From Azospirillum brasilense (GTDB lineage: Bacteria > Pseudomonadota > Alphaproteobacteria > Azospirillales > Azospirillaceae), in NCBI RefSeq assembly GCF_022023855.1, contig NZ_CP059449.1, positions 916,501 through 980,500 on the forward strand: a DNA stretch of 64,000 bases, read 5' to 3'. Shown here in pieces: positions 1 through 64,000 of the stretch (within the stretch, counting starts at the first letter, position 1; each line of letters opens with the position of its first letter). The position numbers were made by a program, and so were the translations under genes. The notes beneath the pieces are model-generated. The model did not search any database, was not told where the DNA came from, and worked only from the letters and a program-made list of their open reading frames with translations.

Positions 1-12
1 ACGCCTGCCCAG

Positions 13-29
13 CGGCGGCCAAGCCGCCG
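13..29 (-). terminator. Possible hairpin downstream of speE
   Basis: A perfect 7-bp stem (CGGCGGC / GCCGCCG) with a 3-base loop lies about 36 bases beyond the speE stop. There is no T-run on either side, so it may only be a GC-rich hairpin or a Rho-assisted end. Confidence 0.25.
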
Positions 30-65
30 GGATTCCAGCCGCCCTGAGCCCTATGTCAATGAGCT

Positions 66-926
66 CTACTTCAGCGCGTCCAGCATAAAGGCCGGCAGGG
101 CGAAGCTGGCGACGTGGATGTCGGGCGTGTAGTAGCGGGTGGCCAGCCCCGCCGCCTCGAAGCGCGGGCGGATCGCCTCCGCCGTCTGGCGGCGCAGCGC
201 CGCGTCGTCGGTGGCCCAGCCGAAGGCCATGAAGCCACCATAATAGCTGGGCACCGGCGCCACGAAGAAGCCGGCGTCCCCGAACAGCCGGCCGAGCCGC
301 CGGTGACTGTCCTTCAGCTCGTCCGGCTGGAGGAACGGCACGCCGTTCTGGGTGACCAGCACACCGCCGGGGGTCAGCCGGGCCTTGCAGTCGGCGTAGA
401 AGTCCTCGGTAAAGAGGACGGCGCCCGGCCCGTGGGGGTCGGTGGAATCGACGATGACGACATCGAACCGTTCCGTGGTCTCCTTCACGAAGGCGCAACC
501 GTCGGCGATCACCAGATCGGCGCGCGGGTCGTCGAAGGCGCCGGCGCTGATCGACGGCAGATGGGCGATGGACAGGTCGACCACCGAGCGGTCGATCTCC
601 ACCATCGTCACCCGTTCCACCGCCTTGTGCTCCAGGCAGCGGCGCAGCATGCCGCCGTCGCCGCCGCCGACGATCAGCACGCGGCGGACGCGCCCATGCG
701 CCAGGATCGGCACATGGGTCAGCATCTCGTGATAGACGAACTCGTCGCCCTCGGTGGTCTGGACGACGCCGTCGAGCGCCATCACGCGGCCCAGCACCGG
801 GTTCTCGAAGATCACCAAGTCCTGGAGGCCGGTGCGGTCGCGGTGCAGGACGCGGCCCATGCGCAGGCACTGGGCCACGTCCTTATGCAGCGTCTCGTCG
901 TACCAGCCGGAGCCGGAGTCGCTCAT
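66..926 (-). CDS. speE: Spermidine synthase (polyamine aminopropyltransferase)
   Basis: Transfers the aminopropyl group of decarboxylated S-adenosylmethionine to putrescine in the cytoplasm. The 286-residue product has the family's nucleotide-binding GGGDGG motif at about residues 87-92 and a catalytic-region VDSTDP segment near residue 160. Length is normal for bacterial SpeE. I start at the ATG that overlaps the stop of the upstream speD by 4 bases; the frame stays open further upstream, but that part reads as out-of-frame speD. The speD-speE pair forms an operon in which speD supplies the aminopropyl donor. Identity is clear from the motifs and the partner gene. Confidence 0.95.
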   Translation of the reverse strand: MSDSGSGWYDETLHKDVAQCLRMGRVLHRDRTGLQDLVIFENPVLGRVMALDGVVQTTEGDEFVYHEMLTHVPILAHGRVRRVLIVGGGDGGMLRRCLEHKAVERVTMVEIDRSVVDLSIAHLPSISAGAFDDPRADLVIADGCAFVKETTERFDVVIVDSTDPHGPGAVLFTEDFYADCKARLTPGGVLVTQNGVPFLQPDELKDSHRRLGRLFGDAGFFVAPVPSYYGGFMAFGWATDDAALRRQTAEAIRPRFEAAGLATRYYTPDIHVASFALPAFMLDALK

Positions 927-1432
927 GACCCGGTTTCGCCGCGCAGCAGCTCGTCGCACTTCACGCCCGTGGGCTTGAAGGCGCGCTCCAGCACCGGGAT
1001 GGCCTTCATGGGTTGGGCGTCGCCGCACATGAAGATGTCCAGCGCGGCGTAGCCGCGTTCCGGCCAGGTGTGGATGCTGATGTGCGACTCGGCGAGCACC
1101 GCCACACCGGAAATGCCGCCGTTCGGCGTGAAATGGTGCAGGTGGATGTGCAGGAGCGTCGCCCCCGCCACCTCCACGGACTCGATCAGCGTGGAACGGA
1201 CATGGTCCAGCTCGTCCAGACGTTCGGCACCCCACAGATCGACGATCAGGTGGGTGCCGGCGCAGACCTTGCCATCGCGGACGATGAAATGGTCCTTGCG
1301 GTCGTCTTGAGATTCCCTCCAGGGACCAGAAGTCACGTTGGTCCGGTTGGAGATTTGACCTTCCGTTTGGGCTTTCCTTGGATCGCTTCCCAAGTCCATC
1401 CCCAATTGGAAGAGAGAAGCGGTCTTCGCCAT
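923..1432 (-). CDS. speD: S-adenosylmethionine decarboxylase proenzyme
   Basis: Makes decarboxylated AdoMet for SpeE. The proenzyme self-cleaves to create a pyruvoyl cofactor; the cleavage site is visible as AESHISIHTWPE, with the expected Glu-Ser bond between residues 115 and 116. The start ATG has a good GGGGGAG Shine-Dalgarno 4-5 bases upstream. At 169 residues it is about 45 longer than typical class 1B enzymes, the extra being an N-terminal extension before the conserved HFIVRDGKVCAGTH segment. Overlaps speE by 4 bases (ATGA), implying translational coupling. Function is certain; the role of the extension is unknown. Confidence 0.95.
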   Translation of the reverse strand: MAKTASLFQLGMDLGSDPRKAQTEGQISNRTNVTSGPWRESQDDRKDHFIVRDGKVCAGTHLIVDLWGAERLDELDHVRSTLIESVEVAGATLLHIHLHHFTPNGGISGVAVLAESHISIHTWPERGYAALDIFMCGDAQPMKAIPVLERAFKPTGVKCDELLRGETGS

Positions 1433-1640
1433 CGTTCTCCCCCATCAGCAGATGTTCCGCGCAGATGGCGCGGAGGAGGGGGGCATATGGGACAAATTCG
1501 CATGCGAATCAACAGAATTCTGTCCCTGCATCCCCTTTGTGCTTGGCGGCGGACCTCTGGCGCGGCGCGCGGCGGCAGAGCATAATCGCCCGTCCGCCGC
1601 CTTCCGGAGCGGTCCGGCATCCTGTCTGGAGGTCCCCGCC

Positions 1641-2402
1641 ATGAACCGCAAGCCGCTGATCGGCGTTCCCGCCTGCGCCCGCATGATGGGCGAGCATCCC
1701 TTCCACGTCGTCGGCGACAAGTATGTCCGCGCGGTGTCGGACGGGGCCGGCGGCATGCCACTGCTGATCCCGGCGCTGGGGACGGCGCTGGACATGGACG
1801 AGGTGGCCGGACGGCTCGACGGGCTGCTGGTCACCGGAAGCCCGTCGAACGTCGAGCCGCACCGCTACGGCGGGTCGCCCAGCGAGCCGGGCACCCTGCA
1901 CGACCCGGAGCGCGACGACACCACCCTGCCGCTGATCCGCGCCGCGCTGGAGATGGGCGTCCCGCTGCTGGGCATCTGCCGCGGCTTCCAGGAGCTGAAC
2001 GTGGCGCTGGGCGGCACGCTGCACCAGCGGGTGCACGAGGTGCCGGGCTACGCCAACCACCGCGAGGACAAGGAGGCGCCGCTGGCCGTGCAGTACGGGC
2101 CGTCGCACAGCGTGAGGCTGACCCCCGGCGGCCTGCTGGAAAGGCTGGCCGGCGGCGAGGCGGCGGTGACCGTCAACTCCCTGCACGGGCAGGGCATCGA
2201 CCGGCTGGCCGACGGGCTGATCGTGGAGGCGATGGCCGAGGACGGGCTGGTCGAGGCGGTGCGGGTGGCGGGGGCGCCGGCCTTCGCGCTGGCCGTGCAG
2301 TGGCACCCGGAATGGCGGTTCTGGGAGAACCCGCTGTCGGCGGCGATCCTGTGCGCCTTTGGAAGCGCCGCCGCCGACCGGGCGCGGCGGCGCCTTTCCT
2401 GA
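1641..2402 (+). CDS. Peptidase C26 / gamma-glutamyl-gamma-aminobutyrate hydrolase family protein
   Basis: A class-I glutamine-amidotransferase-like hydrolase of 253 residues. Visible are the N-terminal PLIGVPAC start, the nucleophile elbow LGICRGFQELN with its catalytic Cys, and the VQWHPEW segment with the catalytic His. The PuuD branch of this family removes the gamma-glutamyl group from gamma-glutamyl-GABA during putrescine breakdown. Here it is transcribed away from speD-speE, so a polyamine role is plausible but inferred. The start ATG has a GGAGG ribosome-binding site 8 bases upstream; the frame is open about 190 bases further 5' without family similarity. Confidence 0.85.
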   Translation: MNRKPLIGVPACARMMGEHPFHVVGDKYVRAVSDGAGGMPLLIPALGTALDMDEVAGRLDGLLVTGSPSNVEPHRYGGSPSEPGTLHDPERDDTTLPLIRAALEMGVPLLGICRGFQELNVALGGTLHQRVHEVPGYANHREDKEAPLAVQYGPSHSVRLTPGGLLERLAGGEAAVTVNSLHGQGIDRLADGLIVEAMAEDGLVEAVRVAGAPAFALAVQWHPEWRFWENPLSAAILCAFGSAAADRARRRLS

Positions 2403-2448
2403 AAGATGGTTTCAGGACAATAGATTAGGTCAACAATCGGCGGGTGCC

Positions 2449-2471
2449 GCGTGCCCAAAACTTGGGCACGC
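2449..2471. terminator. Candidate bidirectional terminator hairpin
   Basis: A perfect 10-bp inverted repeat, GCGTGCCCAA and TTGGGCACGC, with a 3-base loop. It lies between the convergent ends of the C26 hydrolase and marR genes. It lacks a T-run, so the terminator role is inferred from position and stem strength. Confidence 0.5.
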
Positions 2472-2490
2472 TACTCTCAGCCCGTCAGCT

Positions 2491-2985
2491 TCAGCCGGCC
2501 CGCGAGATGCGGCGGAGGAAGTCGATGAGCTGCGCCTGCTCCTCGGCCGAGAGATCCTTCACCATGGCCTTGTCATGGGCCTGGATGCGCGGAATCAGCT
2601 CGTCCAGCAGCTTCTCCCCTTCCGGGGACAGGCGGAGCGCGTAGGAGCGGCGGTCGTTGGGCGAGGGCGCCCGGATGACCAGGCCGCGCGACTCGAGCCG
2701 GTCGATGACCGCGACCATGGTCGAACGGTCGATGCCCACCGCCGAGCCCAGGTCGGACTGCGACAAGCCCTCGTTCTCCTTGATCATGATCAGGACGCCG
2801 AATTGCCCCGGCGTCATGTCGTGGGGCGCCACGGCGTTCTGGAAGCTCTGGAACACGGCCACCTGCGCCTTGCGCAGATTGTAGCCGACGAGCTCCGGCA
2901 GAGGGCCGAGGGCCATCTTTCCGGACTTGCTCGGACGCTGGCGGGTGCGCCGGTCCGAGGGGGTGGGGCGGTCGATGTCGGTCAA
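2491..2985 (-). CDS. MarR family transcriptional regulator
   Basis: A 164-residue winged-helix repressor-type protein. The recognition-helix and wing region (GLSQSDLGSAVGIDRSTMVAVIDRLESRGLV, then RAPSPNDRRSYALRLSPEG) has the DxRxxxLxLTxxG-like wing typical of MarR. It starts with TTG in this call; an ATG at residue 24 (start 2916) is an equally possible start. It is divergent from the FAH-family gene at 3383, with a palindrome at 3003-3016 just upstream, so autoregulation is likely. MarR proteins usually respond to small aromatic compounds, which would fit an FAH-type target, but this is inference. Confidence 0.88.
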   Translation of the reverse strand: MTDIDRPTPSDRRTRQRPSKSGKMALGPLPELVGYNLRKAQVAVFQSFQNAVAPHDMTPGQFGVLIMIKENEGLSQSDLGSAVGIDRSTMVAVIDRLESRGLVIRAPSPNDRRSYALRLSPEGEKLLDELIPRIQAHDKAMVKDLSAEEQAQLIDFLRRISRAG

Positions 2986-3002
2986 CGTGAAAGCCGTCGT
3001 TT

Positions 3003-3030
3003 ATTGACTAGTCTATTGGTCGTGTAAAAT
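3003..3030 (+). promoter_or_regulatory. Candidate promoter with overlapping MarR-type operator
   Basis: ATTGACTAGTCTAT (3003-3016) is a 14-bp palindrome with one mismatched pair, of the size and AT content of MarR operators. It overlaps a TTGACT -35-like hexamer (3004-3009), followed after 15 bp by TAAAAT (3025-3030), close to the -10 consensus. It reads rightward, away from marR, and sits 19-31 bases from the marR start. Confidence 0.45.
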
Positions 3031-3253
3031 GCAGGCAGGTGCCGATTTTGTCAGCAAGAACCACACAATCCGCCTCGTATGCATAGCACCCATTCCCGTT
3101 ACGCATTGGTTCCACCCGGAAGCGGCTCCACCTCTAGCCCTATGAAGTGATCGCGCTCCTGACCCCGGCCCCCCCGGAAACAGGCATGCCGGCGCGGTTG
3201 CCCGCCGACGGTTCATTCCCCTGCCGCAGACGGGTTCCGAAAACGGAGCTTCC

Positions 3254-3321
3254 GACGCCCGGTCCCCCCCAGGCCGGGCGTCTTCGCGCCAAAGCCCCGG
3301 CCCAACGGCTGGGGCTTTTTT
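3254..3321 (+). terminator. Tandem hairpins ending in a strong intrinsic terminator, not preceded by a same-strand gene
   Basis: A 9-bp stem (3254-3262 with 3274-3282) is followed by a 12-bp stem with one G-U pair (3291-3302 with 3307-3318) and a T6 run at 3316-3321. This is a textbook Rho-independent terminator reading rightward. The nearest upstream rightward gene ends at 2402 and has its own hairpin; the FAH gene begins only at 3383. The interval 3031-3321 may therefore be a short untranslated RNA, or an attenuated leader of the FAH gene. I see no protein-coding signal between 2986 and 3382. Confidence 0.7.
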
Positions 3322-3382
3322 CTGGTGCTCTTTCCGGTAGGGTGGTTGCCCGAACCGCACCCCTCCGAAAGAAAGGCGCGCC

Positions 3383-4066
3383 ATGGCCTACGCCATTTCC
3401 CTGTGGCCCCAGCCCACCGTTCCGGTCGCCGGCGGCGATCCGTTCCCGGTCCGCCGCATCTACTGCGTCGGCCGCAACTACGCCGCCCACGCGCGCGAGA
3501 TGGGCGCCGATCCGGACCGCGAGCCGCCATTCTTCTTCATGAAGCCCGCCGACGCCATCGTCGCCGACGGCACCGCCATCCCCTACCCGCCCCGGACAGC
3601 CAACCTGCACCATGAGATCGAGCTGGTCGTGGCCATCGGCACCGGCGGGCGCGACATCCCGGTGGAGAGCGCGCTGGACCATGTCTACGGCTATGGCGTG
3701 GGGCTGGACATGACCCGCCGCGACCTGCAGAACGCGGCGAAGAAGGAAGGCAAGCCCTGGGACATGGGCAAGGGCTTCGACCAGTCCGCCCCCTGCGGCA
3801 CGCTGCGCCGCGCCACCGACATCGGGCACCCCGACAAGGGGTCGGTGACGCTGTCGGTCAACGGAGAGCTGCGCCAGAAGGGCGATCTGGCGGACCTGAT
3901 CTGGTCCGTGTCCGAAACGATTTCCTATCTGTCAGGTCTGGTCGAGCTGCAGCCGGGCGACCTGATCTACACCGGCACGCCGGAGGGCGTCGGCCCTGTG
4001 GTCGCCGGCGACCGGCTGGAAGGCGCGGTCGAGGGCGTCGGCTCCATCGCCGTCACCATCGCCTGA
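3383..4066 (+). CDS. Fumarylacetoacetate hydrolase (FAH) family protein
   Basis: A 227-residue FAH-fold enzyme. These use a divalent metal to cleave or hydrate acyl-pyruvates in aromatic-compound catabolism (fumarylpyruvate hydrolase, acylpyruvase). The family opening [13 protein letters not shown], the metal-ligand segment [11 protein letters not shown] (two Glu), and the C-terminal [16 protein letters not shown] are all present. Length matches the short single-domain acylpyruvase branch (YcgM/FAHD1-like) rather than eukaryotic FAH. It stands behind a strong terminator and beside a MarR gene, so control by attenuation or MarR is possible. The exact substrate cannot be told. Confidence 0.9.
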
Positions 4067-4091
4067 CATCGGCAATACGGATCACTGGACG

Positions 4092-4886
4092 ATGCGCATC
4101 GCCACCTGGAACATCAATTCCGTCCGCATGCGGATGGACCTGCTGCTGCGCCTCATCGACGAGGCGCAGCCGGACGTCATCTGCCTGCAGGAGACCAAGG
4201 TCGTCGACACCGACTTCCCGATGGCCCCGCTGGCCGGAAAGGGCTACGTCCACGCCCACATCCACGGGATGAAGAGCTACAACGGCGTCGCCATCCTGTC
4301 GAAGCTGCCCTTCGCGTCGCGCGATGTGCAGCACTGGTGCGGCAAGCAGGACTGCCGCCACGTCTTCGCCGAACTGCCCGGCGGGATCGAGCTGCACAGC
4401 GTCTATATCCCGGCGGGCGGGGACATTCCAGACCCGGAACAGAACGACAAGTTCGCCCACAAGCTTCAGTTCGTAGACGAAATGACTGAGTGGTGGACAA
4501 CCCGGCGCAGCCCGGACCGCCGCATGGTCATGGTCGGCGACTTGAACATCGCGCCGCTGGAGAACGACGTCTGGAGCCACAAGGAGCTTCTGAAGATCGT
4601 TTCCCACACCCCGGTGGAGGTGGCGAAGCTGACGGCGATGCAGGCATCCATCGGCTGGGTCGACGCGTTGCGCCATTTCGTTCCGCCCACGGAAAAGCTC
4701 TACACCTGGTGGAGCTACCGCGCAAAGGACTGGGCGGCGTCCGACCGCGGCCGGCGGCTGGACCACATCTGGGTCACGCCCCCGCTGAAGGACGCGCTGA
4801 CCGGCCACCGCGTCCTGCGCGAGGCCCGCGGCTGGGAGCCCAAGCCGTCCGACCATGTTCCGGTGATGGTCGATCTCGCCGTGTGA
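4092..4886 (+). CDS. xth: Exodeoxyribonuclease III
   Basis: A 264-residue AP endonuclease / 3'-5' exonuclease for base-excision repair. Family residues line up: Asn7 in TWNINSVR, Glu34 in LQETK, GDLNIAP around residue 153 (Asp/Asn catalytic pair) and the C-terminal SDHVPV with the catalytic His. It lies 25 bases after the FAH gene on the same strand and may share its transcript. Its stop is 17 bases from the convergent phosphatase gene, with no obvious terminator in the gap. Confidence 0.95.
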   Translation: MRIATWNINSVRMRMDLLLRLIDEAQPDVICLQETKVVDTDFPMAPLAGKGYVHAHIHGMKSYNGVAILSKLPFASRDVQHWCGKQDCRHVFAELPGGIELHSVYIPAGGDIPDPEQNDKFAHKLQFVDEMTEWWTTRRSPDRRMVMVGDLNIAPLENDVWSHKELLKIVSHTPVEVAKLTAMQASIGWVDALRHFVPPTEKLYTWWSYRAKDWAASDRGRRLDHIWVTPPLKDALTGHRVLREARGWEPKPSDHVPVMVDLAV

Positions 4887-4903
4887 TCTAGACGTGTGAT
4901 CGG

Positions 4904-5491
4904 CTAACTCTCCCCGACCAGCGGCACGTTCATCGCGACGACCGACGGCGTCCCGTCCTCCGCGACCCGGAAGCGGTGGGCGCAGCCGTCGGTCAGGCGG
5001 TGGCCGGGCTTGCCCACCATGTCCCAGCCGGTGGCCAGCGCGTAGAGCGCCCGCATCACCCCGTTGTGGGCCACCGCCCCGGTCGGCACGCCTCCGGCGC
5101 CCACCTCGGCCAGCCAGGGAATCAGCCGCGCCTGCACATCGCGCGGGCGCTCCCCGCCCGGCGCCCGGAAGTCGAGGCCCATCCGCTCGCGGTCCGCGGT
5201 CAGGGCGCCGCTCGCCCGCAGCTCCTCCAGCAGGCGGCCTTCCCACTCGCCCCAGCCCATCTCGACCAGACGCGGTTCCGGCACCGGGTCGAGGCCGAGC
5301 AGCCGGGCGGTCTCCCAGGCCCGCCGCTTCGGGCTGGCGACCCAGCGGTAGCCCAGAACGTCCGGCGGCAGCCTCCAAGTGGCGACTCGGGCGCGGCCCT
5401 CGTCGGACAGCGGCTCGTCGATGCCGCCCTGGAGACGGTGCGCGGCGTTCCAGGCGGTCGGCCCGTGGCGCAGGATGATGAGGTCGGTCAT
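4904..5491 (-). CDS. Histidine phosphatase family protein
   Basis: A 195-residue member of the phosphoglycerate-mutase-like superfamily. The N-terminal ILRHGPTAWN carries the phospho-accepting RHG motif, GWGEWEGR the acidic residue, and VAHNGVMRAL the second catalytic His. Start and stop context: its ATG overlaps the end of the upstream glycosyltransferase gene by 4 bases, so it is translationally coupled to it. Substrate is unknown; small SixA/CobC-like members act on sugar phosphates, nucleotides or phosphohistidine. The coupling hints at sugar-phosphate or glycan metabolism, which is inference. Confidence 0.88.
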   Translation of the reverse strand: MTDLIILRHGPTAWNAAHRLQGGIDEPLSDEGRARVATWRLPPDVLGYRWVASPKRRAWETARLLGLDPVPEPRLVEMGWGEWEGRLLEELRASGALTADRERMGLDFRAPGGERPRDVQARLIPWLAEVGAGGVPTGAVAHNGVMRALYALATGWDMVGKPGHRLTDGCAHRFRVAEDGTPSVVAMNVPLVGES

Positions 5492-6699
5492 GGATTCCCT
5501 TTCCGCGCGGCGCGCCGGACAACGGTGTCCAGAACCGCCACCGCGTTGGTCAGATCGTGCTCCGCAGCGGCGATGGCGCGCGCCGCCTCGCCGAAGCGGC
5601 GGCGTTTCCCAGGGTCGTCGAGCAGCGCCCGGACGGCGGCGGCGAAGGCCTCCGCGTCGCCCACCGGCGGCAACAGGCCGGTCACCCCGTCGCGCACCAC
5701 GTCCGGCACCCCCCCGGTCCGCCCCGCCACCACCGGCAGCCAGGCGGCCTGGGCCTCCAGCAGGGCCATGCCGTAGGCCTCGTTCACCGCCGGCCAGACC
5801 ATCAGGTCGGCAGCGGCGTAGAGAGCGGTGAGGGCATCCGAACTTTGCTGGCCGAGGATCAAGACTCCCTCCCCTGCGGAGCGGGGGAGGATTGGGGTGG
5901 GGGCAAGCGCACCTCCCCCGAACAGCGTCTCGATCCGGGGGCGAGCGGGGCCGTCGCCGGCGATGAGAAGGTGATGCGGAGGCAAGGCACTTGCCCCCAC
6001 CCCAACCCTCCCCCGCTTCGCAGGGGAGGGAGAAAGGGCTTGCGCCAAAATCTCGTAGGAACGTTCCTTGTCGCCGCCGCGCATCATGCCGACGGCCAGC
6101 AGCCACGGAACGTCCGGCTTCAGGCCGTAACGCTCGGCCAGCTCCGCCCGGTGCCGGTCGCGCTCCGCGGCGGCGGCCGCGAAGGAGCGCGTGTCGAGGA
6201 AGGGCCGCAGCCGCACCAGCCGGTCCGGCGATTCGAGCAGCGGCAGCACCCCCTCCGCGTCGTGGCCGGCAAGGTTGACGACGGCGGCGGCTTGCCGGAT
6301 CGCCGCCTCCGCGGCGCGGTGGCCGGCGGCGAAGGGGCCGGTGGCCCGCTTGGCCGCGAAGGACGCCTCCGCCACCACATAGGGGATGCCGAAACGGCGG
6401 CTGACCGCCGGGCCGATCCAGTCCGGCGCCTTGTGATACAGGTGATACGTGAACCAGAGATCCGGCGCGTCGTCCCGCCAGCGCGCCGTCAGGCGGTCGG
6501 CGCAGCGCGCCCCCAGCGCCGCCAGGCGCTCCGCCCGGCCCGGACGGCGTCCGTCGTCCCAGCTGCGCAAGGTGCAGGCCAGCGTCACCCTGTGCCCGGC
6601 CGCCTCCAGCGCGGCCATCAGCAGCCGGGCCATGCGCCGGTCGCCCGAGGGCACCGGGTGGGTCGGGGATTTCAGCGGGGCATAAAAGGCGATGCGCAT
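5488..6699 (-). CDS. Glycosyltransferase family 4-like protein with two in-frame repeat insertions
   Basis: A 403-residue GT-B glycosyltransferase. The N-terminus (IAFYAPLKSPTHPVPSGDRRMARLL) is the acceptor-side Rossmann domain; the C-terminal donor domain has the EX7E motif (NEAYGMALLEAQ) and a typical GGVPDVV segment. Two glycine/proline-rich stretches, PAKRGRVGVG and PTPILPRSAGEG, interrupt the normal strand between MMRGGDKERSYEILAQAL and VLILGQQ. They are encoded by two inverted copies of a 43-bp repeat (5865-5907 and 5990-6032). The frame is intact through both. Upstream of the coupled phosphatase; acceptor and sugar unknown. Confidence 0.88.
   Translation of the reverse strand: MRIAFYAPLKSPTHPVPSGDRRMARLLMAALEAAGHRVTLACTLRSWDDGRRPGRAERLAALGARCADRLTARWRDDAPDLWFTYHLYHKAPDWIGPAVSRRFGIPYVVAEASFAAKRATGPFAAGHRAAEAAIRQAAAVVNLAGHDAEGVLPLLESPDRLVRLRPFLDTRSFAAAAAERDRHRAELAERYGLKPDVPWLLAVGMMRGGDKERSYEILAQALSPSPAKRGRVGVGASALPPHHLLIAGDGPARPRIETLFGGGALAPTPILPRSAGEGVLILGQQSSDALTALYAAADLMVWPAVNEAYGMALLEAQAAWLPVVAGRTGGVPDVVRDGVTGLLPPVGDAEAFAAAVRALLDDPGKRRRFGEAARAIAAAEHDLTNAVAVLDTVVRRAARKGNP
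5865..5907 (+). repeat. 43-bp GC-rich repeat, copy A, inside the glycosyltransferase gene
   Basis: Begins CTCCCTCCCCTGCGGAGC and ends GGGTGGGGGCAAG. Matches the reverse complement of 5990-6032 with only two differences over 43 positions. Translated on the minus strand as part of the host gene. Confidence 0.85.
5990..6032 (-). repeat. 43-bp GC-rich repeat, copy B (inverted)
   Basis: Inverted copy of 5865-5907, 82 bases apart. The same C-rich/G-rich core pattern (CTCCC...GGGGGAGG) recurs in intergenic DNA elsewhere in the window (14822-14844, 51731-51752, 61746-61780), suggesting a dispersed family. Confidence 0.85.
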
Positions 6700-6730
6700 C
6701 GCGGCCCCGATGTCATGGTGGAAAAAACGC

Positions 6731-7711
6731 TCAGAACGGGGTCGGTTCCCGCGCGCAGACGACCCGGTTCCGTCCGGCGGCCTTGGCGCGGTACAGCGCC
6801 TCGTCCGCGCTGGACAGCATGGCGTCCACGTCGCGCGTCCCGGCCGCGCAGCAGGCGACGCCGATCGACACGGTGAAGCGCACCGTCTCGTCCCCCACCG
6901 GAACGGCGAGTTCGGCCGTGCGGCGGCGGATGCGCTCCGCCACCATGCGCGCTCCGGCGATGTCGGTCTCCGGCAGCAGGATGGCGAACTCCTCGCCGCC
7001 GGTGCGGCCCAACAGGTCGTTCTCCCGCAGCAGGGCGCGGCAGGCGGCGGTGAAGGCCCGCAGCGCCTCGTCCCCCACGGCGTGGCCGTGGGTGTCGTTG
7101 ATGCTCTTGAAATGGTCGAGGTCGAGCATCAGCAGCGTGACCGGCCGGCCATAGCGCCGGGCGCGGGCCAGTTCCTGCTCCGCCGCTTCGACGAAATGGC
7201 GGCGGTTGGACACGCCGGTCAGCGAGTCGGTGATCGAGAGCCGGCGCAGCCGCTCCTCCGACTCCTTCAGCGCCGTCACATCGTTGATGAGGACGTAGAT
7301 GACCGGCAACCCGTCCCAGGGCAGGGGCGACATGCTGACCTGGACGCAGGTGCGCTGCCCGTCGGTGGACACCATCACCCCGTCCTGGGACCGCACCAGT
7401 TCCCGCTCGCGCAGGCAGCGCTGGAAGGCGCCCCGCTGGTCGTCGATGCCCGACTCCTCGACGAAGTCCAGGAAATGGCGCCCGACCAGGGCGTCGCCGC
7501 TCTGGCCCAGGATGCGCGCCGCCTCCTGGTTGGCGAAGACGATGCCCATTTCCTGATGGATCAACAGCCCGGCGGGCAGCAGGTCGAGCATGTCGCCCAG
7601 CTTGCTGCGCGTCAGCGACAGCTCGTGGCTGGTGGCCACGGCGTCGCTGTCGTCGTCGAAGTCGATGAAGGAAAGGATTTCCGGTTCGGGAAAGGCGGAC
7701 AGAGTCGACAT
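6731..7711 (-). CDS. PAS-GGDEF diguanylate cyclase
   Basis: Makes cyclic di-GMP from two GTP. A PAS domain (about residues 40-150) is followed by a GGDEF domain (about 165-320) with an intact active-site GGEEF at 238-242. An RxxD inhibitory site (REND, 229-232) is correctly placed five residues upstream, so product inhibition is expected. No membrane segment is seen, so it is probably cytosolic with a small-molecule or redox input. I start at the ATG; a TTG seven codons upstream (7732) is possible. It sits between glycosyltransferase genes on the same strand, fitting c-di-GMP control of envelope glycan. Confidence 0.93.
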   Translation of the reverse strand: MSTLSAFPEPEILSFIDFDDDSDAVATSHELSLTRSKLGDMLDLLPAGLLIHQEMGIVFANQEAARILGQSGDALVGRHFLDFVEESGIDDQRGAFQRCLRERELVRSQDGVMVSTDGQRTCVQVSMSPLPWDGLPVIYVLINDVTALKESEERLRRLSITDSLTGVSNRRHFVEAAEQELARARRYGRPVTLLMLDLDHFKSINDTHGHAVGDEALRAFTAACRALLRENDLLGRTGGEEFAILLPETDIAGARMVAERIRRRTAELAVPVGDETVRFTVSIGVACCAAGTRDVDAMLSSADEALYRAKAAGRNRVVCAREPTPF

Positions 7712-7752
7712 GACGTCGCAAAGGTGGAGCAAAGCCGCACTCTATCCCGTCA

Positions 7753-9027
7753 TCAGCCGCCGTGCAATGCACAGCATCCCCCAAACGGCATAAAGGAGGG
7801 TTGGCTATTTCCGGTTGTGAAACGATCGTGAAGCCGATCGATGCCTGAATCGCTGCCGAAGTCGCGGCGTACCCGCGCGGCACCCGCCGCACCCAGCGCC
7901 GCGCGGCGGGCCGGGCCGCGGAGCAGCGACTCGAGCGCGCCGGCCAGCGCGGCGGGGTCCTCGGGGTCCACCAACGTGCCGGTGACCCCATCCTCGATCA
8001 GCTCGGCCACCGCGGCGGCGCGGGTGGACAGGCAGGCCAGCCCCTGGCTCTGCGCCTCCATCAGCACGTTGGGCAGCCCGTCACGGTCGCCGTCGCGCGC
8101 GGTGCGGCAGGGCAGGACGAACAGGTCGGCACGGCGGTACTGGGCGATCACCGCGTCCTGGGCCTTCGCCCCCTGCCAGTCGATCCGCCCCTCCAGCCCC
8201 AGCGCCGCCGCCTGCGCCTTCAGCGCGGACAGCCGGTCGCCGCCGCCGATGTGGGTCCAGCGCCAGTGCAGCCCGGCGGGCAGGCGCGCCAGCGCGTCGA
8301 GCAGCAGGTCGAAGCCCTTCTTCTCCACCGCCCGCCCGACCGACAGCAGCCGCACCGGGTCGGCGGGGTCGGACCCGTCGCGCGCCGGGCGCGCGTCCGG
8401 CGGGGCGGGGAAGCGGCTGAAGTCCAGGCCGTGGTAGAGCAGGTCCACCCGCTCCGGCTCAGGCGCCAGTTCGCGCAGGCGGGCGAGGCCGAGCGCGGTG
8501 CAGGTGACGCCCCAGCGAGCCTCGGCCAGCTTGTCCCGCAGGTCCCAGTCCGGCGAGGTCCAGATGTCCTTGGCGTGGGCGGAAAAGCTCCAGGGCAGGC
8601 CGGTCAGCAGTGCTGTGTAGCGCGCGACGCTGGCCGGGGTGTGCAGGAAATGGGTGTGCAGCCAAGTGACGTCCGCTGGCAGGTCCGCCGCCAGCACGCA
8701 GGCCTGGCCGAAGCGGCGCGCGCGGTTGCGGCTGGGGTCGCGCCGCAGGTCGGCCAGCCAGGCGGCCCGCGCCGCCGGCCAGCCGGGGCGCCGCCGCGCC
8801 GCGGCCAGCGCGCGCAGCACGCGGGCGGGCGCGTCGTGCAGATATTCGGGCAGATAGGTCACCGGGGCGGTGACGCGGCGGTTCAACTCGTGCACCGCCT
8901 TGTCGGTCGGTTGACGCAGGCTGACGATCAGTTGACGCAACCCCCGCCGTTCCAGCCCCAGAATCTCCTGCGCGATGAAGGTTTCCGACAGGCGGGGCCA
9001 GCCCTTGACGATGACGGCAATGGTCAC
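7753..9027 (-). CDS. Glycosyltransferase family 4 protein
   Basis: A 424-residue GT-B enzyme starting IAVIVKGWPRLSETFI, the opening seen in exopolysaccharide and colanic-acid-type glycosyltransferases. The donor domain shows LLSVGRAVEKKGFDLLLDAL and a DGLPNVLMEAQSQG motif, equivalent to EX7E with Asp in place of the first Glu. The GTG start overlaps the stop of the upstream glycosyltransferase by 4 bases, so the two are coupled. A cytosolic or membrane-associated role in building a surface glycan is likely; acceptor and sugar cannot be deduced. Confidence 0.9.
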   Translation of the reverse strand: MTIAVIVKGWPRLSETFIAQEILGLERRGLRQLIVSLRQPTDKAVHELNRRVTAPVTYLPEYLHDAPARVLRALAAARRRPGWPAARAAWLADLRRDPSRNRARRFGQACVLAADLPADVTWLHTHFLHTPASVARYTALLTGLPWSFSAHAKDIWTSPDWDLRDKLAEARWGVTCTALGLARLRELAPEPERVDLLYHGLDFSRFPAPPDARPARDGSDPADPVRLLSVGRAVEKKGFDLLLDALARLPAGLHWRWTHIGGGDRLSALKAQAAALGLEGRIDWQGAKAQDAVIAQYRRADLFVLPCRTARDGDRDGLPNVLMEAQSQGLACLSTRAAAVAELIEDGVTGTLVDPEDPAALAGALESLLRGPARRAALGAAGAARVRRDFGSDSGIDRLHDRFTTGNSQPSFMPFGGCCALHGG

Positions 9028-10256
9028 GCGGCGTCCCCGGCGGCCATCTGGCGTTCCGTGGCGCAGGGTTCGGAGGACAGCTCCGGAAGGTAGCGCGCCG
9101 ACAGGCGGTTGACGCTCTCCAACCCGCCGAGCAGGCCCGGCACTACGACCGAGGAGGGCGGCGCCTGCCAGGGCAGCCGCCGCAGCGCCGCCGCCATCGC
9201 CGCGGCGTCGCGCACCCCGTCGTCCATCAGGACGGAGACCAGACCCAGCTCCTGCGCGCGGGCGGCGCGGATGGTCTGCTCGCGCCGTGGCACCTCGCGC
9301 GGGACGATCAGCGCCTTCTTGTCGAAGGACAGGATCTCGCAGAAGGTGTTGTAGCCGCCCATGGCGACCACCCCCACCGCCCCTTGCATCAGCCGCTCGA
9401 TCCGCGCCTCGAAAGCGGTGGCCTCGACGTTGGGCAGGGCTTCCGCCCGGGCCAGGAACTCGGCCTGGAGGTCCGGCTGCATGAAGGGGCCGAACACCAG
9501 CACGGCGCGGTAGGGGATGCCGGGATCGCTCTCGTAGGCGCGCAGCACCCAATCGACCAGCGCCTCGCCGTCGCCGCCGCCGCCGGGGGTGACCAGGATG
9601 TAGGGTTCATCCGGCAGACCGGGACCGTGCGGGACCGCCGGGGGCACGGTGCGGTGCAGGTAGCCGGTGTAGACCATCTTGTCGCGCACCGACTGCGGGA
9701 CCTCGATCCCCTCCAGCGGGTCGCAGATCTGCGGCAGGCCGTAGGCCCAGATCTCGTCATACAGGTTTTCCAGTGCCGGCAGGACCTTCTTGCGCTCCCA
9801 CTCCGGGGCGAGCAGGGCCGGCTCGTCCATCACGTCGCGCAGGCCCAGAACCAGCGGCACGCCGCGGCCCTTCAGAAGCTCCAGCGTCTCCCGCACCTCG
9901 CCGCGCAGGCCGAGCGGTTCCTTGTCCACGATGAACAGGTCGGGCTGGTAGATCTCCGCCGTGTGGCGGATCAGCGAGGCCCGCATGGACAGGATCTCGT
10001 CGATGTCCAGATGCAGGTTCAGCGCCGTGTATTCCCCGTTGCGCAGCTTGATGACGCCGGGGATGCGCACGAAGTCCACCCGCGTGCGGAAGTCGAAGCT
10101 GCCGACGATGGGCGAGCCGGACAGGATCAGCACGGACAGGTTGCTGTAGCGTTCCACCAGCGCATGCGCGATGGCCCGGCAGCGGCGCAGATGGCCGAGG
10201 CCGAACGTGTCATGGCTGTAGATGAGCACGCGGCCCGAGGTCGGACGTTCGCTCAT
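9024..10256 (-). CDS. MurG-like glycosyltransferase (GT28-type C-terminus)
   Basis: A 410-residue protein opening RVLIYSHDTFGLGHLRRCRAIAHAL, with a C-terminal GGYNTFCEILSF segment followed by PREVPRREQTIRA, like the UDP-sugar binding half of MurG. It is not murG itself: length, neighbours and N-terminus differ. First gene of a leftward glycosyltransferase pair, divergent from the unusual ABC exporter with 193 bases between. A second, distant MurG-like gene stands on the other arm at 13592, so the island has two enzymes of this type. Confidence 0.85.
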   Translation of the reverse strand: MSERPTSGRVLIYSHDTFGLGHLRRCRAIAHALVERYSNLSVLILSGSPIVGSFDFRTRVDFVRIPGVIKLRNGEYTALNLHLDIDEILSMRASLIRHTAEIYQPDLFIVDKEPLGLRGEVRETLELLKGRGVPLVLGLRDVMDEPALLAPEWERKKVLPALENLYDEIWAYGLPQICDPLEGIEVPQSVRDKMVYTGYLHRTVPPAVPHGPGLPDEPYILVTPGGGGDGEALVDWVLRAYESDPGIPYRAVLVFGPFMQPDLQAEFLARAEALPNVEATAFEARIERLMQGAVGVVAMGGYNTFCEILSFDKKALIVPREVPRREQTIRAARAQELGLVSVLMDDGVRDAAAMAAALRRLPWQAPPSSVVVPGLLGGLESVNRLSARYLPELSSEPCATERQMAAGDAA

Positions 10257-10449
10257 GAAGTTCCTACCTCTCCCGATTGGCCTCTTGTGTCCGGCCGCGG
10301 CTTGGCCGATGAACGGGTGTGCGTCATGCCGCCGTCACAATGGCGGCAGACCGCGTGCAGGCAAACCACAGTCCCAGCGGCCAAGCGGCAGAGGGGGTAA
10401 GGTTTCTGCCTGCTCCCGGCACCGGCGTCCCCTTGCGTAGAATGGCGCT

Positions 10450-13089
10450 ATGGAATCCAGCATTTTCCGATTCATCCTTCGGCACAGCGTCCGTCAGCAG
10501 ATCGTGCTGACCCTGATGACCCTGGCGTCCTTTCCCTTCCTCTATGCCTCGCTCGACCTTCCGAAGAGGATCGTCAACGAGGCGATCGCCGGGAAGAAGC
10601 TGCCTGAATCCTTCCTCGGCTTCCATCTCGATCAGGTGACCTACCTGTTCGTCCTATGCGGACTGTTCCTGACTTTGGTGCTGGTCAACGGCGCGTTCAA
10701 GTACGTCATCAACACCTACAAGGGCCGGCTGGGCGAGCGGATGCTGCGCCGGCTGCGCTACGAGCTGTACGTGCGCGTCCTGCGCTTCCCCCTGCCCCGC
10801 TTCCGCAAGATGTCGCCCGGGGAGATCATCCCCATGATCACGGCGGAGGTGGAGCCGCTGGGCGGCTTCATCGGGGACGCCATCGCCATCCCGGTGTTCC
10901 AGGGCGGCACCCTGCTGGTCTACATCGCCTTCATCTTCGTCCAGGACCCGGTTCTGGGGGCAGCGGCGGTGTCGCTGTACCCGTTCCAAGGCTGGCTCAT
11001 CCCACGGCTGCAGCGCAAGGTCAATCAGCTTGGCAAACAGCGCGTACGTGCCATGCGCCAGATCGCCGACCGGATCGGCGAGACGGTGTCCGGCATCCAG
11101 GAGGTGCACACCCACAACACCGCGTCCTGGCATCTCGCCGATCTCAGCCACCGCCTGGGCGACGTGTACCGTATCCGTTTCGAGATTTACCAAAGAAAGT
11201 TTTTTGTCAAATTCCTAAACAATTTCATAAACCAGCTGACCCCGTTCTTCTTCTATTCGATCGGCGGCTATCTGGTGATCCACGGCCAGCTGTCCTTCGG
11301 CGCGCTGGTCGCGGTGCTGGCCGCCTACAAGGACTTGGCCGCTCCTTGGAAGGAGCTTCTCGATTGGTACCAGCAGAAGGAGGACAACCGGATCAAGTAC
11401 GAGCAGGTGGTGGAGCAGTTCCATGTCCCCGACCTGCTGGCCGAACGCCTGCTGCGCGAGGAGGAGGACGTTCCGTTCAAGGGCAGCCTGTCCTTCCGCA
11501 ACGTCGCGTTCGGGGAGGACGGCGGGTCGCCCATCCTGGAGGGGGTGACCTGCGACATCCCGCTGGACGGCCACACCGCGCTGATCGGCGTCGGCTCCGG
11601 GCGGGACGAGCTGGCGCAGCTCGCCGCGCGCGTGCTGCTGCCCTCGTCGGGCCAGATCCGGCTGGGCGAGCGCGACTATGCGGAGCTGCCGGAGAGCGTG
11701 ACCGGGCGGCGCGCCGCCTATGTCGGCGCCACCCCATACCTGTTCTCGGCCTCGCTCTACGACAACCTCGTCTACGGGCTGCGCCACCGGCCGCTGCGTG
11801 AGAACGGCGACAGTGAGGAAGCGGCGGAGCGGCGCAAGCGCCGGATGGCCGAGTCGGTGCTGTCCGGCAACGCCACCGACGACGTGGACGCCGACTGGAT
11901 CGACTACGCCGCCGCCGGCTGCGACGGGCCGGAGGACCTGAAGGCCCGCATCCTGCGCGTGGTGACGATGGTCTCGCTTCAGGACGACGTGTACGGCATG
12001 GGCCTCAACCGCACCGTCGATCCGGAGCGGCGCCCCGACGTGGCCGCCCGCGTGCTGGAGGCGCGCGACGCCATGCGCGCCACGATGCTGAACAACCCGG
12101 ACCTGGGGCGGCTGGTGGAGCGCTTCGACCCCGCCCGCTACGCCGCGAACGCTACGCTGGCGGAAAATCTGCTGTTCGGCACGCCGGTCGGCCCGATCTT
12201 CCAGACCGACGCGCTGGCCTCCAACCCCTACATGCTGCATGTGCTGGACAAGGTGGGGCTGACCGACACCATCCTGGAGACCGGCCACAAGGTGGCGGAA
12301 ACCATGGTCGAGCTGTTCGCCGGCCTGCCGCCCGGCCACGAGTTCTTCGAGCGCTTCTCCTTCATCGGCTTCGCCGAGCTGCCGGAGTATCAGGGCATCC
12401 TGGCACGCACCGCGAAGGAGGGGCTGGGCGCGCTGCGGCCCGAGGAGCGGACGCGCCTGATGACCCTGCCCTTCAAGCTGATCGGCGCCCGCCACCGTCT
12501 GGGTCTGATGACCCCGGACCTGGAGAAGAAGCTCTTGCAGGCGCGGCACCTCTTCGCCAGCGACCTGCCGGCGGACCTGAAGCACGCCGTCGCCTTCTTT
12601 GACCCGGAGGCCTACAACGCCGCAGCCAGCATCCAGGACAACATCCTGTTCGGCAAGATGGTCTACGGGCAGGCGCAGGTGCAATCCAAGGTGGGCCGCA
12701 TCGTGGCGGATCTGGTGGACCAGCTTCACCTGCGCGACACCATCGTGGAGGTCGGGCTGGACCATCCCGTGGGGGTCGCCGGGTCGCGCCTGTCCGCGGC
12801 GCAGCGCCAGAAGGCGGCGCTGGCCCGCGCCCTGCTGAAGCGGCCGGACCTGCTGGTGCTGAGCGAGGCGACCAGCGGACTGGACACCAGCAGCCAGACC
12901 AAGGTGCATTCCGCCATCATGGGGGAACGCAAAGGATGTGGTCTTGTGTGGGTTCTGCACCGCGCCGGCTTGGCACGGGCGTTCGAGCGAGTCATTGTAA
13001 TGAAGGACGGGCGAATCGCCGAACATGGGCGCTTCGACGAGTTGAACAGGCCCGGTACGTTGTTGCATGAATTGGTGTCCGCCGAATAA
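10450..13089 (+). CDS. Atypical ABC exporter with degenerate, expanded nucleotide-binding domain
   Basis: An 879-residue membrane protein. Residues 1-330 form a type-I exporter membrane domain. The ATPase half is abnormal: Walker A reads GVGSGRDE (380-387; invariant Lys and Ser replaced by Arg and Asp), the Q-loop Gln is missing (YVGATPYLF near 424), the signature is LSAAQ (781-785), and Walker B reads LLVLSEA (801-807; Asp replaced by Ser, Glu kept). SGLD and the H-loop His (VLHR) remain. Walker A and signature are about 400 residues apart instead of about 110. The insert repeats the post-Q-loop pattern three times (SLYDNLVYG, TLAENLLFG, SIQDNILFG). The frame is intact, so this is not a simple pseudogene. 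Followed by a cNMP-binding gene 28 bases later. Confidence 0.8.
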   Translation: MESSIFRFILRHSVRQQIVLTLMTLASFPFLYASLDLPKRIVNEAIAGKKLPESFLGFHLDQVTYLFVLCGLFLTLVLVNGAFKYVINTYKGRLGERMLRRLRYELYVRVLRFPLPRFRKMSPGEIIPMITAEVEPLGGFIGDAIAIPVFQGGTLLVYIAFIFVQDPVLGAAAVSLYPFQGWLIPRLQRKVNQLGKQRVRAMRQIADRIGETVSGIQEVHTHNTASWHLADLSHRLGDVYRIRFEIYQRKFFVKFLNNFINQLTPFFFYSIGGYLVIHGQLSFGALVAVLAAYKDLAAPWKELLDWYQQKEDNRIKYEQVVEQFHVPDLLAERLLREEEDVPFKGSLSFRNVAFGEDGGSPILEGVTCDIPLDGHTALIGVGSGRDELAQLAARVLLPSSGQIRLGERDYAELPESVTGRRAAYVGATPYLFSASLYDNLVYGLRHRPLRENGDSEEAAERRKRRMAESVLSGNATDDVDADWIDYAAAGCDGPEDLKARILRVVTMVSLQDDVYGMGLNRTVDPERRPDVAARVLEARDAMRATMLNNPDLGRLVERFDPARYAANATLAENLLFGTPVGPIFQTDALASNPYMLHVLDKVGLTDTILETGHKVAETMVELFAGLPPGHEFFERFSFIGFAELPEYQGILARTAKEGLGALRPEERTRLMTLPFKLIGARHRLGLMTPDLEKKLLQARHLFASDLPADLKHAVAFFDPEAYNAAASIQDNILFGKMVYGQAQVQSKVGRIVADLVDQLHLRDTIVEVGLDHPVGVAGSRLSAAQRQKAALARALLKRPDLLVLSEATSGLDTSSQTKVHSAIMGERKGCGLVWVLHRAGLARAFERVIVMKDGRIAEHGRFDELNRPGTLLHELVSAE

Positions 13090-13117
13090 AGCCGGCGGCG
13101 TTGAGGAGGCAGACGGC

Positions 13118-13573
13118 ATGAGCATCGCCGAAGAAGTCAATTGCCTGCGCAGGATTCCCCTGTTCGCCAACATCGACACTGCCAAGCTCAAGCTTCTCGC
13201 CTTCACCAGCGAACGGTTGAGCTTCCGGTCCGGCGACATCCTGTTCGAGCAGGACGAGATGGGCACCTGCGCCTACATCCTGCTGCGCGGGGAGGCCGAG
13301 GTGATCGTGACCGGCCCCGGCGGGCCGCTGACCGTCGCGACGCTGGGGTCCAACGAGATCGTCGGCGAGATCGCCATCCTGTGCGACGTGCCGCGCACCG
13401 CCACCGTCCGTGCCAGCACCGACCTGGAGGCGCTGTGCGTGCCGAAGGACCATTTCCTTCAGATGATCGCCGACTTCCCGCAGATGGGGCTGGAGATCAT
13501 GCGTTCCCTGGCCCACCGCCTGGAGCAGACGACGACGCGCCTGCGCGAGGTGCTGGCCGCCCAGGCGATCTGA
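13118..13573 (+). CDS. Stand-alone cyclic-nucleotide-binding domain protein
   Basis: A 151-residue Crp-type cNMP-binding domain with no DNA-binding domain. The phosphate-binding cassette is complete (GEIAILCDVPRTATV, with the Glu and Arg that hold the cyclic phosphate and ribose), so ligand binding is expected. A short C-terminal helix (EIMRSLAHRLEQTTTRLREVLAAQ) could dimerise or contact a partner. The ATG start is backed by GAGGAGG upstream. Its position directly behind the degenerate ABC gene suggests a regulatory subunit; this is inference. Confidence 0.88.
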   Translation: MSIAEEVNCLRRIPLFANIDTAKLKLLAFTSERLSFRSGDILFEQDEMGTCAYILLRGEAEVIVTGPGGPLTVATLGSNEIVGEIAILCDVPRTATVRASTDLEALCVPKDHFLQMIADFPQMGLEIMRSLAHRLEQTTTRLREVLAAQAI

Positions 13574-13591
13574 CGCCTTCCGGCCGCCCCC

Positions 13592-14749
13592 ATGCGTGTC
13601 CTTTTCCACGTCCAGCATCTGCTGGGCATCGGCCACGACCGCCGCGCCGCGCTGATCACCCGGGGACTGGCCGAGGCGGGCGTCGCCGTCACCGTGCTGC
13701 GCGGCGGGCATCCGGTGCCGGGGATCGTTTACGGCCCGGCGGCGGAGATCGTCCAGCTCCCCCCCGCCCGCGCCGCCGACAGCGGCTTCAAGACCCTGCT
13801 CGACGAGCACGACCGGCCCATCGACGACGCGTGGCGCGCCCGGCGCCGCGCCGCGGTTCTGGAAACCCATGAGCGGGTACGGCCCGACGCGCTGCTGATC
13901 GAATCCTTCCCCTTCGGGCGCCGCGCTTTCCGGTTCGAGCTTCTGCCGCTGCTGGAGGCCGCCAAGGCCGGCGGGGCGGTCACCGCCGCGTCGGTGCGCG
14001 ACATCCTGGTGACCAAGGCCAAGCCGGAGCGGCTGGAGGAAACCGTTTCGACGGTGGAACGGCTGTTCGATCATGTGCTGGTCCATGGCGACCCGGAGCT
14101 GATCCCCTTCGCGGCGACCTTCCCCGCCGCCGCGCGGATCGCCGACCGCATCCGCTACACCGGTTACGTCGCAGCCCCGCAGGGCGGCGCTGCGACCGGC
14201 GCCGACGGCACCGGCGAGGTGATCGTGTCGGTGGGCGGCGGCGCGGTCGGCCTGCCGCTGCTGCGGGCGGCCCTGGCGGTGCGTGCGTCAACTCCCGCCG
14301 GACTTGACGCACCCTGGCGCCTGCTGGCCGGTCCGGACGTGCCGGAGGCGGATTTCCGCGCGCTCGCCGCCGCGGCACCGCCGGGCACCGTCGTGGAGCG
14401 GGCGCGGCCCGACTTCCCCGCCCTGCTCCGCCGCTGCCGCCTGTCGATCAGCCAGGCCGGCTACAACACCGTGCTCGACGTGCTCCAGGCCGGCTGCCGG
14501 GCGGTCGTCGTTCCCTTCGCCGCGGGCAGCGAGACGGAGCAGGCCACCCGCGCCCGCCTGCTGGAGGAGCGGGGCCGGCTGGCCGTGGTCGACGAAGCCA
14601 CCCTGACCCCGGAAACCCTGGCCGCGGGCGTTGCCAGGACGCTCGCCCTGCCCCCGGCGCCGGCCATCCCGCTGCGCCTGGACGGTGCCGCCACCACCGC
14701 CCGGCTGCTGTTGGACGCGGTGGCCTACCGCCAAGGCAACAGGCGCTAA
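13592..14749 (+). CDS. MurG-like glycosyltransferase
   Basis: A 385-residue GT-B protein beginning MRVLFHVQHLLGIGHDRRAALI, distantly similar in plan to the gene at 9024. The C-terminal half contains a UDP-sugar-site-like SISQAGYNTVLDVLQAG followed by VVVPFAAGSETEQATRA. It follows the cNMP-binding gene by 18 bases and is probably in the same operon. A 9-bp inverted repeat (14283-14291 with 14304-14312) lies within the coding sequence. Sugar and acceptor unknown. Confidence 0.83.
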   Translation: MRVLFHVQHLLGIGHDRRAALITRGLAEAGVAVTVLRGGHPVPGIVYGPAAEIVQLPPARAADSGFKTLLDEHDRPIDDAWRARRRAAVLETHERVRPDALLIESFPFGRRAFRFELLPLLEAAKAGGAVTAASVRDILVTKAKPERLEETVSTVERLFDHVLVHGDPELIPFAATFPAAARIADRIRYTGYVAAPQGGAATGADGTGEVIVSVGGGAVGLPLLRAALAVRASTPAGLDAPWRLLAGPDVPEADFRALAAAAPPGTVVERARPDFPALLRRCRLSISQAGYNTVLDVLQAGCRAVVVPFAAGSETEQATRARLLEERGRLAVVDEATLTPETLAAGVARTLALPPAPAIPLRLDGAATTARLLLDAVAYRQGNRR

Positions 14750-14821
14750 ACCAATCAAGACGCTTGGATTTTTCCAGTGCGGGGGCCATGCTTACGGTCA
14801 CCGCGTTCGCTGTCCTTCTAA

Positions 14822-14844
14822 CCCTCTCCCCGGAGGGGAGAGGG
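14822..14844. repeat. GC-rich palindromic repeat between genes
   Basis: A perfect 10-bp inverted repeat, CCCTCTCCCC and GGGGAGAGGG, around GGA. It lies 20 bases before the deacetylase start and could form a hairpin that affects translation or termination. It resembles the core of the 43-bp repeat at 5865 and 5990. Confidence 0.6.
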
Positions 14845-14863
14845 AACAGAACAGGCGATAACC

Positions 14864-15664
14864 GTGACCGCAACCGCCCCTTCCGACAGCCCGCCGCGCG
14901 CCGGTTGGGACGCGTTGACCGCCGAGCTGGACGCCTGGGCCGCTGCCGAGCGCACCGCCACCCTCTGGTGGCGTGACGACGACGCCGTCGAGCCGACGTC
15001 AGGGCTCGACCGGATGATCGCCCTGTCCGTCGAGACCGGGGCGCCGCTGGCCCTGGCGGTCATCCCCGCAGGGGTCACGGACGCCCTCGCCCCCGTTGTG
15101 GACGCGGCCCCCACCGTCACGGTGCTTCAGCATGGCTGGTCGCACATCAACCATGCCGCTCCCCCCGCGAAGAAGGCGGAGCTTGGCGCGGACCGGCCCG
15201 CCGCCGCTGTGCTGGCGGAACTGGCCGAGGGGCGGAGCGTGCTGGACCGTCGGTTCGGGCTGCGCGCCCTGCCCGTTCTGGTGCCGCCCTGGAACCGCAT
15301 CGCGCCCGGCGTGGCCGCGGGCCTGCACGGCGCGGGCTTCGTCGGCCTATCGGTGTTCGGGCCGCGACGTGTGTCAACCGTCAACATGATGTGTGTCAAT
15401 ACACACATCGATCCGGTGGCCTGGAAGAACGGCAAGCGCTTCCTGGGCGACGCGGAGTCGCTGGGCATGACGGTCGCCCATCTGCGCGCCCGGCGGCTGG
15501 GCGCGGTGGACGCGGCGGAGGCGACCGGCCTGCTGACGCATCATTTGGCGATGGACGGTGAAACCTGGGCCTTCACCGCGCGTTTCCTGACCGAGACCCG
15601 CCGCCACCCGGCGGCTCGTTGGCTGTCCGCTGATACCTTGTTCGCCGCAGAAGGACTTCGCTGA
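14864..15664 (+). CDS. Polysaccharide deacetylase-like protein
   Basis: A 266-residue NodB-like (carbohydrate esterase 4 fold) protein with GTG start. [13 protein letters not shown] supplies the Asp pair and [11 protein letters not shown] the His residues of the metal site; PPWNRIAP fits the later conserved segment. No signal peptide is seen, so it may act in the cytoplasm or be a divergent member. It ends 3 bases before the next gene and heads a tight run into the peptide importer. Residues about 168-182 ([14 protein letters not shown]) use AT-richer codons than the rest of the gene. Confidence 0.8.
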
Positions 15665-15667
15665 GAC

Positions 15668-16225
15668 ATGGCCGAGCTGCCCATGGCCAGACCCTCGACC
15701 AGAGAGACGCCGAGCGTCGCGGAGATGCGCTACCCCGCCGGGGCGCTCGCCGGCGACTACGCGCGGGCCGGGGCGGGGCTGGCACTGACGGTGCTGCCGC
15801 TGGCCTTCCTGCCCGTCATCCCCTGGATCGCCGTGCCGCTGGGGGCCTGCGCGGTGCTGTTCGCGGTCTTCGCGGCGCGCACCCTGCAACGCCAGCTGAC
15901 CCGCCTGACCATGGACGGCGAGGGCTTGCGGGCCGACGGGCCGCTGGGCGGCGCCATCCGCTGGGACGCGCTGTCCGGGCTGAAGCTGCGCTACTACGCG
16001 ACCAGGCGGGGGCGCGACGACGGCTGGATGCAGGCGGCTCTGACGGGTGGCGGCACGACCCTGCGCTTCGACAGCAACCTGGAGGGCTTCGACGCGCTGA
16101 TCGAACAGGCCGCCCTCGCCGCCGGGCGCAACGGCGTGGCGCTGACCCCGGTGACGGTGGACAATCTGATCGCCCTCGGCATCGAGCCGCCGGAGGACCC
16201 CAACGAAAAGAGGCCGGCGCCATGA
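15668..16225 (+). CDS. Small membrane protein of unknown function
   Basis: A 185-residue protein I do not recognise. Residues about 33-70 form two membrane segments ([20 protein letters not shown] and [16 protein letters not shown]). The remaining soluble part ([19 protein letters not shown]... through [16 protein letters not shown]) looks like a small beta-rich, PH-like domain. It overlaps the start of the ABC ATPase gene by 4 bases (ATGA) and follows the deacetylase by 3 bases, so it is firmly in the same operon. Confidence 0.7.
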
Positions 16226-18150
16226 GCCGCACGCTGCTCCGGGTGGAGGACCTGAAGGTCGATTTCCAGGTGCCGGGCGGCGTGGTCCACGCGGTGCGCG
16301 GCGTGTCCTTCCGGGTGCGGGCCGGTTCCACCGTCGCCCTGGTCGGGGAATCCGGGTCGGGCAAGTCGGTGGCGGCGCAGTCGATCCTGCGCATCCTGCC
16401 CCGCAACGCCGCCATCGCGGACGGGCGAATCCTGTTCGATGACGGAATCGTCAACGAGGGCCCAGTAAACAAGGGCGCAGTGAACAATGGTGGTGGCCCC
16501 GTCGACATCGCCGGGCTGAAGGCCGACGGTGCGGCGATGCAGGCGCTGCGCGGCGGCCGCATCTCGATCATCTTCCAGGAGCCGATGACCTCGCTGTCGC
16601 CCCTGCACACGGTGGGCGACCAAGTGGGCGAGGCGGTGCGGCTGCACCAGCGGGTGACCGCCCGGCAGGCCCGCGCGCAAGCCGAGGACATGCTGCGCCG
16701 GGTGCGTTTCCCCGACCCGAAGCGGGCGCTGGACACCTACCCGTTCGAGCTGTCGGGCGGCCTGCGCCAGCGCGCGATGATCGCCATGGCGCTGGTCTGC
16801 CGCCCTGCCCTGCTGATCGCCGACGAGCCGACGACCGCGCTGGACGTCACCATCCAGGCGCAGATCCTGAAGCTGATCAAGGACCTCCAGGCCGATCTCG
16901 GGATGGCCGTCCTGCTCATCACCCACGACCTGGGGGTGGTCGCCAACCTCGCCGACGAGGTGGTGGTGATGCACCGCGGGCGGATCATGGAATCCGGCAC
17001 CCGCGAGGACATCTTCGCCGATCCGCGCCATCCCTACCTGAAGGCGCTGCTGCGCGCCGTTCCGCGCTTCCACATGGCGCCGGGGGAACGGCTGGTGCCG
17101 ATCCGCTCGATTACATCGCAGGGCGGCAGCCTGCTGGAGAAGGATCACCAGCCCTGGCCGCCCGGCGCCGACGCGGCGGGGCCGCTGCTGGCGGTGGAGG
17201 GGGTGCGCAAACGCTACGGCGCGCGCAAGGCCGGCTGGTTCGGCGCCAAGGCCGGGGCGGGCACGCTGGCGGTGGACGACGTCAGCTTTGCCATTGCGCG
17301 CGGCGAATGCGTCGGGCTGGTCGGCGAGTCGGGCTGCGGCAAGACCACCCTGTCGAAGATCCTGATGCGCGCCCTGACTCCGGATCAGGGCAGCGTCCGC
17401 TTCAACGACCATGGCCGGATCGTCGACGTTCTGGGGCTGGAGGGTGCGGCCCTGACCGCCTTCCGCCGCAAGGTGCAGTTCGTCTTCCAGGACCCCTTCG
17501 GTTCCCTGAACCCGCGGATGACCGTCTTCGACATCATTGAAGAACCGCTGGTCATCCACGGCATCGGCGACGAGGCGGAGCGCGCCGCGCGGGTCAAGGA
17601 GCTGATGGGGCTGGTCGGGCTGGACGCGCGGCATCTGCGCCGCTACCCGCACAGCTTCTCCGGCGGCCAGCGCCAGCGCATCGGCATCGCCCGTGCGCTG
17701 GCCCTGCGGCCCGAGCTTCTGCTGCTCGACGAGCCGGTGTCGGCGCTCGACGTATCGATCCAGGCGCAGGTGCTGAACCTGCTGAAGGATCTGAAGGAAC
17801 GGCTCGGCCTGACCTACCTGTTCGTCAGCCACAATCTGGCGGTGGTGGACTACCTGGCCGACCGCATCCTGGTGATGTGCCGTGGGCGGATCGTCGAGTC
17901 GGCTCCACGCGAGGCGCTGTTCCGCAACCCGGTCCACCCCTACACCCGCGCCCTGCTGGCCGCCGTGCCGGAACCGGACCCCAGCCGCCCGCTGTCGCTG
18001 ACCGACCTGGAGGAAGGCCGCGCCTCCGACCCCGCGCGCTGGCCGGCCCCCTTCACCATCGACGACGACCACCAGCCCCATCTGGTCGATCTCGGCGGCG
18101 GCCATTGCGTGCGCGCCGACGCCGCCGTCCGCGTGCGGGAGGTGGCGTGA
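16222..18150 (+). CDS. yejF: Peptide ABC transporter, fused double ATP-binding protein (YejF type)
   Basis: A 642-residue cytoplasmic ATPase with two complete nucleotide-binding domains. Walker A motifs are GESGSGKS (42-49) and GESGCGKT (368-375); signature motifs are LSGGLRQR and FSGGQRQR; Walker B segments are ALLIADEPT and LLLLDEPV. Both halves carry the oligopeptide/dipeptide-type C-terminal extension. A 15-residue insertion ([15 protein letters not shown]) in the first domain comes from three 15-bp tandem repeats at 16450-16494. It drives the importer formed with the following three genes; gene order here is F-A-B-E. Confidence 0.92.
16450..16494 (+). repeat. Three degenerate 15-bp in-frame tandem repeats in yejF
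   Basis: Units GTCAACGAGGGCCCA, GTAAACAAGGGCGCA and GTGAACAATGGTGGT encode [15 protein letters not shown]. They use A-rich codons (GTA, AAC, AAG, AAT) that stand out from the flanking GC-rich codons. Confidence 0.75.
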
Positions 18151-20042
18151 TGAGGCTGCCCCGCCCCGCCCTGCTGCTGCTCGCCTTCCTCGGACTCAGC
18201 GCCTTCGACGCGGTCGAGACGCCGATGCTGGAGAACGCGGTCGGCGCCGGATCGCTGCCGCCGGTGGAGAAGCGGCTGCCGCTCACCCCGCTGGTCGAGC
18301 CGATGGACCGGCCCTGGCAGTCGCCGGGGCGCCATGGCGGCGACCTGCGCCTGCTGATGGCGCGGACCAAGGACACGCGGCTGATCTACGTCTACAGCTA
18401 CGCCCGGCTGGTCGCGCTGACCCCAAGCCTGCGCATCGTGCCCGACATTCTGGAGCGGGTGGATGTGGAGGAAGGGCGGATCTTCACCTTCACGCTGCGC
18501 CGCGGCCACCGCTGGTCGGACGGCCATCCCTTCACGGCGGAGGACTTCCGCTACTGGTGGGAGGACATGGCCAACAACGCCAAGCGCTTCCCCGGCGGGC
18601 CGCCGCCGGAGATGCTGGTGGCCGGGGAAGCGCCGAAGTTCGAGGTGCTGGACGCCGCCGCGGTGCGCTACACGTGGACCCGCCCCAACCCCTTCTTCCT
18701 GCCGATGCTGGCCGGGGCCAAGCCGGTGGAGATCTACGCCCCAGCCCATTACCTGCGGCGCTTCCACCCCCGCTTCACCGAGCCGCTGGAGCTGAAGCAG
18801 CGGGTAGAGGCGGAGCGGCAGAAAAGCTGGCAGCAGCTTCACAACCGCAAGGACAATCTGACCGAGTTCGACAACCCGGACCTGCCGACCCTGCAGCCCT
18901 GGGTGCCGACGACCGCTCCGCCCGCGGAACGTTTCATCTTCGTAAGGAACCCCTATTTCCATCGGGTGGACCCAGCGGGGCGGCAGCTGCCCTACATCGA
19001 CCGGGTCATCATGACGGTGGCCGACGCCAAGATCATCCCGGCCAAGACGGGGGCGGGCGAGAGCGACCTCCAGGCGCGCTACCTGCGGTTCGACAACTAC
19101 ACCTTCCTGAAGCAGGGGGCGAAGCGCAATGACTACCGGGTCACGCTGTGGCGCACCGGCATCGGGGCGCAGGTGGCGCTGTTCCCCAACCTGAACTGCA
19201 ACGACCCGGTGTGGCGCGCGCTGAACCGCGACGTGCGCTACCGCCGCGCCCTGTCGCTGGCCATCGACCGCGAGGAGATGAACCAGGTCATCTATTACGG
19301 CCTCGCCATCCCGTCCAACAACACGCTCTTGGAGGTTTCGCCCCTGTGGGTGCCGGCCTTCCGCGACCGCTGGGCGCAGTTCGACGTCCGGCAGGCCAAT
19401 CGGCTGCTCGACGAGATCGGCCTGACGAAGCGCGACGTCAACGGCGTCCGCCTGCTGCCCGACGGCCGCCCACTGGAGATCGTGGTGGAGACCGCCGGGG
19501 AGAGCACGGAGGAGACCGACGCCCTGGAGCTGATCGCCGACGGCTGGCGGCGCATCGGGGCGCGGCTCTACATCCGCTCCTCGCAGCTCGATGTGTTCCG
19601 CAACCGCATCTTCGCCGGCGACACCTGCATGTCCATCTCGCGCGGGCTGGACAACGCCATCGCCACCGCGGACATGAGCCCCGGCGAGCTGGTGCCGGTC
19701 GATCAGGCCAAGTACCAGTGGCCGAAATGGGGCCAGTTCTTCCAGACCATGGGCAAGGACGGCGAGCGCCCCGACATGCCCGAAGCGCGCGACCTTCTGG
19801 AGGCCTTCCGCGCCTGGCGCGACGCCCCGGACGAGGCGGGGCGGGCGGCGGCCTGGACCCGCATCCTGACGCTCAACGCCGAGCAGGTCTTCACCATCGG
19901 CACGGTGGCCGGGGTGCCGCAGCCGGTGGTGGCGCGCCGCACCCTGCGCAACGTGCCGGAGGAGGGTCTGTTCAACTACGACCCCGGCGCGCATTTCGGG
20001 CTGTACCGGCCCGACGGCTTCTGGTTCGACGGAAAGGGGTGA
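18150..20042 (+). CDS. yejA: Peptide ABC transporter substrate-binding protein (YejA type)
   Basis: A 630-residue periplasmic solute-binding protein of the SBP_bac_5 (oligopeptide) family. It begins with a signal peptide (RLPRPALLLLAFLGLSAFDAVE) without a lipobox. Family segments are FTFTLRRGHRWSDGHPFTAEDF and RALSLAIDREEMNQVIYYG. The ATG overlaps the last base of the yejF stop. The full Yej set takes up peptides such as microcin C in enterics; the ligand here is unknown, possibly cell-wall or stress-related peptides. Confidence 0.9.
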   Translation: MRLPRPALLLLAFLGLSAFDAVETPMLENAVGAGSLPPVEKRLPLTPLVEPMDRPWQSPGRHGGDLRLLMARTKDTRLIYVYSYARLVALTPSLRIVPDILERVDVEEGRIFTFTLRRGHRWSDGHPFTAEDFRYWWEDMANNAKRFPGGPPPEMLVAGEAPKFEVLDAAAVRYTWTRPNPFFLPMLAGAKPVEIYAPAHYLRRFHPRFTEPLELKQRVEAERQKSWQQLHNRKDNLTEFDNPDLPTLQPWVPTTAPPAERFIFVRNPYFHRVDPAGRQLPYIDRVIMTVADAKIIPAKTGAGESDLQARYLRFDNYTFLKQGAKRNDYRVTLWRTGIGAQVALFPNLNCNDPVWRALNRDVRYRRALSLAIDREEMNQVIYYGLAIPSNNTLLEVSPLWVPAFRDRWAQFDVRQANRLLDEIGLTKRDVNGVRLLPDGRPLEIVVETAGESTEETDALELIADGWRRIGARLYIRSSQLDVFRNRIFAGDTCMSISRGLDNAIATADMSPGELVPVDQAKYQWPKWGQFFQTMGKDGERPDMPEARDLLEAFRAWRDAPDEAGRAAAWTRILTLNAEQVFTIGTVAGVPQPVVARRTLRNVPEEGLFNYDPGAHFGLYRPDGFWFDGKG

Positions 20043-20046
20043 GGCC

Positions 20047-21045
20047 ATGCTGGGCTACGTGATCCGCCGCATCCTCATCATGATCCCGACGCTGCTGGCG
20101 ATCAGCGTCATCACCTTCGTCATCATCCAGCTTCCCCCCGGCGATTATCTGACCACGCTGGTCAACGAGATGCAGAGCCGGGGCGAGAGCATGGACCAGG
20201 GCCGGCTGGCCATGCTGCGCGAGACCTACGGGCTCGACCGGCCCATGTATGAGCAATACGCGCTGTGGCTGGCCGGCATGCTGCGCGGCGACTTCGGCTA
20301 TTCCTTCGAATACAACCTGCCAGTATCGGACGTGGTCGGCGACCGGCTGTCGCTGACCGCCATCGTGTCCTTCGCGACCATCCTGTTCATCTGGGTGGTG
20401 TCCTTCCCCATCGGCATCTATTCGGCGACGCGGCAGTACAGCCTGGGCGACTATGTCCTGACCTTCCTGGGCTTCCTGGGGCTGGCGACGCCCAGCTTCC
20501 TGCTGGCGCTGGTGATGCTGTATTTCGCCAACGTGTGGTTCGGCACCTCGATCGGCGGGCTGATGGACCCGCGCTACATCGGCCAGCCCTGGAGCTGGGG
20601 CAAGGCGATGAGCGTGTTCGAGCACATGTGGATTCCGGTGATCGTCATCGGCACCGCCGGCACCGCCGCGATGATCCGCCGCCTGCGCGCCAACCTGCTG
20701 GACGAACTGCACAAGCCCTACGTCGTCACCGCGCGGGCCAAGGGCCTGCCGCCGGGGCGGGCGCTGGTGAAATACCCGCTGCGGGTGGCGCTGAACCCCT
20801 TCGTGTCCGACATCGGCAACCTGCTGCCGCAGGTCGTCTCCGGCGCCGCCATCGTGTCGGTGGTGATGTCGCTGCCGACGACGGGGCCGATGCTGCTCCA
20901 GGCGCTGCGCAGCCAGGACATGTATCTGGCCGGGTCCTTCCTGATGTTCCTGGCGGTGCTGACGGTGATCGGCGTCTTCCTGTCCGATCTGGCGCTGGCC
21001 GCGCTCGACCCGCGCATCCGCCTGAGCGGGGGAGCCAGCCGATGA
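20047..21045 (+). CDS. yejB: Peptide ABC transporter permease (YejB type)
   Basis: A 332-residue inner-membrane permease of the DppB family, with about six membrane segments. It opens MLGYVIRRILIMIPTLLAISVITFVIIQLPPGDY, the family's first helix. The EAA-like coupling loop is seen in TARAKGLPPGRALVKYPLRVALNPF. The stop overlaps the start of the next permease by 4 bases. Forms the heterodimeric pore with the downstream YejE-type protein. Confidence 0.93.
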   Translation: MLGYVIRRILIMIPTLLAISVITFVIIQLPPGDYLTTLVNEMQSRGESMDQGRLAMLRETYGLDRPMYEQYALWLAGMLRGDFGYSFEYNLPVSDVVGDRLSLTAIVSFATILFIWVVSFPIGIYSATRQYSLGDYVLTFLGFLGLATPSFLLALVMLYFANVWFGTSIGGLMDPRYIGQPWSWGKAMSVFEHMWIPVIVIGTAGTAAMIRRLRANLLDELHKPYVVTARAKGLPPGRALVKYPLRVALNPFVSDIGNLLPQVVSGAAIVSVVMSLPTTGPMLLQALRSQDMYLAGSFLMFLAVLTVIGVFLSDLALAALDPRIRLSGGASR

Positions 21046-22214
21046 GCGCCTCCCTTCCGACCCGGACTCCCCTGCCCCATACCGTCGACACCGCCCCCTG
21101 GAACCCCGACGAGGTCGAGCGGCTGTCGCCCGAGCAGGAGCGCTTCACCACCGCCTCGCAATGGCGGATGGTCTGGTGGAAGCTGCGCCGGCACAAGCTG
21201 GCGGTGGCGTCGGGGATCGTGCTGCTGCTGCTCTACGCCTCGACCCTGGTCAGCGAGGTCCTGGCCCCCTACGCGGTGGACAGCCGCAATTCCCACTTCA
21301 TCCACGCCCCGCCGCAGACCGTGCACCTGTTCCACGAGGGGCAGTTCGTCGGCCCCTTCGTCTACGGCTACAGCTACCGCCTGGACATGGAGATCCTGAA
21401 GCGGGACTACACGCCCAACCCGGCGAAGGTGCAGCCGATCCGCTTCTTCTGCCGCGGCGACCGCTACGAGTTCTGGGGGCTGGTGGAGAGCGACTGGCAC
21501 CTCGCCTGCCCGGCCGACGGCGGGACGCTGTTCCTGATGGGCACCGACCGGCTGGGGCGGGACCTGCTGTCGCGGATGATCTACGGGACACGCATCTCGC
21601 TGACCATTGGGCTGATCGGCGTCGCGGTCAGCTTCGTGCTGGGGATCGTGATCGGCGGCATCGCCGGCTATTACGGCGGCTGGGTGGACAACCTGATCCA
21701 GCGGCTGATCGAGATCATCCGCTCCTTCCCCGAGCTGCCGCTGTGGATGGCCCTGTCCGCCGCCCTGCCCGTCACCTGGAACCCCATCTTCATCTATTTC
21801 GGGATCACGGTGATCCTGGGCCTTCTGGAATGGACGGGTCTCGCCCGCGCCGTGCGGTCCAAGCTGCTGGCCCTGCGCGAGGAGGACTTCACCACCGCCG
21901 CCCAGCTGATGGGCGCCAGCCCGGCCCGCATCATCGGGCGGCATCTGCTGCCCAGCTTCATGAGCCACCTGATCGCCTCGGCGACGCTGGCCATCCCCGG
22001 CATGATCCTGGGCGAGACGGCGCTGAGCTTCCTCGGCCTCGGCTTGCGCCCGCCGATCACCAGCTGGGGGGTGCTGCTGACCGAGGCGCAGAACATCAAC
22101 GTGGTGGCGCTGTACCCCTGGCTGATGCTGCCGGTGGTGCCGGTGATCGTGACCGTGCTGAGCTTCAACTTCCTCGGCGACGGCCTGCGGGACGCCGCGG
22201 ACCCGTATCGGTAA
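21042..22214 (+). CDS. yejE: Peptide ABC transporter permease (YejE type)
   Basis: A 390-residue DppC-family permease. After the first membrane helix (LAVASGIVLLLLYASTLVSE) there is a long periplasmic loop of about 100 residues, then the conserved GTDRLGRDLLSRMIYGTRISL. The large loop is the hallmark of the YejE branch over ordinary DppC. EAA-loop sequence TTAAQLMGASPARIIGRHLLPS couples to the ATPase. Last gene of the rightward run; its stop is 3 bases from the convergent DUF882 gene, and I see no separate terminator. Confidence 0.92.
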   Translation: MSASLPTRTPLPHTVDTAPWNPDEVERLSPEQERFTTASQWRMVWWKLRRHKLAVASGIVLLLLYASTLVSEVLAPYAVDSRNSHFIHAPPQTVHLFHEGQFVGPFVYGYSYRLDMEILKRDYTPNPAKVQPIRFFCRGDRYEFWGLVESDWHLACPADGGTLFLMGTDRLGRDLLSRMIYGTRISLTIGLIGVAVSFVLGIVIGGIAGYYGGWVDNLIQRLIEIIRSFPELPLWMALSAALPVTWNPIFIYFGITVILGLLEWTGLARAVRSKLLALREEDFTTAAQLMGASPARIIGRHLLPSFMSHLIASATLAIPGMILGETALSFLGLGLRPPITSWGVLLTEAQNINVVALYPWLMLPVVPVIVTVLSFNFLGDGLRDAADPYR

Positions 22215-22217
22215 AGC

Positions 22218-23033
22218 TCAGGGCTTCTTCTTCGCCGCAGGCTCCGGCTGCTCCTTGAGGGAGGCCAGCACCATGCGGACACGGGCGAGGTCGGCGTCGT
22301 TGCCCTTCGCGGGGGTGGAGGCGGGCGCGGCCTTGGCCGGAGTACGCTTCGGCGGGGTGGGCTCCGCCGCCGCGACCTGCGTCCGCGGGGCGGTGGGAGC
22401 GGGCTTGGCGGCGACCGCCTTGCCCGACGCGGCCTTCGCCGGGGTCGCCCTGGCCTCCAGGATGCGGGGGTCGCCACCCTTCGGGCTCCAGGTGCGGACC
22501 GGGCCGGTGTCGACATGGACGTGGCCGGTGTGGGGATAGAGCGCGTAGCCGCCGCGCTGCAGGGCCGCAGCCTCGTCGGCGAGGCGGCGGGGCGGGACGC
22601 CGGGGATGGAGATGTCGGCGGCCTGGCCGCGCAGGTGATAGCTGTTCTCCGCCACGTTCGGGTTGCTGCGGGCCAGCGTGACGTTGGTCAGCGGCGAGCG
22701 GTAGCCGGAGGTGATGTGGACCGGCGTGTCGGGGCCGGCCCCGCAGCGGTCCCGCAGGTCGGCGAGAAGCTCGACCAGCGTGGGATCGACGGGCACCGTC
22801 TCGCCGGTGCGGCGGTCGCGGAACAAGGTGGCGATGCGGTCCAGGGCCTGCGGGTCATAGCCGTCGGCGCGGCGGTAGGTGACGCTGACCGTCTCGCCGC
22901 TGGCGGGATGGTGCAGGACGATCGAGCGGGGGCCGCCATCGAACGAGGCCTGGGAACCCGGAGTGGAGGCGCAGCCGGCGAGCGTTCCGCCAGCGAGCAG
23001 GCCCAGCAACGATAAGCGCAGAAGATGCCGCAT
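22218..23033 (-). CDS. DUF882 / peptidase M15A-like lipoprotein
   Basis: A 271-residue exported lipoprotein with lipobox LAGC (Cys21). The central domain has zinc-site motifs of M15 D-Ala peptidases: SGYRSPLTN, HLRGQAADI and GHVHVDTG. Members of this group are thought to act on peptidoglycan, anchored to a membrane. The last 90 residues are a low-complexity Ala/Pro/Lys-rich tail, possibly wall-binding, ending in KKKP. Monocistronic as far as can be seen. Confidence 0.85.
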   Translation of the reverse strand: MRHLLRLSLLGLLAGGTLAGCASTPGSQASFDGGPRSIVLHHPASGETVSVTYRRADGYDPQALDRIATLFRDRRTGETVPVDPTLVELLADLRDRCGAGPDTPVHITSGYRSPLTNVTLARSNPNVAENSYHLRGQAADISIPGVPPRRLADEAAALQRGGYALYPHTGHVHVDTGPVRTWSPKGGDPRILEARATPAKAASGKAVAAKPAPTAPRTQVAAAEPTPPKRTPAKAAPASTPAKGNDADLARVRMVLASLKEQPEPAAKKKP

Positions 23034-23193
23034 GCGTCTCCCCAGAGTTCTCTCTGCGGTTGCAGGCGGTTTTCATACCATAATTGTCACACGATCCGGC
23101 AGTGACAACGGGCCACGGGACGCGAACGGAGGCTTGGCCGTGTCATCGGCGCATCACTGTCCAACGGGATAGTTGTCGGTCAAAGGGGCCAAG

Positions 23194-24069
23194 TCAGAGA
23201 GGAAGCGCCATGCCTTCGCGGGCGACCAGCGTGCCGGGGCGCCGGGCCTCGGCGGCGGTGGCGATGACGTCCAGCTCGGCGTCGCTGCGCCGGGGATCGT
23301 GGTGGAAGATGACCGCGCGCTTCACATCGGCCTCGTCGGCGATGCGCAGGCATTCCTCCCAAGTCGAATGCCCCCAGCCGACGCGGGTGGCGTATTCGGC
23401 GTCGGTGTAGGTGCAGTCGTAGATCAGCAGGTCGCTGCCGCGCACCAGTTCCATCACGGCGGGGTCGCGGCCCTCGGCGGGATGCTCGGTGTCGGTGACG
23501 TAGCACAGGCTGCGCCCGGCGAACTCCACGCGGTAGCCGGTGGCCCCGTCCGGATGGTTCAGCGCGGCGGTGCGCACGGTGACGCCCGGCTTCACCGCCA
23601 GCGTCTGGCCGCTGACGAAGTCGTGGAAGGTGCAGTCGGCCCGGAAGATCTCCACCGGCACCGGGAACAGCGGCGCCGACATCATGCATTCCAGGACGGA
23701 GCGCATCGTCCGCTCCCGCTCCAGATGACCGGCCCTGATCCGCACGCGGCTGGCCGCGTCGAAGGCCGGCGCGAAGAAGGGCAGGCCGCAGATGTGGTCG
23801 AGATGGCTGTGGGTCAGCAGCAGATCGACGTCCACCGCCTCCCCCCGGCGCATCAGCGCCTCGCCCAGCGGGCGCAGGCCGGTGCCGGCGTCGAGAACCA
23901 GAAGAACGTCCCCGCAGCGCAGCTCGACGCAGGGGGTGTTGCCGCCGTAGCGGACCGTGTCCGGCCCCGGGGAGGCGATGCTGCCACGCACGCCCCAGAA
24001 GCGAACGGTGAAGTCCGGCGGGGTGTCAGGCGCACCGGAACAGGCGTCGGAAACGGTTCGTGCCGTCAT
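23194..24069 (-). CDS. Metallo-beta-lactamase fold hydrolase
   Basis: A 291-residue MBL-fold protein with HSHLDH (the HxHxDH metal motif). Downstream it has VTDTEH and YDCTYTD (metal-bridging Asp) and a late VIFHHDP. The opening FTVRFWGVRGSIASPGPDTVRYGGNTPCVEL is typical of the subgroup related to PhnP and RNase Z-like phosphodiesterases. The frame is open 57 codons further upstream but that stretch has no family similarity, so the start is placed at the ATG before TARTVSDACS. Likely a cytosolic phosphodiesterase; substrate unknown. Confidence 0.87.
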   Translation of the reverse strand: MTARTVSDACSGAPDTPPDFTVRFWGVRGSIASPGPDTVRYGGNTPCVELRCGDVLLVLDAGTGLRPLGEALMRRGEAVDVDLLLTHSHLDHICGLPFFAPAFDAASRVRIRAGHLERERTMRSVLECMMSAPLFPVPVEIFRADCTFHDFVSGQTLAVKPGVTVRTAALNHPDGATGYRVEFAGRSLCYVTDTEHPAEGRDPAVMELVRGSDLLIYDCTYTDAEYATRVGWGHSTWEECLRIADEADVKRAVIFHHDPRRSDAELDVIATAAEARRPGTLVAREGMALPL

Positions 24070-24314
24070 GGTACCGACAATTTGGCGGTAGGACCCTCGC
24101 GAGTCGAGTGAAAAGGTTGCTTCACGAAACGACCCTCCGGCGCGTCCATAAGCCGGTCCGCCTCGATGGAAGGGGGGACGGCGCGAGACGGGGGTAGGAG
24201 GAAAAGGCGTGCCGCACCGCCGAGATGTGGAGATGCCCAATCCAATAAGATGTGGTAGTTTGCGCCCGTTCGCCCATCGACGCGAAAAATCGCCTCCGGA
24301 CCCCGACCCCTCGG

Positions 24315-25046
24315 ATGGACCCAGACAAACTCGCCAAAGTCCTCGCCATGGCCGAGTCGGAGCATCAGGGCGAGGCCCAGTCCGCTCTGCGCGCCGCGCG
24401 CATCATGCTGTCGAGGGCCGGCCTGTCGTTCCGCGATCTCGCCCGCGGCGCCCGTCCGGTCTCCACCGCTCCGGAACCGCCACCCGCCGCCAGCGCCCCA
24501 CCGCCCGATCGTCCGCCGCCGCCCGACCAGCTCGTCCAGGGGCTGCGCCGCCAAGTGCGTGACCTGGAGCTGGAGATCGCCGGGCTGAAGCGGCAGCTGG
24601 AGAAGAGCAACGGCGACATGGAGCGCCAGCGCGAGGAGGCCGACCGCTGGCGCGGCCTCGCCCGCGAAACCGCGGAAAAGCTCTGGGACCTCGGCAAGGC
24701 GCTGGAGCGCAAGCACAGCCGCCACACCAGCCTGGACAAGCGCCGCGCCATCCTCGACCTGTTGCAGGACCCCAACAGCGCCCTGCTGGCCGATCACGAG
24801 ATCGCGCGGCGGGTTGGCACCTCGCCCAAGCTGGTCGCCCATTGGCGGCGCCGTCTGGCCATCGTCGGGCGCAAGATCCGCCTGCTGCCCGTGGTGCCGC
24901 GCGGCCGCGGCCTGTGGGGCGGCGGGCGTCCAGCCGGGCCGGCCCGCAGCGGTGCAGCCCTGGAGAACAAGCGCCAGCGCTGGATGGGCTATCCGGTCGC
25001 CGTCACCATCTCGGACCGGTCAGGACCGCTCGGCAAGCGGCCCTGA
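24315..25046 (+). CDS. DUF2786-domain protein with coiled coil and HTH-like C-terminus
   Basis: A 243-residue soluble protein. Residues about 4-42 (KLAKVLAMAESEHQGEAQSALRAARIML) match the DUF2786 domain, often found in phage and mobile-element proteins as well as chromosomal ones. A proline-rich linker leads into a coiled coil (LVQGLRRQVRDLELEIAGLK onward). Residues near 155-185 (LLADHEIARRVGTSPKLVAHWRRRL) look like a helix-turn-helix. A basic tail follows. DNA binding is a reasonable guess; no function is known to me. It stands alone between unrelated genes. Confidence 0.7.
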   Translation: MDPDKLAKVLAMAESEHQGEAQSALRAARIMLSRAGLSFRDLARGARPVSTAPEPPPAASAPPPDRPPPPDQLVQGLRRQVRDLELEIAGLKRQLEKSNGDMERQREEADRWRGLARETAEKLWDLGKALERKHSRHTSLDKRRAILDLLQDPNSALLADHEIARRVGTSPKLVAHWRRRLAIVGRKIRLLPVVPRGRGLWGGGRPAGPARSGAALENKRQRWMGYPVAVTISDRSGPLGKRP

Positions 25047-25062
25047 CGCGGCGTTCCCAGTT

Positions 25063-26424
25063 TCAATTGGACGATCCGTTCCCATCGGACGTCGCGCTGC
25101 CCATATCCGCTGGTGCCTGGGCGCTGGGCGAGCGATCGGTCACCGCGACGCGCCAGACGGTGTTCGACAGGTCGTCAGCAACGATCAGCGCACCCTTCGG
25201 ATCGACCGTGACGCCGACCGGCCGGCCGTAGGTGTGGCCGTCCTCGCCCATGAAACCGGTCACGACCTCGACCGGATCACCGGAGGGTGCGCCGTCGCGG
25301 AAGGGGACGAAGATCACCTTGTAGCCGCTGGGCACGCTGCGGTTCCAACTGCCATGTTCTCCGACGAACACGCCGTCAGCGAAGCGCTCGCCCATCACCG
25401 GCGAGGAGAAGGCCACGCCGAGGGCCGCGACGTGCGATCCCAGACTGTAGTCCGGCTTGATCGCCGCGGCGACCAGTTCAGGCTTCTGCGGCTGGGCGCG
25501 CGGGTCGACGTTCTGGCCCCAATAGCTGAAGGGCCAGCCGTAGAAGCCGCCTTCACGGACCGAGGTCAGGTAATCGGGGACGAGGTTGGGGCCAAGCTCG
25601 TCGCGCTCGTTGACCACCGCCCACAGTGTGCCCGTTCCCGGCTGGATGGCCAGCGCGGTGGGGTTGCGCAAGCCCGTGGCGTAGGGCCGGTGCGCGCCCG
25701 TCCGCGCGTCGATCTCCCAGACCATCGCGCGGTCGGCCTCGGCGGGCATCCCGCGCTCGGTGATGTTGCTGTTGGAGCCGATGCCGACATAGAGGAACCG
25801 CCCGTCCGGGCTGGCCGCCAGCGACTTGGTCCAGTGATGGTTGATGTAGGAGGGCAGGTCGGTGACCTTCTCCGGCGGCCCCTCGGCGCGGGTCTGGCCC
25901 TCGCGGTAGGGGAAGCGCACCAGCGCGTCCTGGTTCGCGACGTAGATCTGGCCGTTCACGAAGGCCAGCCCGTAGGGCGCGTTCAGATGGTCGGCGAAGA
26001 CCGTGCGCTCCTCGTATTGCCCATCGCCGTCGGCGTCGCGCAGCAAGGTGATGCGGTTGCCGCTGGGGACCGAGGTTGTGCCCTTGGCCTTGATGATGCC
26101 GGCGATGAAGTCCTTGGGCCGCAGCGGCGGGGCCGAGCCGCCCCGGCCTTCGGCGACCAGGATGTCACCGTTGGGAAGGACGAGGGTCTGGCGCGGGATG
26201 CCGAGGTCGGTGGCGATCGCCGTGACGGTGAAGCCCTCCGGCACGGTCGGTTTCCGGTCCCCCCAGGAGGCGGGGTTGGCGATCTTCATGCTGGGCAGCA
26301 GACCGTGCTGCTGCTCCGGCAGCGGCGGGTTGGCGCCGTACACGGGCTGCGACGGGTTGTTGTCGTCGCAGGCGGTCAGCAGGGCGACGAGCGCGGCGGC
26401 GGCCAGCAGGCTGGAGCGTTTCAT
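25063..26424 (-). CDS. PQQ-dependent sugar dehydrogenase family lipoprotein (sorbosone dehydrogenase-like)
   Basis: A 453-residue secreted beta-propeller. The signal peptide ends in lipobox LTAC (Cys19). Propeller segments include VTAIATDLGIPRQTLVLPNGDILVAE, NAPYGLAFVNGQIYVAN and GEHGSWNRSVPSGYKVIFVPF, characteristic of soluble aldose / L-sorbosone dehydrogenase-like proteins. These oxidise sugars or sugar aldehydes in the periplasm using PQQ, though many family members have untested activity. The start overlaps the stop of the upstream DUF2231 gene by 4 bases; a membrane partner for electron transfer is therefore possible. Confidence 0.88.
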   Translation of the reverse strand: MKRSSLLAAAALVALLTACDDNNPSQPVYGANPPLPEQQHGLLPSMKIANPASWGDRKPTVPEGFTVTAIATDLGIPRQTLVLPNGDILVAEGRGGSAPPLRPKDFIAGIIKAKGTTSVPSGNRITLLRDADGDGQYEERTVFADHLNAPYGLAFVNGQIYVANQDALVRFPYREGQTRAEGPPEKVTDLPSYINHHWTKSLAASPDGRFLYVGIGSNSNITERGMPAEADRAMVWEIDARTGAHRPYATGLRNPTALAIQPGTGTLWAVVNERDELGPNLVPDYLTSVREGGFYGWPFSYWGQNVDPRAQPQKPELVAAAIKPDYSLGSHVAALGVAFSSPVMGERFADGVFVGEHGSWNRSVPSGYKVIFVPFRDGAPSGDPVEVVTGFMGEDGHTYGRPVGVTVDPKGALIVADDLSNTVWRVAVTDRSPSAQAPADMGSATSDGNGSSN

Positions 26425-26864
26425 CGCGTCTCTCCCATCGGACGGCTCATGCCGAAGCTGGAGAAGCCGAACCAAGTCGCCAGGAGGGCGGTCACGGCGA
26501 CGGCCGCCGACAGGATCAGGCCCTCCGGCATGATTCCCCAGGCGTCCCGCGCGTGCACGAAGGCGTTGACGAGGCCGAGCGCGAACGTGATGAGCAGCAG
26601 GACGAAGTAGACGAGCCCGCGGCCGCGGCGCCGGCCGGCGCGGAACAGGTCGATGAAGGCCCAGAGGAGCGAGAAGCCGGCGAAGACCATGCCGCCGGCG
26701 ATCAGCCAAGCGGCGAAGTTGCTCCACTGGATCTCGAAGCTCCTGGAATAGGCGATGTCGCAGAGCAGGCCCCCCAGGAACAGCGGAAGGGAGGCGGCAA
26801 GCAGCACCGCGTGCAAGGGATGGATGGCCCTTGCCGGTCTGCCGTGATCGACGATGGCTACCAA
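26421..26864 (-). CDS. DUF2231-family membrane protein
   Basis: A 147-residue inner-membrane protein with four predicted membrane helices (for example PLHAVLLAASLPLFLGGLLC and GLVYFVLLLITFALGLVNAF). It starts at TTG: an AAGGAG ribosome-binding site sits 8 bases upstream, and the nearer upstream ATG is in another frame that stops at once. Coupled by a 4-base overlap to the PQQ-type dehydrogenase. DUF2231 proteins often neighbour respiratory or oxidoreductase genes; a quinone-linked role is speculative. Confidence 0.8.
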   Translation of the reverse strand: MVAIVDHGRPARAIHPLHAVLLAASLPLFLGGLLCDIAYSRSFEIQWSNFAAWLIAGGMVFAGFSLLWAFIDLFRAGRRRGRGLVYFVLLLITFALGLVNAFVHARDAWGIMPEGLILSAAVAVTALLATWFGFSSFGMSRPMGETR

Positions 26865-26984
26865 GACGTCATCTCCTTGCCCGACGGGGGTCCGTGCCGC
26901 GGCGGCCCGGAAATCAATCTTTTCAATGGGCAGGGATGAGGATGGTTCCGCGCCGCGGCAGGCCGGCGGTCGCCTGACTGGGGA

Positions 26985-27674
26985 TCAGGGCACCAGACGG
27001 TAGCCGCCGGGTTCCGTCACCAGGATCTCGGCGTTGGACGGGTCGCGCTCGATCTTCTGGCGCAGGCGGTAGACGTGGGTTTCCAACGTGTGGGTGGTGA
27101 CCCCGGCGTTGTAGCCCCACACCTCACCCAGCAGGGTCTCGCGCCCGATCACCGCGCCCCCGGCCCGGTACAGGTATTTCAGGATCGCCGTTTCCTTCTC
27201 GGTCAGGCGGATCTTGCGGGCGCCGCCGTCGGCGAGGAGCAGCTTGCCCGCCGGGCGGAAGCTGTAGGGGCCGATGGCGAAGACGGCATCCTCGCTCTGT
27301 TCGTGGACGCGGAGCTGGGCGCGCAGCCGGGCCAGCAGCACCCCCATGCGGAAGGGCTTGGTGACGTAGTCGCTGGCCCCGGAATCGAGCCCGAGGATGG
27401 TGTCGGCGTCGGAGGCCGCCGCGGTCAGCATGATGACCGGGCAGCGCACCCCCTCGCGCCGCAGCAGGCGGCACAGGTCGCGCCCGTCCATGTCCGGCAG
27501 CCCGACGTCGAGCAGGATGGCGGCAAAACCGCCCTCCCGCGCCACGGCCAGCGCCGAGGCGCCGTCCCCGGCCTCCACCGTCTCGAATTCCTCCAGAAGC
27601 TGGAGCTGCTCGGCGAGGGACTGCCGGAGGGCGGTGTCGTCGTCGATCAGAAGGATGCGTTTCGCAAGCGTCAT
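26985..27674 (-). CDS. OmpR-family response regulator, no adjacent kinase
   Basis: A 229-residue two-domain regulator. The receiver (about 1-120) has IDDD acidic pocket residues, the phosphorylatable Asp in ILLDVGLPDMDG, and the conserved TKPF Lys. The C-terminal winged-helix domain ends in VYRLRQKIERDPSNAEILVTEPGGYRLV, the OmpR/PhoB recognition region. I start at the ATG before TLAKRILLID; the 14 extra upstream codons add nothing recognisable. No histidine kinase is present in the window, so it is an orphan here. Confidence 0.92.
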   Translation of the reverse strand: MTLAKRILLIDDDTALRQSLAEQLQLLEEFETVEAGDGASALAVAREGGFAAILLDVGLPDMDGRDLCRLLRREGVRCPVIMLTAAASDADTILGLDSGASDYVTKPFRMGVLLARLRAQLRVHEQSEDAVFAIGPYSFRPAGKLLLADGGARKIRLTEKETAILKYLYRAGGAVIGRETLLGEVWGYNAGVTTHTLETHVYRLRQKIERDPSNAEILVTEPGGYRLVP

Positions 27675-27939
27675 TCGGGGGCGTTCACCGGTGGCTCCGG
27701 GCGCGGAACTTATCATGGCCCGCGCGGGATTGCCCTAGACTTATCGGAAAGGCCTGAGCATGGCACAATCCGGTTTCGCCCGCACCGGCGGCGGTTTCCA
27801 GCATCGTTGCGCCGTCGGCAACGGTGTGGCGCGCGGGATTTGCTGGACAGGGGTGCGCCACCTGCGCTTTGCTTCCCGCGCTCTCCGACCCATGTCGGGA
27901 TCTTTCGCCCTTCGGGGCGCAGCACGCGAAGCCTCCGTT

Positions 27940-29097
27940 ATGTACGCCGACGCCCCTTCCGACTCCGCCCCGCCCGAAGCCGTCCTGCCCATGGACGAAG
28001 CCGCCATGCGCGCGGTGGACCGGGCCACGGCCGCCCTGCGCCGGGGCGAGGCCGTCGCCATCGAGACCGCCGACGGCAGCGTCGGCGCCGCGGTGTCGGT
28101 GGAATCCGTGGCGATCGACGCCGTGCAGCGGCTGGTGCAGCTGACCGGCGCCGCGCCGGTCCTGGCGGTCACCCGCCGCCGCGCCACGGTGCTGAAGCTG
28201 ATGGGGGAGGGGACGGGAGTCGTCGCCCTGTCGCTTCCCCGCTGCCTGACCGCGGACGAGGCCCACACGCTGGCCGACCCCGAACACCGCCCGGACGGGG
28301 CGATGCCGGAGGGCCTGACCGCCACGGCCATGGACCCCGGGTCGCGGGAAACGGCGGCGGTGGACCTTGCCCGGCTGGCGCGTCTGCTGCCGGCAGCCAT
28401 TGTCGCCCCCGCCGCCGGCCACACCGGCAGCGCCGCGGAATGGGCGGCGAAGCACGACCTGCTGCTGGTCCGCGCCCGCGACATCGCCGACTACCGTGTC
28501 CATGTGGTGCGCACGTTGCGCCGGGTGGCCGAGGCCCGCGTCCCGCTGTCCGGCGCCGAGAACACCAGCATCGCCGCCTTCCGCCCCATCGACGGCGGGC
28601 CGGAGCATCTGGCGATCATCGTCGGCAACCCGGTCGCGGGCGAGCCGGTGCTGGCCCGCTTGCATTCGGAATGCTTCACCGGCGACCTGCTGGGCAGCTT
28701 GCGCTGCGACTGCGGCCAGCAGCTGCGCGGCGCCATCGCCGAGATCGCCCGGCAGGGCAGCGGCGTCCTGCTCTATCTGGCGCAGGAGGGGCGGGGGATC
28801 GGCCTCGTCAACAAGCTGCGCGCCTACCGCATCCAGGACCGCGGCTTCGACACGGTGGACGCCAACGAGATTCTCGGCTTCGAGGCGGACGAGCGGGTCT
28901 ATCTGCCGGCGGCGGAGATGCTGCGGCAGTTGGGCTTCACCGCCGTGCGGCTGATGACCAACAACCCGGAGAAGCTGCGCCAGCTCGCCCGCTGCGGGAT
29001 CGAGGTGGTCGAGCGCGTTCCCCATATCTTCCCGTCCAACGGCCACAACGAAGGCTATCTGCGCACCAAGGCGGAGCGCAGCGGGCATATGTTCTGA
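27940..29097 (+). CDS. ribA: GTP cyclohydrolase II with degenerate RibB-like N-terminal domain
   Basis: First step of riboflavin synthesis from GTP. The C-terminal half (about residues 190-385) has the zinc cysteines in SECFTGDLLGSLRCDCGQQ, the catalytic AQEGRGIGLVNKLRAY and the MTNNPEKL segment. The N-terminal half resembles DHBP synthase (RibB) in layout but lacks its acidic DDEDRENEGD loop (here IETADGSVGAAV), so RibB activity is unlikely. An alternative start at 27760, with a GGAAAGG site upstream, would add 60 residues of unusual composition. I prefer the internal ATG. Confidence 0.88.
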   Translation: MYADAPSDSAPPEAVLPMDEAAMRAVDRATAALRRGEAVAIETADGSVGAAVSVESVAIDAVQRLVQLTGAAPVLAVTRRRATVLKLMGEGTGVVALSLPRCLTADEAHTLADPEHRPDGAMPEGLTATAMDPGSRETAAVDLARLARLLPAAIVAPAAGHTGSAAEWAAKHDLLLVRARDIADYRVHVVRTLRRVAEARVPLSGAENTSIAAFRPIDGGPEHLAIIVGNPVAGEPVLARLHSECFTGDLLGSLRCDCGQQLRGAIAEIARQGSGVLLYLAQEGRGIGLVNKLRAYRIQDRGFDTVDANEILGFEADERVYLPAAEMLRQLGFTAVRLMTNNPEKLRQLARCGIEVVERVPHIFPSNGHNEGYLRTKAERSGHMF

Positions 29098-29111
29098 GAC
29101 CACATCTTCCG

Positions 29112-29166
29112 AGAATCGATTCTTCAGGGGGCAGGAAACGCCCCTTGCCCGGCAGCTCTTGCCGGG
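29112..29166. other. Palindrome and hairpin between ribA and the next gene
   Basis: AGAATCGATTCT (29112-29123) is a perfect 12-bp palindrome containing two overlapping GANTC sites. A 7-bp hairpin follows (CCCGGCA, 29148-29154, with TGCCGGG, 29160-29166). No T-run follows, so it is at best a weak terminator of ribA. Confidence 0.35.
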
Positions 29167-29276
29167 TCGCCGTCCGGACCCATGCCGAAAGCGCCCGAGA
29201 CGACGGGATTCCAGCCCAGGGAACTGGCACACCGGTTGCTTAGGACAGGGCTGGACACCGCGACGGGAGACCGCCC

Positions 29277-30236
29277 ATGGCCATCGACGCCACCACCATC
29301 GACGCAGCCGCCGCTTCGCGGCCGGTGCAGCGCGAGCGGTCGCCGGGCCAAGCGACGCCCGCCCTGACGGTCATGGAGAGCCGGGACAGCCCCGACCGGT
29401 ACGAGGCCGAGGCCGAGATGTCCTTCGGCGACTTGCTGGACATCATCAACCCGCTCCAGCACATCCCCATCGTCAACACCGTTTACCGGGAGATCACCGG
29501 CGACACCATCAGTCCGTCGTCCAAGGTCATTGGCGGCATTCTGTTCGGCGGCCCGCTGGGCGGCATGGCGTCCATCGCCAACGCGGTGGTGGAACAGGCC
29601 CAGGGCAAGGACATCGGCGGGCAGATCATGGCCTCGCTCGGCTTCGACGGGGATGCCGCTGCCGGCACCGCCGGAGCCACCGCGGTCACCACCCTGCCGG
29701 ACTCCGCCTCCGGCACCTCGGCACCGGCCATGGCCGCTGCGGCGCCGGCCGCCCAGCCGGCCCGCACCGTCACGGCGGAGCTGCCGGACGCCAAGCGGCC
29801 CGCAGCGCCGCCTCATGGGGTGGGGGCGGCGGAGGGCGGGTCCGGGCGCGATGGCCTGACGGACACGCCGCACCCCTCGCGGATGCCGGCGCGCGACACC
29901 CCGCTGGCGAACAGCCTGATGGCCAAATACGCCGCCAAGCCGCACCCCTCCACCATCGGCTTCGCCGCCACCGCGGCTCCCTCCGGCTTCCGCAAACCCG
30001 CGGAGGCGCCGGCGGCGGCGGCCCGACCGGACGCCGTGGCCGGTACCGGGGCGGCGAATGTGCCAACGAACACGCTGGCGCAGGCGAACGCCGCCCCGGC
30101 GGCGGCCAACAGCAATGCCTTTGCACCCGTGACGCCGGACATGCTGTCTGAGACGATGATGCGCAATCTGGCCAAGTACGAGCAGGGCCGGCGGGCCGCG
30201 CAGACCCCGGCGCCCAGCTTGCGGGTGTCGGGCTGA
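29277..30236 (+). CDS. Conserved-looking hypothetical protein, Ala/Pro-rich
   Basis: A 319-residue protein I cannot assign. Residues about 48-118 (SFGDLLDIINPLQHIPIVNT through VEQAQGKDIGGQI) look like a folded module with a glycine-rich hydrophobic stretch (VIGGILFGGPLGGMASIANAV). I recall similar modules in hypothetical proteins of other alphaproteobacteria. The rest is low-complexity, Ala/Pro/Thr-rich, probably disordered. The start has a GGGAG site upstream. Ends 50 bases before the L,D-transpeptidase; a cell-surface connection is possible but unproven. Confidence 0.65.
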   Translation: MAIDATTIDAAAASRPVQRERSPGQATPALTVMESRDSPDRYEAEAEMSFGDLLDIINPLQHIPIVNTVYREITGDTISPSSKVIGGILFGGPLGGMASIANAVVEQAQGKDIGGQIMASLGFDGDAAAGTAGATAVTTLPDSASGTSAPAMAAAAPAAQPARTVTAELPDAKRPAAPPHGVGAAEGGSGRDGLTDTPHPSRMPARDTPLANSLMAKYAAKPHPSTIGFAATAAPSGFRKPAEAPAAAARPDAVAGTGAANVPTNTLAQANAAPAAANSNAFAPVTPDMLSETMMRNLAKYEQGRRAAQTPAPSLRVSG

Positions 30237-30286
30237 GCGCAATGACCCCAGAAACGGACAGGCCGGAAACGGGCGAGGGAAGGGCG

Positions 30287-30808
30287 ATGGAGATCACGGT
30301 TCGTCTTGCGGACCCGCCGTCCGATGGCCGTCTCGACTGGCCCGGCGGCTCGTTCCGCTGCGTTCTCGGCCGCGGCGGCATCCGCTCCGACAAGCGGGAG
30401 GGCGACGGCGCCACCCCGGTCGGCCGCTTCGCGCTGCGCCGCGTGCTGTGGCGCGACGACCGTCTGGAGCGGCCCGAGACAGGCTTGCCAGCGTCGCCCA
30501 TCGCGCCAGACGACGGCTGGTGCGACGACCCTGCGGATCCCGCCTACAACCATCCGGTCAAGCGCCCCTACGCCGCCAGCCACGAGGAGCTGTGGCGCGA
30601 CGACCATGTCTACGACGTCATCGTGGTGATGGGACACAACGACGATCCGGTGGTGCCGGGTCTGGGCAGCGCCGTGTTCATGCATGTGGCGCGGCCCGAC
30701 CGGGCGCCGACGGCGGGCTGCGTCGCGCTGCCCCTGCCGGACCTGCTGCGGCTTCTCAAGGATTGCGCGCCGGGCACCGCACTGACCGTGGCGGACCCGG
30801 CGGAATAG
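30287..30808 (+). CDS. L,D-transpeptidase (YkuD) family protein
   Basis: A 173-residue enzyme of the fold that forms 3-3 peptidoglycan cross-links or attaches lipoproteins to the wall. The catalytic motif is visible as FMHVARPDRAPTAGCVAL, with the nucleophilic Cys and upstream His. GMGHND-like residues precede it (VMGHNDDPVVPGLGSAVF). No signal peptide is seen from this start; the upstream ATG at 30242 would add 15 residues without creating one. The GAGGGAAGGG site supports the chosen start. Some short members of this type are cytosolic-looking and uncharacterised. Confidence 0.85.
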   Translation: MEITVRLADPPSDGRLDWPGGSFRCVLGRGGIRSDKREGDGATPVGRFALRRVLWRDDRLERPETGLPASPIAPDDGWCDDPADPAYNHPVKRPYAASHEELWRDDHVYDVIVVMGHNDDPVVPGLGSAVFMHVARPDRAPTAGCVALPLPDLLRLLKDCAPGTALTVADPAE

Positions 30809-30814
30809 GCGGCG

Positions 30815-31522
30815 CTATCCGGCGGCGGGGGTGGGGCGGGCGCCGAAGATCGCCGTGCCGACCCGCACATGGGTGGCGCCGAAGCGGATCGCCGTCTCGT
30901 AATCGCCGCTCATCCCCATGCTGACCTCGGGCAGACCGGCGCGGCGCGCCATGTCGGCGAGCAGGGCGAAGTGCATCGCCGGCTCCTCGTCCACCGGCGG
31001 GATGCACATCAGGCCGGTCACCGGCAGGTTCCAGCTGTCGCGGCAGGCGGCCAGAAAGGCGTCCAGCTCCGCCGGGGGAATGCCGGCCTTCTGCGGCTCC
31101 TCGCCAGTGTTGACCTCGATCAGGCAGCGCGGGCGGCGCCCGCTGCGCGCCATTTCCTCGGCGAGCGCCTCGGCCAGCTTGGGCCGGTCCACTGTCTGGA
31201 TCACGTCGAACAGGGCCACCGCGTCCTTGACCTTGTTGGTCTGGAGCGGGCCGATCAGGTGCAGTTCCAGGTCCGGAAAGCGCTCGCGCAGTGCGGGGAA
31301 CTTCGCCTTGGCCTCCTGCACGCGGTTCTCGCCGAAGACGCGCTGGCCGGCGGCCAGGGCCTCCTCCACCGCCTCGACCGGGTGGGTCTTGGAAACGGCG
31401 ACCAGCGTCACCGCGCCGGGATCGCGCCCGCTGGCGACGCAGCCGTCCAAGATGGAGCGGCGGACGGACTCCAGCCGGGCCGTGACGGTGCCGTCTGGTG
31501 TATCGGTGTGCGAAGCGGACAT
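30815..31522 (-). CDS. YggS family pyridoxal phosphate enzyme (PLP homeostasis protein)
   Basis: A 235-residue PLP-binding TIM-barrel protein. The PLP lysine lies in LVAVSKTHPVE; HLIGPLQTNKVKDAV and SMGMSGDYETAIRFGATHVRVGTAIFG are the other invariant stretches. Family members buffer free PLP and influence amino-acid and vitamin B6 metabolism rather than catalyse a defined reaction. Convergent with the L,D-transpeptidase, 6 bases between stops. Identification is secure. Confidence 0.95.
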   Translation of the reverse strand: MSASHTDTPDGTVTARLESVRRSILDGCVASGRDPGAVTLVAVSKTHPVEAVEEALAAGQRVFGENRVQEAKAKFPALRERFPDLELHLIGPLQTNKVKDAVALFDVIQTVDRPKLAEALAEEMARSGRRPRCLIEVNTGEEPQKAGIPPAELDAFLAACRDSWNLPVTGLMCIPPVDEEPAMHFALLADMARRAGLPEVSMGMSGDYETAIRFGATHVRVGTAIFGARPTPAAG

Positions 31523-31621
31523 GCCGGCCCTCCCCCTTTATTGGCGCCTGCCTGTACAGGAACCGGAGGGCGTGGTAACGGACGGACCGACGAAACGCAA
31601 GCACCCCGAGGAGAACAAGGC

Positions 31622-32158
31622 ATGCGTGGTTGGATGCGTCCCCTGATCCTGTCGGCGCTGATTCTGGGGGCCGCGCCGTTCACGGCCGGCAACGCCCTTG
31701 CCCAAGGCACCGGGAACCCAAACGCCGGAAGCCAGAATGGCGGCAAGCCCGCCGCCGGCAAGGAAGCTCCCAAGACGGCGGCGGGGTCGGCCATCGCCCA
31801 GGCGCCCTTCGCCGTGCAACCGTTCCCGCTGCAGGACGACGGCACCTACAAGGAATTCTTGGGCGCCGCCGCCGCCGACCTCAACCGGCGCTGCACCAAG
31901 CAGGAAAATTATGGTTGGGAGTTCAAGAAGGACGACGACGCCCGCCGTGACCAGATTCTCGAATCCACCCTCGGCGGCTTTCGCAAGGCTGGCTGGAAGC
32001 TGGGCGAAGTGAAGGTCCGTTCCATCCGCGATGCGGGAACCACCGCCTACACGGCGGAAAAGGCCAAGCAGCGCCTGCTGGCCGTCTGGACCCCTATGGA
32101 GGACGCGGCGATCCTGCTGCTCTGCGAGACCGAAGCGGCGCCAGCGACCAAGAAGTAA
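31622..32158 (+). CDS. Exported protein of unknown function
   Basis: A 178-residue protein with a clear signal peptide (MRGWMRPLILSALILGAAPF, then TAGNALAQ cleavage). An Asn/Gly/Lys-rich linker leads to a C-terminal domain of about 110 residues with two cysteines (NRRCTKQENYGWEF and LLLCETEAA) that could form a disulfide. I do not recognise the family. GAGGAG site upstream; single gene, ended by the strong terminator at 32193. Confidence 0.75.
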   Translation: MRGWMRPLILSALILGAAPFTAGNALAQGTGNPNAGSQNGGKPAAGKEAPKTAAGSAIAQAPFAVQPFPLQDDGTYKEFLGAAAADLNRRCTKQENYGWEFKKDDDARRDQILESTLGGFRKAGWKLGEVKVRSIRDAGTTAYTAEKAKQRLLAVWTPMEDAAILLLCETEAAPATKK

Positions 32159-32192
32159 GGGTCACTGGGGAAGCAAGGCCCGGCACCCAAAG

Positions 32193-32227
32193 AAAACGGC
32201 GGCGGATGGGTATCCGCCGCCGTTTTT
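32193..32227. terminator. Strong bidirectional intrinsic terminator
   Basis: A perfect 15-bp stem (32193-32207 with 32212-32226) around a GGGT loop, with A4 on the left and T5 on the right. It ends the exported-protein gene on the plus strand and the porin on the minus strand. Confidence 0.92.
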
Positions 32228-32249
32228 GTCAGAGTTGCCGCAAGGCCGA

Positions 32250-33407
32250 TCAGAAGGCCAGGCGGGTGTCGATCATGATGATGTGCGCGCGGTCGTCCGG
32301 GTTGATGCCGCCGTTGTCGAGCGTCGTCATCTTCGAGTCGAGGTCGAGGTAGCTGTACTCCAGGCCCGTGGTCAGGCCGGGCGCGATGGTGTAGGTCACG
32401 CCGGCCTGATACAGCTCGGCCTTGACCGGGGCCACGAAGCCGGTGTTCGGGCTGGTGCCGTTCGAACGCGACTGCGAGTAGTTGGCGGCCAGGATGAACG
32501 GGCCGGTGGCGTACTGGGCGCCGACGATCCAGATGTCCTGCTTCTCCTTCACGGTCAGCGACTTGTCGTAGCCGCTGTCGCCGCTGTAGGCGTAGCTGCC
32601 TCCGATCTTGAAGTCGCCGTAGCCGACGTTCAGGCCGGCGTGGACCGAGCTGAGCTTCTCGAAGCGGGTGGCGCCGACGCCGACGCCGTCATCGACCGCA
32701 TCGCCGAACTGGTAGAAGGCGCTGGCCGCGACGCTGAAGCCGCCGAACTCGTTGGTGTAGGTGCCGCCGGCCTCGACGACGTCCTGGAAGCCGCCGTTGT
32801 CCTGACGACGGTTGATCGAGGTGTGCGAGTCGCCCGTGCGCGGGGTGTAGGAGACGCCGCCCTGAAAACCGGCGATGGTCGGGGTCAGGTAGATGACCTT
32901 GGTGCCGACGTCGCCCGAGGCGAAGGCGCGGAAGTTGTTGGTGGTGGTCGGCAGCAGCGAGTAGGTCTGCGAACCGGTGAGGAACTCCACCGTGTTGTTG
33001 TCCGGACCGCCGGCGATGCCCTCGACGTTCGGGCCGATGATGCCGAACTCGTCGGACAAGCCGTTGATCGTGCCGGCCTGCAGGGTGCCGAAGCCGCTGT
33101 TCACGAAGATGAAGGCGCGGTCGGAGTCCATCGTGCGGACGTTGCCGGCGCCGTTGGCGGCGCGCATACGGACGCGGCCGCCGTACTCCAGACCGTTGTC
33201 GGCCGTGGCGACCGGCGTGACGGTCACGCGGAAGCGGTTGGCGAACTCCGTCGAGCGGGTGCCTTCATCACGGTCCTGTTCGACATAGGCGCCCTGGAAG
33301 AAAGCGTCACCGCCGACCTTGACCTCGAACTTGGTCTGGGCGGAAGCCATGCCGCTGCAGGCGATGATCGCGATGGCTGCGCAGCCCGTAACAAGAGAAC
33401 GCTTCAT
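32250..33407 (-). CDS. Gram-negative porin (first of two paralogues)
   Basis: A 385-residue outer-membrane beta-barrel. A signal peptide (MKRSLVTGCAAIAIIACSGM then ASA-Q) is followed by KFEVKVGGDAFFQGAY, alternating strands, and a C-terminal strand ending in Phe (IDTRLAF), the usual BAM-recognition signal. It shares its N-terminal barrel start (FEVKVGGDA), the EYGGRVRMRA segment and overall plan with the porin at 33813. A dyad 121 bases upstream and a strong terminator flank the gene, so it is transcribed alone. Confidence 0.93.
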   Translation of the reverse strand: MKRSLVTGCAAIAIIACSGMASAQTKFEVKVGGDAFFQGAYVEQDRDEGTRSTEFANRFRVTVTPVATADNGLEYGGRVRMRAANGAGNVRTMDSDRAFIFVNSGFGTLQAGTINGLSDEFGIIGPNVEGIAGGPDNNTVEFLTGSQTYSLLPTTTNNFRAFASGDVGTKVIYLTPTIAGFQGGVSYTPRTGDSHTSINRRQDNGGFQDVVEAGGTYTNEFGGFSVAASAFYQFGDAVDDGVGVGATRFEKLSSVHAGLNVGYGDFKIGGSYAYSGDSGYDKSLTVKEKQDIWIVGAQYATGPFILAANYSQSRSNGTSPNTGFVAPVKAELYQAGVTYTIAPGLTTGLEYSYLDLDSKMTTLDNGGINPDDRAHIIMIDTRLAF

Positions 33408-33527
33408 TGATGGTCCATCCTTCTAGCAGGCTCCCAAGGAGACTGGAGCCGTGCGGTTGTGCTTCCCATCAATTACTAAGCCACCCGTTCGCTCACCCGA
33501 CAAGAGCGATTCGACAGGGGCAACGGT

Positions 33528-33546
33528 GCAACTGTAACACAGTTGC
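33528..33546. promoter_or_regulatory. Perfect 19-bp dyad upstream of the first porin
   Basis: GCAACTGT-AAC-ACAGTTGC is a perfect 8-bp inverted repeat with 3-base spacer, 121-139 bases before the porin ATG. Size and symmetry fit a dimeric regulator site. The 405-base gap 33408-33812 otherwise holds the tandem repeat and terminator listed separately, and no gene. Confidence 0.5.
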
Positions 33547-33711
33547 CATTCCGACACAGTCATAAGTGTTTGGTGTCTAATGGTTTTTCCCGCATGCCGT
33601 AAATATAGCACATTGCTTGTCCAGATTTTGGGCGCGATGAACAAACTTTACGCACCGAAAAGCACCAGGGCGGACGGCGAACCGGCGGGCGAAAGCGCAC
33701 GGAAAAGGCGT

Positions 33712-33745
33712 AGCGCGACAGGCAAGGGCAGCGCGACAGGCAAGG
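33712..33745. repeat. Tandem 18-bp repeat (two copies)
   Basis: AGCGCGACAGGCAAGG occurs at 33712-33727 and again at 33730-33745, an 18-bp period. It lies between the two porin genes just beyond the terminator of the second. Confidence 0.7.
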
Positions 33746-33755
33746 AAGATGGACA

Positions 33756-33789
33756 AAGAAAAAGGGCGGTGGCCGAAGCCACCGCCCTT
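33756..33789 (-). terminator. Intrinsic terminator of the second porin
   Basis: A 12-bp stem (33762-33773 with 33778-33789) with CGAA loop. Read on the minus strand it is followed by TTTTTCTTTG. It lies about 24-57 bases past the porin stop. Confidence 0.88.
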
Positions 33790-33812
33790 CTCCATCCACG
33801 GATGACCGCAGA

Positions 33813-34985
33813 TTAGAACGCCAGGACCGTACGGAGCAGGACGACGTGACCGTCGTTGTCCAGGTCCGCAGCGGCCGTGCTCAGGTCGCTCTCGGCCTTG
33901 AAGTAGTCATACTGAGCCTGCAGGGTCAGGCCCGGAGCGACGGTGTAGCCGGCGCCCACTTCGATGACTTCCAGGGTGCGGTCGCCAGCGGCATAGAGGC
34001 TGCCGGCGTCCTTGCCGCTCTTGTAGTTGGCGCCGACGACGATCGGGCCAGCGGTGTACTGAGCGCCGACAACCCAGAGGCGGCTCTTCTCGTTGTCCGA
34101 GGTCGCGGTCTGGATCTGGCCCGACTCACCGAAGTCGGTGTACGAACCGCCGAGCGAGAAGCCGGCGTAGCCGAGCTGGGCACCAACCTGCCAAGCGTTC
34201 AGGTCCTCGACGCTGGCGCCGACCGTGGTCGTGCCGGCAGCGGAACCCCAGTAGTAGCCAGCGCTGGCCTTCAGCGAAACGCCGCCGAAGGTGTTGCTGT
34301 AGTTGGCGCCGACTTCGACCAGATCCTCGAACGTGGTCGAGAAGCCGCGGCCGGTGGCGGTGACCGGGGTCAGGTCAGCGCGGTTGACCGAGGCGTGCGA
34401 GTCGTCGTTGCGCGGGGTGTAGCTGGCGCCCACCTGCAGGCCGGCGAAGCGCGGCGAGAAGTACACGATCTTGGTCGCGTTGTTCTCGACGACCAGCGAC
34501 TGGCTCAGCATCGAGCCGTTCAGACCGGCGAGGCCGCCACCGATGTCGGAGGTCTGGCCGATCCAGGCGGCGACGCCGTCATAGATGCCGAGCTGCAGGT
34601 AATCCTGCGGAGCGGTGACGTAGGTGGCGTCGTTGAAGGAGTTGGTCACGCCCATCTGGACCTGACCGAACGCGCCCTGCGCGAAGATGTAGCCGCGGTC
34701 GGCGTCCATCGTGCGGGCGTTGTTGGCACCCGAGTTGGCGCGCATACGGATGCGGCCACCGTACTCCAGACCGTTGTCGGCCTTGGCGGTCGGGGTCACG
34801 ATGACGCGGAAGCGGTTGCGGAAGTCAACCGAACGGGCGCCCTGGTCGCGGTCTTCGTTGACGTAGCCGCCTTCGAAGTAGGCGTCGCCGCCGACCTTGA
34901 CTTCAAACTTGGCCTGAGCGTTGGCAGCGCCGGCACCCAGAGCCAGAGCGGCAGCGGCGCAGCCCGCGAGCAGATAACGGTTCAT
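33813..34985 (-). CDS. Gram-negative porin (second paralogue)
   Basis: A 390-residue outer-membrane barrel with signal peptide (MNRYLLAGCAAAALALGAGA, ANA-Q). The mature start KFEVKVGGDAYFEGGY and the C-terminal LRTVLAF mirror the first porin. The ATG has a strong GGAGG site 8 bases upstream; the open frame further 5' is non-coding leader. Own promoter region and own terminator. Codons are very regular, as expected for an abundant protein. The pair suggests alternative porins used under different conditions. Confidence 0.93.
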   Translation of the reverse strand: MNRYLLAGCAAAALALGAGAANAQAKFEVKVGGDAYFEGGYVNEDRDQGARSVDFRNRFRVIVTPTAKADNGLEYGGRIRMRANSGANNARTMDADRGYIFAQGAFGQVQMGVTNSFNDATYVTAPQDYLQLGIYDGVAAWIGQTSDIGGGLAGLNGSMLSQSLVVENNATKIVYFSPRFAGLQVGASYTPRNDDSHASVNRADLTPVTATGRGFSTTFEDLVEVGANYSNTFGGVSLKASAGYYWGSAAGTTTVGASVEDLNAWQVGAQLGYAGFSLGGSYTDFGESGQIQTATSDNEKSRLWVVGAQYTAGPIVVGANYKSGKDAGSLYAAGDRTLEVIEVGAGYTVAPGLTLQAQYDYFKAESDLSTAAADLDNDGHVVLLRTVLAF

Positions 34986-35109
34986 GATTGTTGCCTCCAT
35001 CCTGGCAGCAGAATTTTCAGCCCGGTTAACGTCCTGGCTGGCTCTGTGGTACGCAGATGCGGGGACGCCAGCAAGCCGGAAATCGAAAAGTTGCAGCAAT
35101 GAAGGAACA

Positions 35110-35129
35110 GTGTGTCCGACGGAACACAC
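35110..35129. promoter_or_regulatory. Imperfect dyad upstream of the second porin
   Basis: GTGTGTCCGACGGAACACAC: six-base arms GTGTGT and ACACAC eight bases apart, 125-144 bases before the porin ATG, a distance like that of the dyad before the first porin. The 343-base gap 34986-35328 contains no gene; it must also carry the rightward promoter of the DUF3576 gene, which I could not place with confidence. Confidence 0.35.
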
Positions 35130-35328
35130 CTTGATTGTGCGCCGCCGTTGGAATTCCGCCGCCCGCGCCATCCCGTCCGCAGGGCTCCGGCATCGCCCCG
35201 GACACAGCAAAGGCACAGGCTGCGCCCCGCATCGGCTGTTGCCGCGGGCGGGCTTTTATGGTCTTTTCACCGGCATCCGCCGCGGTATCGTGCGCGGTAC
35301 CCCGAATTTATTGATCCAGGTTCCGACC

Positions 35329-35868
35329 ATGCGCCGTTCCCGTGTCCTTCGCCTTGCCCCCGTCGTGCTCGCGGCGTCGCTCGCCGTGGCCGGTTGCTCC
35401 AGCTGGGGCGGCCAGACGGAAACCGTCGATGAGCAGATCAAGAAGGAATACAAGTTCGGCAGCCTTCTCGGCACCGACGGCGGCTTCAGCCTGTTCGGCA
35501 AGAACAAGCGCAACGGCGCCGAGCAGGGCGATCCCAACGGCATCGGCGTCAACAGCTTCCTGTGGCGCGCCTCGCTGGACACGCTGTCCTTCATGCCGAT
35601 CGTCTCCGCCGACCCGTTCGGCGGCGTCATCCTGACCGACTGGTACACCCCGCCGGACACCCCGAACGAGCGCTTCAAGGTCAACCTGTACATCATGGAT
35701 CGCCAGCTCCGCGCCGACGGCGTGCGGGTGTCGGTGTTCAAGCAGCAGCGCGCCGGGTCGGACTGGCGCGACAGCGCGGTCGGGCCGGAGACGGCGACGA
35801 CGCTGGAGGACGCGGTGCTGACCCGCGCCCGCCAGATCCGCGTCGCCCAGCAGGCCGCGGCACGCTGA
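35329..35868 (+). CDS. DUF3576 lipoprotein
   Basis: A 179-residue lipoprotein with lipobox VAGC (Cys23). The conserved body (GIGVNSFLWRASLDTLSFMP, VILTDWYTPPDTPNERFKVN) matches DUF3576. This family usually sits immediately upstream of leuS-lptE-holA in alphaproteobacteria, as here. The association with lptE hints at outer-membrane assembly, but its function is unknown to me. Confidence 0.88.
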   Translation: MRRSRVLRLAPVVLAASLAVAGCSSWGGQTETVDEQIKKEYKFGSLLGTDGGFSLFGKNKRNGAEQGDPNGIGVNSFLWRASLDTLSFMPIVSADPFGGVILTDWYTPPDTPNERFKVNLYIMDRQLRADGVRVSVFKQQRAGSDWRDSAVGPETATTLEDAVLTRARQIRVAQQAAAR

Positions 35869-35978
35869 ACGGGGCGCCGGGCGGGGTGGGGCGCGGTCAT
35901 CGGTCCGCCGCCTGTTGCCCCGCCGTCGGCGCCTTATTTGTCTAGATCCACGAAACTCACGGAACGGCGTCTGCGGTC

Positions 35979-38549
35979 ATGTCGCGTTACAATGTCAAGG
36001 AAACCGAAGCGAAGTGGCAGGGCGAGTGGGAGCGGCAGGGCTGCTTCACCGCGCGCGAGGACGCTTCCCGTGAGAAGTATTACGTGCTGGAGATGTTCCC
36101 CTACCCGTCGGGGCGCATCCACATGGGGCATGTCCGCAACTACACCATCGGCGATGTGATCGCGCGCTACAAGCGCGCCCGTGGCTTCAACGTTCTGCAC
36201 CCGATGGGCTGGGACGCCTTCGGCCTGCCGGCGGAGAACGCCGCGCTGGAGAAGAAGACCCATCCGGCCAAATGGACGCGCGAGAACATCGCGGCCATGC
36301 GCGCCCAGCTGAAGACGATGGGCCTGTCCATCGACTGGGACCGCGAGATCGCCACCTGCGACGTGGAGTATTACCGCCACGAGCAGAAGATGTTCCTGGA
36401 TTTCCTCAAGGAAGGCCTGGCCTACCGCAAGGAGTCCTGGGTCAACTGGGACCCGGTCGACAACACGGTCCTCGCCAACGAGCAGGTGATCGACGGTCGC
36501 GGCTGGCGCACCGGGGCGCTGGTCGAGAAGCGCAAGCTGTCGCAGTGGTTCCTCAAGATCACCGCCTACGCCGACGAGCTGCTGAAGGGGCTGGACACGC
36601 TGGACCGCTGGCCGGAGCGCGTGCGCCTGATGCAGGAGAACTGGATCGGCAAGTCCACCGGCGTGCGTTTCCGCTTCGACCTCGTCGGACGGACGGACAA
36701 GCTGGAAGTCTTCACGACCCGGCCCGACACGCTGTTCGGCGCGTCCTTCGCGGCGATCTCCGCCAACCACCCGCTGGCCGCCGAACTGGCCGCCGGCAAC
36801 CCCGCGCTGGCCGAGTTCATCGCCGAGTGCAACCGCCTGGGCACCAGCGAGGAGGCGATCGAAACCGCTGAGAAGCGCGGCTTCGACACCGGGCTGCGGG
36901 TGGTGCATCCCTTCGACCCGTCCTGGGAGCTGCCGGTCTACGTCGCCAACTTCGTGCTGATGGAATACGGCACGGGCGCCATCTTCGGCTGCCCGGCCCA
37001 TGACCAGCGCGACCTGGACTTCGCCCGCAAGTACGGCCTGCCGGTCACGCCGGTGGTCGTTCCGGCGGACGCCGATCCCGCGACCTTCGCGGTCGGCGAC
37101 GAGGCCTATACCGGCCCCGGCCTGCTGCGCAATTCCCGCTTCCTCGACGGGATGGAGGTCGAGCCGGCCAAGCAGGAGGTCGGCAAGCGGCTTGAGGAGC
37201 AGGGGCAGGGCGAGCGCACCACCCAGTACCGCCTGCGCGACTGGGGCGTTTCCCGCCAGCGTTACTGGGGCTGCCCGATCCCGGTCATCCACTGCGACAG
37301 CTGCGGCATCGTCCCGGTTCCGCAGCAGGATCTGCCGGTCGTTCTGCCGGACGACGTGACCTTCGACAAGCCCGGCAACCCGCTGGACCACCACCCGACG
37401 TGGAAGCACACGAGCTGCCCGAGCTGCGGCAAGCCGGCGGTGCGCGAGACGGACACCTTCGACACCTTCATCGAGTCGAGCTGGTATTTCGCCCGCTTCT
37501 GCTCGCCCAAAGCCGAGGATGTCGCCTTCACGCGCGAGGCGGTGGACTACTGGCTGTCCGTGGACCAGTACATCGGCGGCATCGAGCATGCCGTGCTGCA
37601 CCTGCTCTATTCCCGCTTCTGGACGCGGGCGATGAAGCAGTGCGGCTACCTGAACGTGGAGGAGCCCTTCGCCGGCCTCTTCACCCAGGGCATGGTCAAC
37701 CATGAGACCTACAAGGACACCGGCACCGGCGCCTGGCTGGCCCCGACCGACATCCGCAGGAACGATCTCGGCGACTACATCCGCAACGACAACGACGGCC
37801 CGGTGACGGTTGGCCGCGTCGAGAAGATGTCGAAGTCCAAGAAGAACGTGGTGGATCCGGCGCACATCATCGGCACCTACGGCGCCGACGCCGCCCGCCT
37901 GTTCATGCTGTCCGACAGCCCGCCGGAACGCGACCTGGAATGGACCGAAGCCGGCATCGACGGCGCCTGGCGCTACATCAACCGCCTGTGGCGGATGGTG
38001 ACGGAATCGCCGGTCGCTCTGCCGCCCGCCGGGACGCCGAAGCCGGACGTCTTCAGCGCCAAGGCCGAGGCCACCCGCCGTCTGGTCCACAAGGCCATCG
38101 CCGGCATCTCGGAAGACCTGGAGAAGTTCCGCTTCAACAAGGCGGTGGCCCGCGTGCGAGAGCTGTCCAACGCACTGGCCGAGCTGGACGGCACGGGCGA
38201 GGGCGAAGCCTGGGTCCTGCGCGAAGGCTTCGAGGCCACCGTCCGCCTGATCGCCCCGATGATGCCCCATCTCGCCGAGGAGCTGTGGGCGCAGCTCGGC
38301 CATGCCACGCTGCTTGTCAACCAGCCCTGGCCGCAGGCCGACGCCGCCCTGGTGGTCGAGGACTCGGTCACCATGGCGGTGCAGGTCAACGGCAAGCTGC
38401 GCGCGACGCTGGAGCTGCCGCGCGACATGGCGAAGGATGCCGCGGAGCAGGCCGCCCTGGCCGATCCAAACGTCCAGCGCGCCTTGGAGGGCAAGCCGGT
38501 GCGCAAGGTCATCGTCGTCCCGAACCGGGTGATCAATGTCGTCGTCTGA
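35979..38549 (+). CDS. leuS: Leucyl-tRNA synthetase
   Basis: An 856-residue class-I synthetase. The HIGH motif is HMGH (48-51) in [16 protein letters not shown], and KMSKS is at 616-620 followed by KKN. The CP1 editing domain includes [13 protein letters not shown] zinc-type Cys pair pattern is visible ([10 protein letters not shown] and CPSCGKPAV). The C-terminal [12 protein letters not shown] domain is complete. Its end overlaps the start of lptE by 14 bases. Confidence 0.98.
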
Positions 38550-39099
38550 CCTCCCTAATGACAATGGCCGTAACCGCAAAGCCGGCGTACGGCGGCGAGG
38601 GCTTCTGGCCCTCGCCCTGCTTGCGCCGGCGGTGCTTGCCACGGCGGCCTGCGGTTTCCAGCCCATGTATGGAAACCTCGGGGCGAACAGCATCGGCACC
38701 GCCGAGCTCCAGCAGGTCGAGATCGGCGGCATCAAGGACCGTTATGGCCAGAAGCTGCGCAATCTCCTGATCGACCGCTTCTACGCCGATGGCCGTCCCG
38801 CCGCCCCACGCTACCGGTTGGAGACCGTGCTGACCGCGTCGGAGCAGAAGCTGTCCCTTCAGAAGGACGCGACCGCCACACGCGCCCAGCTCGTCGTGAA
38901 CGCCCCCTACCAGCTCATCGACGCGGCGACGGGCGCGATCCTGTTCCAGGCCAACGCGCGCTCCTACATCAGCTACAACGTGCTGGAGCAGCAGTACGGC
39001 GCCCTGGTCACGGTCGAGAACGCCTACGACCGCGCGATTCTGGAAATCTCCAACGAGATCACCACCCGCGTGGCCGCCCAGCTCGGCCGCAAGCTCTGA
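38536..39099 (+). CDS. lptE: LPS assembly lipoprotein LptE
   Basis: A 187-residue outer-membrane lipoprotein that plugs the LptD barrel during lipopolysaccharide export. Basic N-terminus, then a hydrophobic run and lipobox TAAC (Cys39), followed by GFQPMYG, the alphaproteobacterial LptE start. Overlaps leuS by 14 bases and precedes holA, the usual leuS-lptE-holA order. Sequence similarity in this family is low; position adds much of the confidence. Confidence 0.92.
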
Positions 39100-39148
39100 T
39101 CCACACTGGACAACCGGAGGCCGGTCCTCCGCCACCGACGGTGTCTTC

Positions 39149-40171
39149 GTGAAGCTGCAAGCCCGGGCGATCGACGGCTTCCTGCGCAGCCCCGATCCCA
39201 AGATCCGCGCGGTCCTGCTCTACGGCCCGGACACCGGTCTGGTGCGCGACCGCGCCATGGGGCTGGGCCGCACCGTGGTCGCCGACCTGTCCGACCCTTT
39301 CCGGGTCACCGAGATGCTGGGCCGCGCCGTCGCCGACGACCCCGCGCGTCTGGCCGACGAGGCCGCCGCCCTGTCCTTCACCGGGGGCCGCCGCCTGATC
39401 CGCGTGCGCGAGGCGGAGGACAACGTCGCCGCCGCCTTCACCGCCTTCCTGGCCGACCCGCCGCCCGGTGACAGCCTCGTCATCGTCGAAGCCGGCGATC
39501 TCGGCAACCGGTCGAAGTTGCGCACCCTGTTCGAAGGGGCCGACGGCGCCGTCGCCATCCCCTGCTATGTGGAGGAGGAGGCGGCGCTCGGCCGGGTCAT
39601 CGCCGACATCCTGCACGGCCATGGCCTGACCGCCGATCCCGACGCCCTGACCTTCCTCGCCGGCAATCTGGTCGGCGACCGCATGGTGGCGCGCGGCGAG
39701 ATGGAGAAGCTGGCGCTCTACATGGGCACGGAGACGCGCGTCCGGCTGGAGGATGCCCAGGCCTGCGTCGGCGACAGCGCGGCCCTGTCGCTCGACGAGC
39801 CGATCTGGGCGGCGGCGGAGGGAGACTTCGCGACGCTCGACCGCTCGCTGGCCCGGCTGTTCGCCGAGGGCATGTCCCCGGTGCCGATCCTGCGCGCCGC
39901 CCAGCGTCATTTCCAGCGGCTGCAACTGGTCGCCGGGCAGGTGGCGGCGGGCAAGTCGGCGGACGCCGCGGTGGAGGCGCTGCGCCCGCCGGTGTTCTTC
40001 AAGATGAAGCCGCGGTTGACCGGTCAGGCCCGCCGCTGGCCGGCGCCGCTGGTTCGGCAGGCGCTGGAGCGGCTGGTCGAGGCCGAGGCCGACTGCAAGC
40101 GGACCAACATGCCCGACCAGACGCTGTGCGCCCGCGTCCTCTTCCAGCTCGCCTCGCTGGCGCGGCGCTGA
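39149..40171 (+). CDS. holA: DNA polymerase III subunit delta
   Basis: A 340-residue clamp-loader subunit that opens the sliding clamp. The start KLQARAIDGFLRSPDPKIRAVLLYGPDTGLVRDRA is family-typical; a divergent AAA+ fold without Walker ATPase residues follows, then the collar domain (MPDQTLCARVLFQLASLARR). Likely GTG start with the leader 49 bases after lptE. Ends just before a tandem-repeat tract. Confidence 0.93.
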   Translation: MKLQARAIDGFLRSPDPKIRAVLLYGPDTGLVRDRAMGLGRTVVADLSDPFRVTEMLGRAVADDPARLADEAAALSFTGGRRLIRVREAEDNVAAAFTAFLADPPPGDSLVIVEAGDLGNRSKLRTLFEGADGAVAIPCYVEEEAALGRVIADILHGHGLTADPDALTFLAGNLVGDRMVARGEMEKLALYMGTETRVRLEDAQACVGDSAALSLDEPIWAAAEGDFATLDRSLARLFAEGMSPVPILRAAQRHFQRLQLVAGQVAAGKSADAAVEALRPPVFFKMKPRLTGQARRWPAPLVRQALERLVEAEADCKRTNMPDQTLCARVLFQLASLARR

Positions 40172-40178
40172 ACCTCTT

Positions 40179-40238
40179 CCTTATTTCGCGACCCCTTATT
40201 TCGCGGCCCCTTATTTCGCGGCCCCTTATTTCGTGGCC
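40179..40238. repeat. Four 15-bp tandem repeats across the end of the esterase-like gene
   Basis: CCTTATTTCGCGACC, CCTTATTTCGCGGCC (twice) and CCTTATTTCGTGGCC. On the minus strand every unit contains A-(A/T)-K-stop in the same frame as the gene ending at 40226, giving four in-phase TAA stops. The AT-rich unit contrasts with its surroundings. Confidence 0.9.
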
Positions 40239-41605
40239 AGGAACTGCGGCACGCGCAGCAGGATCAGCTCGTTGTGGTCCTGCTTGCCCAGCGCGCGGCC
40301 CGACGAGTAGGGGAGGTTGTTGTCGTTGCCGACCACGATGTGCTCGGCGTCCACCACATCGACGTTCTCGATGGTCACGAAGGGAAAGGTGAACTTGCCC
40401 TTGTCGCCGCCGAGCCGGGCGATGCCCTTCGGATCGTCGATGTCCATCAGGTCGACGTAACCGACCTTCTTCACGAAGCCCTCGGCGTCGGCCTGGGCGA
40501 AGTCGATCTTGTAGACCCGCTTGACCTGCGCCGGGACGTTGAAGCAGTCCGGGGTGGGCTGGCCGCTGCAGCCCTTGGCCGGGTCGCCCTCGCCGTTGTC
40601 GCGCTCGATGATCAAGCCGGTGGTGGCGTCGATCATGTTGAAGTCGCCGATGTTGTTGCCGTTGGCCTCCAGAAGGTACTTGAAGCTGCGGCCCGTGAAG
40701 TCGCCCTTGGCGACGTCGAACTCGGCGATGCGCAGATACTCCCGCCCGTCCTTGGTCTCCCAGGCACCACCCGTCCCAAGCTGGGCGTTGAACAACGGCC
40801 CTTCGAACAGCGGGTAGAGGAACCGGCCGTCCTTCGACGCGGCCATCCCCTCGAAGCCGCGCGAGCGGCGCACCTCGAAGCCGACAGCGCCCGGCACAGC
40901 CGGGGTGGACACCGCGTAATGGTCGGGGGAGCGCACGGGCTTGCCGTCCACCTTGCTCTCATGCAGGGACAGCAGCGTGCCGGTCCGGTCGGTCACCAGG
41001 ATGTAGGGGCCGAACTCGTCGCCAAAATACATCCGGTCGCCGATGATCTGCACGCTCTCGACGTCGAAGTCGGCGCCGGTCAGGTAGCGTTCCTTGGTCG
41101 CCTCGGTGACGATGGGGAAGGGCACCTTGCGGTCGGGATCGCGCAGGAACAGCGTCTCGGCCACCGCCGCCGCGCCGGTCTTCCAATCGATGGTCAGCCT
41201 GTGCACCGTCAGCATGGCGTCGGCGGAGTTGCTCTTGCTGCCGAAGCCGTTGTCGGTCAGCACCAGGAAGCTGCCGTCGCCAAGCGCCTTGATCCCGGAG
41301 AAGCCCTGGACCGGCTGGCCCTCGAAGGGCAGTGCCATGCCGGTGCCGCGCGCCGCGCCGGGTGCCGACAGGAAGGATGTGCCGTCGATGCTGCGGGACT
41401 GGTCGACGCGTTTGCGGTCGGCGGCGGTGAACTTGCCGGAGGTGCGGAAGAGGTCTGGCGCGTCGGCGGGCGGCGCCACAAAGGTCGCCGCGTCGATAAC
41501 ACCGTGTCCGGCCAACTCCGCCGGGAATTTCTGGTCCGCAAGAGCCGGCCCCGCAATCAGGGCCGCGGTAAGGCCGGCAAGGCACAGGCCGTGGATGGGC
41601 TTCAT
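40226..41605 (-). CDS. Esterase-like activity of phytase family protein, secreted
   Basis: A 459-residue exported protein with signal peptide ending PALADQ. It has the beta-propeller-like repeats of the phytase-like family (QPVQGFSGIKALGDGSFLVLTDNGFG, RSRGFEGMAASKDGRFLYPLFEGPL, NNIGDFNMIDATTGLIIERDNG). Family proteins are periplasmic or secreted; phosphatase/esterase activity is assumed. The last codons fall inside a 15-bp tandem repeat. Upstream, 41677-41694 holds a small dyad (TTAGTG-N6-CACTAA) that may be regulatory. Confidence 0.88.
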   Translation of the reverse strand: MKPIHGLCLAGLTAALIAGPALADQKFPAELAGHGVIDAATFVAPPADAPDLFRTSGKFTAADRKRVDQSRSIDGTSFLSAPGAARGTGMALPFEGQPVQGFSGIKALGDGSFLVLTDNGFGSKSNSADAMLTVHRLTIDWKTGAAAVAETLFLRDPDRKVPFPIVTEATKERYLTGADFDVESVQIIGDRMYFGDEFGPYILVTDRTGTLLSLHESKVDGKPVRSPDHYAVSTPAVPGAVGFEVRRSRGFEGMAASKDGRFLYPLFEGPLFNAQLGTGGAWETKDGREYLRIAEFDVAKGDFTGRSFKYLLEANGNNIGDFNMIDATTGLIIERDNGEGDPAKGCSGQPTPDCFNVPAQVKRVYKIDFAQADAEGFVKKVGYVDLMDIDDPKGIARLGGDKGKFTFPFVTIENVDVVDAEHIVVGNDNNLPYSSGRALGKQDHNELILLRVPQFLATK

Positions 41606-41676
41606 GAATCTCCCCCTCTTTGTCGGCTCCGGCCACGTCGCTGCGGCCGGACGACCCTGTTTAGGGGGAGATCATG

Positions 41677-41694
41677 TTAGTGCCGTTTCACTAA
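41677..41694. promoter_or_regulatory. Small dyad upstream of the phytase-like gene
   Basis: TTAGTG and CACTAA arms, 6 bases apart, 72-89 bases before the gene start, in the short AT-richer gap between parB and this gene. Confidence 0.3.
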
Positions 41695-41719
41695 AGTGAC
41701 AGTTTGGTTCCGCGACTTC

Positions 41720-42631
41720 CTATTCACCACCAAGCCGGCGCAGCACGTCGTCAAGCTGGTCCAGCGTCTGGTAATGGATGGTGATGGAGCCGCCCTTGCC
41801 CTGCGGCGTGATCGCGACCTTCAGCCCGATGCGGGCGGAGATCTCTTCCTCCAGATTCACCAGATCGACGTCCCTGAGCGTCGGGTCGGTGGCGGCACCG
41901 CCGCGTCCGCCGGTCTTCTTGGCCTTGACCGGCGCACTGCCACGCATCAGGTCTTCGGTCTGGCGCACGTTCAGCCCACGCTTGACCACCTCGCGTGCCA
42001 CCGACACCGGATCGGAAGAGGTGAGCAGCGCGCGGGCATGGCCGGCGCTGAGCGCCCCCTCCTGCACCATGCCCTTGACCGGGTCGGGCAGGGCGAGCAG
42101 GCGCATCATGTTGGCGACGTGGCTGCGGCTCTTGCCGACCGAGCGCGCCAGATCCTCCTGCGTGTGTTCGAACTCCTCCATCAGGCGCTTGTAGCCCTCA
42201 GCCTCTTCGAGCGGCGTCAGGTCCTGGCGCTGGATGTTCTCGATCAGCGCGATTTCCAGCGCTTCACGATCCGACAGCTCGCGGATGACGACCGGCACCT
42301 CGTGCAGGCCGGCGATCTGCGCGGCCCGCCAGCGGCGTTCGCCGGCGATCAGCTCATAGGAGTTGGTCGTCTCCGAATCCCGGCGGACGAGCAGGGGCTG
42401 GAGGATGCCCTTGTCGCGGATCGACTCGACCAGCCCCTGCAGCGCCTCGTCGTCGAAGGTGCGGCGCGGCTGGTACTTGCCGGGATGGATGAACTCGATG
42501 GGCACCTGCTTGGACTGGCGCACCTTATCGAGCGCGGAATAGTCCTCCGCCGCCTCGCCGAACAGGGCGGACAGGCCACGACCCAGGCTGGCGCGGCGGG
42601 CACCGCCGTCCGAACGTTTGGTATCCTCCAT
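41720..42631 (-). CDS. parB: Chromosome partitioning protein ParB
   Basis: A 303-residue CTP-dependent clamp that loads at parS and organises the origin region. The N-terminal ParB/Srx fold carries CTP-site residues (GERRWRAAQIAGLHEVPVVI), a GKSRSHVANMMRLLALP helix-turn-helix recognises parS, and a C-terminal dimerisation domain follows. Its ATG overlaps the last base of parA. Three parS-like sites are in this window. Confidence 0.97.
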   Translation of the reverse strand: MEDTKRSDGGARRASLGRGLSALFGEAAEDYSALDKVRQSKQVPIEFIHPGKYQPRRTFDDEALQGLVESIRDKGILQPLLVRRDSETTNSYELIAGERRWRAAQIAGLHEVPVVIRELSDREALEIALIENIQRQDLTPLEEAEGYKRLMEEFEHTQEDLARSVGKSRSHVANMMRLLALPDPVKGMVQEGALSAGHARALLTSSDPVSVAREVVKRGLNVRQTEDLMRGSAPVKAKKTGGRGGAATDPTLRDVDLVNLEEEISARIGLKVAITPQGKGGSITIHYQTLDQLDDVLRRLGGE

Positions 42632-43425
42632 CACGCGCTCAGCCTCTTCTCACGGCGCAGCACCTCGCCGGCCAAATGGATGTATGCCTGCGACCCGGGG
42701 CAGCGCATGTCGTAGATCAGCACCGGCTTGCCGTGGGACGGCGCCTCCGAGACCTTCACGTTCCGCGGGATGACGGTGTCGTAGACCTTCTCCCCGAAGA
42801 AGCCGCGGACGTCGGCGGCCACCATGTCGGACAGGTTGTTGCGTTTGTCGAACATGGTCAGCACGACGCCGTGGATGTCCAGCTCGGGGTTGAAGGCGCG
42901 CTTCACCCGCTCGATGGTGCGGACGAGGTGGCTGAGGCCCTCCAGCGCGTAGAACTCGCACTGCAGCGGCACCATCACAGCGTGGGAGGCGACCAGCGCG
43001 TTCAGCGTCAGGAGGCCGAGCGCCGGCGGGCAGTCGATCAGCACGTAGTCGTATTCCAGCGCGCTCTTGTCCACCGCCTCGCGCAGCCGGAACTCGCGCC
43101 GCTCGGAGGTGACCAGTTCGACCTCGGCGCCGGACAGATCGACGGAGGAGGTGATGATCGACAGGTTCGGCACCGTTGACACCGTCGCGGCGTCTTCCAG
43201 TGGCATGCCGTCGAACAGGACGTCGTAGATGCCGACACGCCGGTCGGCGCGCGGGATGCCGAGGCCGGTGGAGGCGTTGCCCTGGGGATCGAGATCGATC
43301 ACCAGAACACGCTTGCCGATGGCGGCCAGGGCGGTTGCCAGATTGATGGTGGTCGTGGTCTTGCCCACGCCGCCTTTCTGGTTGGCAATCGATATGACGC
43401 GGGCGGAGGGAAGGGCGGAGGGCAT
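42631..43425 (-). CDS. parA: Chromosome partitioning ATPase ParA
   Basis: A 264-residue deviant Walker ATPase that moves ParB-parS complexes. The motif ANQKGGVGKTTTTINLATALA is present at the N-terminus, VIDLDPQGNAS forms the next motif, and VLIDCPPALG is Walker B-like. The ATG before PSALPSARVISIANQ is chosen because GAGG precedes it and length fits the family; a GTG at 43494 would add 23 residues and overlap rsmG. Forms the rsmG-parA-parB operon. Confidence 0.95.
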   Translation of the reverse strand: MPSALPSARVISIANQKGGVGKTTTTINLATALAAIGKRVLVIDLDPQGNASTGLGIPRADRRVGIYDVLFDGMPLEDAATVSTVPNLSIITSSVDLSGAEVELVTSERREFRLREAVDKSALEYDYVLIDCPPALGLLTLNALVASHAVMVPLQCEFYALEGLSHLVRTIERVKRAFNPELDIHGVVLTMFDKRNNLSDMVAADVRGFFGEKVYDTVIPRNVKVSEAPSHGKPVLIYDMRCPGSQAYIHLAGEVLRREKRLSA

Positions 43426-43474
43426 GTCAGCCTCGCGGGAAGCGTCGGAGCGGGAATGCATCAGGGTCGCGGTC

Positions 43475-44089
43475 TTAGACACGGGCGATACCACTCACAC
43501 GCAGGATGGTTCCGGTGGGGTCGGTGCGGCTGTCGAAGCGCTCGGTCCGCATCTTCCAATATTTGGTGGTATCGGTCAATTCGTCCGCCACATTTTGCCC
43601 CTTGGGAAACAGTGCCGCACCCCGGTCCTGCAGGAAGGGATGGGCCCAGGTCAGCAGGTCGTTCAGCGGCGCCAGGGCGCGGGCCGTCACCACGTCGGCG
43701 GCGATCGGCGGCACCGCCTCGATCCGCTTGTTGTGGACGGTGACCGACGCTCCGGCGACGCGGGCCACCTCGCGCAGGAAGGCGCATTTGCGGGAGTCGC
43801 TCTCCACCAGATGAACCTCCGGCACACCCATGATCGCGAGGACCAGGCCGGGGAAGCCGGCACCGCTGCCCAGATCGACCAGCACCCGGGCGCCTTCGGG
43901 CAGCAGCGGGTAGAGCTGCGCGGAGTCGAGGAAATGACGGCGCCAGGCGTCGGGCAGGGTGGAGGGGCCGACGAGGTTGATCTTTGGCTGCCACTTGCGC
44001 AGCGTCGCCTCGTAAGCGGCGAGGCGGTCGAGCGTTTCACGTGAAACAGCGGTCTCAGCCTGGAAGGCTGCGGCATCGAACAGGCTCAT
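43475..44089 (-). CDS. rsmG: 16S rRNA (guanine527-N7)-methyltransferase
   Basis: A 204-residue AdoMet-dependent enzyme (GidB). The SAM-site VLVDLGSGAGFPGLVLAIM and downstream VTARALAPL are diagnostic. It overlaps mnmG by one base at its start and ends 50 bases before parA, the standard mnmG-rsmG-parA-parB order. A parS site lies in its first codons (44033-44048). Confidence 0.97.
   Translation of the reverse strand: MSLFDAAAFQAETAVSRETLDRLAAYEATLRKWQPKINLVGPSTLPDAWRRHFLDSAQLYPLLPEGARVLVDLGSGAGFPGLVLAIMGVPEVHLVESDSRKCAFLREVARVAGASVTVHNKRIEAVPPIAADVVTARALAPLNDLLTWAHPFLQDRGAALFPKGQNVADELTDTTKYWKMRTERFDSRTDPTGTILRVSGIARV
44033..44048. other. parS: parS site (15 of 16)
   Basis: CGTTTCACGTGAAACA matches the parS consensus TGTTTCACGTGAAACA at 15 of 16 positions. 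Located inside rsmG, about 11 kb from oriC. Confidence 0.88.
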
Positions 44090-45957
44090 CAGACGGCCAC
44101 CTTCACGTCGCGCCGTTTCACGTGGCGGAGCAGGGCGACCAGCGCCGCCGGGGTCATGCCGGGAATGCGGGCCGCGGCGCCCAAGGTCGCCGGGCGGGCT
44201 TGCCGGAGCTTTTGCCGGATCTCCGCCGACAGGCTGCCGATGCTGTCGGGATCGAGATCATCGGGCAGCTCCAGCGCCTCATCCTTGCGGAAGGCACGGA
44301 TGTCGGCCTCCTGCCGGTCGAGATAGCCGGCGTATTTCCCGTCGATCTCCAACTGCTCGACAACGTCGGCAGGGATCGCCGACAGCTCCGGCCACAGCCG
44401 GGCGAGAGTGGAGAGGTCGAGGTCTGGGTAACGCAGCAGGTCGGCGGCGGTCCGCCGCACGCCGTCCTGGTTGACCGTGATGCCCTGCCGTTGCAGCTCC
44501 GCCGGGGTGGCCTGGAGGGCGCGCACCAGCGCGCGGCCGGCGGAGAGTGCCTCGGCCTTCGCCGTGAAAGCATCGCGCCGCGCCGACCCGACGCACCCAA
44601 TGGCCAGACCTTTCGGTGTGAGCCGCTGGTCGGCGTTGTCGGCGCGCAGGATCAACCGGTACTCGGCGCGCGAGGTGAACATCCGGTAGGGTTCGTTGGT
44701 CCCACGGGTGATCAGGTCATCGACCAGCACCCCGATGTAGGCATCGGCGCGGTCGAGGATGAAGCCCTCCGCCGAGCCGCCGGCCAGCAGGGCGGCGTTG
44801 ATGCCGGCCATGAGGCCTTGCGCCGCCGCTTCCTCGTAGCCGGTGGTTCCGTTGATCTGGCCGGCGAAGAACAGGCCGGGAGTCCGGCGCGTCTCCAGCG
44901 TCGACTTCAGCTCGCGCGGGTCGACGAAGTCGTATTCAATGGCGTAGCCGGGGCGGATCATCACCGCCCGTTCCAGCCCCGGCATTGTCTTCAAGAAGCC
45001 AAGCTGAACGTCGCGGGGCAGGGACGTGGAGATGCCGTTGGGGTAAACCGTGTCGTCGTCCAGCCCCTCCGGCTCCAGGAAGATCTGGTGGCGCTCCTTG
45101 TCAGCGAAGCGCACCACCTTGTCCTCGATGGATGGGCAATAGCGCGGGCCGGTGCTCTGGATCTGGCCGGAGTACATCGGCGCGCGGTGGAGGTTGCCGC
45201 GGATCAGCGCGTGCATCTCCGGCGTCGTCCAGGTGATCGCGCAGTCGATCTGCGGCGTGTCGATCCGGTCGGTCAGGTAGGAGAAGGGCGGTGGTGGCGT
45301 GTCGCCCGGCTGCTTCTCCAGAGCATCCCAATCGATGGTCTTGCCGTCGAGCCGGGGCGGCGTGCCCGTCTTCAGACGTCCCAGCGGGAAGCCCAGACGC
45401 GCCAGCGTGTCGGATAGGCCGATGGACGGCGCCTCGCCGACGCGACCCGCCGGTGTGGTTTCCTCACCGATATGGATCAGGCCGCGCAAGAAGGTGCCGG
45501 TGGTCAGCACCACGCTTCCCGCCGCGAGCGTTTCGCCGGACCCAGTGACCACGCCCGTGACCCGCCCATCCTCGCCGATGGTCAGGTCCTCGGCGCCGCC
45601 GGCCTCGATGGACAGGTTCGGCTGTTCCGCGAGGATCGCCTGCACCGCCTGCCGGTACAGCTTGCGGTCGGCCTGGGCGCGCGGGCCACGGACGGCCGGT
45701 CCCTTGCTGCGGTTCAGGATGCGGAACTGGATGCCGCCCCGGTCGATGGCGCGGGCCATGACGCCGTCGAGCGCGTCGATCTCGCGCACCAGATGACCTT
45801 TTGCCAACCCGCCGATGGCTGGGTTGCAGGACATCTCGCCGATGGTGTCCAGCTTGTGGGTGAGCAGCAGGGTGCGCGCACCCATGCGCGCCGCGGCGGC
45901 GGCAGCCTCGCAACCGGCGTGGCCTCCGCCGACAACAATGACGTCGAACGTTCGCAT
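44089..45957 (-). CDS. mnmG: tRNA uridine-5-carboxymethylaminomethyl modification enzyme MnmG
   Basis: A 622-residue FAD enzyme that, with MnmE, modifies wobble U34 of some tRNAs. [17 protein letters not shown] is the FAD dinucleotide fold; [12 protein letters not shown] and [22 protein letters not shown] are family signatures. The C-terminal tRNA/MnmE-binding helices are complete ([17 protein letters not shown]). Upstream neighbour is mnmE, downstream rsmG. Confidence 0.98.
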
Positions 45958-46015
45958 GGCCGGACCATAGCCGAGTCAGCACCGGACGCCAAGCGCCGCG
46001 ACACCGCGCAGCCCG

Positions 46016-46031
46016 TGTTTCACGTGAAACA
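46016..46031. other. parS: parS site (perfect)
   Basis: TGTTTCACGTGAAACA, identical to the bacterial parS consensus, in the 109-base gap between mnmG and mnmE. Probably the primary ParB nucleation site of the window. Confidence 0.95.
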
Positions 46032-46066
46032 GAACGGCACGGCGCGTTTGTCACGACATCCACAGT

Positions 46067-47413
46067 TCACTTGCCGATGCAGAAATCCCGGAAGATCACG
46101 TCCAGCAGGTCTTCGACATCGACCCGCCCGGTGATGCGACCAAGGGCCCGGCTCGCCAGACGCACATCCTCGGCCATCAGCTCCGGCAAGGGAGCGGTCA
46201 AGGCGCGGCGCAGGGCATCCCGACACTCCTCCAAGGCGGAGCGGTGGCGGGCACGGGTCAGGGCGGGGGCACCACTGCCCGCCAGCCGGTCGGCGGTAAA
46301 CGCCGTCAAACACCGCTCCAGCTCCGGCAGGCCGGCACCGGTCCGGGCCGAGACCGCAACCGCCTCCCAGCCGTCGACCGTCGGCACCGTGGCATCGACC
46401 ACGTCGGTCTTGTTCAGGACCACCACCGTGTCCTTGTCGAGCAGGGCGACCGTCGCCGGGTCGAGCGTCGGTTGAGCGGTGGCGTCGAACACGGCGACCT
46501 TCACGTCGGCGCGGGCGGCGCGGTCGAGTGCGCGGCGGATGCCTTCCTCTTCCACCTCGTCGGCGGCCGCCTCACGCAGGCCCGCCGTGTCGGCCAGCAC
46601 CACCGGGTAGCCGCCGAGGTCGAGATGGACTTCGATCACGTCGCGGGTGGTGCCGGCGCGGGCCGAGACGATGGCGGCCTCGCGGCGGGCGAGAGCGTTT
46701 AGCAGGCTCGACTTCCCAGCGTTGGGCGCGCCGACGATGGCGATGTGCAGCCCCTCGCGCAGCCGTTCCCCACGGCCACGGTCATCGAGGTGGGCGTCGA
46801 TCTCGCCGGCCAGAGTGCTCAGTACGGGACGCGCGGCGTCCGAGACGCCGGAAGGCAAGTCCTCATCAGGGAAGTCAATGTCGGCCTCGATATGGGCGAG
46901 CGACCGGGTCAGCCGATCGCGCCAGTTGTCGTAGAGTTTGCCGAGCGCTCCCTCCATCTGGCGCAGGGCCTGACGGCGCTGGACGGAGGTCTCGGCGTCC
47001 ACGAGGTCGGCGACCGCCTCGGCCTCGGTCAGGTCGAGCTTGCCGTTCTCGAAGGCGCGGCGCGTGAACTCACCGGGTTCGGCGACGCGCAGTCCGGGCA
47101 GGGTGGACAGCGCCTCCACCACGCCGGCCACCACGGCGCGCCCACCATGCAGGTGCAGCTCGACCACGTCCTCACCGGTGAAGCTGCGGGGGGCTGTGAA
47201 GCGCAGGACCAGGGCGTCGTCCAGCGCCTCGCCGGTCTTGGGATCGCGCAGCCGGACCAGGGTGGCCATGCGGGGTTCAGGCAGCGGCTTGCCGGTCAGG
47301 GCGGCGAGCGCGTCGCCGGAAGCCGGGCCCGAAACGCGAACCACCGCCACACCGGCGCGGCCGGGGGCGGTGGCGAGGGCGAAGATGGTCGGGATCATCG
47401 TGCCGAGTATCAT
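46067..47413 (-). CDS. mnmE: tRNA modification GTPase MnmE
   Basis: A 448-residue GTPase partner of MnmG. The N-terminal tetrahydrofolate-binding domain starts IFALATAPGRAGVAVVRVSG; the inserted G domain has GAPNAGKSSL (P-loop), DTAGLR and NKTD; the C-terminal CIGK is the cysteine motif (FCIGK). I start at the ATG five codons before MIPTIFALAT because GGAA precedes it at a suitable distance; the later ATG is possible. Confidence 0.97.
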   Translation of the reverse strand: MILGTMIPTIFALATAPGRAGVAVVRVSGPASGDALAALTGKPLPEPRMATLVRLRDPKTGEALDDALVLRFTAPRSFTGEDVVELHLHGGRAVVAGVVEALSTLPGLRVAEPGEFTRRAFENGKLDLTEAEAVADLVDAETSVQRRQALRQMEGALGKLYDNWRDRLTRSLAHIEADIDFPDEDLPSGVSDAARPVLSTLAGEIDAHLDDRGRGERLREGLHIAIVGAPNAGKSSLLNALARREAAIVSARAGTTRDVIEVHLDLGGYPVVLADTAGLREAAADEVEEEGIRRALDRAARADVKVAVFDATAQPTLDPATVALLDKDTVVVLNKTDVVDATVPTVDGWEAVAVSARTGAGLPELERCLTAFTADRLAGSGAPALTRARHRSALEECRDALRRALTAPLPELMAEDVRLASRALGRITGRVDVEDLLDVIFRDFCIGK

Positions 47414-47432
47414 CGTGCCGGTTCCGGAACGA

Positions 47433-47792
47433 TCAGCCGACCTGTTCCGGCAGCAGTTCTTTTTGTTCCGGCTTCAGCATGAGCCGTTCCACGCGGTCAC
47501 CACCGACCAAGTGCGTCTCCAGGATCGCGTCCACATCGGCGAAGGAGCGGTAGGTGTACCAGACGCCCTCCGGATAGATGACCAGCACCGGACCCAGCTC
47601 GCAACGGTCCAGGCAACCGGCGGCGTTGATCCGCACACGGCCGTCCAGACCCAGCTCGCGGGCGCGGGCCTTCATGTAGTCGCGGAGTTTCTCGGACCCC
47701 CGGGCGGCGCAGGAGCCGCGCTTGTGTCCATCGGGGCGGCGGTTGGTGCAGGAGAAAACATGGGCTTCGAAGTAGGGCTTCGGATCGGTCAC
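47433..47792 (-). CDS. Thioredoxin-like [2Fe-2S] ferredoxin
   Basis: A 119-residue protein with the four-cysteine pattern of thioredoxin-fold ferredoxins: FSCTNRRPDGHKRGSC and NAAGCLDRCELGPVLVIYPEG. It carries electrons; partner unknown. The GTG start overlaps the stop of the upstream 83-codon gene by 4 bases. Ends 19 bases before mnmE, so it may feed electrons or be simply co-transcribed. Similar small ferredoxins often sit near mnmE. Confidence 0.9.
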   Translation of the reverse strand: MTDPKPYFEAHVFSCTNRRPDGHKRGSCAARGSEKLRDYMKARARELGLDGRVRINAAGCLDRCELGPVLVIYPEGVWYTYRSFADVDAILETHLVGGDRVERLMLKPEQKELLPEQVG

Positions 47793-48040
47793 TTGCGTCC
47801 ATCCTGTCCCATGGCGGCGGCCATCTGGGACCAAAACATTTTCTGAAGCTGCTCCATGCCCTGAATTCCCGCCGGCAGCCATGTCTTCATCATCGTCTCG
47901 GGGTCCATGGCGAGCAGGGAGGCCTGCATGCGGTCCTGGATCTCCTGCATCATGGCGTCCTGCATGGGTTTCACGTCGGGAAGGCCCAGGAAGTGGCGCG
48001 CCTCTTCGGGTGTGCAGTCGATGTCGATGGTGATTTTCAT
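47789..48040 (-). CDS. Small conserved protein (DUF6489-like)
   Basis: An 83-residue soluble protein beginning MKITIDIDCTPEEARHFLGLPDVKPMQDAMM, with an amphipathic C-terminal half rich in Met and Gln (QLQKMFWSQMAAAMG). I recall this short family from alphaproteobacteria as uncharacterised. Coupled by overlap to the ferredoxin gene. The 154-base gap to the divergent DUF255 gene must hold both promoters; I see no clear hexamers. Confidence 0.7.
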   Translation of the reverse strand: MKITIDIDCTPEEARHFLGLPDVKPMQDAMMQEIQDRMQASLLAMDPETMMKTWLPAGIQGMEQLQKMFWSQMAAAMGQDGRK

Positions 48041-48194
48041 GGCCCCATTCCCTTGGAAAGCGCGCGGTACGCAGGAAATTAAGGGTTGAGCGCCGCTTCG
48101 GCTCATGCCCCACTATACAGATAGGAAGCCCTGGCGCAACGGCACCGCCGCGCCAGTTTATTCCCAACCACGCCACAGACCGGAAACGCCTGCG

Positions 48195-50213
<2,019 letters not shown>

Positions 50214-50217
50214 CCTC

Positions 50218-50724
50218 ATGACGACGACGACCGGCAGCCTGACCGTCGACAGCCCGCTGGGCCTGCTGACCCTGACCAGCGCCGCCGGCGCCATCGTGGC
50301 GCTCGACTGGGGACGGCTGGGGGATGACCGGCCGGACCCCGTGCTGGAGGAGGCGGCGCGCCAGCTCCGCGACTATTTCGCCGGGACGCGGTTGGATTTC
50401 GACTTGCCGCTGTCCCCCCGCGGGACGGCCTTCCGGCAGAAGGTCTGGGCGGCGATGCAGGCCATTCCCTACGGCGGCGTCCTGACCTATGGCGACGTCG
50501 CGCGGCTGCTGGACACGGCACCGCGGGCCGTGGGCGGGGCCTGCGGGGCCAACCCGATCCCGGTGATCATCCCTTGTCATCGCATCGTCGGGGGCGGCGG
50601 GGCGCCCGGCGGCTATTCCGGCCTGGGCGGCCTGCAGACCAAGGACTGGCTGCTCCGCCACGAGCGGCGGTACCGGGTGACAGCGGACCAAGCCGGCGAT
50701 ACGCTGGAGCTTCAGCTTCTATAA
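50218..50724 (+). CDS. ogt: Methylated-DNA--protein-cysteine methyltransferase
   Basis: A 168-residue suicide repair protein for O6-alkylguanine. The acceptor Cys sits in VIIPCHRIVGGGGAPGGYSG; the DNA-binding helix RGTAFRQKVWAAMQAIPYG precedes it. Follows the DUF255 gene by 4 bases. No Ada regulatory domain is fused. Confidence 0.95.
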   Translation: MTTTTGSLTVDSPLGLLTLTSAAGAIVALDWGRLGDDRPDPVLEEAARQLRDYFAGTRLDFDLPLSPRGTAFRQKVWAAMQAIPYGGVLTYGDVARLLDTAPRAVGGACGANPIPVIIPCHRIVGGGGAPGGYSGLGGLQTKDWLLRHERRYRVTADQAGDTLELQLL

Positions 50725-50745
50725 AAAGGGAAGGGACCAACCACC

Positions 50746-51720
50746 ATGGTTCACGCGATCCGCATCCACGACTACGGCGGACCCGAAGCGCTGCGCTGGG
50801 ACGAGATCGAGGTGGGCGACCCCGGCCCCGGTCAAGTGCGCCTTCGCCAGACCGCCGTCGGGCTGAACTACATCGACACCTATCACCGCTCCGGCGCCTA
50901 CAAGCTGCCGCAGCTTCCCGCCATCATCGGGACCGAGGGCACCGGCGTGGTCGAGGCCGTGGGTCCGGACGTGACGACGCTGAAGCCCGGCGACCGGGTG
51001 GGTTACGCGCCGCTGATCGGCGCCTACGCCGAATCCCGCCTCGCCCCCGCCGACCGGTTGATCCCGTTGCCGAGCTGGATCGAGGACCGGCAGGCCGCCG
51101 CCATGCTGCTCCAGGGCATGACCGCGCAGTTCCTCCTGCGCTCCACCTACGCGGTGCAGCCGGGCGACACCATCCTGGTCCAGGCTGCCGCGGGAGGCGT
51201 CGGCCAGATCCTCTGCCAATGGGCGAAGCATCTGGGCGCCACCGTGATCGGCACGGTCAGCAGCGACGAGAAGGCGGAGCTGGCCCGCGCAGCCGGCTGC
51301 GACCATCCCATCGTCTACACGCGCGAGAATTTCGTGAACCGCGTGAAGGACCTGACGGACGGGCAGGGCGTGCCGGTGGTCTATGACGGCGTCGGCAAGA
51401 CGACCTTCATGGACAGCCTGGACTGCCTGCGTCCCCGCGGCTTCATGGTGCTGTTCGGCGCGGCGTCCGGCCCGGTCCCGCCGCTGGATCTCCAGGTCCT
51501 GGCAGCCAAGGGCTCGCTCTACGTCACGCGCCCGACCTTGTTCAGCTACGTCGCCAAGCGCGACGACCTGATGGCCAGCGCCGCCGACCTGTTCGAGGTG
51601 GTGCATACCGGCGGGGTGACCATCAACGTCGGCCAGACCTTCGCGCTGCGCGACGCGGCGGAAGCCCATCGGGCGCTTGAGTCCCGCGCGACGACCGGGT
51701 CGACGGTGCTGCTGCCGTAA
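50746..51720 (+). CDS. Quinone oxidoreductase (zinc-independent MDR family)
   Basis: A 324-residue NADPH:quinone reductase-like enzyme. GLNYIDTYHRSGAYKLPQLPAIIGTEGTGVVEAVG is the family N-terminal signature; ILVQAAAGGVGQILCQWAKHLGATVIGT is the NADPH Rossmann fold. No structural zinc cysteines. Likely detoxifies quinones or aldehydes. Third gene of the DUF255-ogt-qor run, ended near a GC-rich repeat. Confidence 0.93.
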   Translation: MVHAIRIHDYGGPEALRWDEIEVGDPGPGQVRLRQTAVGLNYIDTYHRSGAYKLPQLPAIIGTEGTGVVEAVGPDVTTLKPGDRVGYAPLIGAYAESRLAPADRLIPLPSWIEDRQAAAMLLQGMTAQFLLRSTYAVQPGDTILVQAAAGGVGQILCQWAKHLGATVIGTVSSDEKAELARAAGCDHPIVYTRENFVNRVKDLTDGQGVPVVYDGVGKTTFMDSLDCLRPRGFMVLFGAASGPVPPLDLQVLAAKGSLYVTRPTLFSYVAKRDDLMASAADLFEVVHTGGVTINVGQTFALRDAAEAHRALESRATTGSTVLLP

Positions 51721-51730
51721 GGTTCAAAAC

Positions 51731-51752
51731 CCCCTCCCGCCCCGGGAGAGGG
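51731..51752. repeat. GC-rich dispersed repeat, imperfect hairpin between convergent genes
   Basis: CCCCTCCCGCCCCGGGAGAG with following GG forms an imperfect stem. It is the same type as 14822-14844 and lies between the ends of the quinone oxidoreductase and dnaQ, where it could act as terminator. Confidence 0.5.
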
Positions 51753-51761
51753 AATAACAAC

Positions 51762-52439
51762 TCACTCGGCGGCCCAGAGCGGGTTCTTCAGCTTCTTGAG
51801 AAGCTCCGCATGGGCCGCCAGCTCCTCCTCGCTCGGAGCGTGGGCGCGCGGGGCGCGGTAGGGGCGGTCGATGCGGATCGCCGCGGGACCACCCGCCGCC
51901 GGGCCGGAGGCCAGCGCCAGACCGGCCTGACGCCCACCGCGCAGCTCCAGATACACTTCGGCCAGAAGCTGGGCGTCGAGCAGCGCGCCGTGGTAGGTGC
52001 GGCTGGAATTGTCGACGCCGAAGCGCTTGCAGAGCGCGTCCAGGGTGGCCGGCGCGCCGGGGAACTTCTGCCGCGCCATCAGCAGCGTGTCGATGGCCCG
52101 GTCCTTCGGCATCACCGGATAACCGGCGATCCGCATCTCCCAGTTCAGGAAGTGCATGTCGAAGGCCGCGTTGTGGATCACCAGCGGCGCGTCGCCGATG
52201 AAGGCCACGAACTCCGCCACCACGTCGTTGAACAGCGGCTTGTCCGACAGGAACTCCGTCGTCAGCCCGTGCACCGCCACGGCGTCCGGCGGCACGTCGC
52301 GCTCCGGATTGACGTAGCAGTGGAAGGTCTTGCCGGTGGCGACGTGGTTGTGCAGCTCGACACAGCCGATTTCGATCAGCCGGTGCCCTTCCTCGGGCTT
52401 GAAGCCGGTCGTTTCCGTATCGAGGACGATCTCACGCAT
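51762..52439 (-). CDS. dnaQ: DNA polymerase III subunit epsilon (proofreading exonuclease)
   Basis: A 225-residue DEDDh exonuclease. Exo I is LDTETTGFKPEEGHRLIEIG, exo II NAAFDMHFLNWEM, and exo III YHGALLDAQLLAEVYLEL. A short C-terminal tail (polymerase-binding segment) follows. Overlaps coaE by 8 bases; part of the coaE-dnaQ end of the origin-proximal operon aroE-coaE-dnaQ. Confidence 0.96.
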   Translation of the reverse strand: MREIVLDTETTGFKPEEGHRLIEIGCVELHNHVATGKTFHCYVNPERDVPPDAVAVHGLTTEFLSDKPLFNDVVAEFVAFIGDAPLVIHNAAFDMHFLNWEMRIAGYPVMPKDRAIDTLLMARQKFPGAPATLDALCKRFGVDNSSRTYHGALLDAQLLAEVYLELRGGRQAGLALASGPAAGGPAAIRIDRPYRAPRAHAPSEEELAAHAELLKKLKNPLWAAE

Positions 52440-53076
52440 GAACCACCTGTCCGGGCTGATATCCCCGCGGCGGCCATTGCCGTCCGCGGCGCCGCTTCAC
52501 GTCGGCGAGGATGTTGCGCAGCGCCCGCCGGGTGGCCCGCCGTCCGTCGCCGGTGTTGACGACGTGGTCGGCGCGCCGCCGCTTCTCCGCGTCGGGCATC
52601 TGCCGGGCCAGAATAGCGGCGAACTTCTCCGCCGTCATGCCCGGCCGCGCCAGCACCCGTGACTTCTGCACCAGGAAGGGGGCGGTGACCACCACGCTGC
52701 GGTCCACCTTGCGTTCCCCGCCGGTCTCGAACAGCAGGGGGATGTCCAGCACCGCCACGCGGACGCGGCGGCGCGCCGCCTGTCTGAGGAAGCGCCGCTG
52801 AGCCGCCTGCACCGCCGGGTGGAGGATCGCCTCCAGCCGCTTCAGCGCCGCCGGGTTGCCGAAGACCGCGCCACCCAGCGCCCGCCGGTCCACCGCGCCA
52901 TCCACCACGACACCGGGAAAGGCCGCCGCGATGGCCGGCACCGCCGCGCCGTGACGCCCCAGCAGGCCGTGCACCACGGCGTCGCTGTCGCAGACCGGCG
53001 CGCCCATACGCTTCAGCATACGCGCCGCCGTGCTCTTGCCCATGCCGATGGAGCCGGTCAGTCCCAAGACGATCAT
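52432..53076 (-). CDS. coaE: Dephospho-CoA kinase
   Basis: A 214-residue kinase for the last step of CoA synthesis. P-loop GLTGSIGMGKSTAARML at the N-terminus; DSDAVVHGL and LDIPLLFETGGE are the other conserved blocks. Overlaps dnaQ by 8 bases and follows aroE by 9. The C-terminus is basic (VKRRRGRQWPPRGYQPG). Confidence 0.95.
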   Translation of the reverse strand: MIVLGLTGSIGMGKSTAARMLKRMGAPVCDSDAVVHGLLGRHGAAVPAIAAAFPGVVVDGAVDRRALGGAVFGNPAALKRLEAILHPAVQAAQRRFLRQAARRRVRVAVLDIPLLFETGGERKVDRSVVVTAPFLVQKSRVLARPGMTAEKFAAILARQMPDAEKRRRADHVVNTGDGRRATRRALRNILADVKRRRGRQWPPRGYQPGQVVHA

Positions 53077-53085
53077 CGCGCGACC

Positions 53086-53940
53086 TCAGCCCTGGAGAAC
53101 GGCGACCTTCAGCCCCTCGGTCACCTCCGGCTCTCGGCCGAACCAAGCGGCGAAGCCGGGACGGGCCTGGTGGAGCAGCATGCCGACGCCGTCCACCACG
53201 CGGTTGCCGCGGGCCTGCGCCGCGGTCAGCAACGTGGTCATCAGGGGCGTGTAGACGATGTCGGTGACGACGGCCGAACCGGGGAGGGCGCGCAGGTCGA
53301 GCTCCAGCGGCGGCTGTCCCGCCATGCCCTGGGTGGTCGTGTTCACGACCAGCGCCGCCCCTTCGAGAAGCGTTTCACGTGAAACCCAATCGGCGGTCTC
53401 GATGGCGCCGACCCCATCGCTGTTACCAATGTCGGCGGCCAGCTCGTCGGCCCGCGCCCTCGTGCGGTTGACCAGCCAGACACGCGGCGCGCCCTCGTCG
53501 AGGAGCGAGGCGACGACGGCCCGCGCCGCGCCACCGGCCCCGATGACCAATGCCGGCCCGTCCGCAGCTTTCCAGCCCGGTGCGCCGCTCTTCAGGTTCT
53601 CAATGAAGCCGAAGCCGTCGGTGTTGCGGCCCTCCAGCGTCCCGTCCTCGCCGACCACGATGGTGTTGACGGCGCCTATCCGTTTGGCGGTGTCGTCCAG
53701 CCGGTCGACCGTGCGGTAGGCGGCCTCCTTGTGTGGCACCGTCACGTTGCAGCCGCGAAAGCCCAGCGCAGGCAGGGCGCGGATGGCCTGCTCGATGCGG
53801 TCGGGCGGCACGGCCAGCGGCACGTAGGCGCCGTCGATGCCGTACTGTTCCAGCCAATAGCCGTGCAGCCGGGGCGAGCGCGAATGGCCGATCGGCCAGC
53901 CCATCACCCCGGCCAGCTTCGCCTTGCCGCTGATCGTCAT
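53086..53940 (-). CDS. aroE: Shikimate dehydrogenase (NADP+)
   Basis: A 284-residue enzyme of aromatic amino-acid synthesis. GWPIGHSRSPRLHGYWL is the shikimate-binding signature, NVTVPHKEAAY carries the catalytic Lys, and LVIGAGGAARAVVASLLDEGA is the NADP fold. Overlaps maf by 4 bases. A parS-like site is inside the gene (53371-53386). Start chosen at the ATG overlapping the maf stop. Confidence 0.96.
   Translation of the reverse strand: MTISGKAKLAGVMGWPIGHSRSPRLHGYWLEQYGIDGAYVPLAVPPDRIEQAIRALPALGFRGCNVTVPHKEAAYRTVDRLDDTAKRIGAVNTIVVGEDGTLEGRNTDGFGFIENLKSGAPGWKAADGPALVIGAGGAARAVVASLLDEGAPRVWLVNRTRARADELAADIGNSDGVGAIETADWVSRETLLEGAALVVNTTTQGMAGQPPLELDLRALPGSAVVTDIVYTPLMTTLLTAAQARGNRVVDGVGMLLHQARPGFAAWFGREPEVTEGLKVAVLQG
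53371..53386. other. parS: parS-like site (14 of 16)
   Basis: CGTTTCACGTGAAACC within aroE, about 2 kb from oriC. Retains the full GTTTCACGTGAAAC core. Confidence 0.8.
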
Positions 53941-54545
53941 TCCGCAATCACCCCATGCACCCGCAGGAACCCGAGCAGCGGCAGCAGCGGCAGCCCGAGG
54001 ATCGTGAAGAAATCGCCGTCCACCCGGTGGAAGAGCTGCGCGCCCAACCCTTCGAGGTGATAGGCGCCGACCGACCCCTGCACGTCGTCGCCCGCCGCGT
54101 TCAGATAGGATTCCAGGAAGGCGTCGCTGAACGGGCGCATGGTCAGGCGGGCGCGGTCCACATGGTGCCACAGCCGCTCACCGTCGCGGATCACCACGGC
54201 GCAGCTCACCAGCCGGTGCGTCTTGCCGCGCAGGTCCTGCAGCTGGGCCCGAGCGGCGTCGCGGTCGGCCGGCTTGTCGAACCAGCGGCCCTCGCATTCC
54301 AGCATCTGGTCGGCGCCGATCACCAGCGCACCGAGGTGCTTGCGGGTGACGCGCTGCGCCTTCAGCTCGGCCAACGCCTCGGCCACATCCTCGACCGGCG
54401 CGCCCTCGGCACGGGCGGCCAGCTTGATCTCCTCCTCGTCCACCGCCGCCGGGGCGAGCGTGACGCGCACCCCGGCGCGCTCCAGCATCTCCGCCCGCGT
54501 GCGGGAGCCGGAGGCGAGGACGACGGTGGGAACCGCTCCGCTCAC
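53937..54545 (-). CDS. maf: Maf family nucleoside triphosphate pyrophosphatase
   Basis: A 202-residue house-cleaning NTPase for modified or non-canonical nucleotides. LASGSRTRAEMLERAGV, VDEEEIK, and VIGADQMLECEGRWFDKP are the family blocks. The GTG start overlaps the ppsR stop by 4 bases. Its start was placed where the Maf similarity begins; the open frame beyond belongs to ppsR in another frame. Confidence 0.94.
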   Translation of the reverse strand: MSGAVPTVVLASGSRTRAEMLERAGVRVTLAPAAVDEEEIKLAARAEGAPVEDVAEALAELKAQRVTRKHLGALVIGADQMLECEGRWFDKPADRDAARAQLQDLRGKTHRLVSCAVVIRDGERLWHHVDRARLTMRPFSDAFLESYLNAAGDDVQGSVGAYHLEGLGAQLFHRVDGDFFTILGLPLLPLLGFLRVHGVIAE

Positions 54546-55390
54546 GTCGCCGGTCCTTCGGGCGGGATACCGGGCAGGCCGCCGCTCTGGCGGCGGGCGA
54601 GCAGCATCATGATCTCCGCCGCCGTCTCCTCGATGGAGCGGCGCGACACGTCGATCACCGGCCAGCCGCGCCGGGTGAACATGCGCCGCGCGTCGGTGAC
54701 CTCGGCCCGCACCACCTCGGGATCGACGTAGGTCGAGGACTCGTTCTGGTTCAGCAGCTTCAACCGGTTGCGGCGGATCTGCACCAGCCGGTCCGGGTCC
54801 TTGGTCAGGCCGACGACCAGCGGCCGGGTCAGCTTCTCGATCTCCGGCGGCATCGGGCATCCCGGGACAATCGGAATGTTCGCCGCCTTGATGCCGCGGT
54901 TCGCCAGATAGATGCAGGTCGGCGTCTTCGACGTGCGGGACACGCCCATCAGGATCACGTCGGCCTCGTGCAGGTCCCAGCTCGACTGGCCGTCGTCGTG
55001 CGCCAGCGCGAAGTCCATCGCGTCCATGCGTCCGAAATACTCGGCGTCCAAGGCGTGCTGGCGGCCGGGCTGACGCTGCGATTCCACACCGAGAAATGCG
55101 GCCAGCGCGTTGATCAGCGGGTCGAGCACCGGGATGCAGGGGACCTGCACCTCACGGCAGAAGTCCTGGAGGCGACGGCGCAACTTCTCATCGACCAGCG
55201 TGAACATGACGAGGCCGCGATTTTCCTGGACGCCCTCCAGAACCATGTCGAGCTGACGCTCGGTCCGCACGAGATTCCAGAAATGCTCGACCGGGCGAAC
55301 ATCGTCGAACTGGATGACGCAAGCGCGGGCGACGCTGTTGATCGTCTCGCCGGTCGCGTCCGACACAAGATGCAGGTGGAACTGTCTCAT
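54542..55390 (-). CDS. Pyruvate, phosphate dikinase regulatory protein (DUF299)
   Basis: A 282-residue bifunctional kinase/phosphorylase that switches PPDK (or PEP synthase) on and off. FHLHLVSDATGETINSVARAC opens the family; ILMGVSRTSKTPTCIYLANRG is the P-loop-like motif. This is the gene that flanks the chromosomal origin opposite hemE in Caulobacter and Rickettsia, matching its place here. First gene of the leftward ppsR-maf-aroE-coaE-dnaQ operon. Confidence 0.95.
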   Translation of the reverse strand: MRQFHLHLVSDATGETINSVARACVIQFDDVRPVEHFWNLVRTERQLDMVLEGVQENRGLVMFTLVDEKLRRRLQDFCREVQVPCIPVLDPLINALAAFLGVESQRQPGRQHALDAEYFGRMDAMDFALAHDDGQSSWDLHEADVILMGVSRTSKTPTCIYLANRGIKAANIPIVPGCPMPPEIEKLTRPLVVGLTKDPDRLVQIRRNRLKLLNQNESSTYVDPEVVRAEVTDARRMFTRRGWPVIDVSRRSIEETAAEIMMLLARRQSGGLPGIPPEGPAT

Positions 55391-55805
55391 CCGTCCCCAA
55401 CGTGTTGTGGAGAACCCGTCCGAATCTGTGGACAACGGGGATCTCCTGGATTCTGTCCCTCCGGGCGGGACTCGTCGCCCCCGCTGGCGCCCCCTTCGGG
55501 ACAATCCGCGCGCCCTCTCCGGAACATGGGTACAATGACTCGCGCGGACCATGTTATCCACGGGATTCCCAGGCTTCCCGGTATAGCATTTCCGCCGTTT
55601 CCGGCGAAAGCGTCCGGAGTCGTCCACAGAATCCAGATTTCGTCCACAGCGCGCCGTCCGGCCTGTGGACGATTCTGCGTAAAGCGGGGATTCCCGTTTT
55701 CCACAGGCACCCACCACCCCTTCTTCCTTTCTCTCTTTAAAAAGAATACTGAGTAGAGGGGAGACAACCCGCAGACCCGATTCACTCATAGGGGAACGAT
55801 CCGCC
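55391..55805. other. oriC: Chromosomal replication origin oriC
   Basis: A 415-base gene-free interval between the DUF299 gene and hemE. DnaA-box-like 9-mers: TGTGGAGAA (55406-55414), TGTGGACAA (55427-55435), TTATCCACG (55554-55562), TCGTCCACA (55620-55628 and 55640-55648), TGTGGACGA (55664-55672) and TTTTCCACA (55697-55705). Four are one mismatch from TTATCCACA, three share the TCGTCCACA form. An AT-rich tract with TTTAAAAAGAATA (55735-55748) follows and could be the unwinding element. Seven GANTC sites are present. Flanking genes match the known alphaproteobacterial oriC. I did not find clear CtrA sites. Confidence 0.9.
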
Positions 55806-56864
55806 GTGTCCGAGGCCGTGTCCAAGATTGCCAAGCCGATGCTCGCCGCCCTTGCCGGCGAGGTGCGCCAGCGCCCGCCCTTCTGGCTCATGCGCCAGGC
55901 CGGCCGTTACCTGCCGGAATATCGGGAATTGCGCGCCAAGGCCGGCAGCTTCCTGGACATGTGCTACAACCCCGATCACGCGGTCGAGGTGACCTTGCAG
56001 CCGCTGCGCCGCTACGACATGGACGCGGCGATTCTGTTCTCGGACATCCTGGTGGTGCCGCACGCCCTGGGCCAGCCACTAGCTTTCCTGGAGGGCGAGG
56101 GGCCGAAGCTCGACCCTGTGAGAAGCGTGGAAGACCTCGAGCGCTTGTCGCGCGACCGCTTCCACGAGCGGCTGGAGCCGGTCTACGAGACCGTCCGCCG
56201 CCTCTCCAGTGCGATTCCGGCGCACACCACGCTGATTGGCTTTGCCGGGGCGCCCTGGACGATCGCCTGCTACATGGTCGAGGGGGCGGGATCCAAGGAG
56301 TACGCGCACGTCAAGCGCTGGGCCTACGGCGATCCCGCCGGGTTCGGCGCGCTGATGGATCTGCTGGTCGAGGTGACCGCCGATTATCTGTGCACCCAGA
56401 TCGAGGCCGGGGCCGAGGTCGTGCAGCTGTTCGACAGCTGGGCGGGCGTCCTGCCGGCGGGCGAATTCCGCTGCTGGGTGATCGAGCCGACACGGCGGAT
56501 TGTGGACCGGATCAAGGCGCGCCACCCCGCGATTCCAGTCATCGGTTTCCCGCGCGGTGCGGGCCTCTCCTATGAGGAGTACGTCACGGGCAGTGGTGTG
56601 GATGCGGTCGGGCTCGACACCACCGTCCCGGTGGCTTGGGCGGCCGGGAATCTGCAATCCAGATTGCCGGTGCAGGGCAACCTCGACCCGATCATGCTCG
56701 CCGCCGGTGGCGAGGCCCTGCGCACCGCCGCGTCGGAGATTCTGGAGACGCTTGCCGGCAAGCCCTTCGTCTTCAACCTGGGCCACGGCGTGATCCAGAC
56801 CACCCCGCCGGACCACGTCGCCGAGCTGGCCCGTCTGATCAAGGACTGGCCGAACCGCGGCTAA
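55806..56864 (+). CDS. hemE: Uroporphyrinogen decarboxylase
   Basis: A 352-residue haem-pathway enzyme. [19 protein letters not shown] is the family's N-terminal signature with its carboxylate-binding Arg residues; [20 protein letters not shown] and FPRGAG follow. GTG start, 5-10 bases after a GGGGAACG stretch. Promoter must lie in or next to oriC, linking haem synthesis transcription to the origin as in Caulobacter. Confidence 0.97.
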
Positions 56865-56913
56865 GCCCCGGCAGGTTCCAAGAAACGCGCAACAGGATGA
56901 GAAGGGGAGACCG

Positions 56914-57342
56914 GTGCTTTATCTCTGGGTCAAGGCTCTGCACGTCATCAGCATCATCGCCTGGATGGCCGGGCTTCTCTATCTACCGCGGCTGTTCGTC
57001 TATCATTGCGAGACGGCGCCGGGCTCCGAATCCTCGGAGCGGTTCAAGGTGATGGAGCGCCGCCTGCTGCGCGCCATCATGAATCCGGCGATGGGCGCCG
57101 CCTACCTGTTCGGAATCGCGATGATCGTGATGGAGCCGGCCTGGATGAAGCAGGGCTGGCTGCACGCCAAGCTGCTGTTCGTCCTGGCCCTGACCGGCAC
57201 GCACATGATGATGGCGCGCTGGCGGAAGGACTTCGAGGCGGACCGCAACACCCGCCCGCAGCGTTTCTTCCGCATGTGGAACGAGGCGCCGACCCTGCTG
57301 ATGATCGGCATCGTCATCTTCGTGATCGTAAAGCCGTTCTGA
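56914..57342 (+). CDS. hemJ: Protoporphyrinogen oxidase HemJ
   Basis: A 142-residue four-helix inner-membrane protein for the penultimate haem step. YLWVKALHVISIIAWMAGLLYLPRLFVYH is the signature (His10 a conserved haem ligand). LHAKLLFVLALTGTHM carries the conserved Lys. GTG start 50 bases after hemE, with GAAGGGGAG upstream. Convergent with the P-type ATPase. Confidence 0.95.
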   Translation: MLYLWVKALHVISIIAWMAGLLYLPRLFVYHCETAPGSESSERFKVMERRLLRAIMNPAMGAAYLFGIAMIVMEPAWMKQGWLHAKLLFVLALTGTHMMMARWRKDFEADRNTRPQRFFRMWNEAPTLLMIGIVIFVIVKPF

Positions 57343-57358
57343 TGGGAAGGGGCGGCGG

Positions 57359-60118
57359 TCAGCCCCGCCGCCCCATCACCCGGCGGGTGACCGCCTTCTC
57401 CGCCTCGACCGCCAGGAAGATCGCCAGACCGGCCGCCGTCATGGCCACCCACTGGGTCCAGTCCACCGCCGCCGTGCCGAACAGGCTCTGCAGGGGCGGG
57501 GCATAGGTGAAGGCGAGCTGGAAGACCAGCATCAGCCCGATGGAGATCCACACCGGGCGGCTGCCGAACAGCCCTCGCCGGTTCAGCACCGAGGCGGTGA
57601 CCGCCCGGGCGTTCAGCAGGAAGAAGATCTCCCCCATCACCAACGCGTTGACGGCCATGGTGCGGGCGACCGGCGTCGGGTCGCCGTGGCCCTCGTGCAG
57701 CAGGAAGAATCCAAAGCTGGTGGCGACCAGGAGTGCCATCACCAGCACCATGCGCCCGATCAGGAAGCCGGGCAGGATCGGCTCGTCCTGCGGGCGGGGC
57801 GGGCGCTTCATCACCGCCGCTTCCGGCGGCTCGAAGGCCAGCGCCAAGCCCAGCGTCACCGCCGTGACCATGTTGACCCAGAGAATCTGTACGGGCGTGA
57901 TCGGCAGCGTGTAGCCGGCCAGCACGGCGACCAGGATCACCAGCGCCTGGGCGCCGTTGGTCGGCAGCATGAACAGGATCGTCTTGCGCAGATTGTCGTA
58001 GACGGTCCGCCCTTCCTCCACGGCGTGGGCGATGGAGGCGAAGTTGTCGTCGGCCAGCACCATGCTGGCGGCCTCCTTCGCGGCCTCCGTGCCCTTGCAG
58101 CCCATGGCGACGCCGACGTCGGCGCGCTTCAGGGCGGGGGCGTCGTTCACCCCGTCCCCGGTCATGGCGACCGTGTGGCCGGCCGTCTGGAGCGCGCGGA
58201 CGAGGCGCAACTTGTGCTCCGGCGTGGTGCGGGCGAAGACGTCGGTGTCGCGCGCCACGGCGACCAGCGCCGCGTCGTCCAGCCGGTCCAGTTCGGTCCC
58301 GGACACGGCGTCGCCCGACAGGTTGAATTGCCGCCCGATGGCCTGGGCGGTGCCGGCGTGGTCGCCGGTGATCATCTTGACGCGGATTCCCGCCGCCTGG
58401 CACTCGGCCACCGCCGCCACCGCCTCCTCGCGGGCCGGATCGATGAAGCCGCACAGGCCGAGCAGGATCAGCCCCTCCCGCACGTCGTCCATGTCGAGCA
58501 CAGTCTGGCCGGGCAACGCGGGGCGGGCGGCGAGCGCCAGGACGCGCTGGCCACGCGCCGCCAAGTCCTCCACCTGCACCCGCCAGTGGGCGGCGTCGAG
58601 CGGCGCGCTGCCGCCGTCCGCAGCCCGTACGTGCGTACACATGGACAGCACGCGCTCTGGCGCGCCCTTAACGTACAGCAGCCCGTGCCCCTCATGGTCG
58701 TGGTGCAGAGTGGCCATGTACTTGTGTTCGGATTCGAAGGGGATGACGTCCGTACGCGGGCAGCGGGCGGCTTCCTCCCGCGCGTCCAGCCCGGCCTTCA
58801 TGCCGAGCGCCAGCAGGGCGCCGTCGGTCGGGTCGCCGGCCACCGTCCAGCCGCCGCTGCCATCGCCGCCATCCTCGCCGCGCTGAAGCTCCGCGTCGTT
58901 GCACAGCAGGGCGGCGCGGGCCAGCTCGACCAGCACGGGATCGGCGGCGGGATCCAGGGCCTTGCCGTCGCGGCGGAACTCGCCTTCGGGGCGGTAGCCG
59001 GTGCCGGTCACCGCGCAGTCGCCCGCCGCGGTTACCACGGTCTGCACGACCAGCTCGTTGCGGGTCAGCGTGCCGGTCTTGTCGGAGCAGATGATCCCGA
59101 CCGAGCCCAGCGTTTCCACCGCCGGCAGGCGGCGGATGATGGCGTTGCGCCGGGCCATGCGGGTGACCCCGATGGCCAGAGTGATCGTCATTACCGCCGG
59201 CAGCCCTTCCGGAATCGCCGCTACCGCGAGACCGACCGCGGCCATGACCATGTCCGGCCAGGGTTCCCCCTGCACCAGCGAGCCGTAGAGGAAGGTCAGC
59301 GCGGTCAGCGCCAGGATGCCGATGGTCAGCCAGCGCCCGAAGACCGCCATCTGGGCGAGCAGCGGCGTGGTCAGCTCCTCAACGCCCGCCAGGAGCGTGC
59401 CGATGCGGCCCAGCTCCGTCCGGTCCCCCGTGGCCACCACGACGCCCGTGGCCTGTCCCTGGGCCACCAGCGTGCCGGAATAGGCCATGCCGCCGCGCTC
59501 CGCCAGGGGAGCGTCCGCGGCCACCGCGTCGGCGCTCTTGGCGACCGGCACGGACTCCCCGGTCAGCGCTGCCTCCTGCACGCGCAGCCCCTTGACCCGG
59601 ACCAGCCGCAGGTCCGCCGGCACCTTGTCGCCCGAGGCCAGCAGCACCCGGTCGCCGGGTACCAGATCCTCCGCCGGGACGGTGACCTGATGGCCGCCGC
59701 GCAAAACCACCGCCTGCGGCGACAGCATGCTGCGGATGGCGTCCAGCGCCTGCTCCGCCTTGCCTTCCTGGACGTAGCCGATGGCCGCGTTGATCAGCAC
59801 CACGCCGGCGATCACCGCGGCGTCGACGAACTCGCCGAGCAGAACCGTGACGATTCCCGCGCTGATCAGCACATAGATCAGCAGATTGTCGAACTGCGCC
59901 AGGAAGCGCATCAGCGCCGACCGGCGGGGTGGTGGAGTCAGCCGGTTGGGGCCGTACCGCCGCCGGCGCTCCGCCGCCTCGTCGGGCGTCAGCCCGTCGT
60001 CGGGGCTGTCCAGCGCGGCCAAGGCCTGGTCCGGGGGCTGGGCGTGCCAGGGCAGGGGGTCGGTGGAGGTTTCGGGAGCAACGATGGTTCCGGGTCCGGA
60101 ACGGTCATGCGGGCTCAT
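57359..60118 (-). CDS. P-type cation-transporting ATPase (P2-like)
   Basis: A 919-residue ion pump. The phosphorylated Asp is D346 in [15 protein letters not shown] is the dephosphorylation loop; [12 protein letters not shown] is the membrane PEGLP motif of P2 (Ca2+/Na+/K+-like) pumps; [12 protein letters not shown] closes the ATP domain. Ten membrane helices fit the length. The N-terminal cation-ATPase domain ([23 protein letters not shown] segment) is present. Cation is not determinable; Ca2+ or Mn2+ are common guesses. I start at the ATG before SPHDRSG; the frame is open upstream. Confidence 0.9.
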
Positions 60119-60478
60119 GATGTCAACCAAACCGTTTCTGTCCTGAACGTTCAGGTCGTGCGCTGGTGGCCTGGATAACAGGGGATGCGGCATCGTGACC
60201 CGGACGAAGACGCGCAAGAATCCAGCCCGTTTCCAAGAATTCGCTTTCATTTGACTTGCAGACGGCGTTCCGCTAACCATCTTTCCCACCACGGGGCGGC
60301 AAGCCTCGCGGGCACCCATCCCACATCCGCCGTTCCGTCCCTCCCCAACGATCTGGGCGCGACGTCCGACAGGCATTCCCAGCCTTCAGCGCCGTTCGAC
60401 GCTCAACCGACGCACCCTGCGCCGGCCCGGGACCTCTGGCACTCCCCCTCGCATGACCGATTCCCTTAAGGCACCCCC
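60119..60478. promoter_or_regulatory. Divergent intergenic region upstream of rho and the cation ATPase
   Basis: A 360-base gap with no convincing gene. TTGACT (60251-60256) followed after 17 bp by TAACCA (60274-60279) is a weak rightward promoter candidate for rho, with a long C-rich leader of about 190 bases that could serve as a Rho-utilisation site for autoregulation. That last point is inference from rho biology. Confidence 0.4.
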
Positions 60479-61735
60479 ATGCATCTCCAAGAGCTGAAGT
60501 GCAAGAGCCCCGCCGAACTGCTGGCGTTCGCCGAGGAACTGCAGATCGAGAACGCCAGCACTCTGCGCAAGCAGGACATGATGTTCGCCATCCTCAAGCA
60601 GCTGGCGGAAAACGATGTCCCGATCTACGGCGACGGCGTGCTCGAGGTTCTTCAGGACGGCTTCGGGTTCCTGCGCTCGCCGGAGGCCAACTATCTTCCC
60701 GGCCCTGACGACATCTATGTCAGCCCCAGCCAGGTGCGCCGCTTCAGCCTGCGCACCGGCGACACGGTCGAAGGCCAGATCCGCGCGCCCAAGGATGGCG
60801 AGCGCTACTTCGCCCTTCTCAAGGTCAACACGATCAACTTCGATGCGCCGGACAAGGTCCGCCACCGCATCAACTTCGACAACCTGACCCCGCTCTATCC
60901 GGAAGAGCGGCTGCGCATGGAAGTCGACGACCCGACCAAGAAGAACTACACGGGCCGCATCATCGACCTCGTGGCGCCGCTGGGCAAGGGCCAGCGCGGG
61001 CTGATCGTCGCCCCGCCGCGCACGGGCAAGACCGTGATGCTGCAGAACATCGCCCATTCCATCGCAACCAACCACCCGGAAGCCTATCTGATCGTCCTGC
61101 TGATCGACGAGCGTCCGGAAGAGGTGACCGACATGGCCCGCTCCGTGCGGGGCGAGGTCATCAGCTCCACCTTCGACGAGCCGGCGACGCGCCACGTCCA
61201 GGTTGCCGAGATGGTCATCGAGAAGGCCAAGCGGCTGGTCGAGCACAAGCGCGACGTGGTCATCCTGCTGGACTCCATCACCCGTCTGGCCCGCGCCTAC
61301 AACACCGTCGTTCCCTCCTCGGGCAAGGTGCTGACCGGCGGTGTCGACGCCAACGCGCTGCAGCGCCCGAAGCGCTTCTTCGGTGCGGCCCGCAACATCG
61401 AGGAGGGCGGTTCGCTGACCATCATCGCGACCGCGCTGATCGACACCGGCAGCCGCATGGACGAGGTGATCTTCGAAGAGTTCAAGGGCACCGGCAACTC
61501 CGAGATCGTGCTGGACCGCAAGCTCTCCGACAAGCGCACCTTCCCGGCCATCGACATCTCCAAGTCGGGCACCCGCAAGGAGGAGCTGCTGGTGGACAAG
61601 GGCACCATCTCCAAGATGTGGATCCTGCGCCGCATCCTGATGCCGATGGGTGTGACCGACGCGGTGGACTTCCTGGTCGACAAGCTGAAGCACACAAAGT
61701 CGAACTCGGAATTCTTCGAGTCCATGAATCAGTAA
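60479..61735 (+). CDS. rho: Transcription termination factor Rho
   Basis: A 418-residue hexameric RNA helicase. N-terminal [20 protein letters not shown] and the cold-shock-like RNA-binding domain ([30 protein letters not shown]) precede the ATPase core with PPRTGKT (179-185), RPEEVTDM and [13 protein letters not shown]. Complete, normal length. Ended by a strong hairpin terminator. Confidence 0.98.
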
Positions 61736-61745
61736 TCGGTGGTTT

Positions 61746-61780
61746 CCTCTCCCCCATCCGGTCCAAGGGCGGGGGAGGGC
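61746..61780. repeat. GC-rich dispersed repeat after rho
   Basis: CCTCTCCCCC and GGGGGAGGGC arms flank a 15-base centre, an imperfect member of the same family as 14822-14844, immediately before the rho terminator. Confidence 0.45.
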
Positions 61781-61783
61781 ACA

Positions 61784-61822
61784 AAAAAGGCGGGAGGCCC
61801 CAATGGAGCCTCCCGCCTTTTT
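61784..61822. terminator. Bidirectional intrinsic terminator between rho and secB
   Basis: A 10-bp stem GGCGGGAGGC / GCCTCCCGCC (61789-61798 with 61808-61817), A5 on the left and T5 on the right, serving both rho and the convergent secB. Confidence 0.9.
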
Positions 61823-61875
61823 GTTTGCCCGAAACCGATGGCCCGGATCAGAACGCTGCCGTCAGAATCGCCATA

Positions 61876-62373
61876 TCAGAACGGCGACTGCGGCGCCTCT
61901 TCGGCCTGGGCCTGCTGGCCGGCGGTCTGGCGACGGTACAGGTCGACGAAGTCGATCGGGTTGATCATCAGCGGCGGGAAGCCGCCGTCCTGGGTGCAGC
62001 CGGCCACGATGGCGCGGGCGAACGGGAACAGCATCCGCGGCGCCTCGATCAGCAGCACCGGGCGGTGATGCTCCTGCGGCAGGCCCGGAAGCTGGAACAG
62101 GCCGCCGTAGGCGACCTCGACCAGGAAGGCGGTCGCCTCGGCCTGCTTGGCCTCGCAATGCAGCTTGAGCACGACCTCGTAGACGTCCTCGCCCATCGGC
62201 TGAACCTGCACGTCCACGCCGATGTTGACCTGCGGCTGCGGCTGGCCGGGCAGCAGGCTTTGCGGTGCGTTGGGGTTCTCGAAGGACAGGTCCTTCACAT
62301 ACTGCGCCAGCACATGCATCGGCAGCGACGAGGCGGCTTCCTGATCTTGACCGTTGATCTGCTGATCGGACAT
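61876..62373 (-). CDS. secB: Protein-export chaperone SecB
   Basis: A 165-residue tetrameric chaperone that hands unfolded exported proteins to SecA. LAQYVKDLSFENPNAPQSL and FPFARAIVAGCTQDGGFPPLMINPIDFVDLY are family signatures. The ATG before SDQQINGQDQ has an AGGAG site; the ten codons upstream lack similarity. Unusual only in its Gln-rich ends. Confidence 0.97.
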   Translation of the reverse strand: MSDQQINGQDQEAASSLPMHVLAQYVKDLSFENPNAPQSLLPGQPQPQVNIGVDVQVQPMGEDVYEVVLKLHCEAKQAEATAFLVEVAYGGLFQLPGLPQEHHRPVLLIEAPRMLFPFARAIVAGCTQDGGFPPLMINPIDFVDLYRRQTAGQQAQAEEAPQSPF

Positions 62374-62473
62374 GGACAACTCCTGGCCGCGGGGCGGCAT
62401 CACGATGGAAAGGTCTTCAAGACCCGCTGGCTAGCACGGAACCGCTGGCTCCACAAAGTGAAACCGGTGCGTT

Positions 62474-63091
62474 TCACCCGCGGTCGTTGCGGTAGGGCGA
62501 ACCGGGCGGCGCCCAGCGGGAGTCCCCGAGCTTGGGCGTGTCGTCCGGCCCGTCGCGGTCCGCCGGACCGGCGTTTCCCGGACGGCCGCCATCGGGGTCG
62601 ACCTCCTGGTAATCGACGTCGATCACACCCGGCGGCGGGCGGTCGGGCGGCCCGCCATGGGGGCCGTTCGGATTGCCGGCGTTCCAGCCTTGGCCACCCG
62701 CCTGACCGCCCATGCGGCCGTGCATCTGGAAGGAGGCCGCGCCTTTCATACGGTCGAACAGCCAGCGGCCCAGAGCGTTGCGGATCGGGCGCACGAACAG
62801 CAGGATTCCGACGATGTCCGTCAGGAAGCCGGGGATGATCAGCAGCAGGCCGGCGACGACGACGCAGAACCCCTCGAATACGGCGCCGACCGGGCTCTCG
62901 CCGCGCTCCGCCGCCTCCTGCGCGCGTTTGAGAACGGACAATCCCTGCCACCGGATCAGCACGGACCCGAGGATGGCGGACAGGATCACCAGCCCGACCG
63001 TCGGGCCGGCGCCAATCCAGTCGCCGACCTCGATGAAGGTGGCGATTTCCGCGATCGGCAGCAAAAGGAACAACAGCAACAGGGGATTCAT
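62474..63091 (-). CDS. fxsA: FxsA family membrane protein
   Basis: A 205-residue inner-membrane protein with N-terminal helices PLLLLFLLLPIAEIATFIEVG and GPTVGLVILSAILGSVLIRWQG, then VFEGFCVVVAGLLLIIPGFLTDIVGILLFV. The C-terminal 70 residues are a Gly/Pro-rich, charged tail. FxsA relatives modulate phage exclusion in E. coli; the general role is unclear. Upstream of secB, an arrangement usual in alphaproteobacteria. Confidence 0.9.
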   Translation of the reverse strand: MNPLLLLFLLLPIAEIATFIEVGDWIGAGPTVGLVILSAILGSVLIRWQGLSVLKRAQEAAERGESPVGAVFEGFCVVVAGLLLIIPGFLTDIVGILLFVRPIRNALGRWLFDRMKGAASFQMHGRMGGQAGGQGWNAGNPNGPHGGPPDRPPPGVIDVDYQEVDPDGGRPGNAGPADRDGPDDTPKLGDSRWAPPGSPYRNDRG

Positions 63092-63331
63092 GGCCGTCCT
63101 TGCTCTTTCAACCCCGAGGGCCTATCTACACCAGGGTACGTCACCCGATCTTTGGTTGGAAGAACAGCTCCGGCACGGGTCATCGGGTGGAATCCTCGGC
63201 GGAGAGGGCGAGCTGGGATCTGGTCCCGGCACCGTTCCGGTACACTTAATGCTCACCCGCCGGAGGGTCCAGTAGTGGATCAAGCGGGGCCGGTGATTTC
63301 GGGGCCGGCCTTCAGTCACCCGGAAGGATGG

Positions 63332-64000
63332 ATGATGGGAGATGGGTTTGTGTTCGTCGAGATCCTGATCTTCGCGATGATCGCGGCGTTTCTCGTGTAC
63401 CGGCTGCGCAGCGTGCTCGGCCGCCGCACCGGTGAGGAGCGTCAGCGGCCGAACCCCTTCACGGCCCGCCCCAACAACCAGCCCGACAACGTGGTGGCGA
63501 TGCCCAACCGCGAGCGGCCCCTGCCGAACACCGCCCCGTCGCCCGACGAGCCGGTGTCGCTGGCCACGGCGCTGGAGCAGATCAAGGCCGCCGACCCCAG
63601 CTTCGACGAGAAGTATTTCCTGCAGGGCGCCCGCGGCGCCTTCCAGATGATCGTGGAGGCCTTCGCCAAGGGCGACACGGCCACCCTGCGCCCCCTGCTC
63701 TCGGACGAGGTCTACGACAACTTCGCCCGCGCGGTGCGCGAGCGCCAGTCGGCCGGCGAGACGCTGGAGACCCGCATCGAAACGATCACCGACGCCGATG
63801 TGGTGGAGGCCCGCATGGACGGCCGCACCGCGCTGGTCACCGTGAAGTTCGTGTCGGAGCAGATGAACGTCGTGCGCAACAGCGCCGGTGCCGTGGTGGA
63901 CGGCGATCCCAACGCCGTGGTCGAGGCCGTGGACGTCTGGACCTTCGCCCGAAACACCCGCGCCGGCGACCCGAACTGGGCGCTCGTCGAAACCCGCACC
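63332..64000 (+). CDS. Tim44/TimA-family protein (partial, runs off window)
   Basis: At least 223 residues, truncated by the window edge. An N-terminal membrane anchor (VFVEILIFAMIAAFLVYRLR) is followed by a Pro-rich linker and a Tim44-like domain (FLQGARGAFQMIVEAFAKGDTATLRPLLSDEVYDNF). Alphaproteobacterial TimA is thought to be an inner-membrane protein related to mitochondrial Tim44. Starts at 63332 or 63335 (two adjacent ATGs) after GGAAGG. Divergent from fxsA; the 240-base gap between holds no gene I can see. Confidence 0.88.
   Translation, partial: MMGDGFVFVEILIFAMIAAFLVYRLRSVLGRRTGEERQRPNPFTARPNNQPDNVVAMPNRERPLPNTAPSPDEPVSLATALEQIKAADPSFDEKYFLQGARGAFQMIVEAFAKGDTATLRPLLSDEVYDNFARAVRERQSAGETLETRIETITDADVVEARMDGRTALVTVKFVSEQMNVVRNSAGAVVDGDPNAVVEAVDVWTFARNTRAGDPNWALVETRT

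Follow-up and report, generated by a model that had tools for sequence, protein, structure and literature searches.

An exporter-type ABC protein of Azospirillum with a degenerate, partly duplicated ATPase domain and a predicted cyclic-nucleotide-sensing partner

Pumping driven by ATP is the textbook role of ABC exporters. The stretch of DNA analysed here (the window; 64,000 nucleotides) encodes a protein built like such a pump in which the ATPase motifs are degenerate and the ATPase domain, or nucleotide-binding domain (NBD), is enlarged. The transmembrane domain (TMD) is of the exporter type: PF00664 (ABC_membrane) matches residues 66-290 of the 879-aa protein with E values of 5.5e-21 to 4.7e-20. 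The best PF00005 stretch lies on the signature side of the NBD (residues 723-809; E 9e-10), and the best NCBIfam match, MsbA_lipidA, scores 180.8 bits where the cut-off is 602. What the protein shares with homodimeric type IV exporters such as MsbA is the TMD, the order TMD-NBD and coupling loops of canonical length; it differs from them in its degenerate motifs, in a duplicated helical segment and in a reversal of constraint between TMD and NBD. The features of the locus are collected in Table 1.

Table 1. Features of the transporter gene and its neighbours (positions in the window)
Feature	Coordinates	Strand	Basis or remarks
Pseudo-ATPase ABC exporter-like protein, 879 aa	10450..13089	+	ORF and Pfam matches; Azospirillum
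Exporter-type TMD, residues 1-325	10450..11424	+	PF00664; most constrained part
Degenerate first NBD half: A-loop (356), Walker A (380-388, bases 11587-11613), Q-loop	11470..11736	+	
Copy 1 of Q-loop/helical-subdomain segment, residues 430-528, motif DNLVYG (N439)	11737..12033	+	Short-stretch homology only
Copy 2, the extra copy, residues 529-686, motif ENLLFG (N573)	12034..12507	+	hhalign to copy 3
Copy 3, residues 687-778, motif DNILFG (N731), continuing into degenerate signature	12508..12783	+	hhalign to canonical exporters
NBD C-terminal half: signature SRLSAAQRQK, Walker B Asp to Ser (12850-12876), D-loop, H-loop	12784..13044	+	
Cyclic-nucleotide-binding (CNB) domain protein	13118..13573	+	PF00027 E 2e-21; next gene after transporter
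GT28-like glycosyltransferase	9024..10256	-	PF04101 23.3 bits, cut-off 22; divergently transcribed
GT4-type glycosyltransferase, conserved block	7753..9093	-	PF00534 E 7.2e-31; match in 73/80 loci
Second GT4-type glycosyltransferase	5488..6699	-	PF00534 E 7.6e-26; match in 67/80 loci, a count that may take in the other GT4 gene
Second GT28-like glycosyltransferase	13592..14749	+	PF04101 E 1.6e-10; match in 73/80 loci, some only a paralogue at ~25% identity
Conserved 266-aa protein	14864..15664	+	55/80 loci; no Pfam match at E 0.5
Conserved 185-aa putative membrane protein	15668..16225	+	No Pfam match at E 0.5

The initial annotation of this gene had described a Walker A motif without its Lys and Ser, a Q-loop without Gln and a Walker B motif with Ser for Asp, alongside a retained Glu, SGLD and H-loop His, and all of these readings held. 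Walker A is GVGSGRDEL, lacking both Lys and Ser/Thr; the Q-loop, YVGATP, has no Gln; Walker B is LLVLSEATS; and Glu806, SGLD and His837 are present. In the signature, LSAAQ, both Gly residues are absent, and every motif region of the protein's only NBD is affected. To judge from these losses, the protein probably does not hydrolyse ATP. The aromatic residue of the A-loop, which stacks against adenine, is a further loss that had not been listed.

The same kind of loss runs through the family. We scored seven canonical features (Lys, Ser/Thr, Gln, Asp, Glu, both signature Gly, and His) in 247 distinct full-length members, with motif columns taken from one MAFFT alignment; identical sequences had been collapsed (272 to 247), and 6 of the 121 proteins of one search set were dropped because they fell outside 820-960 aa. 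Apart from the census stand the NBD-less relatives, a divergent third branch (L179-L183), L001, L089-L101 and any match without a retrieved locus. The sample leans to closer relatives because at most the 30 best loci were taken from each of two relative searches; places fetched twice (e.g., L165/L187 and L167/L189) were counted once only if their sequences were identical. No member retained more than five of the seven features, and just three retained exactly five, so that at least two are missing from each. Walker B Asp was kept in 25 members, the quartet of Lys, Ser/Thr, Asp and Glu in 4 and both signature Gly residues in 3. All three Mg2+-shell residues were lost in 176 members, two in 54, one in 16 and none in 1, at least two therefore being gone from 230. 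A few members are closer to the canonical pattern, such as L132, which keeps K, T, D, E and H, with the Q-loop Gln missing and the signature LSGAQ; in L065 all three Mg2+-shell residues are kept and Lys and Glu are lost. Recurring as they do across the family, these losses reflect neither chance nor sequencing artefact. Local decay in one strain was accordingly rejected, and the check originally proposed, conservation of the substitutions in orthologues, came out in favour of a family-wide trait. The divergent third branch is also degenerate as far as its sequences were read.

Loss of hydrolysis need not mean loss of binding, since CFTR and heterodimeric exporters have degenerate sites that work by binding alone, and the protein might be a nucleotide-regulated exporter that binds ATP weakly, hydrolyses it very slowly or not at all and uses the binding step only. 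Of the 247 members, 138 keep the P-loop Lys, 159 the catalytic Glu and 133 the H-loop His, which makes weak nucleotide binding possible, and residual purifying selection on the NBD (see below) agrees with such a role. We nevertheless consider this explanation unlikely: position 356 in the A-loop is aromatic in none of the 247 members and acidic in 225, the Walker A Ser/Thr position is occupied by Asp or Glu in 194, and the gene has been retained in the divergent Azospirillum relatives L103-L114 even though their Walker A, in most cases GTNALALRRL, can no longer be recognised.

The NBD is also enlarged. Between N439 and the signature Ser lie 343 residues, whereas the canonical exporter L005, from the same genome, has ~45, which bears out the insert size of about 290 residues first estimated. 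A threefold DN(L/I)xxG pattern had been reported as well; there are indeed three copies, the middle one reading EN rather than DN. Copies 2 and 3 align with an hhalign score of 83.9 over 80 columns at 31% identity (shuffle maximum, 19.8), and residues 687-800, with copy 3, align to canonical exporters at 88.6 over 85 columns (shuffle maximum, 26.3). Residues 415-528, with copy 1, score 57.0 against canonical exporters over 26 columns (shuffle maximum, 18.7), and the likeness of copy 1 to copies 2 and 3 is limited to 21 and 22 columns. Copy 2 alone is marginal against canonical exporters (24.9; shuffle maximum, 22.4). As judged from these profile alignments, a segment of the NBD's own helical subdomain, which borders the TMD in exporters, recurs in the insert as a tandem copy. 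The suggested search of the insert against known domains matched none: Pfam at E values up to 10 on the whole protein recognised no known domain in the insert, Pfam on 32 members matched at most 2 of them (best E 0.034), a PDB profile search gave an unrelated cilia protein at best (E 0.23), and a search of PHROGs returned no family (best E 0.96). A known foreign domain was rejected on these grounds. The idea of an added module is supported in that no known domain accounts for the insert; it needs amending in that the insert, with its copy of an NBD helical segment, is more than a foreign regulatory module.

Is the enlarged domain merely decaying? In the same 10 genomes (45 pairs), dN/dS in the pseudo-ATPase family was 0.073 for the TMD and 0.301 for the NBD region, compared with 0.179 and 0.147 in a canonical exporter, so that constraint is reversed, with the TMD the more tightly held. 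An NBD dN/dS of 0.30, together with the mosaic pattern of motif loss, is what might be expected of a drifting family whose NBD has no particular function, but this value still denotes purifying selection, implying that the NBD does something. Moreover, 27 columns of the insert are invariant among 32 sequences, copies 2 and 3 show mean pairwise identities of 0.54 and 0.51 across 80 named loci, and the family is large and mainly alphaproteobacterial, with a match in 149 of 387 sampled genomes of the class. Relaxed drift is, in our judgement, extremely improbable.

In a related clade the NBD is absent. Gx4GK[ST] and SGGQ were missing, by motif scan, from all 120 NBD-less proteins among the matches listed, and BLAST at E 1e-6 recovered no NBD from six NBD-less loci. 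The coupling-loop segments (residues 115-118 and 218-223) are missing in at least 80% of 60 sampled NBD-less proteins, whereas the pseudo-NBD group keeps the length of loop 1 in 62 of 62 members and of loop 2 in 61 of 62; conversely, an upstream hydrophobic segment is present in 60 of 60 NBD-less proteins and 0 of 62 pseudo-NBD members. Both groups keep the charge, in at least 94% of cases, at 11 positions (K84, R100, D143, R198, R203, R243, K254, K294, D295, D312 and K316) where at most one of seven canonical exporters carries one. The conserved acidic TMD positions E96, E133, E135, D143, D295, E302 and D312 are candidates for proton coupling. In the tree the NBD-less clade is nested within the pseudo-NBD clade with support of 83/85, a placement on which we do not rely because of that support and the saturated outgroup branches.

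Degenerate nucleotide motifs within an exporter fold are familiar from CFTR/SUR and from heterodimeric exporters, in which one degenerate site is paired with a normal one, and the protein might likewise form a pair in which the working site comes from an intact exporter subunit encoded elsewhere. One neighbourhood out of 80 offers a candidate, an intact exporter-type frame ~1.9 kb downstream in L053 (BLAST). Beside the window gene there is no intact partner site, as had been stated from the start. The intact NBDs detected by BLAST in 53 of the 80 loci are closest to a peptide-importer ATPase (plain motif-pattern scans were insensitive, finding 13 NBDs in the same 80 loci), and the window gene is single copy in its own genome, where the next best match, at 72.7 bits, is a generic exporter rather than a close paralogue. 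The missing coupling-loop segments of the NBD-less clade are also hard to reconcile with pairing. With neither an adjacent intact partner nor a close paralogue, the heterodimer analogy drawn at first is unsupported, and pairing in trans seems very unlikely.

A different partner is nearly constant. A CNB gene or fused domain lies downstream of the transporter in 79 of the 80 named loci, within 150 bp in 76 and within 700 bp in 3; in the remaining locus, L081, the contig ends 153 bp after the transporter. In L079, L080 and all 12 divergent Azospirillum loci the CNB domain is in one frame with the transporter. Among 64 other loci such in-frame fusions number 10, at 8 distinct places. In the window the gene probably starts at ATG 13118, preceded by GAGGAGG, rather than at 13067, as the bases read, which shortens the product from the listed 168 aa to ~151 aa. 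Its phosphate-binding cassette, GEIAILCDVPRTATV, has the Glu and Arg found in CNB proteins of the CRP and PKA regulatory subunit type, and in the named loci the Arg is kept in 80 of 80 and the acidic residue is Glu in 77 and Asp in 3. The partner differs from those proteins in having the CNB as its only recognised domain and in adjoining, or being fused to, an ABC gene. This protein is likely to be a cyclic-nucleotide sensor, a prediction from its cassette and domain match, and the likely regulatory part consequently lies outside 10450-13089, where regulation had been placed.

Overall, we favour the view, with a probability of roughly 0.55, that the protein is an ABC-derived, ATP-independent transporter or gate in which the pseudo-NBD serves as a docking and regulatory module. 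The TMD, with its family-specific charged residues, would be the working part. The NBD appears to have become a pseudo-ATPase: much of its fold is retained, and the TMD retains its coupling loops, but the residues of the A-loop, Walker A/B, Q-loop and signature that Mg-ATP requires are largely gone and the helical subdomain is partly duplicated. Most likely it now forms a platform on which the adjacent or fused CNB partner docks to gate the TMD. Transport would in that case be of the facilitated kind or, as in SbmA, powered by an ion gradient. The proposal of a non-hydrolysing new subfamily with an added module fits the sequences to this extent. A literature search, with subscription journals mostly outside its scope, found no publication on this family.

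The neighbouring genes bear on the possible cargo. The GT28-like gene lies divergent to the transporter at a distance of at most 600 bp in 66 of the 80 named loci, and the block extends to a 266-aa protein, which we take to resemble NodB-type polysaccharide deacetylases, and to a 185-aa protein present in 49 of the 72 non-Azospirillum named loci (L017-L088). The likeliest cargo would be a product of these glycosyltransferases, either a glycan or a glycolipid. The combination of a CNB partner, a glycosyltransferase block and a degenerate motor could also befit a signalling or scaffold protein in which the TMD, as membrane anchor or sensor, arranges the glycosyltransferases on a cyclic-nucleotide signal. 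This seems decidedly unlikely, however, as no part is more constrained than the TMD, in which many charged residues are conserved, and as the NBD-less relatives adjoin copper-resistance genes in four of six loci, where the glycosyltransferases of the block are absent.

An ATP-independent transporter would have a counterpart in SbmA/BacA, a peptide transporter of the SLiPT type, in which an exporter-type TMD is likewise proposed to act without ATP. One report describes SbmA as a proton-driven, NBD-less, ABC-derived transporter and SLiPTs as having lost the coupling helices, gained an extra N-terminal TM0 and arisen, it is proposed, from YddA-like proteins (PMC13316013); the NBD-less clade described here parallels that account in lacking the coupling-loop segments and carrying an added N-terminal hydrophobic segment. 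The pseudo-NBD group has neither trait, and the window protein differs further in its CNB partner and in the large pseudo-NBD that it keeps, in which a helical segment is duplicated. Neither the window TMD nor any of three NBD-less relatives matched SbmA_BacA at E 10. MsbA deprived of its NBD shows delta-pH-driven efflux (PMC4979069).

More tentatively, and with less than even odds, the family may be a cyclic-nucleotide-gated, ATP-independent transporter or translocator of lipid-linked glycans, evolved from an ABC exporter, whose dead ATPase, enlarged by the helical-segment duplication, acts as an adaptor relaying the cyclic-nucleotide signal to the TMD, and from which a second NBD-less lineage, independent of SbmA, arose in copper-resistance clusters. 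If so, a dead motor that is retained, enlarged and linked to a sensor would illustrate the conversion of a primary pump into a regulated device that does without ATP, and a possible function would emerge for a glycosyltransferase block conserved in many Alphaproteobacteria. The pseudo-NBD family and the NBD-less clade look like intermediate and end states in living genomes, which makes the origin of SbmA-like transporters testable. Regarding the copper-resistance setting, L178 showed no such association, and L176 is a contig of 3.2 kb. The copper genes of L175, and those of L174 other than a cupredoxin and a metal P-type ATPase recognised by Pfam, were assigned by similarity to Pfam-confirmed genes. 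Pfam identified a multicopper oxidase and CopB in L177, and CopB, a multicopper oxidase, a cupredoxin and PCuAC in L173.

The window protein runs, in order, from an exporter-type transmembrane domain (TMD; PF00664, residues 66-290, E 4.7e-20) through a linker to a nucleotide-binding domain (NBD) whose best Pfam stretch lies on the signature side (PF00005, residues 723-809, E 9e-10). The initial annotation had listed degenerate motifs here, and its list is correct: Walker A is GVGSGRDEL, the Q-loop YVGATP, the signature LSAAQ and Walker B LLVLSEATS, with the Glu, SGLD and the H-loop His retained. The gene is single-copy (runner-up match in its own genome, 72.7 bits), and the protein is 98.9% identical between this genome and the named A. 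brasilense strains L009 and L012.

Decay in one strain, the alternative that the annotation had allowed for, does not explain these losses, since they recur across 247 distinct full-length family members, which we scored for seven canonical features. No member keeps more than five: five are kept in 3 members, four in 22, three in 87, two in 62, one in 34, and none in 39. The Walker A Lys position holds Lys in 138 and Arg in 67, and the Ser/Thr position holds Asp in 115, Glu in 79, Ser in 17, and Thr in 6; of the remaining features, 41 members keep the Q-loop Gln, 25 the Walker B Asp, 159 the catalytic Glu, 133 the H-loop His, and 3 (P0032, P0077, and L150) both signature Gly. Mg2+ is held by the Walker A Ser/Thr, the Walker B Asp, and the Q-loop Gln; all three are lost in 176 of the 247, two in 54, one in 16, and none in a single member, L065, which lacks the Lys and Glu instead. 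L132, among the nearest to canonical, keeps K, T, D, E, and H with the signature LSGAQ and lacks the Q-loop Gln. Taken together, the losses form a mosaic yet span the whole family. The A-loop position, in a register taken from a PDB alignment, is acidic in 225/247 members and aromatic in 0/247. Acidic residues are frequent where the ATP adenine or Mg-phosphate would sit (residues 356 and 386; see the table), possibly marking a new cation or partner contact instead of simple loss.

A search with residues 430-780 scored 7999 proteins, of which 4415 reached E 1e-3 or better. We found nothing on this pseudo-ATPase family in searches of one open-access library, which is not proof of novelty. In the class sample, 149/387 genomes matched at E up to 1e-40, counting the window's own genome and partial and NBD-less matches. 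In the phylum sample, 39/397 genomes matched, 38 of them in the same class (own genome included); the sole out-of-class match, G516, is limited to an NBD-less relative on a contig of 3.2 kb. Relatives also occur at L018, L081, and L087 in metagenome-assembled genomes labelled Anaerolineae, Arenicellales, and Competibacteraceae, reflecting either horizontal transfer or misbinned contigs.

Three insert segments (copies 1 to 3) carry a DN(L/I)xxG-type motif. Against four canonical exporters from the same genome, copy 1 (residues 415-528) scored 57.0 over 26 columns (shuffle maximum 18.7), copy 3 (687-800) 88.6 over 85 columns (26.3), and copy 2 (529-686) 24.9 over 15 columns (22.4). Copies 2 and 3 align with each other in hhalign at 83.9 over 80 columns with 31% identity (maximum of 60 column shuffles, 19.8), and copy 1 gives 27.8 with copy 2 over 21 columns of its later helical part (shuffle maximum 20.3) and 27.9 with copy 3 over 22 columns of its Q-loop part (21.1). 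By these scores, copy 1 is the ordinary Q-loop end, copy 3 is the normal stretch leading into the signature, and copy 2 is an extra copy, kin to copy 3. In three dimensions the copies may be repeated helical subdomains; their family-specific stretches had no known match.

A TMD-only relative is found at six loci (L173-L178), and a length-limited search with one of these NBD-less relatives scored 8000 proteins, 597 of them at E 1e-3 or better. Gx4GK[ST] and SGGQ motifs were absent from all 120 matches listed of the 597, and BLAST (E 1e-6) found no NBD near the six genes. Residues 115-118 and 218-223, where exporter structures have their two intracellular coupling loops, are absent from at least 80% of 60 sampled NBD-less members, and an extra hydrophobic segment precedes the family's first residue in 60/60 of these versus 0/62 pseudo-NBD proteins. 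Loop lengths of 38 and 66 are kept in 62/62 and 61/62 pseudo-NBD proteins and in 5/7 canonical exporters. Both groups share the charges K84, R100, D143, R198, R203, R243, K254, K294, and D295, present in at most 1/7 canonical exporters, and a tree places the NBD-less clade inside the pseudo-NBD clade with moderate support and saturated outgroups. Copper-resistance genes adjoin the NBD-less gene at four of the six loci (L173, L174, L175, and L177); those seen beside NBD-less relatives encode cupredoxin, multicopper oxidase, CopB, PCuAC, and a metal P-type ATPase. A third branch (L179-L183; frames of 863-1016 aa), strongly diverged in both TMD and NBD, conserves insert motifs such as DPARYNHQATVGENILFGEAVGP and ASLEENILFGR.

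Because the conserved TMD charges outlast complete NBD loss in a related clade, and because the retained NBDs lack much that Mg-ATP needs, the TMD probably works without ATP. Because pseudo-NBD proteins retain coupling loops of canonical form, together with a helical segment that is both conserved and duplicated, the pseudo-NBD is probably a signal relay docked on the TMD; it would hand onward a signal coming most plausibly from a cyclic-nucleotide-binding (CNB) partner. Two published precedents make this reading plausible: SbmA, which is proton-driven, lacks both an NBD and coupling helices and has gained a TM0 (PMC13316013), and NBD-stripped MsbA transported ethidium on a pH gradient, though with lower efficiency than intact MsbA (PMC4979069). 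The NBD-less relatives resemble SbmA, as described there, in having no NBD, missing coupling-loop segments, and an added N-terminal hydrophobic segment. Mean dN/dS in the family was 0.073 for the TMD and 0.301 for the NBD region (Nei-Gojobori, ten genomes, 45/45 pairs each), and one canonical exporter in the same genomes gave 0.179 and 0.147 by that method. By these values the membrane part matters most, and the pseudo-NBD remains under purifying selection.

Features of the pseudo-ATPase gene and its surroundings in the window
Feature	Position	Strand	Remark
Pseudo-ATPase ABC exporter-like ORF, 879 residues	10450-13089	+	translated ORF
Residue 356, A-loop position	11515-11517		acidic 225/247
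Residue 386, Walker A position	11605-11607		acidic 194/247
CNB gene	13067-13573 (ORF list); likely start ATG 13118		GAGGAGG just upstream of ATG
Fused peptide-importer ATPase	16222-18150	+	adjoins conserved block
439-aa ORF inside glycosyltransferase block	6672-7991	-	no Pfam match

The 80 named loci are the best of 531 that were confirmed. In 76 of the 80, the ABC gene is followed on its own strand by a CNB-domain gene within 150 bp, and 3 others have one within 700 bp; at L081 the contig ends 153 bp past the ABC gene. Its phosphate-binding cassette has Arg in 80/80 and Glu in 77/80, with Asp in 3, a more distant CNB gene being counted for L081. The likely start in the window would leave no overlap with the ABC gene, contrary to the ORF list. 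At L079, L080, and each of the 12 divergent Azospirillum loci (L103-L114), a single frame holds both the CNB domain and the transporter. The same is true of 10 of 64 further loci, which represent 8 distinct places. L103-L114, from other Azospirillum genomes, encode a 38%-identical version with the CNB domain fused at the C terminus and an unrecognisable Walker A, mostly GTNALALRRL; the frame in L112 is 1349 aa long. A GT28-like glycosyltransferase gene lies divergent within 600 bp of the ABC gene in 66/80 loci; two GT4 genes, a second GT28-like gene, and two genes without family assignment also recur. In the window, these last three sit to the right of the CNB gene; most other loci have them to the left of the ABC gene and on the opposite strand. 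The cargo can be guessed at from these neighbouring glycosyltransferases. In a BLAST scan for NBDs, intact frames closest to the peptide-importer ATPase turned up in 53/80 loci; a single locus had an intact one of exporter type (L053:14518-16167), located ~1.9 kb downstream from its pseudo-ATPase gene. Some member of the importer cluster that contains the fused ATPase recurs in 49/72 non-Azospirillum named loci. The 439-aa ORF is matched in only 6/80 loci, all within L009-L016 (Azospirillum and Skermanella).
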